DNA from: Daucus carota subsp. sativus
Taxonomy: Eukaryota; Streptophyta; Magnoliopsida; Apiales; Apiaceae
Assembly: GCF_001625215.2 (NCBI RefSeq)
Contig: NC_030386.2
Coordinates: forward strand, 39,650,796-39,714,795
Direction: 5' to 3'
DNA length: 64,000 bases
In this document: positions 1 to 64,000 of the stretch, one piece after another
Layout of the letters: every line of letters starts with the position of its first letter
Position numbering within the stretch: position 1 is the first letter of the stretch
Position numbers and translations under genes: made by a program
Notes under the pieces: generated by a model
Seen by the model: the letters and a program-made list of their open reading frames with translations, nothing else
What the model was told of the DNA's origin: nothing
Database searches by the model: none

Positions 1-751
1 TATTAATATTTGCCAAAATTTAGTCAATAACCGAGGAGTATCTGGCTAGCAATAAACGCGGTGAATGGTAACTGTGTGTATAAATACACTTTTTGTGTGT
101 AATAATAACAAACGCATGATTCAAGTAGAAGAAAGGCCGTTGATCTAATGTTGAATAGTGAGGAATCTAGGGCGGTTTAGGATAAGAAAAAGGTGAGTAG
201 TCTAATTATAAATTACCTACTTTGTTTGTTTAAAAATATATATGTTGCTCCCCTGTACAAACACACATCAAATTATACTTTTCTCTCTAACTTTAATCAT
301 TGAATGATGGTTAACCAAAGTAACTTGTGGGAAGCTGGTTTTTAGTCACAAAGATGAAGTCTATTATATCACTTTTAAGAATAACTTTAACTTTAAAAAG
401 TCCCTTTTTATGGGATATAATGCTGAACTTTAACATGATAGGGTGTGAATGTAAATTAATTGAAACAATGGAATTAGCCGGTGTGAATGAGAATTAATAA
501 ATATTATTATTTAATGAAATTAGTTTAGTCTTTAAATAATAACAGATTTTTTTTAGTCACGGCATAATTTAAATAATTGAGATTTTAAATATTTAATTAA
601 GATATTAAATAATTTGTTTTCATTTATGATATCTGACTATATTCTCGGATTTTAAAAAATCTATGAGAATTTTAGTCACTTTTTAGTCGCTGCATTATTT
701 TACTTGGCAAGATTTTTTTAATTCGACATAATATATAATTTACTCATAGTA
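1..751. other. AT-rich intergenic sequence, no gene
   Basis: This stretch is AT-rich, with no convincing coding sequence or splice-linked ORFs. It leads directly into the first Helitron-like element. Confidence 0.6.
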
Positions 752-2361
752 TCAATATATATATATAAAGGAGAATGCGGGCGTCCCTAGAATTGCTCGA
801 TTCAGTATTATGATTTTTCTTGAATTTCGGATAGAAAATATAGTTATAATTCAAAAAATCAGGTTCAAGAATTCTAAAAGTAATACAACTCTTTTCTTAT
901 CGAATTCTAAAAATGATACAATTATTTTCCTATTTACAAATCTTAAAAGCAATAGGATTACTAGCAATTATTGATAAAATACAATACAATTTATATTTAA
1001 AATTTGTAATGTAAGTTAAAAAATTTATAATCTTATTATATTAATTTTTTTAACTTATATATCTATAATAATTAAAACCAGCATATTCTAGAATCTCAAA
1101 TTGTCTAAAGAGGTTTGTAGCGCTAAACTCACGCTGTTCCATAATGTTCAAGATTATAGCATCTCTATCATAAAAACATCTTTAAGATATTTACAACCTC
1201 ATTCAAATAGTATTCATGGACTTACAACCAATCTCGATAATAGTTGGATTCAGTCTTATAATTTTCTTAAATTTCGAATAGAAAATAAAATTATAATTCA
1301 AAAAATTAAATTCACGGATCTTAAAGGTAATACAATTCTTTTTTTTATTGGATTCTAAAAAAATAAAATTATTTTCTAATAATTTTCTTAAAGGATTGAA
1401 AATATAATTATAATTTAAAAAATTAGGTTCAAGGATACCAAAAGTTAATACAATTCTTTATTTTTTAGATTCTAAAGGTAACACAATTCTTTTTTTTATT
1501 TAGGAATCCTAAAAGAAATAGGATTATATTTATTTAAATAACAATCCTAGATAAAATACAATTTATATTTAAGATTTGTAAGGTAATACGTACAATTTTT
1601 ATTTTCGATCTACTCTTATAATTTTCTTAAATTTTGAGTAGAAAATAAAAGATTGTAAAGATAATAATCATTAAAAAATAATAGCAAAAAAAATTAAGAC
1701 CATAAAAGAATAATATTTTTTAACTAAAAAAATAGGAATAATAAAATAAAAATAATTAATAAAATAAAATAAGATATATGAAATAGGAATCATATATTGA
1801 TTTTATGATAATGTAAATAATTCTTGATTAGTATCGTGTTTGACGGGCACGAGAGGCGACCCAAACTAATTTTTATCTCAATAATAATAATTTTTCTATT
1901 AGTATTATGTTTGACGGAAAAGTGGCTAAAATAATTTTTTATCTATGTTATAATATATTATTTGTTAAAACGGGACCACGTTTCAAAATAATTTTTATCC
2001 AATTATAATCTTTATCTTTAATAATTAGAATAATTTTTATTAGTATTGTGTTTGACAAGAGAGCGGCTCAAACTAATTTTGATCTAAATTATATTGTATT
2101 ATTTAATTTTATCATAAAAAAAATTATGGATTAATATTGTCTTTGACGGGAGGGCGGTTCGAGCTAATTTTATTATTAGTATTGTGTATGACAGGATGAC
2201 CGCTTAAAAAGAATTTTATACTAATTATAATATTTTTTTATTAGTGATATGTTTGACCGGAAGATAACTCAAAATAATTTTTATGCTATTAATATATTAA
2301 TTTTTATCAAAATTTATACAAAATTTATAACTCCGCCGCGAAGCGCGGCTTTATTCACTAG
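752..2361 (+). mobile_element. Non-autonomous Helitron-like element, copy A
   Basis: The left end reads A|TC followed by a TATATATATAAAGGAG block and GCGGGCGTC. The right end carries the GC-rich hairpin GCCGCG-AAG-CGCGGC (stem 6, loop 3), then TTTATTCACTAG and a T. A 5'-TC end, a short 3' hairpin a few bases before CTAG, and insertion between A and T are the known Helitron hallmarks. No Rep/helicase ORF is visible, so it is non-autonomous. From about 1820 the interior is a degenerate tandem array whose units begin ATTAGTATTGTGTTTGACGG. Copies B, C and D share the ends and the array. The GTG/TTG-started reading frame near 1101-1358 lies inside and is not a gene. Confidence 0.8.
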
Positions 2362-4920
2362 TCATATATATATATAAAGGAGGATGCGGGCGTCTCTAGG
2401 ATTGCTCGATTGAGTCTTCTGATTTTTCTTGAATTTCGGAGAGAAAATATACTTATAATTCAGAAAATCAGGTTCAAGAATTCTAAAGGTAATATGACTC
2501 TTTTTTTATTAAATTCTAAAGATAATACTCTAGAATCTAGAAAAAGAGTTCTAAACGTAATATAATTCTTTTTCTTTTATAGGAATCATAAGGTAATACG
2601 ATTCTTATTGTTAGTTATATATTAAAAAATTACAATTCTAAAAAAATCTAAAAACCCTCCATTTAATTTTTCCTAATTTTTTGTTTGTAAATTAATATAC
2701 AAATTATTAAAGAAGTACAGTTCTTATTATAAGTAATCCACTTAATAGATCATCGTACATGTTACAAAAACTCATGTACCTTGATGCTACCGCAATTTTA
2801 ATAGAGGATGTAGGGCGGTGACGTGGCGTCTCTAGAATTGTTTAATTCGGTCTTATAATTTTTTTAAATTTTTGATAAAAAATAAAATTATAATCTAAAA
2901 ATCATGTTCAAGTATTGTATAGATAAAAGGATTGCAAAGATAGTACAATTCTTTTAACTATTTAGGAATCATAAAAAAGTAGAATTATATTTATTCAAAA
3001 TAACAATTACTGAACAAATATAATTAAAAAATACAATTCTTATTTTCAAAAGTTATAAAAGTTATAATCTTATTTTATTAATTTTTTTCAAATTATATAT
3101 CTAAAAAATAAAAACCAGCATCTTCCATAATCTTAAATTGTCTAAACATATTCGTAGCACTAAACTCACGTCGTTCCATCGTGACTATGAAGATAGCATC
3201 TCTATCATGAAAATATCCTTTGAGATCTTCGCAACCTCATTCAAATAGTATGCATGGACTTACGAACGGTCTCAACAATAGTTCGATTCAGTATTATAAT
3301 TTTATTGAATTTCGAATAATAAATTTTTTTTCTTATAATTTCTTAAATTTTGGATGGAAAATATAATTATAATTTAAAATATAAAGTTCAAGGATTCCAA
3401 AAGATAATACAATTCTTTTTTTTTTGATTCTAAAGGTAATACAATTCTTTTCTTATTTAGGAATCCTAAAAGGAATAGGATTATATTTATTTAAATTAAC
3501 AATCATAGATAAAATACAATTTATATTTAATACTTGGAAAGTAATACGTACAATTTTTATTTTTGATTTAGTCTTACAATTTTCTTAAATTTCGAGTAGA
3601 AATAAGGGATTTGTAAATATAATAATCATTAAAAAACTAATAGCAAAAAATTAGATCCATAAAAAAAAAAAAATTTTAACTAATAAATAGGAATCATAAA
3701 ATAAAAATAATTAACAAAAAAAATAGGATATAAAAAATAGGAAATATATATTGATTTTATGATAATGTAAATGATTCTTGATTAGTATTGTATTTGACGG
3801 GCACGGGAGGCGGCCCAAACTAATTATTATCTAAATAATAATAATTTTTCTATTAGTATTATGTTTGACGGGAAAGTGGCTAATATAATTTTTTTATCTA
3901 TGTTATAATATTTGTTTTTTAAAACGGTACCACAATTCAAAATAATTTTTATCCAATTATAGTTATAATTTAAAAAATCAACTTGAAGGATTCCAAAAGT
4001 TAATATAATTCTTTTTTTTTTCAGATTCTAGAGGTAATACAATTTTTTTATTATCTAGGAATGCCAAAAGAAATATGATTATATTTATTTAAACTAATAA
4101 TCATTGATAAAATACAATTTATATTTAAGATTTGTAAGGTAATACGTACAATTTTTATTTCCGATTTAGTCTTATAATTTTCTTAAATTTCGAATAGAAA
4201 ATAAAAGATTGTAAAGATAATAATCATTAAAAAACTGATACCAAAAATATTAGAATCATAAAAGAATAATAATTTTAAACTAATAAATAGGAGTCGAAAA
4301 ATAAAAATAATTAACATATAAAATAATACATATAAAATAGGAATCATATATTGATTTTATTATAATGTTGATTAGTATTGTGTTTGACGGGCACGGGAGG
4401 CGGCCCAAACTAATTTTTATCTAAATAATAATAAATTTTCTATTAGTATTATGTTTGACAGGAAAGTGGCTAAAATAATTTTTTATCTATGTTATAGTAT
4501 ATATTTTTGTTAAAACGGGAACATAGTTCAAAATACTTTTTGTCCAATTATAATCTTTAATTTTATCATAATTAGAATAATTTTTATTAGTATGTGTTTG
4601 ACAGTAAGGCGACTCAAACTAATATCTAAATTATAATGTTTTGTTATTGGTATTGTGTTTGATATAGTATTTAATTTTATCATAAAAATAATAATTATGG
4701 ATTAATATTGTCTTTGACGGGAAGGAGGTTCAAACTAATTTTATTATTAGTATTGTGTTTGACAGGATGACCACTTAAACAAATTTTTATACCAATTATA
4801 ATATTTTTCATTTGTGATATGTTTAACGGAAAGATGACTCGAAATAATTTCTATATTATTATAATACTTATTCATATCAAAATTTATCACGCCTCCGCGA
4901 AGCGCGGCTTTTTTCACTAG
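2362..4920 (+). mobile_element. Non-autonomous Helitron-like element, copy B, abutting copy A
   Basis: It begins TCATATATATATATAAAGGA at the base after the CTAG terminus of copy A and ends with the hairpin CCGCGAAGCGCGG plus TTTTTTCACTAG at 4920, followed by T. It is longer than copy A because an internal 5'-end-like block recurs near 2800-2860 (GTGGCGTCTCTAGAATTG) and the FAGTATTGTGTTTGACGG-type units (ATTAGTATTGTGTTTGACGG) are reiterated between about 3780 and 4770. A 170-bp internal block at 3117-3290 matches 1083-1260 in copy A and might be a captured fragment. There is no transposase ORF. The head-to-tail arrangement suggests insertion next to a pre-existing 3' terminus. Confidence 0.75.
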
Positions 4921-5700
4921 TTCTAATCATAAAGCAGAATATAATAAAATATAATTAAAATTTGTTAGACATCAATGTCTAAAGTATAGACAAAGGGATG
5001 TACTTAATTTTTTTTTCAACTAAATTTTAATTTTATTTTATGCTAGTGAGAGTAATTTTATGATTGCGCCACTTTTATGTAAATGAAAAAAGTATACACG
5101 TTGAGATGTAATTTTTAAATCTAATAACTTATTAAAGGATATATTTAATTAAGATTTTAAATAATTTACTTTCATTTATTATATCTGAATATATTCTCGG
5201 GTTTTAAAAAATCTATAAAATTTTATGCTACAAATTTTGTTGGTATTCAATAATAATTTTAAATTATATTTTAAAATATGACAGTATTTAATTGAAATTA
5301 TTTAAAATTCATTAAAATTTAATGATATGAAAATGCTCATAATTTTTTTGGGAATTCATAAAATGATGGATTTCATTTGATTGTTATGTGTATTTTAAGA
5401 TATTTGAGATCTCTCAAAATTTCATAAAATTTTGAATTATTGTGATTAAATCGCATGTGTTTGTAAACAAATTAAAATCTTGCTAACTGACTCGACATGA
5501 ATTTCAAAATTAAGTCATCATTTATATTTAGTATAAATTATGATTGAGCATTTCTCAATAAAATCGAAAGACATACTTTTATCAATTATATTCTAATTTT
5601 TTAAAAAAAAATATAAATGTATCCTATTATATTAGTTATTTATCAAACTATAAATACTTGTTATACTATAAAATGAAAATTATATATATTCAATTAATTT
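4921..5700. other. AT-rich intergenic spacer
   Basis: This spacer has no ORF of note and no recognisable terminal repeats. It separates the Helitron pair from the foldback element upstream of the PrmC gene. Confidence 0.5.
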
Positions 5701-5705
5701 AGGAA

Positions 5706-6290
5706 AATTATCTTGTATACTGTTTTTCCAATCTTATTTTCAAAAATAGTACCTTTGACAATTTTATTTTCAAAAATACTACATTCTCTAAAATATTTTC
5801 AAAAATACTATCTTTTTGAAAATATTTTCCAAAATAACGGTGGTTGCATATGCAACCATATATGCTGAATTCATGATTTCAAGTTCCAGTTTTCAAATGT
5901 AATTTTCGACCTCATCTTTAGAGTCCTGAGGTCGAAAATGACATTTGAAAACTGAAACTTGAAATCATGAATTCAGTTGCATATGGTTGTATTCAGTTGC
6001 ATATTGTTGCATTCAGTTGATTGTATTGTAATCTAATGGCCCCGCCAGGGACACACCATACATCCGTTGTAATTTACAGTTTTCAGTTGCATTTAGTTGC
6101 ATATGAGCTTGCATTTAGTTGATTCTATTGCAATCTCATGGCCCTCCATCAGTTGTAACTTACCGTTTTCAGTTGCATTTAGTTACAGTTTTCAGTTGCA
6201 TATGAGGTTACATGCAACCTCATATGCAAAATAAGATTGAAAAAAGTAGTATTTTTAAAAATAAGATTGAAAACTTGGTCATAAATAAAA
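5706..6290. mobile_element. Foldback/MITE-like element with a long central hairpin
   Basis: Both edges carry inverted copies of an AATCTTATTTTCAAAAATAC-like motif (left near 5732-5755, right near 6225-6280 as its complement). Inside there are repeated ATTCAGTTGCAT/ATTTAGTTGCAT units and an almost perfect hairpin (5866-5975). No transposase ORF is seen. The exact ends and target duplication are unclear, so the superfamily (Mutator-like is possible) is inferred only loosely. It ends about 250 bp before the PrmC start codon. Confidence 0.5.
5866..5975. repeat. Near-perfect 48-bp-stem hairpin
   Basis: TGAATTCATGATTTCAAGTT at 5866 is matched by its complement ending at 5975, with a stem of roughly 48 bp, very few mismatches and a loop of about 12 bases near 5915-5927. 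Partial pairing extends outward through the flanking CAACCATAT/ATATGGTTG blocks. Transcribed on either strand it would fold into a long dsRNA and is a plausible small-RNA source. Confidence 0.75.
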
Positions 6291-6539
6291 AAAACCCATT
6301 AATTTACTATTCCACTTTTAGTAATAAATACCAAAATTCATGTTTTAGAAAAACTATAAATAAGTTAATGGTAGATTCACAGCGATAAAGAATTAACAAC
6401 AGAATAAAGTAATAAATACACAAATTCATTATTTAAAAAATATATTTTTATATTATACAGAATTTTACTTATTTTAGTAAATTATATAAATGGACCATTT
6501 TCAAAAAAAGTTGCCAGTGTTTGAAATCAAAAAGTGGAG

Positions 6540-8880
6540 ATGAAGCTGAGCTTCGCTCCGTCATCATTCGCTTCCATAATCACTCCAATCTTCACCCAAT
6601 CCAAAATCCACACCCGACCCATTTCATATTCCTCCATTTCAACCCGACCCACTTCGCTTAAACCCAAAACCCCTTTGTTTTTAAGGCCCCCCACCTACTC
6701 AACTACCGTTTCTGAGCTTCAAAAATGGCACAACTGGGCTCAAACCCTAGCCTCTTCAGTGGGATCCACTTTCTTGGAATCTGACAATGGACCCACCTCA
6801 GAAAACTTGAAAAGAGAGGTTGTTTGGCTGTTAGAAGACGTTCTTGAAAACCCCAAATCGAATTTGATTGATAATTGTGGTTTTAATGATGGGGGTGATT
6901 TTGTGAAATTGAGGGTTGAATTGGGTGATTTGTATGTTTTGTGGAAGCAGAGAGTTGAGGAGAGAAGGCCATTTCAGTATGTGGTTGGGTGTGAGCATTG
7001 GAGGGACTTGGTGTTGAGTGTGGAAGAAGGGGTTTTGATTCCGAGGCCCGAGACGGAGAAGATTGTTGATTTGGTGAGTGATATCATTGAGGGGAATGAG
7101 ATGTTGAAGGAGGGATTGTGGGCTGATTTAGGGACCGGGAGTGGAGCTCTTGCTATCGGGATTGGGAGGGTTTTAGGGAGTAATGGGAGGGTTATTGCTA
7201 GTGATTTGAGTGACATTGCGGTTCGAGTTGCTTCTTTTAATGTGCAGAGGTATAATTTGCAGGTTGGTGGTATAAGTTTCAGTTTCGTGTAGGTTTTATC
7301 TCTGATTATGAATTATGAATTTGTTAATCTCTTGTCTAAAGTTTTACGAATGTTGGTCTCTATAATATCTCGAAGGTTTAAGAGAGTTGGTCACCACTCA
7401 CCATATTGCTGGTATTTATGATTAGTTAAGTAATTGTTCCTATAAATATTGGTACTTGTTCTTCATTATACATGTTTGTTTAGCTTTAGATTATGCCCCC
7501 TCAAAGTAGATTTTAGTGAAATATTTAAAAAAATTGTAGTAGATGTTTATTCACCCTTTCTTTGCTTATTGATAATTTGTTCTGCAAAAATAGATGAAAC
7601 TGTTAAGCTCAGATCATAGTTTACTCCCCAAAATGTATTAAAACAGCTAGAACCTACCTAGCAGACAATATACTATTTATAGCAGGTAAAAATTTATAAC
7701 CTCTTAGCATTTGGGGATGGAGTATACCCGTAATTATATTCCCGATTTAAAATGGTAACAAAAATTCTAAGTTTGTGAATTTCAAATCTGTTATTTATTT
7801 TATGTTCTTAAGATCAGGAAGCAGTGATGGAAAAGGGAACGTTTGTTTGTTTGTTTTTGTAGTAAACCCCATTATCAGGTGATTGAAATCAACCACAAAC
7901 TCACTTCCCATAAAAAGATAGCAACTTCAAAAAAAAATTCACCTATCATGATTGGGAAAGAGAATCAGTGACAAATTAATTATGTGGAAGAGCTTCCCAA
8001 TTCAAGCTTTAAGATCAATTGCAAAACGTAGAAACATCCTGAGTTCATACCAAACCTCATTGTTTGGTAAACAAATTTTCTTCTCTCCAGACAATCTTTG
8101 ATTTTTGTTACTCTCATTGTTTGGGAAACTAGTTCCTTTTATTTTGTTCATTCTAGTAAAAAAGCAATTTGACTTGTATCAAAGCTCTGTAGGGAATTGT
8201 TTACTGGTTAGATATATTGATTTACTCTAGTTACCTGCCCCTTTTTATTTTAGGCATTCCAAATTTATTCGGAAATATCCTATTGTTCCAATTTGTGTTA
8301 AAATGTGAATCAGGATAAAATTGTAATAAGGCAAGGTTCATGGTTCGAGCCTCTCAAGGAGGCTGAAGGGGAACTTGCCGGCCTTGTAAGTAATCCACCA
8401 TACATCCCGAGCGGGCACATCAGTGGGCTACAAGCTGAGGTTGCAAAATATGAACCAAGACTTGCGCTTGATGGCGGTGAGGATGGGATGGGTGACCTGC
8501 TCCAGCTTTGCACTGGAGCTGCTTCCATGTTAAGACCTGGTGGATATTTTGCATTTGAGGTACCATTTTGCCTTAGTTCAAGCTAAAAGTTTTTCCTCTT
8601 AACTGTATTTTCATTATTTAGAAATTACTATGTTCACAAGATAATGTCCATTATGTATGTATTATTGTCATAAAACAGTATTTTGTAATTTGTTTTTACT
8701 TTTTGCTGCTTGTATCTATCTTAGTTCATAAATCTTGCTCTGCAGACAAACGGAGAAGATCAGTGCAAATTTCTTTTGAATCACATGGAAACCAAAACTA
8801 AAGGTGTATTCTATGACCTAAAGATTGTTTCTGATTTTGCGGGTATACAACGATTTGTTACTGGATTTAAAGTGAAGTAG
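6540..8880 (+). CDS. PRMC: PrmC/HemK-type protein-(glutamine-N5) methyltransferase, organellar
   Basis: Three exons join in phase: 6540-7262, 8314-8559 and 8746-8880, giving 367 aa. Residues 1 to about 60 are Ser/Thr/Pro-rich with few acids, as in a plastid or mitochondrial transit peptide. The Rossmann SAM-binding motif DLGTGSG lies at 196-202 and the family signature NPPY at 268-271, the Asn-Pro-Pro-Tyr loop that holds the substrate glutamine. Members use S-adenosylmethionine to methylate the Gln of the GGQ motif in peptide-chain release factors; an organelle-targeted copy would act on plastid or mitochondrial RFs. The ATG at 6540 is chosen because the frame upstream offers only GTG at 6534. 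Length fits the plant orthologue I recall (At5g64150, about 370 aa). Intron 1 is about 1.05 kb. The gene is convergent with the J-protein gene. Confidence 0.93.
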
Positions 8881-11031
8881 TCAGCATCCTCTCCGCAGAA
8901 TGAGTGTGGCCATTTTTGTAGAGATCAACTGCTTATAATATTATATAGAGAATTTATTTGAGGACACTTGCCATATTGATAGTTATGCCTCAAATGTTTA
9001 GGTTTTTTGTGTAACTGAGCAATGCAATCATATTACCGAGTCCCTGTGGGTTCTTGGCACTGTAGCAAGTTGTTATACAAGCCAATAGTAAAGTTGCCGG
9101 TCATGGTTTATCTTTCTTATCTGATATGCTATGCAATAATTATATTTTCGAAGCCTATACAAGAGCACAAGCACGTGTGTGTGTGTTTTCAACGACATTT
9201 GAATTGTTAGATGTACATTATTCTATATTCATGTGTGTTATTTGAAGCTATTATAGACATTGCTTTGACAGCCTGATCTCTGGTGTCTCCGGAGGGACTG
9301 TGCATCAGATTGTTGCTCCTCCGCAAGCATTAGTCTATGGAAATTAATTTATACATTCCCAATTCTAGCCTCACAGCCTAGATTTTAGGCTATCGATAAT
9401 CCCGATGCTCCGAAATATCGCATGCAATAACCCTACACATTTGTTCGGAAAAAATGGTGGTTGAGGTGAGCATGTCAAGTGTGCGACAATTGTCCTGCAA
9501 ATGAAATAGCGGAAGTATTTGCTAATTAGGACTGAGCAAAACCGAACCAGGACCTAATCATCAACGATACTCCTATTCCTTCCCATTTTTGTGGCTGACT
9601 TTTGCAATCAAGTTTCTGGAGAACATACAGAGATCAGAGATTCTTGCAATTGTCCTGTAATGCTTAGAACTTAGTATCCTAGGAACAATGTTCCTCTCCC
9701 TCTGCAAAAAGCAGAAACTCCAGCACAGGAATTTCAGTCAATTATTGAAATGAGCTGCACACAAATATTAAAAATCCTTGTAGCAAACTTCCCAACAAGG
9801 TAAAAGTACAAGATTAAAGAATTTCTGAGGAGAATTTATTCACAGAATTCCAAGAAGTGAAATGTTCATATGAGCTGTATCTGACAACATTTTGCCTTAA
9901 AAAATTACGGTCACGGGTATGAGAAAAATGCTGAAGATTCACGACTTTGTTGTCCTCTGGTGACACCCCAGGATTCCTACTTTGTCAGCATTTGAAATTC
10001 TTTAACTGCAGCCCTAATTTTTGTTATCGAGCCTGAGTTTTCTCTGAACGAGTCGAGCTTGATTGTTAAATCGAATAGTTTTTATTGAACGAGTCAATAT
10101 TGGTCATTAAGTTAAGCGAACACTTTTTGTTGTTCGAGCTTCAGTTTCAAATTAATATATCAAACACATCATTATTAATTATTATTTTTTACTTTTTTTA
10201 TGGTTTAAATAATTTCTTTTTTTGTAGACCAAGTTTAATACATGCCACAGATTCTATGCACTTGAATAAGAATAGTATCATCTCTTCAACTTCACAGAGA
10301 TTATGATCTAAGAAAATATATTTGAATAAAGTAATAAACATTTTGAAATAACTGACACTATAATAAAATTTGTAAAAATAATATATATACCTGTATGGAA
10401 AAACAAACACAATGTCCGAACACACCGTAATAGTAACCAAGTCACTGGTTTCCAAGGAAAAAAAAATTCAGAGTGCAAATTTTTCAATGTCAGCTTCTCT
10501 TAGTTTTCTTTCTGTACATTGAGCATCAACATAAGAGCTCAGATTTGTAAACGGAGAAGTATGACAACCTAAAACATTGGAGAAAAGCACTGACATAATG
10601 GGGCGACTAAGAAAATGTGCCCAACTAAATTAGCGGAGAAATAAAAATGAGCCTAACTAATTCTCTTTTCTTTTTCATTATTAAAACTGCATATAAAGCA
10701 AATCCCTGCTATTATTAAGTTATAACAGCAATTACAATCAGCACAGTTCTGTACAACAAGGTTAACTTGCCTGGGAAAAATGATAAAGTCGAACTGCAAC
10801 GTTGGAGCCCTTGAAATCTGGAAACAGAACTATTTGTAGAAGTCCGAGGTTAAATTCAGTTTCACCAGGCCCTGCTGAGCTCTTCAGCCAACTTGGTTGA
10901 TGAATTACAGTAATCGAGCATTTTTTTGTACATGACGTTTGGTTAGGTCAAATTTCATCAATATGAAGTTCTCTCCGCTACAGGGATCATCCAGATGGGA
11001 GGTCTGTTACGACCACCTCTGATACTATCAG
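8881..11031. other. Convergent intergenic region (PrmC and J-protein 3' ends)
   Basis: This region holds the likely 3' UTR of the PrmC gene (+) and, on the far side, that of the J-protein gene (-). A degenerate block at about 10030-10145 repeats GAGTCGAGCTTGA/GTTCGAGCTTCA-like words and could be a decayed hAT-type MITE edge. Small ORFs here have no recognisable domains. Confidence 0.5.
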
Positions 11032-14000
11032 TCAAGGTGACCTTTTCCAGGGTTTCTTTCCTTTCTTCTGGGGCAACTTGAAGGGACTCCAGCTCTTTCT
11101 GCGTTTTGACGTCTCACAAAAGAGACCAGAGGCTAGTGCTTGCTGAAGCCAAATATCGAAATCTTCATCTTCATCCATCATTTTGGCATCCAAATTCCAA
11201 GGATATCTGCCTGAGTTGGATCTCTGAGTTGATTTCTCCAATCCAACCATGTTTACATGAAAACTTGGACGATGGGTATTTGGCCTACAAGCCATTCCCT
11301 GTACAGAAATTTTGTTCAAAGTCTAATATTAGTCAACTCAAATCCATCAGAATTCGCAAATATAACTGGAAAAGGAAAGGCTCAAAATGAATCTCCGCCC
11401 TTGACTTATAATTGTTGATATAATTACAGCTTGAATAAAGTGCAATTACAACCTCGTATCTGCCAAAATTACTAACCTGACAAATAGCCCATTCTGATAC
11501 ATCAAATATCTTGCCTTCAGCACAAACAAATGCACGAGGAATCTCCACCTGATATTAGACATTCATAAGTCGGTAATGCACATTAATGAAGACCTCAATA
11601 TACCCAAATGCTCTCAAGCAAAGCACTTTGCTAATCAAACAAAACCTATTTATAATAGAAATAAAGGATGGGCCAATACCAATGCAAAATTGCTAATGTT
11701 ATGAAGCAAATACATGGTGCAGTACCAGAACTATTATTAATTGGATAATGGTGAACTTGTCTTTGTTTTCCCCAGAGAAAACCGGGATCCTTAAAAAGTA
11801 CAGCCAATATTCTGTTTAAAATGCACTGAGCATATGTAACAGATAAGCAATAAAAAGGATGGGTTAAACTTTAACAGAAAGCATAGATGTATACCTTTTG
11901 AGGTCGATTAAGCACCAGAGAACCTCGGTATTCAACCCATCCATCTCCGTCCTTAGCTTGATGATGTTGACAGCAATCCTAAATCCAAAAAAAAAAAAAA
12001 CAAATATTTTTAGTCACAAACCAATTCGAAAAATGAGTGAAAAAGAACAGGCAACTAAGAAATCGGAATAAATCAAACCTGACACCATCTTGCCTTGGTC
12101 TTTGTCTTATTGGTGCAAACCCAAATGTGTGAGTTGCCACATTTTGTGCACTGTATACGTCTAGACTCTTCAGAACAGTAATCCGATCTACCCTGCTCAA
12201 TTCATATGTATTGTTAGACAGTCTTCTGATTAAAACTTCTAAGAGAGTTTACATGACTGTTAGCTAATTAGCTTATCCCTTTATCATCCTGAAAATGTCC
12301 ACTTCACATTATATGCATTTTAAATTAGGAAGTATGATAGAATTTTCTCCAGAGAACTTCATATAGCTGTAACCCTTGTATTCACCAACGTCCGATTCTT
12401 TCATTACAGTCTACCAAGATAAAATTGCTACTTCAAATGTAAGATCCTTAGCTACAAAATCAATGACTTCGAACTGCATGTATACCTGACTAGAAGTATC
12501 AGAAGATTTCTGTGCAACACTCTTATATTCTTCCTTTCTAAGTTGTTCATCATAATCTCGCTTCTTCGTAGTATCAGAAAGAACCTAAATATATTGACAG
12601 AAAAAATTACACATTCAAGTTGTTAACCACAAGTAAATATCAATTACGGAACATATGGATCAGAATCAAGGATGTCTTGCAAGAACAGATAAGAAATATC
12701 TAGAAAAATGATCATTTACCTCATATGCACATTGAAGTTTCTTGAACGATTCACTTGCAAGTGGGCTCCCCATGTTTTTATCAGGGTGCACAATCATGGC
12801 CTGACCAGATATAAATGCCAAAATAAGTCCACAAAGATATATATACTGCCTCCATCCTAATGGCGCATAGTAGTATATTTTAGGTAGCTGCATAATCGTT
12901 AAGTATAATTATTGTTTATGCTTGGTTTTTTATACGTCTTGATAACATCTTAAACTATTAAATATCCAACCTTATGAAGAGCACAGTAAAATAGGACGTG
13001 TGAAATAGGGTGACTTTCACTTTCAGAGAAAAATATCATCATTTTTACTTGATATTTGTAATCAACCAGTCAGGTGAATTACCTTAAAACACTGAAGCAT
13101 CTGACAATGTGAAAGAGACGAATTGATTGATGTTGCAAATATATGCATATAGTCATCATTCAGAGTACATAAAATTTCACTTTTGTGCAATATTTCTTGA
13201 TGAGGATTGCCTAGAATATTTAGTTTCTTCCCTTTTTTTCCTCTTCATAGCTACAACTTCGTATTTTCCGTCCTAACATCATTTCTACATCCAATTTATC
13301 AGTGTCCTTATATGGAGCAATAATGAAACTCGATCCACCTGACACAAAAAGTTCAAAACATTCTTCTTGATTTAGTGGACCACTGGACCATGACTCTGTT
13401 ACCTGGGGACTTTCTTGCAACTAGAAACACTCTAGTCTACCCAACTTAAGTAGGCACATATGGCTCTCAGCTTTCTTCAGTATGCAATATATCAATTACA
13501 TAATTCAACTAACCTACTATTTTGAAAATATAAGATACAATTGCAATTTTAGACCTGCCAAAAGTACACTATTCTACAAGCATAATGGTGTGTAAATCAT
13601 GCCTCTCTGATTAAAAATATAAAAACATAACAGAGTACTGATGAAACACTATTCTTTAATAGACCATAGATTAAGTGGTAGAAAAAAAAATGACTTGTAG
13701 CAATCAGCAGCTTCTTAAATGAATCAACATAGGAACCATAGAAGCAAAAAGGAAACAGAACAAAGTGGTTTTCAAGCAATTTTAATTCATATAATCAACG
13801 CATACCTTTTTCCGATACTCCTTTTTCAACAAGACAGCATCAATTTTATTGGAGCGAGATAATCCCAGCGCATCATAATGATTCACGCTTGCCAAAATTC
13901 TTTTCATCTCATTGGGAGCATTCACCACTTCTTTCTCTATATGATTAGAAGATGATTCATTCAGCTTTTTGACAACAGTTGAAGTGGGAGAATTTTCACT

Positions 14001-16360
14001 TGGTGATGACGATTTTTTGCTTGGTGATGGCGAACTTTTGCTAGGGGGCGACTTGGTGCTAGAAGATTTACAATAACGAACCTTCTCATCTTCATCAGTA
14101 GGAACAGATTGGTCACAATCTTCCACAAAGTCGTCATCGCTGAATAACATTGATTCTTTCTGTTCTTCAAAGTGTGTGCTTTCCCGCAAATTGTCACACC
14201 ATTGAAGCACATTATTCAACAAGTCATTAGAGGGAAAGGAAAGACATACTGACAACACAACACCAAGCCATCCCACTCGAACCTTTACAGAATAGACAGC
14301 ATAGATGGTAGCAACTAAGATAACCAAGCGAGCATGGTTTAGGAAAAACAAACAACCTGCGAACAAAATATAGCAAGAAAAAAAGGAATATTCATAAGCA
14401 AATTATTTGAACTATTGACGATATACACCAATTACCACAATCACTAATTAGGTAAAGGTCTAAGACTGTCAGCATTTCTTCTCTGTAGTCTTCAGATATC
14501 AATGATACGCCAGACTATAGACAACAAAAAATATTCAGAATTTAGAAAGGTAAATGTGGCATACCTCCAACTATAAATAATGTACCCGTGATCCAAAAGT
14601 TGGCATACATCCATAAAACTAAAATAGCACAAAGACCTACGATAAAAAGTCCAGGAGTGTAACCCAAATACTGGACGGCAACCCCGGCAATCCCCTAAAA
14701 AAATTGAGATGGTTAAGAGCATATTTGACAAATCTGATTTTTGTTTATTTAGAAAGGACAAAAAGTGAGAACATATTAGAAATACAATAACTCTGTTATC
14801 ACGTCTTTCAATAGGTAATGAATTTCAAGACAAAATATCATCCCAGCATAAGATAGTCATCCTTGGCAAGAGAAACATTATCACAGAACGTGAACTGCTT
14901 GGGGTTGATAGACATAAGAACAGGTGAGATTATAACCTGCACCACGACTTTAATAGTTTTTTGTTTCCTCTACTGAAAGCAGAGATTGTTTACCATAAAT
15001 TGATCAAAGTGTTCTCTTCCAACCTGCTCGTATCATTCTTTTTATAATCCTAAACAAGTATTTCCATGCACACCTAAGTATATATATACCAATCAATAAG
15101 AACCAAGTAAAAGGAATCCCACTGCTCTTTCGAATAAAATTTACTAGCTAAAAGGCTCTCCCACTGCCTGCAAGGGTTGTGACATGTGGCAAACTAGACT
15201 CCTATGCTTTATATCCCAAGAGTAAAAAGTACTCCTGTACCATCTTTACCTTATAAAAAATATCATTTGACATACTAAGAATGTTACCAGGAACTGCAAC
15301 AAGTATAGTCACTAAACACCAGTGAGGAACCTATAAAGTGCCTCTAGAAAAAAATTAATTAATAGGATGACTGTATATAACAAAAAACCGTGAAGTAGAT
15401 GTCAATGAAGCCAACAATAAAGTATGCTATAAACACTGAATTTACAGAGGAGAACTAAAACGATACTATCGGGAGTTTGCTGACAATGGTTGTTAAGTTA
15501 TAAACCATAAGTATATAGAACATTAGCTCCATTTTTGCATATGACTAAACAAAACACACAAGCACGGGGAGGGTGTCATAATGCCAAAAAAAGGGGGATC
15601 AGGCAATGTATGTGTTAGAAAGTGTAAATCCACAGGTAAATTCTAGTATCCTTTTGATATTGATCTGCCCAGATTACTAACGAATCAAGAAGTCCGTATT
15701 TATGGATAAAGGAACAGTTTACAGAATCAAAATTTGACTCCTGTTTTCTCTTCTACATCAATCAACTAGCCTTTCAACACTGAGAATACCGATAATGAAC
15801 GTCATTACAATGTGTGACTTTTCTATAAAGCTCATTCATTATTGTTCAAAGGTTGATAGACCATCACAGACGTACAATAGTGTAGAACCACTAGTAATAC
15901 AGAGATGTCAGATATCACCAAGCAAGAAGAAGAATGCTCATCTTCCTATTTAAAAGTGAAAATTGAGACGATAATCCCTTCAACAGTTAACAAAATCTAA
16001 TACAATGAAAGGCAAAAGACTGCATAAGAGGCGTACCATACTAAGAAGTGCATTGACCAGGCAAGACATTGATGTCAAACTAATGAAGCAACTCCACATA
16101 ATAAAAAGCAAATCTGCTGAACCCAGCCCAAAAAACGACCAAAATCCTCTAACAAAACACTGCTTCCAATATATCAACAAGAGGCGCAGAACCCTCCCTA
16201 ATCTTGCACACACGCGACAAACCACCGGCCAATGCCGCTCTCTGAAAATCCCAATTTTGTCCCTGAAACAAGTAGCCGCAGTCCCTGCAACTGAGTAAAA
16301 CTGCTTCTTCGATTGTAACCATTTCCACCCTTGCTTGAACAAACCAATATCCTCCATCAT
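11032..16360 (-). CDS. Membrane J-domain protein with Jiv (DNAJC14-type) C-terminal cysteine module
   Basis: Nine exons join in phase: 16360-16037, 14694-14565, 14356-13806, 12800-12720, 12584-12486, 12192-12079, 11978-11895, 11548-11477 and 11298-11032 (573 aa). The first 200 residues contain several hydrophobic segments (about 60-180), predicting a multi-pass, probably ER, membrane anchor. A Ser/Pro/Lys-rich linker follows, then a J-domain (about 308-365) with the Hsp70-stimulating HPD at 340-342. The C-terminus has CxxC pairs at 410/413 and 432/435, as in the Jiv domain of animal DNAJC14. It ends with the conserved acidic/Trp stretch MMDEDEDFDIWLQQALASG. Length and layout match the plant At1g16680/At1g79030 family. 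M1 or M2 could start. A CT-rich leader lies upstream (16806-16932 on the + strand). Confidence 0.93.
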
Positions 16361-17685
16361 CCTAAATTCTTGAAATCACTTCAGACCACGCGATGTCAAT
16401 CCCTAAATCTAGAAGACACAATATCAAAACCCATCAACAAGATTCGGAAAAAATTTCCATCTCCAACACCACGCGCTCAGCATTACAGTATATATCGCCG
16501 AATCCACCATGAATTCACCGATCAAGAAACTGCAATCACAAAAAAACCCATCTACTCTCAGTTAAAAAGATGAGATGTTTATCAAGAAAACAGCTCAAGA
16601 ATGTGAAAATAATAAATAATGCTTCCCAAATACGTTTTCGCAGAAAGATACACATTAAATAAAATAAATACAGTCATATGCTTTATGACTCAGATAATGC
16701 CAAATTTATCTTTATTATTCTAACTGCATTTAGTCCTTTTGGTATGTGTATCTCACATGTTTTATCTATTCCCCACTCAACTTAATAAATAAACTTAAAC
16801 ACAAAAAGAGAGACCGAGAGATTGGAGAGAGATGGGGGAGGGAGAGAGAGAGAGAGATGGGAGAGGGAGAGGGAGGGAGGGAGGGAGGGAGGGAGAGAGG
16901 GGGGGGAGAGAGAGCGAGAGAGAGAGAGAGATCAGACCTGAAGGGTGGGGGGAAGATTGAATTGCAAGATTGAGAATAAGCACACAAAAGAATTAAGTAG
17001 AAATTGAAACAAGAAAAGGGTAGTTATCAATTTGGTTTCTTGAAAGTTAAAGATTGAGCTTTACTGTGAAGGAACCCTAGCTAGCTTTTATGGGTTCAGG
17101 CTTTGCTTGTGAAAAAAAGAACAAAAGGCTTGCAAAAGGTTTCAAAAAGTTTAGGAGAGAAAATGGTAGCCGTGATGATGCTTGATGACAATGAAATATA
17201 CAATAGCCATGATTCTATATTTCTATGTTCAATTAATTAAGGAAACTCTGTCTAAAATATAAATATAAATATGTCTATGTCATTTTCTTTATCTTTATCA
17301 TTATCTCGTTGGATTCTTTCTCAAATAATAACTGATAAATTAAAATTAAATACATACTTAAATTTTGAAGTTTAATGGTATGTGTATGTATGCAATTTTG
17401 AAATTATCTCATTTTCAAATTAGATATTGATCTTCTTGAACCAAGCTGAGTAAATTTTGAATATATGTTATGATATTTTAGTGATATTCTTTTCGATATT
17501 ATTTATAATTAACTTTTATCAAGAATATTATTATATTTTTATTTTTGTTAGTGTGTTGATTTTTTTTTATTTGATTTTCAACGAACAAAATTAATTATAC
17601 AGTGAGTATATTATTTTGAGAATTTAATGATACATTAAAAATAATTTGTGTACATCTTTAATAATATTTTTTTTAAACTCGGTCA
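16361..17685. other. Upstream region of the J-protein gene
   Basis: This is the presumed promoter and 5' UTR of the minus-strand J-protein gene. It contains the GA/CT microsatellite listed separately and an AACCCTAG telo-box-like word near 17071. Beyond about 17200 it becomes AT-rich with no coding signal. Confidence 0.5.
16806..16932. repeat. GA/CT-rich microsatellite in the J-protein leader
   Basis: An imperfect (GA)n/(GGGA)n tract on + reads as (CT)n/(CCCT)n in the direction of the J-protein gene, about 450 bp upstream of its ATG. Such CT-rich tracts are common in plant 5' UTRs and core promoters and bind BBR/BPC (GAGA-binding) factors. The long frames on both strands here are translations of the microsatellite. 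Confidence 0.85.
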
Positions 17686-20600
17686 TCTATGTATATTATA
17701 AATCCTGAACAGTGCCACGTCATCAATGCCACATATTTCAAAAAAAAGTCCACCTCAATGCCACATATTTTAGATTTTGCCATGTCATTATAATTTCCCT
17801 TATTTATTTAAGCATATCAGAATAATCAATCACATATCTTTGAATTCCTAAAATTGAGTGTAATCAATGACTGACAATTATATTAAATTTTGAATGGTAA
17901 TGCAATAACTACATTCCATAATCATAGCATTTTTTGAATGTTAAATTTGTACGGAACTAATTAAAACTAAAAAAAATAATTATATTGAATATACTGCCAC
18001 AATTGTTAAGCTTATCATGTATCATATAACTACGCTTTAATTATATTAACTTATATATAAATAAATGAAGTGCTTAAAAATTAAAATTGAAATTTATAAT
18101 TATATTTTTATTTAATATTTAATATCCGAAAATCGTCTAAAATTTAGCTATGTTACAAATATGTTGCTTTTTAATTTTCGGAATAATATATATATTACAT
18201 TTTCTAACATAGTGATATAAGTATTATAAAAAGTACCTCTAAAAAAAAGTATTATAAAAAGTATTTTTATAAAAATATTACGTCATTAATTAGTATGTAT
18301 TAAGCATTTTATGTGGGTCAACTTAATCATAGTAGATATGTACTATTACTTAGAGACAGCAATCGGGTCGATCGAAACGGGTTTCGCAAATTCCAAAATT
18401 GAATCCAAACTATATTATAAATCCTGAACAATGCCAAATCATCAATGTCACATATTTCAAAAAAAAGTCCAAGTCAATGGCATATATTTTAAATTTTGCC
18501 ATGTCATATAATATTCCATATTTATTTTAGACCAATCAGATGTCCTAAGATTCCTAAAATTGTGCGTAATCAATGGGTCGGTCGAAACGGGTTTCACAAA
18601 TACCAAAATCGAACCCAAATCTATTTATTTAAGCGTATCAGAATAATCAATAACATATCTTTGAATTCCTAAAATTGAGTGTAATCAATGACTGACAATT
18701 ATATTAAATTTTGAATGGTAATGCAATAACTACATTCCATAATCATATCATTTTTTGAATGTTAAATTTGTACAGAACTAATTAAAATTGAAAAAGATAA
18801 TTATATTGAATATACTGCCACAATTGTTAAGCTTATCATGTACTCCCTCCGTCCCCCTGAGTAGTATACATTGGGGACGGGGACGCGGCACGGACTTTAA
18901 TGCTCCTGCAAAATGTAGTTGTGCAATCTATTTTTAAAATTTTTCTTTTCTGAATTAAAGTTTGGATGTTATATTTTTATACAAAAAAGGAAAATCTCAA
19001 AAAAAAAAGTTACGGAACTATATTTTATAAGAGCATTGAAATGCGTGTCGAGTAGTTAAAAAGAAACGTATAGAATTAAATGGGACAGAGGGAGTATCAT
19101 ATAACTACGCTTTAATTATATTAACTTATATATAAATAAATGAAGTGCTTAAAAATTAAAATTGAAATTTATAATTATATTTTTATTTAATATTTAATAT
19201 CCGAAAGTCGTCTAAAATTTAGCTATGTTACAAATATGTTGCTTTTTAATTTTCGGAATAATATATATTACATTTTCTAACATAGTGATATAAGTATTAT
19301 AAAAAGTATTTTTATAAAAATATTACGTCATTAATTAGTATGTATTAAGCATTTTATGTGGGTCAACTTAATCATAGTAGATATGTACTATTACTTAGAG
19401 ACAGCAATCGGGTTGATCGAAACGGGTTTCGCAAATTCCAAAATTGAATCCAAACTATATTATAAATCCTGAACAATGCCAAATCATCAATGTCACATAT
19501 TTCAAAAAAAAGTCCAAGTCAATGGCATATATTTTAAATTTTGCCATGTCATATAATATTCCATATTTATTTTAGACCAATCAGATGTCCTAAGATTCCT
19601 AAAATTGTGCGTAATCAATGGGTCGGTCGAAACGGGTTTCACAAATACCAAAATCGAACCCAAATTATATTATAAATCCTGAACAGTGCCAAATCATCAA
19701 TGCCACATATTTCAAAAAAAAAAGTCCACGACAAAAACACCTATTTTAAATTTTGACGTGTCATATCATATTCCATATTTATTTTAGACCAATCACATGT
19801 CCTAAAAATCCTAAAATTGGGCGTAATCAATGACTGACAATTATATTAAATTTTGAATGGTAATGCAATAACTACATTCCATGTATCATAGCATTTTTTG
19901 AATTTTGAATTTGTACACAACTAAAGAAAATAATTATATTGAATATACTGTCATAATTTTTAAGCTTATCATGTATCATATAACTAAGCATTAATTATAT
20001 TAATTTATATATAAATAAAGTGTTTAAAAATTAAAATTAAAATTTATAATTATATTTTTATTTAATATTTAATATTCGGGAGTCGTCTAATATTTAGCTA
20101 TGTCACAAATATATCAATTTTTAATTTTGGGAATAATATATATTAAAGTTTCTAACATAGTGATACAGATATTATAAAAAGTATTTTTATAAATTTTAAT
20201 ATTACGTCATTAATAGTACGTATTAAACATTTTATGTAGGTCACCTTGATCATAGTAGATATGTATCACTGTTACAGATAGCAATCGGGTCAGTCGAAAT
20301 TGGTTTCGCAAATACCAAAATTGAACCCAAACTTGAAAATTTTAGGAATCTTAAACCTGAACTTGAAGGATATTACACGAGTAATTATTAAATATATATA
20401 AAATATTAAATATAAATATCTTAATTTTGTTTTAATTTTATTATATATTAAATAATAAATATATTATAAAAGATATTATTTATATATGTATGTATGTATG
20501 TATATTCGGGTTCGGGTTCGGAATGAGTTCTAGGTTTTCAGGTCGGGTTCGAATCAAACCTGATCCTGGCCCGAAAATTATTCGGGTTTAAAAACAAATT

Positions 20601-21038
20601 TTTATCTGAAACCCCATAATTTGGGTTTGGTAAAACACAATCCGCTCGGTACGATTTAGACTCGGGTCGGGTAGAATTGTGACTGCCCAATACCTCATGA
20701 AACAAGAATGTAGTATAACTATCATTATAGTGGATAGTCATTCAAATCTATTTATTCGATTTGACGTATAATTTTGATGTTCGTATTAACATAATGTTTT
20801 GTTTGATATATAATTTTAGTTTAATATTGTTTGACATATAATTTCACTTGAATTTTCTTGATATATAATAAACTTAAGTATAAGAGAGTTATTGTCTAAT
20901 ATAATTTTTTTTCTTCCTACTTTATACTTTATTTGAAAATTCAAATATAATTATTTATTAAATGTATTTGTGAAATAATAATAACAAAATTCAATAAAAA
21001 TTTGAAGCCCGTGCGCGGAGCGCGGGCAAAAACACTAG
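17686..21038 (+). mobile_element. Large non-autonomous Helitron with internal tandem duplications
   Basis: The left end is A|TCTATGTATATTATAAATCC. The right end is the GC hairpin GCCCGTGCGCGGAGCGCGGGC then AAAAACACTAG|T, so both the A/T insertion context and the 3' hairpin+CTAG fit Helitrons. No Rep/helicase ORF remains. The interior is built of repeated segments: TATATTATAAATCCTGAACA recurs near 17692, 18412, 19456 and 19670, and a block starting ATGACTGACAATTATATTAA recurs near 17867, 18687 and 19829. A Stowaway MITE (18843-19094) sits in the second unit. The last 700 bp contain TCGGGTTCGGGT-rich sequence that may come from a hAT element. Confidence 0.8.
18843..19094. mobile_element. Stowaway-type (Tc1/mariner) MITE with TA target duplication
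   Basis: The element starts CTCCCTCCGTCCCC and ends GGGACAGAGGGAG, inverted Stowaway-type termini flanked on both sides by TA. At 252 bp it has no coding capacity. The same Helitron segment without the insertion exists about 820 bp upstream (near 18018-18030, ATCATGTATCATATAAC), giving a natural empty site that shows the single TA. Confidence 0.92.
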
Positions 21039-22457
21039 TATATTATAAGTTTTAATCAAAATTAGTCCTATTCAATAGGTCAAAACGAAACAAGTAGTTT
21101 GAAATCAAGAATATATCTTGCAGAGAATTATATTTCATTTTTTTTAAGATAGAGAATTATATTTCTTTTGATTTGATTTTTAAATAAATGATTATATAAT
21201 AATTAATCATTCAAATTTTACTTATAATTGGAAACTTGACTTTGACTATTAAATCCACAGAAACTCCTTAGCCCGTTTATCATACTCAAGAGTATATACA
21301 CGATTCAAAACTAAAAGCTTGCGAGTTTGACTCACCTTTAGGTGAAATCTTAAACCGATCATGTTCTTACATGAGCTTAGTATTCTCTTTTACCTATATC
21401 ATATCCCATATATATGGAGTATAATTAAGGAAAAAATGATTGTGAAGACATGGTAAACTTTTCAAGACTTGTTATAGCTAAGCACGTCACTAAAATACAT
21501 GGTGTTGTGAACAGGCATGTGGGCCTGGCCGAATTATGGGCTGACCCGGTAATGGTTGAACCGTTTAGAACAAGTCTTTTATCTTCGTGCGTCTTTTGTC
21601 ATGCACCAATGATTGTCTTGGGCCCTTCCTGTGACATTATGATTAAAATAATTTAGAGGCGGCCCATCATGTAGGACCTCAAACACTTCAATTTTGTAAA
21701 ATAATGAAATATTATGAGAATTACTTAAGCATTTTTTCAGAAAAATGGAGTTGGCACCAAAATACGGATTACATGAATCTAGACGGACGAAAGTTAAATT
21801 ATCTGGATTGAGGTGAAAATAATACATTTACGCAAAACAAATTAATATATTTAATTGATACTATTAAACAAATTAAATATGAAAAAATTCTGATGCCATG
21901 ATAGTGATAATGTTTAGCCTCACCATCACGATTTGAATTCGGTATAGTTGTATTTGGATGTGGTTGTCGGTAAGATTGATTAAATAAATTATTATTATTA
22001 TTTTAATTTATTTATAAATAAAATATCTTATTTAACTTTATACGAGATTAAACAAATATATTATTGATGAGAGAAATATTTTATTATAATTATTTTTTTG
22101 TAAAAACAAATAATTTTCATTTTTACTATATTTTATCTATTTTAATAAAGGCTGTGATTGGAGATCTTATAGTAATCAAGGACGGGAGGAAGATTTTTGA
22201 TATAAAATTAATATATTTTATTTATAATAAATATAAATAATAATATAATTATTTTTAAAATATAGTATACTCATTTTATATAATTTCACCTCGAAATAAA
22301 GTAAATATTCATGGACAACTGGACACTGAGAATTCCATAATTACATGCGGTCCCATGACAGGTTGTCCGAAAATAACTGTCCCAACTGTCTCAATAATTT
22401 CCTCTTTGGGAAAAATCGTATTGGATCAGACTGACCGACTTTACGACGGGGATCACC
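21039..22457. other. Intergenic region upstream of the renalase-like gene
   Basis: AT-rich, with small unconvincing ORFs at 21450-21656 (+) and 21579-21827 (-). No terminal repeats stand out. The promoter of the renalase-like gene must lie in its last few hundred bases, but I cannot place a TATA box with confidence. Confidence 0.45.
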
Positions 22458-25190
22458 ATGAACAGGCTGGCAGTCATCGGAAGTGGAAGTAAGCAACACA
22501 CGCTCACGCATATAATTACAGAAATTCATTGAATGTGTGTGTTTGATTTGCTCTGGTCTTGATCTAGTTTCAGGAGCTGTATGCGCGTCGCAGTTAGCTG
22601 GTAAATATGGCGTTTCGGTGACTATTTTCGACTCTGCTAGAGGCCCTGGTGGTCGCATGTCCGGGAGAAGGTGTCTCTCTCCCTCTCCCTCTCTCTCTCT
22701 CACCCTCCCTCTCTCTCTCCCTCCCTCCCACCCTCCCTCTCTCTCTCTCCCTCTCCCTCTGCCCCCCCTCTCTCTCCCCCCCCCCCCCCCCCCCCCCCCC
22801 CCCGCCTCTCTCTCTTCCTCCCTCTCCCTCCCTCCCTCTCTCTCTCTCTCCCTCTCTCTCTCTCATTTTACGTGACCCTTTTAAGGGGTGAATATATATG
22901 TTTGTGAATCATTTTTATACAATTAGTGAATTTTGTATATTTATGTAATGAATCTTGCAAGTTTGTAGACTTTTGTAGTTTAAAATGGTTTGGAGCAGAA
23001 CTTGATCGTATCGAAACTTTCCTACGCAGACTCTTTTATTGAGTTCTAATTTACAATATAATGTATTCATTCAAAGTACCAGTCTACTTGAGGAGTGCAA
23101 TTAGTAAAATGTGGCTTGCACTTACTGAATTTATTATAAATTTTGTCAGAGAGACTACTGAGGATGGGAAGGAACTGGTATTTGATCATGGTGCTCCTTA
23201 CTTCACTGCTACTAATGCTGATGTGCATCGTGTTGTTGCGGATTGGGAAGCAAGGGGTCTTGTTGCTGAATGGAAGGAGAGTTTCGGATCTTTTGATTTT
23301 ATCTCCAGAACATTTTCAGACTATGAAAAGGTTTTTCCCGCATCTTCGTTATATTTGTGTTTTCTGAACTCATTCATTATCATTTACCAATAGTTAACAA
23401 CCAATTTAGTGTGTCAATGTCGTTTTAGTTTTAAAATTTTATATAAGTATCATCTATCGCATCAGAGCATCAAACTTCAGAAATTATGCAGAACTAAAGC
23501 GTCTTATTAGGTTCAATCGAGTCTTTTGTCTAAATTTTGCAGAACCAAAATGTCTCTAAATGTTAGCTCTATTTAGGATGGATCATGCAAGAAATTTGTC
23601 GGCACCCCAAAAATGAATTCTATTTGTAGAGCATTAGTCTCTGAGCCAGGTGTGATTTGGATTACTGATATCTTTGTTTTCACTACGGACATTCTATTGT
23701 TGAAAGGATATCTTACCTGGCCTTTTCGTATTGTCCTCAGGAGTGGAAACTAAATTTGGGGCAGGTGTTGGGCGATTAGAATGGTTGGAAGACGAGGGCT
23801 CCTGGTCCTTGAATGGAATGGATGGACAAAATCTTGGACACTTTAAGGGAGTGATAGCATCTGATAAAAATGTTTTCTCTCCGAGGTTTACAGACTTAAC
23901 AGGACGACCACCTCCTCTTGGTAAGACTGCTTTCTTATCTGCTCTTGTTAGTTCAAAATTTAAATGTAGATGGTACAATGATTCTGATATAGTTATTGCT
24001 AGTTCAAAGATGCGTATTGAAAATCATGCCAATGAGTAATATGTTGCACAGACCTGCATCTGGTTCCAGAATTAGCTTCAAAGATCAAAGAAATTCCTGT
24101 CGATCCATGTTTTGCTCTTATGTTGGCCTTTGAAGAACCATTATCTTCGGTAAGATCTGCATTTTTAACTTTAACCTTGATGTCTTATGGATTTGGTTCC
24201 AGATTTGTACCCCTTCCACTGAATACAGTTTGATAATTCAGATTCCATTGAAAGGATTCTCGATCTTAAACTCTAAAGTTCTGAGCAGGGCGTACTATGA
24301 TAGTAGCAAGCCAGGGCGTTCTAGACAAAGGTAAGAGTTTATCAGACGATTAACAGAATAAAGACAAAGGTCAGAGTTCTGATTATCACTGCATAGTAGC
24401 TCTGGTGGTACTGCACCTTCTCGCCTTTTACATCTTAAATATTAGCTAACAAAATCTGCCAACTAGTCGCAAAGGAAATTCTCCCCTTCTTACTTAAACT
24501 TTTGTTTCTTTATGCACAGTGAGAACTGGGTATTGCATTCTACTGCAGAATATGCAGAGAATCTTATAGCTCAAACAGGACTTCAGAAGCTCCCAGCTGC
24601 CACTTTAGACAAAGTAGCTGAAGAGCTCTTTCAAGAATTCCAGAACATGGGGCTTAGCATTCCTCGGCCCTTCTTCAAAAAAGCACATAGATGGTTAGTA
24701 TCTGAATTTCAATTCTCCTGCAGTCCCTCTAGCGAATGTGCTGGTCAAATAATCTTTGTTAATCTTCTTCTGTACATTCATGTCTGCATATTCAACCTAG
24801 ACTGCTTCCAGATATTCATCTTATAGCGTGTACAAGATGTAATATACAAAATTTGTGTCCTGTATGTGGAACAGTGGAAGTAAGCATGATCCAAGAATCT
24901 GAACTGGAGTTTCTTTCTTATCCCAGCTTTATCGTTATCTACTTCATATTAATACATAGGAACTGATTCCACATTTACCCCCTACGACGATACAAGTCTG
25001 ACTGTATATTATGAACAGGGGTGCTGCTTTTCCGGCTGCAAGCATTTCAGAAGAGGAGAAATGCCTTTGGGATGGGAAAAAGAAGTTGGCGATATGCGGG
25101 GATTTCTGTGTCAGTCCTAATGTAGAAGGCGCAATCTTAAGCGGCCTGGCTGCAGCATCGAAGTTCAATGATATCTTCAGCTCCTTGTGA
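22458..25190 (+). CDS. Renalase-like FAD/NAD(P)-binding oxidoreductase
   Basis: Nine exons join in phase: 22458-22488, 22568-22670, 23150-23330, 23592-23649, 23741-23920, 24052-24149, 24242-24330, 24520-24693 and 25019-25190 (361 aa). The N-terminus is the dinucleotide-binding fold LAVIGSGISG, with GxGxxG at 8-13, then a charged end of beta2 and the R-G-P-GGRMS motif typical of renalase/amine-oxidase flavoproteins. The C-terminus has the second FAD motif CGDFCVSPNVEGAILSG. Plant homologues (I recall At3g04650) are annotated as FAD/NAD(P)-binding oxidoreductases; the substrate is not established. The fold starts at residue 4, so no N-terminal transit peptide is present in this model. The first exon is only 31 bp. 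Intron 2 starts within a CT/C microsatellite whose first bases form the donor GTGTCT. Confidence 0.9.
22672..22864. repeat. CT-rich microsatellite with a run of 28 C in a renalase intron
   Basis: Tracts of CTCT, CCCT and CCTCC surround an uninterrupted C28 at 22776-22803. The tract begins right at the donor of intron 2 (exon ends at 22670). ORFs of 78-112 codons in this area, on both strands, are artefacts of the repeat. The G-rich complementary strand could form quadruplexes. Confidence 0.95.
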
Positions 25191-25750
25191 TCATACTGCC
25201 AGCTTACCTCTTAAGAATTCAAACATGACCATCTTTTGGTACTTAATTTGAGACTGCTTGAGCTTCACCATGCATATGTTCTGCTTCCTTGTTAAATGAG
25301 CAGACCCTTCATTTTTACACGCTTTATATAAGATAATTCGGATCAAAACATGTATACTAATAGTAAATTTACTGGAAGAAAATAAACTGCTCGATTTCGA
25401 CTATTGAAGTGCTGATACAATAAGTAGACAAGCTTTGATCACCCAAATATCACATCTCTGTAGCAAAATTAATTTACAAAAAACTCGACTCATTTCGTTC
25501 ATGGCTCTAAAGTCTAACCCTATATAATTCTAATCTTAGTGACTTGGTCGCTATCTGCTAACGCAAACGATACAACATCCCTTACTCTATGATTTCACGG
25601 CAGCAATTCTAAGATACAAAATTAGTGTAATTCCAGTTTCCGTCTAAGAAGTGAGAAACACAGAATACACTCATCACTAAATACACAATCAGTGAACTAT
25701 AGGTTCATACTGCTGCCAAACTTGCCAATAGATATTTGAAGTCGGTGTTA
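25191..25750. other. Convergent 3' ends of renalase-like gene and RecA
   Basis: This 560-bp spacer between two stop codons facing each other must hold both 3' UTRs. No ORF or repeat is seen. Confidence 0.6.
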
Positions 25751-28700
25751 CTAAAATTCTTCAGCCATGTCATCTTCTTGAAGCTGCAGTGGTAATGCCC
25801 TGGTGTTAAAGGAGCTTATTTGGCCAGTGCCCTCCATCATTGCAGATCGAACAATCTACAAATCATATAGATTAAAAAAGGTTGATAATAGGTTGCAAGG
25901 CCCTAATGATATATAAATAGATACAGGCTCCATCAGTACAGTGGTGAAGATCTGACATTCATTCAGCTATAGCTTAATTGACAATGGCATACATGTGAGT
26001 GAGTCTACCTTCTCTATTTCAGCGGAAAGAACAGGGTTCTCTTTTAAATGCTGCAACGCTTTATCTCTTCCTTGTCCCAACCTTGACAGAGCAAAATTAG
26101 AAAAACAAATAAGACAGAAGAAGAATATAGAAAATAAAGATGAAAGATCAGAGGCACCTTTATATGCGATGACATATTAACATGTAAAAAACTTATGCTA
26201 ATTCCCGGACACCAGGTTGACCAATACCAATTCCAGGCTGATAAAATATATGATAAGAAACTTAAAAATTGCTTAACCTATCAGAGATTAGAGAGTCAAG
26301 GTCCTAAATCCAAATAGAGACTCAGAATCCTCAATCTTCATAATAGCCCGCCAAGCCCAACAAAATTTCCATGATAAAGTGATAAATATGTGCACAGTGG
26401 ACACATATTCTATAAATATCAACTAACATACTTCTGATAAGATCAATATGAAAATGAACGTCACTGGTTGATATTATTGGACAAGTGATAAAGTCCCGGT
26501 TCTGCTGTCCCAAATACATTCTCCGATAAGCAGACAAGTACTGTATGGGGTTACAATGATGAGTTTATATTTATCTGTTACAACTGCTGGAACAGAAGAT
26601 ATTATCACACAGCAGTTACAGTTTGCACAAGAATTACCAAAAATGTCGGTTTAAAGAATGTAATTGGAAGAAGGTATGGATGATTGGTGTGTCAGTAATT
26701 TAAGTAAGTGGTCTAAAAAATTCTCATCCTAAAAAGTGGTTTCATCATTAACGCCTGTAAGGGATTTACAGGAGACAACATAAATGTGACTAAAAAACAA
26801 GCAATTGATAGCACAAGATTCTCAGAACAAAAAAAGATCAACATATTGATGGAAAATTTTAACCCACTCCAGTTTATACTTTTTTCTCAGATCCTTCATT
26901 ATTTTTTTCTTTTTGTTTTTTTTAATTTGCGGGGGGGACGTGATATGAGGACCATGATCAAGAGCACAAACCTTTGATCTGCATAACTATACCAAGAACC
27001 CTTCTTTTGCACAACTTCCATCATTTCAGCACAGTCCAATATGCATCCCTGCAATTCAGCTATTATTAGAACAAAATAGTAAATGTGAGTCATTGAAAAA
27101 CAAACATGAGCATCAGCAAAGCACAACAGACCAGTTGGCTCACTCCTTCTCCAAATATAATTTCAAACTCAGCTTGCTTGTATGGCCTCGATACCTGTAA
27201 CGTTAGGCGAGGTAATTCAGTTTAAATAGTGCATATTATGCCTAAAGCTGAATAAAACTTTAAGGCACTTGGCAATTCTCTGAAGAAAAATTGACCAAAA
27301 GTATTCATATCTTTTTACCTTGCTCTTTTGAACTCTTACACGAACTTTAACCCCAACATCTTCATCCCCTTTGACCTAAAAACATGAAGAATATTGAGTC
27401 ATATATTCCACAAACATTTTTCCTTTGCTAATCAACAAATATCATATTTAATGAAACATATATCACGGATAGACTGATTGATCATGTGCTTACAGACTTT
27501 ATCTTCCCTGTTGGACGTATCTCAAGGCGAACTGAAGCAAAAAACTTTAAAGCAATACCTCCACTGGTGACTTCGGGATTTCCATAATATACACCAATCT
27601 GATTGCATTAAAGCGGACAATTTGAATCAGGATTTTCGATTACAAAATAGACATTACATAAACCAGACACAAGACCCTTCAACTGAAAGTAAAAGGTTTA
27701 TCCCTCCACATGGATTTTAGATATATATATCCAAATGTATACCTTATGCCTTATTTGATTTAGAAAGATAAGAGTGCATCCAGCTTTGGAGGCATTTCCT
27801 GACATTTTACGCAGTGCTTGGCTCATAAGACGTGCCTGCAAACCCATTTGCTGCATTCCTATCTCCCCCTAGGCATTCAAACAACAAAAATACCAACCCA
27901 GTCAACCTTGTGAAGTTTGCTATATTCAAATTTTTAAACAAAGAAGCTCTCCACAGACTTCAATCTCAGCTCGAGGAGTAAGTGCAGAGACAGAATCAAC
28001 ACAGATGAGGTCAACAGCACCAGATCTACACATACGGTCTGCAACTGATAAAGAAAAAGAAACAGGGGGGGTTGGTCTACAGTTAAACACATGTATATAA
28101 AAAAAACAATTTGTAACAATTATAAAAGTAAAAAAATAAGTTTCATGACTTTAGACAATTTCAAGAATACACAATGTACAAACAAGAAATTAAAGAAAGC
28201 AAGAAGATGGTCTTACTCTCAAGAGCCATCTCCCCATTATCCGGTTGACAAACAATCAAATTTTCTACATCTACTCCTACTCCTTTCGAATATGTTGGAT
28301 CAAAGGCATGCTCTGCATCAACAAGCATAGCATTGCCTCCTAATCTCTACATGTTAAACAACGGGAAAACGAACATCGTTATAGGGGTAGATAAGTGGGC
28401 TCGATAAACTTTAGCTAATGGATGAGCTTTCTGGTCCATATATCTTAAGAGAAAAGCCAGTATATGTAAGGATTAAAGCAGAAACGTAATACCTGCACTT
28501 CAGCAATTGCATGGAGTGCCAAAGTGGTCTTACCACTACTTTCTGGTCCATATATCTTAAGACAAAAGCCAGTAAATATAAAGGCATTAGATCTAACATA
28601 ACGAATAGAATGCACATACTGAACAAATAAACATAGCAATAGAATGGAATTTTGAATATACAACGGAAGATTCAAATGGCAATCAGTAATCAGCAATTAA

Positions 28701-30286
28701 AAGAAGAGGACAAGATTTTTGCATGAGCCAAAAGATTTCAAACCTCAACAATTCTTCCCTTGGGAAGTCCACCGCCCAAAGCAAAGTCCAATGTCAGACA
28801 GCCACTTGGAAAAGTTTCACTGCATTAGACCAATACAAACAACATTGCAACTAATGAGGTAATTAAACCTGTATGTTTATTCTCTTACATCCAAATGATT
28901 CAAAGAAAGATGGCGGATGTTTATATTTTTTTTAAAAAAAAAACCACTCGGAGAGCATGTATTATACACATTGACATAGGAATAGATCTGTTAAAGGTGT
29001 TAAAAACATACACGAGAGCCCCACCAGCACTGCCTAATCTTGTAACACTTCCTTTTCCAAATGAGCTATTTATGTCATTCATTGCTGCTTCCAGTGCTTT
29101 TTGCTGGAACAAAAATAGGTTGTCAGTTCTACAGACTTAATCAGACAGCTTTAATTGTCAATAAGAACCAATCATGTAACTTAAGCTTTATGGCATCGGA
29201 AATTGACTTTCGCAGGTGTTTGCCGAGAACATGACGAGACCAAAATACAACCAAAACACAACAAGACTACAGCCTAAAATCTAGTTCATGAATCTTTTCA
29301 AATAGCAAATAATATAACTATATATAAGTCTACCAAGTTGGTAAATAAGACATAGGTATAAAGTGGTAAGCGTCCCAACAACTGATCTAATATTAGTATT
29401 TTTCGAGAACTTAAGCAGATGTTAATGCATTTGGGAAGCAAGAGAATTAGTAAGGGCTAGTAATGTTACAGTTGTTATGTAGGTTGTACGGAGACATGGA
29501 CCAGTATCCTGATTCTTGTCCATTACTCCATTTTCCAATAATCAAAGCAATTGGCATTCAATGATAGAGTAGTAGACAATAATCACAACCTAGCTATGTA
29601 ATCCAATCAGTAATCCCGATACTATCTTATAACTGAGTGATCCCTTCAACTATTCTAAACAACAAAAAACTGGTGGCGAGACCGATTACATAGTAACAAC
29701 GCTGCAGGAATTATCTAACCTATAAACATTACAAACCAACCAAATCAAAAATAATATCATAATGTAGACAGGACCCAGATTAGAATTTCAATACCCGAGT
29801 TAACATTTTTACACTTAATTCCTGAATAATTTAACATCTTTACACTAAATTCTCAAAAAAAAAAAAAAAAAAAAAAGTAAACATCTTTGCACACTACATT
29901 ACTAAACCTGCAAGTCAAAACTTAAAACATCAAGAAACAGGACATGGGTTCGAATCCTCACAAGCCCTGTACTTAAAAACTAGGTAAAATACGAAAATGT
30001 TAAAAGGGTAGCCACTAAATCAAGAAAGAGAGCATACCCTGTCAAGAGACCGAGGGTCTGGATCCCCTGAAAGCACCCCATTGATCTTGGCATCAAATTG
30101 AGAATGAACCCCAGTCTTTTTAGCAGCCAAATGGGTTTTTGATTTTAGCAAGTAGGGTTTAAGCAGGGTACAAGAAGATGATAGAGGGAAAGATAAACCA
30201 AGAAACCTTTTCCTATTATAATTATAATTGTATAGTTTGGAATGGATATAATAGCTTGGCTTCAGAGGAGAATTTAACAAGTCCAT
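25751..30286 (-). CDS. RECA1: Chloroplast-type RecA recombinase
   Basis: Thirteen exons join in phase: 30286-30038, 29103-29012, 28819-28744, 28555-28493, 28346-28217, 28044-27959, 27868-27743, 27598-27494, 27375-27319, 27194-27132, 27048-26972, 26081-26009 and 25855-25751 (433 aa). Residues 1 to about 65 are rich in Ser, Leu, Lys and Tyr and poor in acids, as in a transit peptide. The bacterial-type RecA core follows, with Walker A GPESSGKT at 142-149 and the Walker B strand LICVD at 216-220. The L2 region and the conserved core sequence [15 protein letters not shown] follow. It should polymerise on ssDNA and use ATP for strand exchange in organelle DNA repair. Overall similarity and length match cyanobacterium-derived plastid RECA1 (At1g79050, 439 aa as I recall). 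Two introns use the weak donor GTCTGT (after exons 6 and 10). The long intron 11 spans about 0.9 kb. Plastid rather than mitochondrial targeting is inferred. Confidence 0.95.
28426..28584 (-). repeat. Short duplication of RecA exon-4 acceptor region within intron 4
   Basis: The block CTGGTCCATATATCTTAAGA occurs at about 28431-28450 and again at 28542-28561 (+ strand), with similarity over roughly 45 bp each. The second copy is the real 3' splice site and first 18-20 nt of exon 4 (minus strand). The first lies in the following intron and so presents a decoy acceptor with a stub of exon 4. Confidence 0.8.
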
Positions 30287-30700
30287 GATTATAGAATCGA
30301 GGCTTAATTGTAATTAAGTTGTAGACTTGTAGTGTGTGTGGTATGAAGTATGAACACAGGGAGCCAATTTTCAGGAGGGAGATGAGTCTCTGACACACTA
30401 CGGACTCAGTTCCAAATAGCCGAAATTTTCTGATTTTTTTTTTTTTTTTAAAATGAGAATAAATCTCAACGAGCGCGGGCAATTCACCGTGATAATTCTT
30501 TCATTCAAGAAAGCTTATTATCTAACCGTCGGACATGCAAGATGACCGGGGAAATTTAGACAATAAAACTTTAATGTCCGAAAAGAAAAACCGGTCTTCT
30601 TCCAAGAATCCTGAAAATAATAAAACAAAAGAAACAAGAAGAATATAAGTCGATATATTTAACAGATTAAATAAAAAATTCCCACAATCATGATAACTCA
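30287..30700. other. Upstream region of RecA
   Basis: This holds the presumed minus-strand promoter and 5' UTR of RecA, including a short T tract near 30435-30450. No gene is seen. Confidence 0.4.
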
Positions 30701-30714
30701 TGATTGAGACAATT

Positions 30715-30925
30715 AAGCTCTTAATTAAGGCATAATAATAAGATATTAATGTCCTTAATTAAGGCACAATTAACGGTCTCAATAAAGAGTCACAATTTAC
30801 GCCCTCAATAAATAGGCACAATTAACGTCCTCACTTACGAGGCAAAATTAACGCCCCGAGGCACAATTACGAGCCTCAATTACGAGGCACAATTTATGCC
30901 TTCAATTAAGGCACAATTAGTGCTT
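30715..30925. repeat. Degenerate minisatellite (about 30-bp units)
   Basis: Units resembling TCAATTAAGGCACAATTAACG, with variants CCTCAATTACGAGGCACAAT and CCTCAATAAATAGGCACAAT, are repeated about seven times with drift. It abuts and partly overlaps the 3' end of the orphan ORF at 30880-31140 (-). Confidence 0.75.
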
Positions 30926-31140
30926 TCCTTTCTGAAACTGGATCCCGTCTCGAAATCGCCGCCGCCGCCATCATCTGCCTCCACCGCTATGCTATCGGTC
31001 AAGTTGGCTCGTCGTATACGAAACGAACAATGAAGCGTCTCATTTGTAACACGAAAAATCGCCAAAAACACCGAAACCAAACAAAACACAAGGATTAAGC
31101 AAACAAACAAGATTAAAGTCAACACTTTTCGTAATTCCAC
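30926..31140 (-). pseudogene. Orphan first-exon-like ORF with a signal anchor
   Basis: An ATG at 31140 opens a frame starting [20 protein letters not shown], a clear N-terminal membrane anchor, followed by a soluble, Gly/Asp-rich stretch (ADDGGGGDFETGSS). Codon composition and GC content are higher than in the flanking AT-rich DNA. The frame then runs into the minisatellite, and no downstream exon can be found before RecA. I do not recognise the family; type II membrane proteins such as Golgi glycosyltransferases have this kind of N-terminus. It could be a gene fragment or a chance ORF. Confidence 0.35.
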
Positions 31141-32098
31141 TCAAAATAAATCAGAAAATGAAAGTAACAAACAAAAAAACGAAGAGATATCTGAAAAGAA
31201 GAGTTGCAATAGCAAGTATTACCAAAATTCTCAAGACCAAAATACCGTTTGCTTTCGGGAAAGTGATCACCTGAAGCTTTCTCGAATTTAGAACCGGATA
31301 TGTTTGTATTGCTACTTGCTAGAGAATATCAAAGAAACCCATTTTCACTTTGTTACTTCAAAATTTCAACTTTGGTTCGATTTTAGCAAGGCTCTTCTTT
31401 GGTATAGGTTTCTGCAGATTCTAAAAGTGGAGAAAGAGAGATGGTGGTGATCGATGAAGCAGCCGTAGCCTCTCACAGGAGCTTTGAAAAACAGTGTAAG
31501 TATCAGAATTTTAGCATTTTCACCGAAATTTTCTGATTAGCTTCTCATAAATTCTGCACTAAAAAAAAAAAAAAAAAAGCTTTTCATAAAATTTTGAAGC
31601 GAAGCTTTTCATAAATTTTAAAAATGTATTTTCAAATTAATATGATTCAATTTAATTAATAATCTTATTTATTGAGAAATTATTTAATAAATTATGAATC
31701 GGTACAATTGCGTGAGTATAAAAAATATAATATTTCAGACTTAAAAGAATGTAATAAGATTTATTTAATAAATTTATGAAAGTTAAATATATGCGTGTGT
31801 ATCATCATTTCAGGTTATGGACGAATTTTAATTGAAAAATATTTTTGTCGACATATTATTTGTTGTTAAGAGAGTTATAATTTTTATATCACTTACATGT
31901 TTTGATCGAAATAATCAGAAAAATTTATCTTTTCAACAATAAAAAAGTTGAAATAATTAAATAAAATAAAATAATATATATTATTTTATAAAAGGACTTT
32001 TATATATCATATATTAAAAAGATGTTAAAGAGTGTCGAATTTGACATCTTTGTCAAATTCTGCATAAATCTCCAGAAGATAACAAACTCTGATTTATG

Positions 32099-32403
32099 CT
32101 CCCTCCGTCTCACCTAATTTTTTACATTGAGTTTGAGTACCGAGATTAAAAAATAGATATAAAATAGTGAAAAAAGAAAAAAAAAGTGGTTGTGATAAAA
32201 AAAGGAAAGAAAGAAACAAAAGTGGTGGGACCTGTGATTTTTAATATATAAAAGAGAGACACTAAAGTAAGAGTGTCACGGAAAAGGTGGAAAAGTTGGA
32301 AAATGACAAGATCTCTTAATTATTTTAGAAAAGTTTTGTAGTGCAAAGAAACGAGTGGGACATCTAAAAAAAAACGATAAAAAATCCGATGGACGGAAAG
32401 AGT
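32099..32403. mobile_element. Stowaway-like MITE, degenerate
   Basis: The left end is CTCCCTCCGTCTCACC and the right end GGACGGAAAGAG, an imperfect inverted pair of the Stowaway type followed by TA. The left flank is TG rather than TA, so it has drifted. It has no coding capacity. Confidence 0.65.
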
Positions 32404-32830
32404 AGTTATTTTGAAAAATATCCTCCAACATGGAATACTATTACAAGACCACTATCATTTAGATTCGACTTAATAATATAACCAAAATTTTTTCCCCCTG
32501 CAAATATGGCTTAGCCTTAATATTTGCTCTAACAAATTCACGGTAAAAAAATCCGGTGAATAGAGGAGGTAGTTAGTTTGAAAAATATCCTCCAACATTA
32601 AACACTATTACAGTGGATAGAGGAGGCAGTTAGTTTGAAAAATATCCTCCAACATGGAACACTATTGCAGGATCATTGTCATTTAGATTCAGCTTATTAA
32701 TATGATCAAAATAATTTTTTCCCGGACAAATGTGTATTATAGTTTTATCATCTGTTCTAAGAAATTCACGACGAAAAATCTGGTGAACGGAAAAAGTAGT
32801 TATTTTGAAAATATCCTCTGACATGAAATT
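32401..32830. repeat. Tandem duplications of the MITE right end and its flank
   Basis: The block AGTTAGTTTGAAAAATATCC or its variant AGTAGTTATTTTGAAAA is present at about 32401, 32571, 32628 and 32797, giving units of about 170, 57 and 169 bp. Each copy is preceded by a GGTGAA-type or GGACGGA-type MITE edge. The small ORF at 32630-32824 lies inside. Confidence 0.65.
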
Positions 32831-33380
32831 CCAATTGTGACTATGGTGTTGTCATTTCAAAGTCGGAAATCAAAATTAATAAACTATTAATCTTAAATTC
32901 TTTCAAAAAAATTATTTAAACAAATTGGTTAAATATTTTTAAAAAATTAGTCAGAAATTTTCAGAATTCTGGAATTCAAAGAAGATGGCCAGGGGTAAAT
33001 TAGTAATTTGCATATAATTCGTTCCATAGCTTTCTCCGTAGAAATGCATAAATCAGATCATCATTAAAAAAGGCCAGAGACACTTTCAGCTCGGTTTTCT
33101 CTCTACGACCTGTTTGGTAGTTGGTACCTTCGTTTCTAATTTTTGTTCAGTGTTCTATTCTTTCGTTCATTACCTTGTCCCAAGGTTCTTTGTACAAAAA
33201 ATCTGTCATTTTTTGCTAGTGAACTTTAAAAAATTATTATGGTCCATTGATTACTGTAGTCTGTATTTACTATATATCCTATTACCTATATCATGCAGGG
33301 TCAATACTTTAAAAAAAATACACCATAATTTGCTATAATATTTAGTCTGTTCATTTTGTACTTTTTTTATGTCCCACAAA

Positions 33381-33747
33381 CAGTGTTCTAAAAATCCCCG
33401 ATTTAACCGATTAATCCCCGATTAATCCCCTGCAAAGTCGGCCACCGATCCGATTTCTAAAATCGGATTAATCCTTATATATATTTCTTAATTGAAATAT
33501 ATATGATAAATTATTAGAATTAAAATACTATATTACTTTAAATATCAGTAATTATAAAGTTTATGAATATATATATTAGTTACTAAATAGCTAATACAAT
33601 AATAACTATATATTAAATAATATTTTAATATTAAAATAAATCCGATTTCCACACCGATTAATCCATCCGATTAATCCCCGATTTCCGATTAATCCCTGAA
33701 TCGGTAGCTCAGCCGATTAGGTCCGATTCCCGATTTCTGTAACACCG
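33381..33747. mobile_element. hAT-type MITE with 8-bp target duplication
   Basis: The 367-bp element starts CAGTGTTCTAAAAATC and ends with the inverted counterpart GATTTCTGTAACACCG. It is flanked by the perfect 8-bp direct repeat CCCACAAA (33373-33380 and 33748-33755). Subterminal regions are built of CCGATTAATCC repeats, as is usual for hAT transposase binding sites. The centre is AT-rich and non-coding. Confidence 0.9.
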
Positions 33748-33813
33748 CCCACAAAAATGAAATATTTATTTATTACATTTATTCAAGATTATCACAATCA
33801 CATATTTATATAA

Positions 33814-34129
33814 GGGTCCTGTTCCTTGCCAACCGGTTGCCGGGAAGGTGTTATCTAACACACTGTACGGGGGCCATTAGATTTAGATTTCAAGGGCTCA
33901 GATCCAATTTGAGTTTTCAAAGGATCCGCTATAAATATCCGCGGAAGGGAAATTTTCCTTTCCGCGGATATTATCCGCGGAATGGGAGTTACCCTTTCCG
34001 CGGATAATATCCGCGGATGCATTCAAAACTCAAAATTGGATCTGAGCCCTTGAAATCTAAATCTAATGGCCCCCGTACAGTGTGTTAGATAACCCTTTCC
34101 CGGCAACCGGTTGGCAAGGAACAGGACCC
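33814..34129. mobile_element. Mutator-type MITE (long TIRs, 9-bp target duplication)
   Basis: The 316-bp element begins GGGTCCTGTTCCTTGCCAAC and ends with its complement. Inverted repeats of about 110 bp differ at only a few positions. The perfect 9-bp direct repeat TTTATATAA flanks it (33805-33813 and 34130-34138), which is the Mutator target-site length. The centre contains further CCGCGGATA/TATCCGCGG palindromes, so almost the whole element folds on itself. The high TIR identity suggests a fairly recent insertion. Confidence 0.93.
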
Positions 34130-34138
34130 TTTATATAA

Positions 34139-35771
34139 TAGTATAATACACTTTTTTTTGAATCAAAATAGTATAATACACTTGTTTTAATGTCCACTAT
34201 CTTTATTCGTATAATTCGAGACGAAATTTAATCTAATTCCTTTTTGCTCTTTTTATCCTAACTGAATATACAAAATTAGATTTACCAATAATTATATAAT
34301 TTTTACAGCTCAAAAATTTATAAATTTATTAATTATAAATCTTAAATGAATTTGGACATGTTTTGATAGTCTTTTAAAAAACACTGCAGATTTATTTCGA
34401 ATACAAATTGAAGGTGTTATCTATATTTAAAAAATACATATCTTTGCCGAAAATGAGTGGAATTATATTTAGTAAATAAAACAAATCTGATAAAATCTAA
34501 ATTAAATATAAGATATATATAAACTGCATTTTGAATCAAAAGTAATTTCTTAGCATGATAAATCTTAGTGATTTTTTCACCAAAACACTTTTGTGACTAT
34601 TAGTTTTCAGATCAAATTAGTTTCCCTTGAAATATCTTAATTATACACGGACTCAAATATAATTTTGAGCCTACGAAATTCGAAAGCAAAGATGTAAACA
34701 GGGATTAAAGTAACAGTGAGCCATATGGAATCCACCATAAGCAAACTGTGTCGCATTCCTGTAACAAATTAAATTATTTAATTCTTTCTTTCTGCCCAGC
34801 TAAAACGAGACGCCTAGCTCAATTCATTTAGGCTAGCCATCAGATACCATTGGGCATTTCACAAAATACTCGATAAATAGATAATCTCGTAAAAAAAATA
34901 TTATTAAACTGCAATCTCAGCCGAAAGATGGTGATATATTTAATATTAATCACAGGATTAACTCATTTTGTTATAGAACATACATTCATCATAGATTGCG
35001 AAAAATATATATAAATAAATAAATAAATAAATATAAAAATTGAGAAAAAAGCGAGAAGAGATCAGATGGTAGTGCATGATCGTTCAATCATCATGAATTG
35101 GTACAGATATAAATATGGATTTGCATCATCACGCCTCTTCTTGTTCGTAATTATAAAATATTTATATATGTAAAATAATTGATAAAAAGAATACTGAATG
35201 AATCAGACGTGAATAGTCAATCACCATAAAAGCACCGAGACATTATACGATGCAGTAAGACTGGGGCGACAATACATATCATCATTTTCGATCATCATTC
35301 ATCGATTTCATTAATAAAACATATCACAGAGGGAGATCAAGAGAGAGATAGAGGGAGAAAGAGAAGAAGACACGGAGAGAGAGGAGATGGGGGGAGAGAG
35401 ACTATAGAACGGTGGCAGGGTTGAGAGAGTGCTGCGGAGATAGAGAGCGTGGCGGAGATGTATTTAAAGAAAGGGGATAGAGTTAGGGTTTTATGAAGCA
35501 TATGGGCCTGGCCCGTTAAGTATATATCCTTGTCTTCGAAGAGGATAAAGTTACAGATAAAGCCCGAATAATGGAAGAATGTAACCCGTTCATTTTCAAG
35601 CATGGAGCATGGTGGCCTCGAATTATTTCGGGCAAAAGAATCGTATCATATTTAAATAATATTTTATGATTTAATATATTTAATAAATATTTAATTTTTA
35701 TATATCAAAATAATTGCTTATAATTCTTTAAAAAAATAATTGTTTATAAAAAATACACACATATATATATA
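34139..35771. other. AT-rich intergenic region with a GA microsatellite
   Basis: No supported gene is present. A GA-rich tract (GAGAGAGATAGAGGGAGAAA and similar) covers about 35331-35402, and the minus-strand ORF at 35337-35603 includes it and has no recognisable domain. Confidence 0.5.
35331..35402. repeat. GA-rich microsatellite
   Basis: This is an imperfect GA/GGGA tract of about 70 bp, without an adjacent gene that I can identify. Confidence 0.8.
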
Positions 35772-35774
35772 TAA

Positions 35775-36381
35775 GGGGTAGTTTGGCTGAGCTTAAAAGA
35801 AGTAACTTATTGCTTAAAGTAAAGAAGTGGATTAGAAGTGAGAAGTTGGTGTGAACATATAAGCTACCAGAAGTGTTTGGATACTATGACTTATAAGGTA
35901 CCAGAAGTTTTATAAGTGTTTGGATAACTTAACTTATAAGTTGGTATAGTTTCGTAATTTTATAATATAGTAATTTGTTTCCATTAAAAAATAAATTATA
36001 ATAATATAAAACCTTTTATTATTAATACATGAAATATTTTATAAATACAAAATTTTATTATTAAAATAAATTATGATAATAAATTTAAGATTTATTATGC
36101 ATCTCGAGTCATGAATTAATTAATTTTTTTAAAATTATCTCGGGTATATATGATCTCGTGTGTGGATTTAATTACTGCAGATTTTACAATGTTTCTTTAG
36201 CACGAGACTAAACAATTGCCTGGGATCCAGTACATTAAGCAACAATGAAGAAGATCCGGAACCTAGCTTTTTTCTTGGGCTTTTATTACAACATTTAAGC
36301 ACTTCATATAATTTGCCAAACGGTAGCAAAGAAGTGGAACTGGGCTTATGTCCCTTTTAAGTCCAGAATCCAAACACCCAC
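35775..36381. mobile_element. Tourist-like (PIF/Harbinger) MITE
   Basis: The left end GGGGTAGTTTGG and right end CCAAACACCCAC are inverted termini of the Tourist GGGxxTGTTTGG type, flanked by TAA on both sides (35772-35774, 36382-36384), the 3-bp target of PIF/Harbinger. It carries ACTTATAAG-type words internally. At 607 bp it has no transposase; the minus-strand ORF at 36263-36496 overlaps its right end and is not supported. Confidence 0.7.
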
Positions 36382-36384
36382 TAA

Positions 36385-39104
36385 ATAAGTTATTTATTTC
36401 CGTAAGAAAAAGGAAGTCAAATATACTAAATATCTTGTAATTTTTTATTTTCTTTTGAGAGCAAAATATCTTGTAACTTTTAGTGCATGCTTTCATTTTT
36501 CAAAACAATGGATTATTGTTTGGAAAACAGACATAAATTTATGGTCTTTTAAAATGAATAAATCAAGAGATGTTCGTATTTTTTATTAATCATAAGTAAA
36601 TATTAAATTTTTTTACATAAAAGTACACATTAATATATTATTTTCAGAAACAGTTCTAATCTTCGAAAAATATTTAAATAAAACACCCTTGTATCCAGTA
36701 TTTTACTTTTATCTATTTTCTATTTTTTTGAACATTTATTGCATATAGTTGGTTATTTATATTTATTTAAAAAATATAATATAATTATTGTTAAAAAGAT
36801 TATTCACTTATAATTTCTTTACTAATATATAAATAGTGTGGTTCCTTGTATATTATGTGAGGACGGATATCTTCTCAGTTAGGAAACTTGTAATGTTGAA
36901 AGGGAATTTAAAGACATCATGTTTTATATATTTTTATTTTTATACATGTTCTAACACAAACCTGCATTACAATCATGCAAATTAAAATGTTATCCAGAAA
37001 ATACGATCCCCAATGTCTATATTACACTTCAACATGTGAACCACTCAATTTGGATATCGAGTTTTCCTTTGTTATTTTTTTCATACAATCATGATTTGAT
37101 TTGTCAAAATAACACATCTCAATCATTTTGCTTTCACATGTCGAGTGCAGACACTTTATCTCGTATGTTCACCGAGTATACATGAGTTACACAAAGATTT
37201 AAAAGAGTACTTAATCTTTTCACTTAGTATACAGGACTAACTGACAAGGATTTAAGAGAGTACTTTATCTCGTATGTTCACCGAATATACAGGAGTAACC
37301 GACAAAGATTTAAAAGAGTACTTAATCTTTTCATAAACCTCGTTGGTTGAATCAAGCAAACATATAGCAGAAATTATCCTTTATCCACCCACTATGAAAT
37401 TCCCTTTAAGCTAAACGATAAACGAAGATGAGCCTAAAAGAGAATGGTTCATCATTTAGTGTATACATATGAACGAGATCGTAAAAACGTATCGAGACTA
37501 ACCAGTCTTAATGCTTTGTAATCATTCACATCAGCATGTCTAATGTAGGAGGGATCTCGAATAATTTTTTCATTTGTAATAACAGGATTCCATAGCAAAA
37601 TCCGTTTCATTTTATTTCAATCTCACTTAGACATGTCATGCCATCAAAGTACCAAAAGCAACCGATGCATTTTGTCAAAAAAAAAAAAACAACCGATGCA
37701 TAAACTCGAAACCTTATAAGACTTATATTATAAATATAAAAGGAGGTCTTCCCTAGTGTTACAAGACACAAATAATCCTACGGAGGTGGAATTTATCCCA
37801 AGTCTTAAAAACTGTTCTGAAACGTGTTAGAAAATCAGCTCTCGGAAGAATTTTAGCATTACCGTTTTACAAATTGAAAACCTGATAAGTCTTAAATCAT
37901 AAATATGAAAGGAGGTATGATCTTCATCTTCCCTGCTACATGAAATTTTTAAGACAGATAAATGTATCTCAAGTCTTAGAGACTGCTTTGAAACGTGTAA
38001 CTGAATGAGAAAATTTTTAAGCCATAGATGCTCGCCGAGATTCCCTTCATCAAACTTTGGTTGTGATTCATAATTTTTTAAAAATTTCTGGAGCTTTATT
38101 GTCATGAAATAACTAAGAAAAAACAATCAATAAATTTCTACATCAATTTAAGACTTCTGTCTCGTTTTCACAGTTATACAATATAAAATAGCATTATTTC
38201 CATAGCGGTTGATATGCATTGCACAAACAATCGGTCAAAAAAAAACAAATTTCACGTCTTTACATTTTTAAAATATACTTAGACACGTATGTATCATTTA
38301 GTACTATAGATCGAATAATTATTTAATGACATTGAAACTCACTCATCAACAAGAACAAATTTCATTTATTTGTGTGCTTAAATAATATTTCTCTATACAG
38401 AAGCTCAATCAATTATATTGTAGAAGCCGTGGAAAATTAATTAAATCTTGCTAATTTTCAAATAATTATGATAGTTCTCAAACAACATCACTTCAATACA
38501 AAGTTTTTTGATTTGCTTGTTTTTTATCATCTATTATTAGTTTAGTAGAAATTTTATGTTGGACCAAAGTAAAATTCAGGTTATCATTCATCTTCACATT
38601 TTTATCTCTCATGATAATAACATATTATGAATTGTCTATGAAATGAAACCAATACAACATTTTAATAATGAAGGACGAAATTCAGAGCTCACAGTTAGCT
38701 AAGTTGAATACAAAAGCATGAAACTTGCTTAGTCATACTCACTTTGACTTAGTTTCAAAAGAATATTAAATATAATTTTAAATAAATAGAATAAAAAAGA
38801 TAAATTAAAATATAATTAGACTAAGATAGTAATGTGATTAGTCGTCAGAGATAAAATTGCCATGTATATAACGATGATCGCAAATAAAATTCTGAAGGTT
38901 CAATCTCTCACAACTACAAAAAAGTAACACTATCATGATTAAAAGAAAGAAGCTAAATTTTTATAATTAATAATATTTTAAGAATGTAAATACTAAAAAT
39001 TAATAATTTAATTTTATAAATTTAGAAATTACGGAAATAACTCATAAAAATAGCTTGTACAATAATAAAACTTATAAAGCGATGAAAGAAGTACTATATT
39101 GACT
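36385..39104. other. Intergenic region upstream of PAT1
   Basis: No gene is found. Diverged tandem duplications are visible at 37153-37340 (about 109-bp period) and 37708-38000 (about 170-bp period). The minus-strand ORF at 37827-38126 lies in the second and has no recognised domain. Confidence 0.5.
37153..38000. repeat. Two diverged tandem duplications
   Basis: CTTTATCTCGTATGTTCACC appears at 37154 and 37263, each followed by a shared segment of about 80 bp ending in AGTACTTAATCTTTTCA. Farther on, an ATAAATATAAAAGGAGGT/ATAAATATGAAAGGAGGT block appears at about 37730 and 37899, with similar downstream sequence (AAGTCTTA..ACTG..TGAAACGTGT). These are probably relics of one larger repeat of unknown class. 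Confidence 0.55.
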
Positions 39105-39149
39105 ATCTCTCTCCTCTCTCCTCTCTCCCCTCTCCCCTCTCCCCTCTCT
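39105..39149 (+). promoter_or_regulatory. CT-rich tract in PAT1 promoter/5' leader
   Basis: A run of CTCTCC/CTCCCC repeats about 235-275 bp upstream of the PAT1 ATG resembles the pyrimidine patches common near plant transcription starts. TAGGGTTT (a reversed telo-box) follows at 39261-39268. Confidence 0.45.
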
Positions 39150-39380
39150 AATATCTCTCGAATCTCGATATAGTTTTTCTAATATTCATTAAATATGTAT
39201 ATTTATTATTATTTATTTTGCCCCCAAAAGAGCCAGAAAAAACCCTGAGAATTACCGCTCTAGGGTTTCTCTCTCAACATCTCTCTAGATTCTTTCCCCC
39301 AATTCGCTAATAGTAATATACACAAAGATACACATATACGTACACATAGACACAAATTGTTGTACCTAGGTTTTGCCTCC

Positions 39381-42300
39381 ATGGAAGAATTTCAGGGCGG
39401 AGATTCAACTCCGCAGCCAATCGATTCGAATTCATGTACATATAAATCTCTACGTACAATTTATGTGTTTTTCTGATTTAATTTGATTTAAATGAACTGT
39501 TTGTCACTAATAATTGTGATTCTGATTGAATTAATTTTGTTTGGTATGAATTGATCTTATTTTGGATATGTTAGGAGCTAAATTATCGTGTTTTCTGGTG
39601 TCCTGATGATTTGTTTGCTAGTGTTTGATTGCATCGAGAAGCTGGAGTTGAGTTGTCTGTGAATTGGCCTTGTTTTGTTTGATTGATGATTTGATGTTGT
39701 GTTTGGCTCGGGTTATTTGTGTGCAGTGTTTGATGCATCTCGGTATGCGTTTTTTAAATGAGCTGAAAAGTAGTTTGTTACTAAAAATTGTGTTTATGAT
39801 TGAATTGAATTGGTTTGTTATGATTCGATTTTAGTTTGGTTTTATTAGCAGCTGAATTATCATATTTTTCGGTATTGTGATGATTTGTTTGCTAGTATTT
39901 GATTATATCGAGAAGCTCGAGGATGAGTTGTGTGAATTGGCTTTGTGTTGTCTGCTCTATGTTGAATTTGCTAGATTATCTGTGTGCAGTGTCTGATGCA
40001 TCTCGGTATGCATTTTTAAAATGAAGTGAAAAATAGTTTGGTACTTAAAATTGTGATTGAATTGGTTTTTTATGATTTAATCTTATCTCAGAATAATTAG
40101 GAGCTGAATTTCATATTTTGTGATTTGTTGTGTAGTGTCTGGATATAGGTTACTGTTTGATTATATTGAAAGTTTGAGTTGTATGTGAATTGGCTTTGTT
40201 TTGTTTGATTGATGTTGTGTTTGACTTGGCTATTGGTATGCAGTGTTTGATGCATCTCAGTATGCCTTTTTCGGAAATGATGCCGTGGAGGAAGTTGAGC
40301 TGGGAGGATTAGAAGACGAAGAGGAAGATGAAATTGAGTATGTTCCCGCGGGTGGAGTTGTTGATGATGTTGAGCAGTTGGATAGAGACGAGGTTTCTTT
40401 TTTAATCCTTTGTTGAATTATTGAGTTGAGGTTTATGCTTTGCTGTTTTATATAGCTATAATAGTTGTTATATATGGATGCAATTTCAATTACATATTTT
40501 CCCTTTTATGTAGCATTGACTTTGAAGTATCTGTGATCCGTTATTATTGTGTACAGTATTTGTAATTACGCACGGATAATCTAAGTATTCTGTGCACTTT
40601 TTGCTTTTTGGAGCTCTTTAAACGTTAGGCTATCTAGTCAGATGTTACTTTCTGGAGTCCCATAAATGTAAGGCTATATATGAGATACCTAATTTTTGGA
40701 TGCTGCTTTCCTGAGTTCTCAACTTGTTAGGCTGTCTCTTTGATTTGAAATTAATGTGTTTTTGCTTTGGCACGTTATGATCAGACAGGCTTACAGTTTT
40801 TGATGGGCAACTGCTTAATTATCCAAATGAGACTATTTGGGAGCAGTATACAAGATTTTGGATACCGAATTGCTAATTAACTAGTATTACAATGTTACTT
40901 TTTAAAACTTAGGATTGATATTGATATATTTATTACTTTCTAAGACTTCGATTTGAATAAGAAAACTAGTTTAGCCTTTTGCAAATAGGTCAGCTTATAT
41001 ATTAATTAGAGTATTATCTTTGAGAAGTGAAACATTGTCGTTTTACTTTGTCTTGCAAGGGAAGTTCCCCACAAAGCCCAATTTATCTCCCCCAAATATC
41101 AGTTCCCTTCAGGGCGGCTGCTTTAGAAAGTCATACCTCATACAGATGCTAGACTTCCCATTGTTAAGGCAAGTGAGTAGAAAATGATAAGACCACTGAT
41201 GTCCATTAGTCCTTCCAATCAATTTCGTTTTCTAATTAAAAAGTATAAGGGCCATTGTTGGTTTCAGATGGATTTTTGATTTAAAATGCTGGGATCTGGG
41301 AAGGTGAGGTTAATAATGCTTAGTCTTCTGTCATTTTGGCAGCTAATGTAATATTTAGCTGAAACGAGGGAACTTAACGTATCAGTTATACATGGTTTTC
41401 TTTGTGTTTATGCTGGTGACCTCATTTATGCCAACATTAAACTTTTTATATATTTTTTACTTGAAGTTTGGTTCTGTTGTTTTTCTTTAAGCCATGTCTA
41501 TAAGCCATCAGGATGTGGTTTACCTGCATTCTGGTTTGACTGTTCTATTTAATTTATGTCCATCAGCCATCAGAACGTGGTTTGGTTTAAGAAGTGATTG
41601 TGCATTCTCATTTATCGATCATCATGTAATGTAGCATGTTATATATTATTTGCACTGCAACATATTAGGATCTTTGCCAGAAGTTGATGGTCTTGCTGTT
41701 ACGTTTAGTAAGGTTGGATTCCTGTTAATGAAAATTATTTGCATTACTTTCATCAATCAAATACAATGGTTGAGCTCTCTAGCGATACTGTGTGGGAAAA
41801 TTGCACATTATCAATATATAGTTAAAGAGTCAGTTTTCAGTTGACAGGAATGTTTTGTAATCTACTTTCATCTTTTTATCTCTTACTTCTTTTCCTATTC
41901 TAATTGCAACAATCTGCTTACTAATTCATCTATGAAAAAGCAAAAAGAATCAATACAAGAAGTAAAAGTGATATTATTGTTTTTTTAATCCTGTCGAGAA
42001 TATGCATCTAGGAGAAGATTTTTATTCAGATTTTAGATTTCCAGAGTGACTACAGAAAGATATTGTCAAGCGGTTCCCAGTTTGGGTGACAGACTGACAG
42101 TCAGTCATGAGTCATCTGACCACAGCCCTGGAGGCTTTCATTATTTTCCTTTGGCTTGCTATTATGTTGATGTTCTGTTAAACGGATGTTTGTTTTTAGT
42201 AAGTTGTGCTCACTGGATTGATTTTTTCCTAAGGGGGAGAATTTGTTGCAAAACTTCTATACTTTGTATGAATATCCTTTTGTTACAAGAAAAGCTTTAA

Positions 42301-45300
42301 TTGTCACTTTGTTGTGTACTTGTCATGCCTGTGAATTCATTTTCCTTTTCTATCTTGTTAACAGTTGAACAAGGCAGTCAGCATTTCAGGAAGTGCGGAC
42401 GGTACTAACGATTGGGGATCCAGAGGAAGTGAGTAAAGTTTTTTTTTTTTTTTTAAATTTTTTTTAACATGTGAATCATACCGAAAAGCTGTAAAATATC
42501 TTACATGTCATATTGGCTTTAATTGGTTTTTGTGAAATGTATGTGGAATTTTCTCATGAATATCCTGGTCTCAGTTTTGATTTTTAGTATATAAGCATGT
42601 GACAATAAATAATTTTATGTCATCAAGCTTAGCTTAGCTACTGGCTAGCTTAAGTTGGATTGTGCCTAGACCTCTCAATCTGACATCACCCCCTGCTGAT
42701 GAGCCGGCAAGCAATGTTTACTCTTCATGAAAATATATTGAATTATATGCAGCAGTCTCTCATGATGTACTGGCTGTTAATTGTTTCCCGATTTGGCTAT
42801 ACAAATTCAGTTTGCAAGTAATAATTCCTGAAGCAAAATTCGTTCATTCATGTTATATATAGTAAAAACCAATTTAGCGTGTACCACTCTACATAATTCG
42901 AACGAGTAATAACTAGAGTTGTACGAAGAATTAGTATCTACTGAATTGGTAACATTTTTTAATTAGCAAGGGCATTGACTTGAAAATGCAGGAACGGAAT
43001 CTTAAGGTTGATTTGATGAATAATTTCTAATATAGCAAGTTGTGAATTCTATGCGGGATGATTAAGCCTCTACCTTTTCTCAATAAGCATTACGGATTTC
43101 TTTCTTTCCTTTTTCTTTTTGGACGTAGAAGTAGCCCTTGTTTTCCTTTTGACAAAATTATGTTAGCATTCATATGGTTGAAGAAGCAGCCAACAGCTTT
43201 AATTCACCCTAGATAGTTTTGTCTGTTTAACAAATACAAGGCATGGACCCTTGTCCCGAGAAGTTCATACTAAATATTCTTGCATCAGTCTACATTCATG
43301 TAAATGCCACCAGGCTTGACATGTCAGACCTAGTTTTAAATAAAGTTGAGAATATCTGATGATGACCAACTGATATCTGTGCCCTTTTCCAAAAAATAGC
43401 TGCTTCATTAAAGCAAACATAGACGATGCGTCGATATCTGACCTAGCAATTCACTTTCCTTAAGTAATATAGAATATATTGACAAAACAAAAATTGGCTG
43501 GTGGAAGTCTAAAAGTATAGTTTACTGTCTAAAAGTATAGTTTACTCGTGACTTAAATGATTATATGATGTAATAATCTGTGTTGGTCATTTTCTGTTTT
43601 CATATGCCAGGTTCATTTGCTCAGGAGTGGTTATTACCGGAGTTGGAATCTCCTAACTTGTACAATCAGCATCCTGGGGAATCATATCTTTTGCACAGAA
43701 CATCTTCGTATCCTGAGCAGCAGCAGCAACATATTTTCCAGCACCAGCACTTCTCCAGTGAACCAAATTTTGGTCCAAAATCATCTTTTACTTCTCATCC
43801 ACCCCCTGGAGGCAGATCTTTGCAACCTTTATCCAACCAGCTACACAATTCCAACATTCATCATCTACCAGGTGGGAACCAACTGCAACTTAATGCACCC
43901 AGTCATCTTCCCTTCTCCAGTTCCCAGCTACAATTTACTGGATCTCCTCATGGTTCTCCATTCGGTGAACATCTGTCTCAGTTAGCTCTTCGTGCTCATC
44001 CCGTTGACAGTCAACTGCAAAACCAATATATCAACCGCACAGGGTCATATCCTGGAGATAATTCCCTCCTCACAAACAAAAGCTTGCATCAACAGTTACC
44101 TAATCTAAATGGTTTAATGCCTCCTCAGTTAATGCAACAACATAGAATGCACCGTCAGTTTCAGCCTTCATTTGGCCATGTATCAGGATTGCAGCGGCAG
44201 CCAAATAATCGGCATCTTCCTCCTGCTCATCATATGATGAATAATTTTGAAATGCTTGGATCTACTGATTTGAGAGATCAAAAACCCAAGTTGTTCCTAA
44301 AAGGAAGGCAAGGTATCCCTTATTCAAACCATGGTTTTGATGCAAGCAACCAATGGAATGATAGTGGATGGCCAAGGTTTAGAGCCAAATATATGAGTGC
44401 TGATGAAATCGAGAACATTCTGAGAGCGCAGCTAGCTGCTACTCATATTAACGATCCATATGTTGATGACTACTACCACCAAGCTTGCCTAGCAAAGAAA
44501 AGTACTGGTGCTAAATTGAGGCGCCATTTTTGCCCTGCCAACCTCAAGGATCATCCTTCCCGTGCTCGAGTTGATAATGAGCCTCATCCCTTTCTCAAGG
44601 TTGATGCTCTTGGGCGGGTTTGCTTCTCTTCTATTCGAAGACCTCGCCCACTTCTTGAAGTTGACCCACCAAATTCATCAGGGACCGACAGTACTGATCA
44701 AAAAGGAATGGAGAAGCTAGGGGTGTTCGCGGTGCGGGCGGTGCGGTTTTTTCCTAAAACCGCGAACCAATCCGCGCATGTGGTTTAGGAAAATTCGTAA
44801 ACCGCAACCGCATCGCGTAATATAAAAACCGCGTAAACCACACCACAAAATTGCGGTGCGGTGTGATGCGGTTCATGCGGTTTGCGTGGTTTATACATTC
44901 AAAAAATTTATACTTTTGAATGACAATATAAATATAATTTTAAATTATATGTATTTAAAAATAATTTTTATAATCTATTAATACACACACACAAATTTAG
45001 AGTTACGATACTCATCAAAAGAAATATGAACTAAAATATGAGTATGATAATGATGAAGATGAAAATATTTCAACACTAACAAGTTATTTAATAGAAAATA
45101 AATATAATTATAATATTTAATTTGTCGTCTTAAAACTAACTTTAATTTTTATTGTAAAATTATTAAAATTAAGTTAAGTAACTTGAACATATATATAATA
45201 TATACACAAATAGGAGTTAACATATATATACACACATAAAAGATAACATCATAATAAATTTTAAATCTATATAATATAAATATTTGTAATTATATGAGAT

Positions 45301-46397
45301 ATATTTTTATATATTAGAAAGTAGCGGTGCGGTGCGGTTTGAACCGCGGTTGTATAATGTTAAACCGCAACCCGCACCGCACCGCGCGGTTTGTTAAAAT
45401 TTCAACCCGCAACCGCACCACGAAAAAGAAAAACCGCATTTTGCGGTGTGGTGCGGAGCGGTGCGGGCGGTTTATGCGGTGTGGGCGGTTTGATGAACAC
45501 CCCTAGGAGAAGCCCTTGGAACAGGAGCCAATGCTTGCAGCCAGAGTAACAATTGAAGATGGCCTTTCTCTTCTCCTTGATGTTGATGATATTGACAGGT
45601 ACCTACAGTTCAATCATCTCCCAGATGTTGTGGTGCAGCTAAGGGGACGTCGGCAGGTCTTGCTTGAGGATCTTCAATCATCACTTCAACTTGTTGACCC
45701 GCTTGGTGAAAATGGGAACACTGTAAATTTGTCTCCCGAAGATGACCTTGTTTTCCTTCGATTAGTCTCTCTTCCGAAGGGCCGAAAGCTCCTATGCAGG
45801 TACCTTCAGCTCCTCTTTTCTAGCGCTGAACTCATTCGGGTAGTATGTATGGCCATATTTCGTCATTTGAGATTTTTGTTTGGGACCCCGTCCGCTGACC
45901 CCAAGACTGCTGAAACAACTACCAATCTTGTGAAAATTGTTTCATCCTGTGTTCGTGGAATGGACCTTCGAGCACTCGGGGCTTGTCTTGCTTCAGTTGT
46001 TTGTTCTGCCGAGCATCCACCTCTCAGACCCCTTGGGAGCTCTGCAGGAGAAGGTGCTTCTGTTATTCTGATATCTGCACTTGAAAGGGCTACTGAACTC
46101 CTAAGAGATCCTCATACTTCTGCGAACTGCAGTATCCCGAATAGAAAATTTTGGCAGGCTTCTTTTGATGTATTTTTCAACCTTCTTACAAAGTACTGCA
46201 TCAGCAAGTATGACACTACCGTGCAATCTCTTCTTGCACAGGGTCTTGCAGATACGTCTACTATAGGTTCAGAGACAACAAAAGCTATGAGCAGAGAAAT
46301 GCCGGTAGAACTTTTACGTGCAAGTCTACCTCATACGAATGAACAACAGAGGAAGGTTTTGTTGGACTTTGCACAGCGATCGATGCCTATGCTTTGA
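39381..46397 (+). CDS. PAT1: PAT1 mRNA-decay factor (topoisomerase II-associated PAT1 family), coding exon interrupted by a hAT MITE
   Basis: The exons are 39381-39435, 40244-40392, 42365-42428 and the large exon 43611-46397, which contains a 788-bp transposon (44718-45505). Without the insertion and one 8-bp target copy the product is 752 aa. The N-terminus has the conserved FDASQYAFFG motif and an acidic patch; a Gln/His/Pro/Ser-rich middle follows. The C-terminal region (MSADEIENILR, then NDPYVDDYYHQACLAKK, then the helical PatC part with LPKGRKLLCRYLQLL) is typical. Pat1 proteins bridge the decapping enzyme, LSM1-7 and DDX6 helicases in P-bodies. Translated without splicing, the insertion stops the frame at 44788, giving about 481 aa and losing the PatC domain. 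Removal of 44723-45506 would give 756 aa. Best match by memory is At1g79090. Confidence 0.93.
39480..40270 (+). repeat. Three diverged tandem copies of the intron-1/exon-2 junction of PAT1
   Basis: Units of about 263 and 254 bp (roughly 39480-39752, 39753-40014, 40015-40270) each end with GCAG followed by TGTTTGATGCATCTC (or TGTCTGATGCATCTC). The third copy supplies the real acceptor and start of exon 2 (40244). The earlier two (39727 and 39990) are decoys that would encode FDASRYAF or SDASRYAF and then meet a stop codon within a few residues. Confidence 0.85.
44718..45505. mobile_element. hAT-type MITE inserted in the PAT1 coding exon
   Basis: The 788-bp element has termini TAGGGGTGTTC and GAACACCCCTA. 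It is flanked by the perfect 8-bp direct repeat GGAGAAGC (44710-44717 and 45506-45513), diagnostic of hAT transposition. Both subterminal regions (about 150-200 bp) are dense in GCGGTGCGG/AACCGCAACCGC words, and the centre is very AT-rich. It encodes no transposase. The reading frame of the host exon resumes exactly after the right target copy. See the findings for the possible intron. Confidence 0.96.
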
Positions 46398-47741
46398 TTA
46401 AAGTCAATTTTAGAAGAATTCGTGAAGCCTATGTTTATTTATTCTTCAAAGGTCATCATTTAGGTGCCATACATTGAGATTTCCTTCCTTTACTTGGTGT
46501 GACTAGTTTGTTGCACCACCTAAAGGAGGAAATATGTAGTTATTGGCCATAGGTTCGGTTTGATTGTAGAAGGGTTTTGAGGTGGTATTGTTAGTTACTT
46601 CTGGTCTGTGGTCATTTTTTTTTTTCTCTGAGCTTATTTTGGGGCTATGTTGTGCAAGTTGATAGTATTATCAACTTAGGAGGGGGTTAGACTGTACAGT
46701 TTCATATGGAAGGAATTATTTTCTTTTATATTCCTCCCCTATTATATTCAGGAGGGGGAGGGGAGGACTGTTTTGTACCGGATAATGAAAACTCCGGTAG
46801 TTGTTTTCTGTCTTTTTCGTCGAAGAGGCGCTTTTGAATTTATGAACACACATGGATATTATAGGTACTTGCTAAAATGCATGTAATCCTTCATAGTTTT
46901 ATGGTTGTATACAGGAAGTTGGTTTCCCCGCAGATGTATTAGTATTACCTCTCAGATATCAGAGGGAACATATTTTGATCAAAGGATAGAGTTGTGTTTA
47001 TATCTATAGTTCTCTTGTAAATCTAGCAGTATAGCAGCGATATCAAAGTATTAAATTTTCTGTGAAGATTTGGGGTTCTATTTAAAGAAGTTAATTTACA
47101 TTAGATTTATTTTAGAGTGGTTCGTCTAAACATCCTTCTAAGTTCTAACTGTATAGCAGCACCAGCTTTTTCCTTTTTGTCTGAGGTGATGTACTTGTAG
47201 GCGGAGTTATCATTTAAGTTCGAGGAAGGCGACTAGAGAGTTGAGGTTTACTCATATGGTGAGTTGAGCTTTTTCCATTTTTTTTCAAATTGATGGCGGG
47301 TTGAAGATGAAAAATCGTTCGCAGTATACATTTTGGGGCTAATTTTAAAGAAATTGTTTATTGTTTATCAAAAAAAAAAGAAGAAATTGTTTATTGTTAA
47401 GATAAATAATTGGATTACAAGATGTGCTCCTATGAATGTTGGTTTTTATAAATATTATTTGAATAATATGACTTATAAGTTATTTTAGTGTTTGGATTAT
47501 TTATTTATTTTTACTGAAAATCCGGATATTTGAAGTTTTTTTTCGACATTTTATAAATATTGATTAGGATTCAATATATCTAAAAATTTAAGGGAAATTT
47601 TATTAAAATTTAGCATTTTATATAATTCAAGAAAATTCAATAATTTTAAATATCACCAGTTTTAAAGTACTCTATAATTTTATAATATCTTAATTGAAGA
47701 GCATAATATTTCAAGTACAATTAAAAACAAATATATCAAAA
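46398..47741. other. PAT1 3' UTR and intergenic region
   Basis: The first several hundred bases are the likely PAT1 3' UTR. A fragment at about 47440-47500 (GACTTATAAGTTATTTTAGT, GTGTTTGGATT) resembles the Tourist-like MITE at 35775-36381 and is probably a relic. No ORF is supported. Confidence 0.5.
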
Positions 47742-48992
47742 TCAATATACTTATATAAAGGAGAAACGGGGGGCGTGTATGTGGCGCCTCTCACATCGCT
47801 CCGTTCTATTTTTCTAATTTTCTGGAATTTTTGGATGAAAAATATTAAAAATTAGAACTACCTTTTTTAGTTTTTGGTATATTAGAAGCAAGGCAAGGTT
47901 TAGAATATGATTTTGTTTCAGATTATTTATGGAATATAGTAGCTTAAAAATTTTAATCTGATTTTGTTTCAGATTATTTAATTATGGAAAAGAGTAGCGC
48001 ACAAGTCTTTCTACACCTATAAATACCCCTGTAGATTGTACTGTTTTGGATCATCTAAACACAATCTCCTCACATCTCCTCACTCTCAATATCATAATCC
48101 TATCTCTCTCTGGTTTGCAAGCAAAGATAGTTATTGACGATCAATATACTTATATAAAGGAGAAGCAAGGACGTGTATGTGGTGTTTCTCACATTGTTCC
48201 GTTCTATTTTTCAAACTTTCAGGAATTTTTGGATGAAAATTATCAAAAAATTAGAACTACCTTTTTTAGTTTTTGGTATATTAGAAGCAAGGTTCAGAGT
48301 CTGATTTTTCTGGTAATTGTTCTCTTGCTCGATTTGCAAGGGTAGTTATAGACCACTATCTCACGGATTTAAGTCAGATGTTTTTGTATACTTATATAAA
48401 GGGGAAGCGAAGGGCGTGTATGTGGCGTCTCTCACATCGCTCCGTTTTATTTTTCTAATTTTCCGTAATTTTTGGATGAAAAATATCAAAAAATTAGAAC
48501 TACCTCTTTTAGTTTTGGGTATATTAGAAGTAAGGTTCAGAAACTGATTTTTTTTGTGATAGTTTTTTTCTTGCTCGATTTGCAAGAGTAGTTATACACC
48601 ACTATCTCACAGATTTAAGTTAGATGTTTTTGTGCACAATCAATCCAAAAAAATTGGAGAAAGGTGACAATGTAAGAACATGATTATTTAAAAAAAAAAA
48701 ACATAAATAAAATCAAGATTCGTCGTACACTTTAAATTGTTAATTACGTGTATAAATTTATTTTCATTTTTTCACCATGAATTATAGTCCAATTTTGCAA
48801 TTTTATTTATTATTGTTGGTATTACAACAAGATTTTTATAATATAAAATTAATTTTATCCTACAAATATTAATTTTGAATCATTAATATACTTTTTATAG
48901 ACAGCCACAAAATTATTTTACTCTATAAATATTAATATTAAATCATTAATATAATTTTTATAGGCCGCCGCAACGCGCGGCTTCTCAACTAG
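47742..48992 (+). mobile_element. Non-autonomous Helitron with reiterated 5' end
   Basis: It starts A|TCAATATACTTATATAAAGG and ends with the GC-rich hairpin block GCCGCCGCAACGCGCGGC followed by TTCTCAACTAG|T, matching the Helitron end rules. The 5' block (CTTATATAAAGGAGAA, GGGCGTGTATGTGGCG, CTCACATCGCTCCGTT) is present three times, at about 47750, 48148 and 48391. It is a different subfamily from copies A-D though the 5' start and hairpin are related. Small ORFs at 48046-48585 are inside it. Confidence 0.85.
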
Positions 48993-49342
48993 TATCAGAT
49001 GAACTTCGATTAATCATAAATTGACAGTTTAATAAATTAGATCCTATTCACAATTTCCACCGTCATGTGATTGATACATGGAGAACCCAAATTAAAATTT
49101 TCCAAATTCAAATCAAATACGTGTTTAATATTATTATTTTTCGAATCGGAGGAAAAAGGAACCAAACAACGATTGAAACTTCAAATTTAATTGCTGTCAG
49201 TTACGTATGATATCCCCAAATACAAAGTTTTCATAGAACTTAAATTAATTCAATAACTCCTCTTTCGACAAATATACATAAAACATTTATAAATATATTC
49301 CCCAAACCTCCTGTAAAGGGTATAAGCTCTCAAGCATATACA

Positions 49343-49357
49343 TATTTATAACCCTAA
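49343..49357 (+). promoter_or_regulatory. TATA-like element overlapping a telo-box upstream of eIF3j
   Basis: TATTTATA (49343-49350) runs straight into AACCCTAA (49350-49357), about 150 bp before the start codon. Telo-boxes are typical of plant genes for translation components, which fits an eIF3 subunit. Assignment as functional is inference. Confidence 0.45.
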
Positions 49358-49505
49358 TTTCAAGAATCCCCAATTCAATTGAACTGGTAATCTTCTCTGC
49401 TTCACCTCAATTTTGTGTATCTGTGTGTGTTTCTGTGTATATGTTTACTAATTTATGTTATTTTTCTTGAATTTGCAGTCTGATAGTAAAGGCAAGCAAG
49501 GAGAG

Positions 49506-52500
49506 ATGGATGAGTGGGGTAATTTTTTATTTTTTGTATTGAATTTTCTTTGTCGAAAAGATTCTACCTTTGATGAATTTATGCATGATCTGCTAAGTTG
49601 TTGCAAGATTTGGATATAATTAAAGGCTGTGTGATTGCAAAATATTGTGATTCCGAAAGAATTCACATTGAATTTGATTTGAAAGTGGTGTTGGATTTGC
49701 ATCGTTTAGGGCTTTAATTGATTTAGTCTACTTTAGTTGTGTGCAGCTAGTAGGAGTTCATTAGGTTTCACCGATGTAATTAGTTTCTAATTACAATCCC
49801 TCTTGTCTATTAGGTGAAGGGAACTGCTATGAAAATTGTTTCTTGCCTACTCAATTTTCTATGCAGTGAAGTTTGATCCTGTGTTTTTTACTCTATATAT
49901 GACTAATAGTAAAAATAAAGCTAGGTGGGGAAATTTGGTACGGCATGAATCTGTGGCTGCTTGAATATCGTGTTCTTTTAATGCTGGCACATAGTTTTTT
50001 CCTTTACAACTTAAGCTACTTGTAGTTGCTATATATTCCGGTGGTAACCTCTGTAGATAGTTGTAAGTTGTAACTTGTAATCATGCACTTATCTTGGTAA
50101 CATCTGCAATTGGTTGTTAGTGAGTGCAAGTAAAAACCTGAGAGTTCTAGATATTGAGGCAAACAGGCTTAGCGTGCCATCATCTAAGGTCAAATTATTA
50201 TCTATTGTGCAGAGCATATACATGTAAATTGACCGAGTTAAGCACACAACAATCTCTGTTTAATCTATTATGGCTAGCCCAATCAGCATCAGGGAGCGAG
50301 GGCAAACTCACTATGATATTCTGATAACAATATAATTTCAGTTTTCTCAATATTTATATTTGAGTTCACTTTGACAACACAATTTTTTTTCAACGCTAAA
50401 TAAACAAACAACTTTATTGTATATATAAGCTGTTGATGCAACTATAGTAAAATAATATAATGATTATCAGATGAGCTACACAATAACACAACTATGGTTT
50501 TTTAATCTGTTACTTTCTTCTTGGGCTTGGACTCCTTAACAGCTGTCGAGAAATTTTGATATTGTTAAACTAAAGTTAATGGGTTTGGTCTAGCCCGATC
50601 TTTCATCAAGATTTGGTTTTGTTATTCTACATCAATGACATACAAGCTAGAATTTTGTTTTACATTTGAAACATATCTTTGATTTATGTTACATTAAGTG
50701 CTAGATCATTGAGTGAAGAACAGAGCTTACAAGACAACAGGTAGTCGTCAAACAAATTCCTCCTAAACATGAAACCTGACCCGTCATTCTTTCAGTTTCG
50801 GTTAAATAATCAATTTGGAATTACACCATGTTATTATGATTTCTGGTACTATGTATGATTGTGTAAGATACTGGCAATGCCAGTGACATGAAACTATTTG
50901 CTCCTATAATTTTTAGGCTAGTTTGCCAGGTTATTCTTTATTGTTTGGGAAAGGAGTTGTGTTCTTTGACAATTATTTGAATAGTTCTATCATATGTTTC
51001 AGAGGATGAGCCTGCTCCACTGGTCCTGAAAAAGGAGCCTGTTAAGAGTCTATGGGCTGATGAAGACCTCGATGAGGATGATATCAAGGAATCGTGGGAG
51101 GATGAAGATGAGCCTACTCCGGTAATTTGATAAATATTTTTACGAGGCAGAACCCACATATAGTGTATGGTGTTGATTATTTATATTAGTTGTGCAGAAT
51201 GTGTAATTTTTTTTTTGTTTCTGTAATGTTCAGTCTAATTAAGGTCATGATAATTAGTAGCATGCAGTTATCATATCTATATGATTACTTGATGTTTGCC
51301 TTAAGTGGGAGCTTTAATTTGTAAACTCCTTGTGATTAATATTAATTATGAATGTCTAAACAAGACTAATAAATAACAAGCCTATATATTATTATATTTA
51401 ATTGGACTGCTGCAGATACATGTATTTTAAAACATAATGCTGACTGTCTATATATATACCGAGACTATATATTATAATCAAAGTATTCTTAACTAAAATA
51501 GCTACAATTATGTTGTAAAAGTGCTACCAACTCTGATAACTTTATATATCGCTGATTCCTGGTATGCATTTGTACATGTTATATGGTCTGTAAGATATGA
51601 TATCATAGGTTCATGTATGTAGAATGATACTCTCTGATGTAAGCTTTCATGAATTTTGGATATTTTTTTCGAATCATCCTCATTATTTCTTTTGTTGCTT
51701 TGAAAAATTGTCCTACATCAAGTTAAGGTCATCATCCTCTCTACTTTTTGATAATTTCTTTTCCGATCTAAAACATTTTATGCAATTAAAGTAGTTTTAG
51801 AAACAGTTTCTTTTTCCTAAATTTATAATGATGAAGTGGTGTGGAATATGTATTAAGTATATGACACAACCATTACCATGAAAAAACTATTAACTTCAAC
51901 ATTAGGTGCCCGAGGCCAAACCCCCAGTTGAGAAGCCCCCAAAGAAAACTGTAGCAAAAGCCAATGACAAGAAAGGGAAAACTGCTGAAGTAGTCAAGGA
52001 GGAACCACTGGACCCTGTAGCAGAGAAACTTCGACAGCAGAGGTACGTGCTGCATATTTGAGCCTGTCAGGTTATTTCATGCTTTTTAGATCATAACTTT
52101 CTATTTTCAATCCGTAGACGGGAGGAATCTGTGAGTGCAGCATATTTGTTTAGATTTTTTATTGGAATGGAAATGGGGATGATTTCAAATTCCATGGGCT
52201 AAATAAGAATTGAGTTTACCTTGTTTAACGGAATGAGTTCTTTAATTTTCGCTAATTTACTTAGCAAGCACTAACACATGAAAATAAAATTCCGATTTCC
52301 GGAACCAGATCGAAATTACTTGAACCTAGCTCCCCCTCTTTGGAAAAATCTACAATTGGATAAATTGCCCTCGCTCCGTTATTTTGGTCTACACATGCAT
52401 TTCCGTCCGAGACACATGTTAGGTAAATAAGAAGTATTATGATAATGTTGTTGCAGCCCTTGCTCTTATGCTGCTGCTAGCACAAGGTTATGAGAAAAAG

Positions 52501-53480
52501 AGTAACGAATCACTTGTTAAAATTTGAACCTGACTGATTTTTTGTGTTGTGTAGATTGTAAACAGTGGGATGGTTTTTACTGCTGCATGCCTGCATCATT
52601 TTTATTTTTTTTATTTGCTGCATGCCTGCATCTTGCTTCTACCTATTTTCATAATTAGCATTATGGCTTGTCACCTGTTGGTGCTGTATTTTTAGCTAGA
52701 AAAATCGATTGTTAAAAGACCATCGTCTGTGGAATTTTCTTTTTACTTGATTGAACCCTTGATTGGCAACAAAAATTTACTTATTGTGGTCCATAATTAT
52801 TATTTCCAGGCTTCTGATCCTATTAGGTTCATTATTGATTTTTCTGTCTCCTTAACAGGCTTGTTGAAGAAGCAGACTATAGAAACACTGCCGAATTATT
52901 TGGTAAAAAAAGTGGTGATGACAAGTCTCTTGATATTTTTATTCCTAAATCAGAAAGCGATTTCTTGGAATATGCGGAGCTCATTTCACATAAACTTCGT
53001 CCATATGAGGTTGAATATAAATTTTTAGTTTCTAGTTCAAATAATAGTTTTTTTTCTTTCACTTGTGATGTTGAATGGCTCTTTACATTAAATCAGAAAA
53101 GTTTCCATTATATCGGGTTGCTCAAATCTGTAATCAGAATGTCAATGACATCTCTGAAAGCATCTGATGCAAAAGAAGTTGCGTCTTCTGTCACTGCCAT
53201 TGTAAATGAAAAGCTAAAAGCAGAGAAAGAAGCTAATGCTGGTAAAAAGAAGACAGGTAATGCGCATTCCTCCCTAGTGATAATAAATCATTTTGTATTT
53301 TTGGTTAGAAATTAGATTTTCATGTTGCATCTCGTGTTTCAATACAAATATGGCTTCATACAATTCATCTTTGCTGCTCGTTCAGGTGCAAAAAAGAAAC
53401 AACTGATTGTGGATAAGCCAGATGATGATGCTGTTGTCAGCAACTTAGATTCGTCTTATGATGATTTTGATTTCATGTAA
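49506..53480 (+). CDS. EIF3J: Translation initiation factor eIF3 subunit j
   Basis: Six exons join in phase: 49506-49518, 51003-51121, 51906-52042, 52859-53009, 53097-53256 and 53386-53480 (224 aa). The protein starts MDEWEDEPAP, carries the conserved SLWADEDLDEDDIKESWEDE acidic motif, a Lys/Pro-rich linker, then the helical core with NTAELFGK, KLRPYEKSFHYIGLLK and MTSLKASDAKEVASS. It ends in GAKKKQLIVDKPDDD and the invariant C-terminal acidic YDDFDFM. eIF3j binds the 40S decoding centre and regulates mRNA entry and eIF3 association; the acidic tail contacts the A site. The first exon codes four residues only and is followed by a 1.5-kb intron, so ORF callers will miss the start. Length equals the plant norm of about 225 aa. 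Confidence 0.95.
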
Positions 53481-54589
53481 CTTTTAGGCAGAATCTTCTT
53501 GTTACTTTTGCCAATATGAGCTGGAGACATCAATTTTGCAATTACAGTGTTACAAGGGAAGATCATCTGAAGCCTTTTTCTCTCAGAATTTGGACACCGA
53601 CAACTTCATATCTAGATTTTTTTATTTTTTTTTTGTGGTTCAGAAATGTGTACTTGCTTGTATGTTCAGTGATAACACTGTAGTCATGTGTATGAATCAA
53701 ACCTAAAATTACCCGACTTTTATGATCCTTCCCTAAGTTTCGAAAGTTTTGAATCTCTATTGAGTTGAAAATACATGTTAATGCAAGTTTTTGCTGCTGA
53801 TTTATATTAGTTATACCTTACACTGCTATGTATTACCCCTTCGTTCTTTTATACAGGACGTTTCATTTTTTGACACACTTCGACGTGTTTTAACGGAATA
53901 CGCATGAGCATACATGTAGCGAAAGTTCCTCAAAATTGTAAACTAAAATCTGACAGCTCGAAAATCGAATTTACAGGAGTATTAGCAGTAGACGACGAAG
54001 AAGGTGCCATTACAACTTTACAAGACTCAAAGCTCCATAATTATGTTTGTCTAGATACATTTCAGTGGCCTAGTATCGTGTGAATTTATGTATAATATAT
54101 GCATGTATATTCGTGGAGGATTCCCCTATGCGCAAATGCAGGCACACTAGCAGGAACACAAAGAGATGCCCGCACCATGCACCCCTATTATTCTATATCA
54201 TGCTTACTATACTAGCATTGTATATAATAACCCGAGCCGGGCCGAATTTAACCCAAGCTGAAGTCGGTTTCGACTTGGTCAGAAAAATTAATGATATTTT
54301 TTATTTAATCATGTTTTTTTTTATAAAGTAACAGATTTATTTATCCAAACCTGATTGTTTTCAAACAATAATCATATAATTATTAGTTAAATTTTAATTA
54401 TGAAAAACATATCTGTCACTGAACTAGTAACTCAACGACAAACAGAACCAAATAACTAATAGTAAAACAATGTATAAACAAGCTGATAATATTAGAGATG
54501 GATATGTCTGATCTAGATACACATGTTAAGCAAACCAAAATTCATAATCTTATCGCTGCCAAACGAGACAGCTGACCTCCCAACATCAA
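53481..54589. other. eIF3j 3' UTR and intergenic region
   Basis: After the eIF3j stop comes a likely 3' UTR. Near 53836 the sequence ACCCCTTCGTTCTTTTATAC resembles a decayed Stowaway end. No gene is supported; the 54080-54331 ORF lacks any recognisable domain. Confidence 0.45.
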
Positions 54590-56337
54590 TCATATATATA
54601 TATAAAGGAGGATGCGGGCGTCTCCAGAATTGCTCGATTCAGTCTTCTGATTCAGAATTTCGGAGAGAAAATATAGTTATAATTGAAAAAATGAGGTTCA
54701 AGAATTCTAAAAGTAATACAATTCTTTTCTTATTGAATTCTGAAGATGATACAATTCTTTTCTTATTTAGTATTTCTTATTGAATTCTAAAGGTAATACA
54801 ATTCTTTTCTTATTTAGGAATGCTAAAAGGAATAGGATTATATTTATTCAAACTAACAATAATAGATAAAATACAATTTATATTTAAGATTTGTAAGGTA
54901 ATACGTACAATTTCTATTTTCGATTTAGTCTTATAATTTTCTTAAATTTCGAATAGAAAATAAAGGATTGTAAAGATAATAATCATTAAAAAAAACTAAT
55001 AGCAAAAAAAATAGAACCATAAAAAAAATAATTTTTAACTAATAAATAGGAATCAAAATATAAAATAATTAACAAAAAAAATAATACATATAAAATATGA
55101 ATTATATATTGATTTTATGATAATGTAAATGATTCATAATTAGTATTGTGTTTGACGGGCATGGGAGGCGGCCCAAACTAATTTTTATCTAAATAATAAT
55201 AAATTTTCTATTAGTATTATGTTTGACGTGAAAGTGGCTAAAATAATTTTTTATCTATGTTATAATATATTTTTTTGTTGTAACGGGACCACAGTTCAAA
55301 ATATTTTTGATCCAATTAAAATCTTTAATTTTATCATAATTAGAATAATTTTTATTAGTATTGTGTTCGACAGCAAGGCGACTCAAACTAATGTCTAAAT
55401 TATAATGTTTTGTTTTTGGTATTGTGTTTGACAAGAGAGCAGTATAATATTTTGTTATTAGTATTGCGTTTGGCAAGAGAGCGGTTCGAACTATTTTTTA
55501 TCTATATTATTATATTTAATTTTATCATAATTATAATAGTTATTGATTAATATATCTTTGATGGGAGAGCAGTCAAACAATTCTTTTTATTAGTATTGTG
55601 TTTGATAGGAGGGCCAATTAAACAAATTTTCATATTAATTATAATAGTTTTTATTAATGATATGTTTAACGTGAACATGACTCAAAATAACTTTTATGCA
55701 ATTATAATATTAATTCGTATCAAAATTTATATAAAAAAAAGATTCTTAATTAGTATTGTGTTTAAGGGGAGGGCGGCCCAAATTAATTTTTATCTAAATA
55801 ATAATAAATTTTTTATTAGTATTATATCTGACGAGAAAGCTGCTAAAACAATTTTTTTTTATCTAATTTATAATGTAGTTTTTTTATTAAAATGGGACCA
55901 CGGCTTAAAGTAATTTTTATCCAATTATAATCTTTAACTTTATCATAATTATAATAATTTTTTATTAGTATTGCGTTTGACGGTAGGACGACTTAAACTA
56001 AAATCAATATTATAATTTTTTGTTATAAATATTGTGTTTGACAAGAGAGAGGCTCAAACTAATTTTTATTTACATTATTATATTTAATTTTATCATAATT
56101 ATAATAATTATTGATTAATATTATCTTTGATGGAAGGGCGGTTCAAACGATTTTTTTATTAGTATTGTGTTTGACGCCACTTAAATAAATTTTTATATTA
56201 ATTATAATATTTTTTTTTATTAATGATATGTTAATGGGAACATGACTCAAATAACTTTTATGCAATTATAATATTAATTCGTATCAAAATTTATAAAAAA
56301 TTTATCGCGCCGCCGCGAAGCGCGGCTTTTTTCACTA
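54590..56337 (+). mobile_element. Non-autonomous Helitron-like element, copy C
   Basis: It starts A|TCATATATATATATAAAGG with the GATGCGGGCGTCTC block. It ends with GCCGCCGCGAAGCGCGGC, TTTTTT and CACTA, where the terminal G of CTAG is replaced. The interior from about 55130 to 56250 is an array of ATTAGTATTGTGTTTGACGG-like units, roughly a dozen. No Rep/helicase ORF exists. It is the same family as copies A and B, 50 kb away. Confidence 0.78.
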
Positions 56338-56339
56338 TA

Positions 56340-58444
56340 TCAATATATATATATATAAAGGAGGATGCGAGCGTCTCTAGGATTGTTCGATTCAGTCTTC
56401 TAAATTTTCTTGAATTTCGGAGAGAAAATATAATTATAATTCAAAAATTCATGTTTAAGAATTCTAAAGGTAATATAATTCTTTTTTTATTGAGTTCCAG
56501 AAGTAATACAATTCTTCTTCTTATTTAGGAATCATAAGGGTAACACAATTCTTATTGTTAACTATATATTAATATAGGAATTATTAAAAAAGTACAATTC
56601 TTATTTTCAAAAGTTATAAAATTTATAATTTTACTTTATTATATTTTTTAAAAAGGAGGATGCAGGGCGTCTATAGAATTGCTCGATTCAGTCTTATAAT
56701 TTTATTAAATTTCGGATAAAAAATTTAATTATAATTCAAAAAATCATGTTTAAAAATTTCAAAGTAAATACAATTCCTTTTTGATTGGAATCTAAAATAA
56801 TACAATTCTTTTTCTTATTTAGGAATCATACCTCTTTTTTTACGAATCGACCTTCTTATTCAGGAATCATAAGGGTAACACAATTCTTATTGTTAACTAT
56901 ATATTAATATATGAATTATTAAAAAAGTACAATTCTTATTTTCAAAAGTTATAAAATTTATAATTTTACTTTATTATATTTTTTCAAAAGGAGGATGCAG
57001 GGCGTCTATAGAATTGTTCGATCCAGTCTTATAATTTTATTAAATTTCGGATAAAAAATATAATTATAATTCAAAAAATCATGTTTAAAATTTTCAAAGT
57101 TAATACAATTCCTTTTTGATTGGGTTTTAAAATAATACAATTTTTTTTCTTATTTAGAAATCATACCTCTTTTTTTACGAATCGACGGACTACAGAGTGA
57201 ATGAGAATGCATGTGAATGGCCATCTGATTAAGAACGATAATACTGGGTCATCAAGATCACCTAAGACTACCGTATCGAGTAATCTGTTCATCTCCCATC
57301 TCGAACCTAAGGCAGGACTAACATGAAAGATGGTCAGGCTTTAAATTCCAAATATTCTGAAAAACTTCTACTCAGACGGATGATACTGATACACTGATGA
57401 TGCTGAAAGAAGATGCTATAATGTAAATGAGCCGCGCTTCGCGGCGGCGTTATGAATTTTTTATAAATTCTAATACGAATTAATATTATAATTGCATAAA
57501 AGTTATTTTGAGTCATGTTCCCATTAAACATATCATTAATAAAAAAATATTATAATTAATATAAAAATTTGTTTAAGTGGCCCTCCTATCAAACACAATA
57601 CTAATAAAAAAAATTATTTGGTCAGGCTTTAAAATCCAAATATTCCGAAAAACTTCTACTCAGACGGATGATACTGATACACTGATGCTGAAAGAAGCTG
57701 CTATAATGTAAATGATTCTCGAGAGTACGAGGGAGGTTACGTAGTTAACGGGAACATGACTCAAAATAACTTTTATGCGATTATAATATTGATTCGTATC
57801 AAAATTTCTAAAAAAAATTCTTAATTAGTTTTGTGTTTGAGGGGAAGGCGGCCCAAATTTATTTTTATCATAAATTTTCTATTAGTATTTTGTTTGACGA
57901 GAACGCGGCTAAAATAATTCTTCATCTAAGTTATAATGTATTTTTTTATTAACTCAAACTAATATCTATATTATAATTTTTTGTTATTAGCATTGTGTTT
58001 GACAAAAGAGCGCCTCAAACTAATTATTTTTATCTATATTCCTATATTTAATTTTATCATAATTATAATTATTATTGATTAATACTATATTTGATGGGAG
58101 AACGGTTCAAACAATTTTTTTTTTATTAGTATTGTGTTTGACACGAGAGTCACTTAAACAAATTTTATATTAATTTTAATATTTTCTATTAATGATATGT
58201 TTAACGGTAACACGACTCAAAATAACTTTTATGCAATTATAATATTAATTCGTATCAAAATTTATAAAAAAGATTCTTTATTAGTATTGTGTTTGAGGGG
58301 AGGGCGACCCAAATTAATTTTTATCTAAATAATAATAAAATTTTCAATTAGTATTATGTTTGACGGGAAAGTAGCTAAAACAAGTTTTTGTCTAAATTTA
58401 TAAAAAAAACATAGCGCCGCTGCGAAGCGCGGCTTTATTCACTA
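56340..58444 (+). mobile_element. Non-autonomous Helitron-like element, copy D, with internal rearrangement
   Basis: It starts A|TCAATATATATATATAAAGG three bases after copy C and ends at the hairpin GCCGCTGCGAAGCGCGGC plus TTTATTCACTA. Between 56650 and 57170 the GGAGGATGCAGGGCGTCTAT start-like block is repeated. From about 57190 non-Helitron sequence of unknown origin appears, bearing two 96-99-bp direct repeats around an inverted Helitron 3' fragment. The tandem TTGTGTTTGACGG units return after 57780. Confidence 0.75.
57332..57715. repeat. Direct repeats of 96-99 bp flanking an inverted Helitron terminus
   Basis: Repeat 1 (57332-57430) and repeat 2 (57620-57715) start GGTCAGGCTTTAAA and end GCTATAATGTAAATGA, about 95% identical. 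Between them, 57431-57619 is the reverse complement of a copy A-D type 3' end (hairpin GCCGCGCTTCGCGGC first), lacking the last bases up to CTAG. The repeated sequence is not Helitron-like and may be captured host DNA. Confidence 0.8.
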
Positions 58445-59248
58445 TTACTTATATAATCCACCACATATGCATACAAATCAAGATATATACATACAATTGA
58501 TGTATGGTAGCCGGTCTTTAAAAAATTCTTGATTATTAAAAAAGTCATGATTAATTCTTAAAAATATTTTATTAATTTATTAATTATTTTTTGATTTGAT
58601 TAAAGTCTCTAATTGGTCAAAATTATTTATGATAATTTTTAATAAACACTGAATCGAGGCCAACTGATCGATTCAAGTCGTGATTTTACGATAATAATTA
58701 ATTCAGTCGGAACTGGAGTATAAACCGACCTGTTATCCCGCCCATGATATACTATACATTAGATTAGATACATCACGTGCGATAAAAAAGTTAAACGTCT
58801 CTTGCATCGAACAGCACAATACATAAAATTTAAGCAGGCACACGAAAACAAAGCCCAGAATTGTACAGTAATATAGTAATTCACACTCACTCGTGTCCAA
58901 AAACAATGATGATAAAATTCCAAAACAAACAACTCTTTATCATCTAATTACATCAGTTTATCACATGCTCCGAACCCAACCAAACAAAACAACTTTTTTA
59001 TTTTTAAAATTCTCATTTTTTATTATTTGTCTTTTACTCGATCGGCACATGCATAACATAATAAATTGTGTGTATATATGTCCCCGCTCCGCATCATACC
59101 CACTTAAACGTGAACCTCTTCATCTTCTCAACTCCTACCTTTCTCTGCAAACAAAAGCAATTCCGCAACTCATTTTGTAGACGGTAATTAGCAGTTAGTC
59201 GCGGAAATATGGTTAGAATATAATACGATCCTGACCTGACGAAGAAAT
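58445..59248. promoter_or_regulatory. Upstream region of the RING ligase gene with G-box and TATA box
   Basis: A CACGTG G-box core is at 58774-58779 (CATCACGTGCG) and a TATATAT box at 59073-59079, about 170 bp before the ATG. Placement and spacing are reasonable for a plant promoter; transcription start is not determined. G-boxes bind bZIP and bHLH factors, including ABA- and light-related ones. Confidence 0.5.
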
Positions 59249-60469
59249 ATGGCAGTCGAAGCTAGATATTCGAATCCGTTCCATCCTTTGTTTGTTCACA
59301 ATAAAAGGTACATTTTATTTTTATTTCCGATCATCACAGACTTCGTTGCATAAATTTTTCGGGTGTTACATGTGTAAATATTTTTCGATATCGATGATGG
59401 AAATAAAATTTTCTTTTTGTAACAGACGGTTGATGAATCAAATTGATGAACAAATGAACGTGTACGGAGGATTGCTCAATCCTTTGTCCGGAACTACAAC
59501 GGAGACGTTTCTTCCGGTGTACGGAACCTCGGGGGACGACTCATTTCCGACGAAACCACCACACACCGACAGAGATCTTATGTACACTCTTCCACCGAGG
59601 AAGCGGAGCAAAGGAGATACCATCTATCAGTATCAACAAATTCAGAATCATCGGAACAATAACTTCTCGTTCCTCGGGGAAGATATCTCTTTCCTTGTCC
59701 AGTACCAGCAATTCGAGATCGACAATTTCATTTCTCAACATGTAAGTATATCAATCTACCTTCAAATCGACGATTTTTATGTATATCACACATTGTTCTA
59801 AAAGTCGATAATTAATCGCAATTATTTGTCTGTTGTTTTCATTGATTAAATCTGATTTTCGCTTTTCACAACACTGATATTAGACTCAAAAGTCTCCTCA
59901 ATATCGTAATATCATGCCAAATTATTCAATTTGTGTGAAAATTTATGTGTTTTCAGACGGAGAAGATCAGATCAGAAATCGAAGAACACCTAAACCCTAG
60001 CTCGAGAAGAATCACAGCAGCGGTGGAAGACGTGATAGTCAAGAAACTTCAAGCGAAAGAAAAGGAGCTGGAGAAAGCAGTGAAACTAAACTCAGCATTG
60101 CACGAAAAAGTGAAATCTCTATGCATGGAAAATGAGATCTGGAGAGACCTGGCTCAATCAACCGAGGCCACCGCGAATACTCTGAGAACTAATCTGCAAC
60201 AAGTACTGAGGCACTATCAGATGGCGAGGGATCAGAGCGAAGACGCGGAGTCTTGCTGTGATAGTAGTAATGAGAGAGACGGAATGGAGGAGCACGGTGG
60301 TGGGAGTAGGGTGGGAATGTGGTGTAGGAAGTGCGGGAAGGAGGAGTCGTGTGTTTTGGTGTTGCCGTGCAGGCATCTGTGTGTTTGTAGTGTGTGTGAA
60401 TCGTCTGTTAGGGTTTGTCCGGTTTGTAGATCTGCTAAGAATGCTAGTTTGGTGGTGAACATGTACTGA
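59249..60469 (+). CDS. BRG2: BOI/BRG-type RING E3 ubiquitin ligase
   Basis: Three exons join in phase: 59249-59307, 59426-59741 and 59957-60469 (295 aa). The product has an N-terminal low-complexity half with an RKRSK-like basic patch, then a conserved coiled-coil (about 126-205: EIEEHL, KKLQAKEKELEKAVKLNSAL, IWRDLAQ). A C-terminal RING follows: C248, C251, C263, H265, C269, C272, C279 and C282 (C3HC4 spacing 2-11-1-3-2-6-2), ending SLVVNMY. This is the S-ribonuclease-binding-protein/BOI family, E3 ligases that in Arabidopsis attenuate cell death and gibberellin responses through MYB and DELLA partners. Assignment to BRG2 (At1g79110) rests partly on neighbours (PAT1, RecA); BRG3 or BRG1 are alternatives. 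Length is a little short of the usual 300-350 aa. Confidence 0.92.
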
Positions 60470-63400
60470 TCTTTGATGAATTCTTTGTTTTTGAGAAATG
60501 AAAGTGCTCAATTCCTGGACGACGGTATCTTTCCCGATTAAGTTATCTCAGACCATGAAGTGTTGGACATGTCACATATACGGGTTTGATTTTTCTTTCT
60601 TTGGGGTCATGAACATATGCGAGTTTGATTTAATTATTTGTTTTCAGGAAGCAAGATAATTAATTTCGGATTTTGAGAAGAAAGATAGCTAATAAAAGAT
60701 ACTGTAACTAAATTCGGATGTAATCCGATTTTCGGATTTTACCTTGATGCATGATCTTAGAAATCAAGAATTGAAATTAATCAGTCGCTGCTGATTTAGA
60801 ATTTATCAGAGACGAAAAATTATTGGATATTTGTAATCAAAAAAAATCATACATTTTTTATCAAAAGATTTTGAATAAATCGGGATATTTAAAACATTAC
60901 ATGGAAAGAATTTTTTTTTTTCTTAAGAAAAGAATTAGTTAGGTCGAAAACTTTTTTTTTGTCATATAGTTAGGTCGAAACTTAAAAGGGAGTAGTGAAA
61001 TGACACGTGTCGGAATGAGAGATGACAGATAGGACGCGCGAAAATGTCGCTGTAGTGTAGCAGGAGAATCAGGCAATGAAAAGCGGACCCACTGAAAGGG
61101 CTTTAAAGGCGTGTTTGGAGTCTTTGGACCACAGATGTGTACAACACCAGATAATCCTTGCCTTCGCAGTACAATTATTAAAGATAAACAAACAGTACCT
61201 GCATGCATTGAACATTTTCTCACACAGTCACTTGCACACACATTATCAACTGTCAGGCATAATTGAACTCATCGTGTGATTCTCTGTCGTTTTGTAATCG
61301 AGTTCTGAACTTTTATATAGTTTGGTACTTTGTAATGAAGTTGATGGATTGACAGTTTCCTCACCCGTGTATGCATGTCGGGGCAGTTGAAAAAAAACGT
61401 ATACAATTAAATGGAATAGAGGGAGTAAATTATTATTGCGCAGTTAAATCTCGATAAATGAATATTTAATTAACTTTTTATGGTAAAAAAAAATATGGTC
61501 TGATAATATTTATTTATCGAGATTTTATTGTGTCGAGATGCGTTTTGATGAGAGGTACGTGGTCCTGTTTGAGGTGGATTCGATCTGCTAGCAAGTGTGT
61601 GTGGTTTTGAGATCGAAAATAATACACAGATTCCTCTACTAGAAAACAAAGAGGTGCTAGTGATTTCTTTCTTGTTTGTCTGCAACTTGATAATTTGAAA
61701 CTGACTTGTACCGAATCTTATATTAAGGTTATTTACATATCTTTACTTGAATCTAATCAAACTACATTAATTTATCCATTATGTAGTATGTACTCGTGGG
61801 ATGAAAAAAATTTAATTACTCTTTTCAATAGTGAATTATTGAAAGTAATTATACGATACTATGTTTCAATAGTGTTAATATCGGAGAAAGATTAACAAAT
61901 TCTAATAATTTTCTTAACTAATGATTTTTCGATTAAAATTGAACAAGAAATTTAAGAAAGTATAATAATAAAACTTTCATTAAAAAATTGATATGGGAAA
62001 GCATTTATTTATTATTACGGCGAGAAAGATACGTTAGTTTGTGCGTAGTGACATAGATATTCGAAACGAGATACGTATTGTATTAGAAGTACCCTGTATA
62101 TCCAATAATAATGACAAGGTTATGTAATATGTTAAAACAAAGCATAGACAAGTGACTACACTCCTAACTGTTTCTTAATTCGGAGTTAAAAGTCAAGCAA
62201 TTCAAACGACATGTTCCCAACTACATTAAAATGATCACTTGATATTCATCCAGATTCTCATTTGTCCATACATGTTTGTCCCTGATGTACCTGATTCCTG
62301 CCGTACTCGGTGCACAAAACTCGACTCGTGTTAACAGATCGTATTTGTTTGGAGAATCCTTGCGGAAGCGTTCTTGAAAAGTCCGGACAGACAAATCTCG
62401 GCCATGATCAAAAATCATGAGCTGATGGTAATGTTGTTGTATCACGTTGGTCATTACAATGCATGCTAATTTAAAATCATTAGGGAAAACAATAAATTAG
62501 GTGTAAGCGATCGTGACTATTTGAAGATGTATATGATGATACTTGACCAGCTAATACATACAAGTTATAAGCAACTTAGATTAATGTGATTGTCAAACTA
62601 ACACAATTCATGGCGCATTGTACTAAATTGAGCATCCATACGTATTTTGTTTATTTTAATACTCCAATCGTTTCAGTCTTGAGATTTAAATATGCGTAGC
62701 AAAGTCCTATTTTAAGTTAAGTTGGTTAGTAGTTAGTACAATGTCAATTACAACAAATATAATATCATCTTATATACGGATGATTCGAATCTTATCAAAG
62801 ACAAAATATCCATATTAACTAGACAGATGTAAGCAACAAACCGAACCCAGAGTTCATTTGCTTTAGTCAGCTCTTCTACAAAATGTTATCTAACTACAAT
62901 GTATCAAGCAGAACATGCACAATATTATTTGCATATGACTTGAATTTAAAATCATACTGTTTCACCAAACACAAAATGCACAGAGAAACAATGTATAATG
63001 TGGTTTTGGCCGACGATCAGGACACTGACAGGCCACCCAATGACATTAATTTTTTGGACACAAAATGTGAAAAACTATTCTTATAGTATATTGATCCATT
63101 CCATAGGGAATGCAAATGTAAAGAGAAGAAACATAGTGTGATTGATTGTCACACAACTTGTCTGCTATACTTCAAACTTTTAGTTGGGTGGTAGGGTTCG
63201 GAAACAGGAAGCTTTCAGTGTCTTACAAAGTGCTAAATGAAATTAGATAATCAAGAACTTCCAGATAGACATCTAAACAAAGTTTAAGTTTGAACCAGAA
63301 CAAATTATGATGCACTGGAAGTGGAGCCTCTGTGTAAACCCTCGGCATAAAAAATGAAAAAAATAAATAAAGGAAAACTTCTCATAAGTCATAACACTTA

Positions 63401-64000
63401 CCATACAGAATTATGTATTTTCGAAACACTTACCATACAGTACTATGAATGGAATATCACCAAATATAGAGGGGACCATGATGATGGGTACTCCAGACTT
63501 TCTTGCCTTGTCAAAAGAGGCCACTCATGTACTACTAGTCCATAATCTTTGAAAAAATTATATACTTTTGTTCTTTTCTACCATCATTTTTATTCATCTT
63601 TTGTCCTCAACATAGCACCCCACACACAATCAACAATCAACAATCAACAATCAAGTCATGTTACATAACATTAACATCTGGTGAGGAATCGGAACTAACC
63701 ATGTTATGAGTTGGATGGGATTCACTGTACTTGGTAAAGATCTTTTCGTCGGTGTGATCAGTGCTCCATATATTTGATTGATACATATCCAAAGAATTAC
63801 ATAATCGAAAACACATTCTAACTCTATAGATCTTAGTGGAGGTATTACCGTATCAGTAAATCGGTCACAAGTTTCTTGACTGCATTCCTGGCTTCAGTCC
63901 AGCATGCAGTGCTTCAACAAGAATCCAAGGGCAGCTGAAGCCAAAAATCTTTATCCTTAGATTAGGAAATGATCAGAATTATAAGATAGTTGACAGCAAT
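60470..64000. other. Intergenic sequence, no supported gene
   Basis: No ORF here has a recognisable domain or plausible splice partners. The minus-strand frame 62221-62454 is the most protein-like but stands alone. The last 400 bases could be the 3' end of a gene beyond the window, but nothing decisive shows this. Confidence 0.45.
61360..61427. mobile_element. Stowaway MITE right-end remnant
   Basis: The sequence AACGTATACAATTAAATGGA followed by ATAGAGGGAGTA matches the right end of the Stowaway at 18843-19094 with a handful of differences. Upstream similarity fades and I cannot find a left end. Confidence 0.6.

What the first reader, a model, noticed from the sequence alone, without database searches (positions are those of the whole stretch)
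44710..45513. hAT MITE in a PAT1 coding exon that could be spliced out in frame using its own ends
A 788-bp hAT-type element with termini TAGGGGTGTTC/GAACACCCCTA and perfect 8-bp target duplication GGAGAAGC splits the main coding exon of PAT1. Read through, the frame ends 26 codons past the codon where the insertion starts to be read, losing the conserved PatC part. Yet a GT lies at 44723-44724 just inside the left terminus (codon GGG|GTGTTC), and the right terminus plus first target base form CCCCTAG at 45500-45506. Excising 44723-45506 joins GGG to GAG AAG CCC in the native frame, adding only Leu-Gly-Glu-Lys. The interior is AT-rich like a plant intron. Splicing of Ds and dSpm insertions from maize exons is established; whether it happens here is inference.
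Basis: partly seen in the sequence, partly recalled or inferred. Interest (0 to 1): 0.88.

Follow-up and report, generated by a model that had tools for sequence, protein, structure and literature searches.

The report
Jumping-gene insert in plant PAT1 exon
A short jumping gene sits inside the main coding exon of a plant mRNA-decay gene (PAT1); its own ends could in principle let the cell splice it out in frame, but the splice signals are mixed and only RNA data can show whether this happens.

Summary
A 788-bp nonautonomous hAT-type element (44718-45505, inverted ends 11/11) with a perfect 8-bp duplication interrupts the last exon of an otherwise open four-exon PAT1 gene. Excising 44723-45506 keeps the frame and adds Leu-Gly-Glu-Lys.

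The frame match follows from the ends: TAGGG plus 7 duplicated bases is 12 nt, and 289 of 1983 insertion points in this exon (14.6%) would do the same.

Site strength is mixed. On recalled plant frequencies the donor ranks 21 of 45 element GTs and the acceptor 7 of 23 AGs, below the native sites; by predicted U1 pairing the donor ranks first of 45. Five left-end donors are in frame with the acceptor. The intron-like composition is confined to the core.

Spliced plant transposons and algal Introners adding four residues are published; so is a Kerria insert with similar ends that broke its gene. No host genome or RNA was available. Most likely a damaged, perhaps leaky allele; in-frame rescue is possible but unshown.

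The parts
39381..39435 (+). PAT1 exon 1 (start codon 39381)
   Evidence: joins in frame to exon 2, protein begins MEEFQGGDSTPQPIDSNSLFDASQYAFFG; limits set by hand from frame and GT/AG
40244..40392 (+). PAT1 exon 2
42365..42428 (+). PAT1 exon 3
43611..46397 (+). PAT1 exon 4 (last coding exon), interrupted by the element; stop codon 46395-46397
   Evidence: empty-site protein matches Pfam PF09770 PAT1, E 3.1e-5, 23 bits (cut-off 25), residues 422-559, spanning the insertion in codon 459
44710..44717 (.). left target-site duplication GGAGAAGC
44718..45505 (.). 788-bp nonautonomous hAT-type element
44718..44728 (+). left terminal inverted repeat TAGGGGTGTTC
45495..45505 (-). right terminal inverted repeat
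44718..44917 (.). left 200 bp with subterminal motifs (7 GCGGT, 4 ACCGC)
   Evidence: none in the 388-bp interior
45306..45505 (.). right 200 bp with the same motifs (10 GCGGT, 6 ACCGC)
44723..45506 (+). hypothetical intron formed by the element's ends plus the first base of the right duplication (784 nt)
   Evidence: frame kept, +LGEK; no RNA evidence
44786..44788 (+). in-frame TAG that ends read-through translation
45506..45513 (.). right target-site duplication GGAGAAGC

Best explanation
A nonautonomous hAT-type transposon inserted, probably recently, into the last coding exon of a plant PAT1 gene. The primary transcript carries the element; read through, or with only its A/T-rich core removed, it meets TAG 44786 and yields a 481-aa protein lacking the C-terminal part. 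A minority of transcripts may escape, because the left end offers five GTs upstream of that stop which are in frame with the acceptors at 45506 and 45524; such transcripts would give a near-normal protein. The allele is therefore most likely a hypomorph: mostly truncated, with leaky in-frame splicing. Shown: insertion, ends, duplication, frames, stop. Inferred: recency, transcript fates, leaky splicing, loss of function.
For: Perfect duplication and ends. The rest of the gene is open: 4 exons, 752-aa empty-site frame, no other stop; third-position G+C is 0.353 and 0.369 on the two sides. The PAT1 profile match spans the insertion codon, while the two halves of exon 4 alone gave 0 families (upstream part at E up to 0.001; downstream at E up to 10). 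Of 17 GTs at 44718-44900, five are in frame and open with AG 45506, and the same five with AG 45524. Four donors tested beyond the stop (44797, 44861, 44880, 44889) leave it in the transcript. Transposon-derived introns are reviewed with Zea and Oryza among the species (PMC3443670 passages); titles of Dennis 1988, Wessler 1991 and Giroux 1994 on spliced Ds were seen in a reference list. A plant insert with ends TAGGGGTGGGC and an 8-bp duplication in Kerria AGAMOUS caused premature termination, used its own acceptors and abolished function (PMC6052346 passages), although it lies in an intron.
Against: No RNA, no second accession and no host genome could be examined. Leaky splicing is not shown. 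Recency rests only on intact ends and duplication and an undecayed downstream frame. The end donor is the best of 45 by predicted U1 pairing, so splicing could be more efficient than supposed.
Confidence: 0.45

Rival explanations
1. Plain loss-of-function allele: the element is not spliced in frame at any useful level. Transcripts read through, lose only the A/T-rich core, or end at premature poly(A) sites, and another PAT1 copy or the other haplotype covers the function.
For: End-pair sites score low on recalled frequencies (donor 3.07 against 4.26-5.38 native; acceptor 1.99 against 5.00-7.74 native). The ends are G+C-rich and pair with each other: 9-nt unpaired probability 0.014 at the donor and 0.002 at the acceptor, median 0.032. 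Two AATAAA hexamers lie in the core (45097, 45253). The A/T step lies near 44880 and 45320, inside the element and past the stop. The Kerria insert with TAGGGGTG ends broke its gene (PMC6052346).
Against: Exonic Ds insertions are known to be spliced (titles only; details recalled). Several in-frame donors exist, the end donor ranks first of 45 by U1 pairing, and the downstream frame shows no decay.
Confidence: 0.35
2. Efficient intronization at the ends: the spliceosome uses 44723 and 45506, the element behaves as a new 784-nt intron, and PAT1 gains four residues (LGEK).
For: GT and AG exactly at the ends, frame kept. Donor first of 45 element GTs by U1 pairing, stronger than 92% of the window's GTs. 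A branch-point-like TTTAT starts at 45471, its A 32 nt before the intron's last base. Overall A+T equals that of the native introns. Aureococcus Introners add 12 bp and four residues in a similar way (PMC9860276).
Against: Rank 37 of 90 open pairs and 433 of 1299 pairs on recalled frequencies. Only CCCC precedes the acceptor TAG as a pyrimidine tract; 45440-45490 is G-rich. Only three Watson-Crick pairs with U1 in register. Chance of the frame match 14.6%.
Confidence: 0.15
3. Splicing rescues the gene, but through exonic cryptic sites activated by the insertion (for example donor 44600 or 44618 with acceptor 45524), deleting some PAT1 residues.
For: Such pairs outscore the end pair and keep the frame: 44618-45524 scores 11.11 and 44600-45524 scores 10.67, against 5.06.
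Against: Scores use recalled frequencies. Those exon sites existed before the insertion and were presumably unused. They delete residues up to and including part of the KPLEQEP segment, which I recall as conserved.
Confidence: 0.05

Closest known systems
Maize Ds/Ds1 insertions spliced from exons (Dennis 1988; Wessler 1991; Giroux 1994)
   Same: Nonautonomous hAT element with 8-bp duplication and 11-bp ends in a plant coding exon; splicing is the escape.
   Different: Ac/Ds ends are C/TAGGGATGAAA (PMC3260210 passage), without the GT of TAGGGGTG. Splicing is shown there (titles seen, content recalled), not here.
Introners of Aureococcus (PMC9860276, Fig. 2F-G legend)
   Same: Insert carries splice sites near its ends and adds 12 bp, four amino acids, to the transcript (there 4 bp element + 8 bp duplication; here 5 + 7).
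   Different: Introners are many-copy families found among annotated introns; here one copy, unconfirmed. Among animals and land plants the paper found them in two groups, both animals.
Transposon-insertion model of intron gain (review PMC3443670, passages)
   Same: Transposon harbouring splice sites near its boundaries, nearly precise excision.
   Different: The review's table counts 35 events in Oryza, Drosophila, Oikopleura and Zea, with indirect evidence and no in vivo demonstration; this locus has no transcript support.
Insert in Kerria japonica AGAMOUS (PMC6052346, passages)
   Same: Plant insert without transposase, ends TAGGGGTGGGC (first 8 bases as here), 8-bp duplication, alters splicing.
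   Different: 2411 bp, in intron 1, supplies new acceptors and exons and abolishes function; the authors did not call it hAT in the passages seen.

Membership tests
hAT superfamily DNA transposon (nonautonomous) | 8-bp target-site duplication | tested here: met
   GGAGAAGC 8/8
hAT superfamily DNA transposon (nonautonomous) | short terminal inverted repeats of hAT type (T/CAGGG...) | tested here: met
   TAGGGGTGTTC 11/11; similar to C/TAGGGATGAAA of Ac/Ds (PMC3260210)
hAT superfamily DNA transposon (nonautonomous) | subterminal repeated motifs within about 200 bp of the ends | tested here: met
   GCGGT/ACCGC 27 in the two 200-bp ends, 0 in the 388-bp interior, 20 in the rest of the window; binding by a transposase untested
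hAT superfamily DNA transposon (nonautonomous) | mobilised by a hAT transposase; further copies in the genome | not testable with these tools
   no host genome held; no second end-to-end copy in the window
Introner / transposon-derived intron | spliced from the transcript | not testable with these tools
   no RNA data
Introner / transposon-derived intron | multiple similar copies acting as introns in different genes | tested here: inconclusive
   one copy in 64 kb; genome not available
PAT1 (Pfam PF09770) | profile match | tested here: inconclusive
   E 3.1e-5, 23 bits, just under the curated cut-off of 25; other support is recalled similarity to plant PAT1; structure model of the C-terminal part poor, all-helical, mean pLDDT 44

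The most novel reading that the evidence does not exclude
hAT elements ending in TAGGGGTG are preformed introns. Both ends are the same sequence inverted, so any insertion in either orientation whose 8-bp duplication starts with G carries GT inside the left end and CCCCTA+G at the right, and splicing always adds exactly 12 nt (5 from the element, 7 from the duplication). The frame is kept whatever the element's length, in two of three codon phases (the third reads TAG). Such a family would be a land-plant counterpart of Introners, and PAT1 here one instance.
Probability: 0.12. Interest if true: 0.75.

Novelty: new member of a known kind. Interest (0 to 1): 0.42.

Why it matters
The review PMC3443670 names as not understood why inserted transposons are spliced, and whether some do so preferentially because of their own sequence. 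The ends of this element give a concrete rule, independent of length and orientation, that can be tested on every exonic copy of this class in any plant genome with RNA-seq. For the locus itself, the question is whether an mRNA-decay gene survives an exonic insertion.

Tried and rejected
Assembly artefact: rejected as the main reading, since a perfect 8-bp duplication and matched ends are what transposition leaves; a haplotype-specific insertion remains possible. Insertion into a native intron: rejected, as both flanks are one open frame.

A copy elsewhere in the window: BLAST without low-complexity filter gave, besides the element itself, only matches of at most 90 nt (best outside it 74% over 90 nt at 19991-20074, from the A/T-rich core). 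TAGGGGTGTTC with up to 2 mismatches gave 4 matches, fewer than the chance mean of 7.8; two of the four are this element's ends.

Relatives: one viral contigs protein scan gave 2 pattern matches, neither a relative by tblastn; one end-pattern scan gave 0. PDB sequence searches gave none for the C-terminal part and nothing convincing for the N-terminal part of exon 4 (best E 0.68). The AlphaFold model of the C-terminal part was too poor for a fold search, so none was run.

Listings for the end sequence showed no transposon paper by title; one search listed the Kerria paper, whose relevance I saw only when rechecking. From the others I saw passages of PMC9860276 (and its section 7), PMC3260210 and PMC3443670. 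The paper listed was not opened. Giroux 1994, Wessler 1991 and the Huff 2016 Nature paper are not held.

Splice scores use approximate plant frequencies written from memory, with three native introns as the only control; treat ranks as rough. I left the odds as they were, because the Kerria case pulls the other way.

Full report
What is there. The window holds a four-exon gene on the + strand (39381-39435, 40244-40392, 42365-42428, 43611-46397) whose last exon is interrupted by a 788-bp element (44718-45505). The element has perfect 11-bp inverted ends (TAGGGGTGTTC/GAACACCCCTA) and is flanked by a perfect 8-bp duplication, GGAGAAGC. With the element left out the gene encodes 752 aa without a stop. 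That protein matches Pfam PAT1 (PF09770) at E 3.1e-5 and 23 bits, slightly under the curated cut-off of 25. The match covers residues 422-559 and so spans the insertion in codon 459. The two halves of exon 4 on their own match nothing (upstream at E up to 0.001; downstream at E up to 10). Identification as PAT1 rests on this and on recalled similarity to plant PAT1 proteins. Exon limits were set by hand from frame and GT/AG.

The element. The two 200-bp ends hold 27 GCGGT/ACCGC motifs, against 0 in the 388-bp interior. The core (44880-45299) is 73-88% A+T in seven 60-nt windows; the ends are 51 and 56% G+C. No second end-to-end copy lies in the window, and no host genome is held, so copy number, family and autonomous partner are untested. 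On duplication length and ends it is a nonautonomous hAT-type element; 'MITE' is a size label only. RNA of the element folds far more stably than 30 shuffles (-242.7 against -169.0, sd 5.6), as inverted ends predict.

Effect on the frame. Reading on into the element, translation stops at TAG 44786-44788 after 23 sense codons from the insertion codon, giving 481 aa (90 codons before position 43613 plus the 391). Removal of 44723-45506 gives GMEK-LGEK-PLEQEPM in frame, 756 aa.

How special is that? What remains after such splicing is TAGGG (5 nt) plus duplication bases 2-8 (7 nt), 12 nt whatever the element's length or orientation. The requirements are that the duplication starts with G and that TAG does not fall in frame. 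Placing the end at every position of exon 4, 289 of 1983 positions (14.6%) satisfy this, the same number in either orientation; over the whole coding sequence it is 360 of 2251. So the frame match is not a rare coincidence, but it is a built-in property of this type of end.

Are the sites good? The answer depends on the measure. On recalled plant splice frequencies the donor GGG|GTGTTC scores 3.07 (native 4.26, 5.14, 5.38) and the acceptor GATGAACACCCCTAG|GA scores 1.99 (native 6.87, 5.00, 7.74). Among the 3034 GTs and 3390 AGs of the window scored they lie at the 77th and 58th percentile, against 87-93 and 89-98 for the native sites. Within the element the donor is 21st of 45 GTs and the acceptor 7th of 23 AGs. 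The pair is 37th of 90 pairs that keep the frame open and 433rd of the 1299 pairs examined. By predicted U1 pairing energy, however, the donor is first of 45 (-4.9) and beats 92% of the window's GTs; the native donors have -0.5, -4.2 and -5.2. In register it makes three Watson-Crick and two wobble pairs. The acceptor has only CCCC as a pyrimidine tract; a branch-like TTTAT starts at 45471. Donor and acceptor pair with each other in the fold, which could hide both or bring them together.

What helps the rescue reading. Of 17 GTs at 44718-44900, five (44723, 44732, 44741, 44780, 44783) are in frame and open with AG 45506, and the same five with AG 45524. In-frame rescue therefore does not depend on one exact junction. 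What hurts it: the base-composition step that plant splicing favours (recalled) lies near 44880 and 45320, and the four donors tested beyond the stop (44797, 44861, 44880, 44889) leave the stop in the message. Two AATAAA hexamers lie in the core. Exonic cryptic sites outscore the end pair (44618-45524, 11.11 against 5.06).

Literature. A review lists transposon insertion as a route of intron gain with 35 events, by indirect evidence and without in vivo demonstration, in Oryza, Drosophila, Oikopleura and Zea, and says it is not understood why such elements are spliced or whether some do so preferentially (PMC3443670, passages). A 2022 survey shows Aureococcus Introners that carry both splice sites and add 12 bp, four amino acids, and reports Introners in only two groups among animals and land plants, both animals (PMC9860276, section 7 and passages). 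Maize Ac/Ds ends are C/TAGGGATGAAA with 8-bp duplications (PMC3260210, passages). The classic Ds splicing papers were seen as titles only; two were looked up and are not held. A 2411-bp insert in intron 1 of Kerria AGAMOUS has ends TAGGGGTGGGC and an 8-bp repeat, causes premature termination, supplies new acceptors and abolishes function; the same paper cites an exon 4 insertion in Thalictrum ThtAG1 with new acceptors (PMC6052346, passages). The Kerria case shows that inserts with this type of end can act on splicing in plants, and that the result can be harmful.

Verdict. I judge the likeliest state to be a damaged allele with some leaky in-frame splicing (0.45), then plain loss of function (0.35), efficient splicing at the exact ends (0.15) and rescue through exonic cryptic sites (0.05). 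The idea worth carrying forward is the general 12-nt rule for this class of ends.

Noticed in passing
39499-40271 (PAT1 intron 1 and start of exon 2): Intron 1 is built of about 260-bp tandem repeats; three copies of an acceptor plus exon 2 start lie at 39711-39754, 39974-40017 and 40228-40271 (the later two 91 and 89% identical to the first). The first two copies run into TGA soon after (read from the sequence), so they look like decoy acceptors or exons.
   Followed up: partly
47769-48569: Three copies of a 160-nt direct repeat (60 and 86% to the reference copy, spacing 398 and 243) about 1.4 kb downstream of the PAT1 stop, each preceded by TATACTTATATAAAGG.
   Followed up: no
48846-48971: A 63-nt unit in two tandem copies, 83% alike.
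   Followed up: no
59945-60469: ORF with a C-terminal RING finger (Pfam zf-C3HC4_3, E 3.4e-9).
   Followed up: no
6534-7292: ORF with a PrmA-type methyltransferase match (Pfam PF06325, E 3.5e-5, 23.9 bits, cut-off 22); looks like a HemK/PrmC-type gene (recalled).
   Followed up: no
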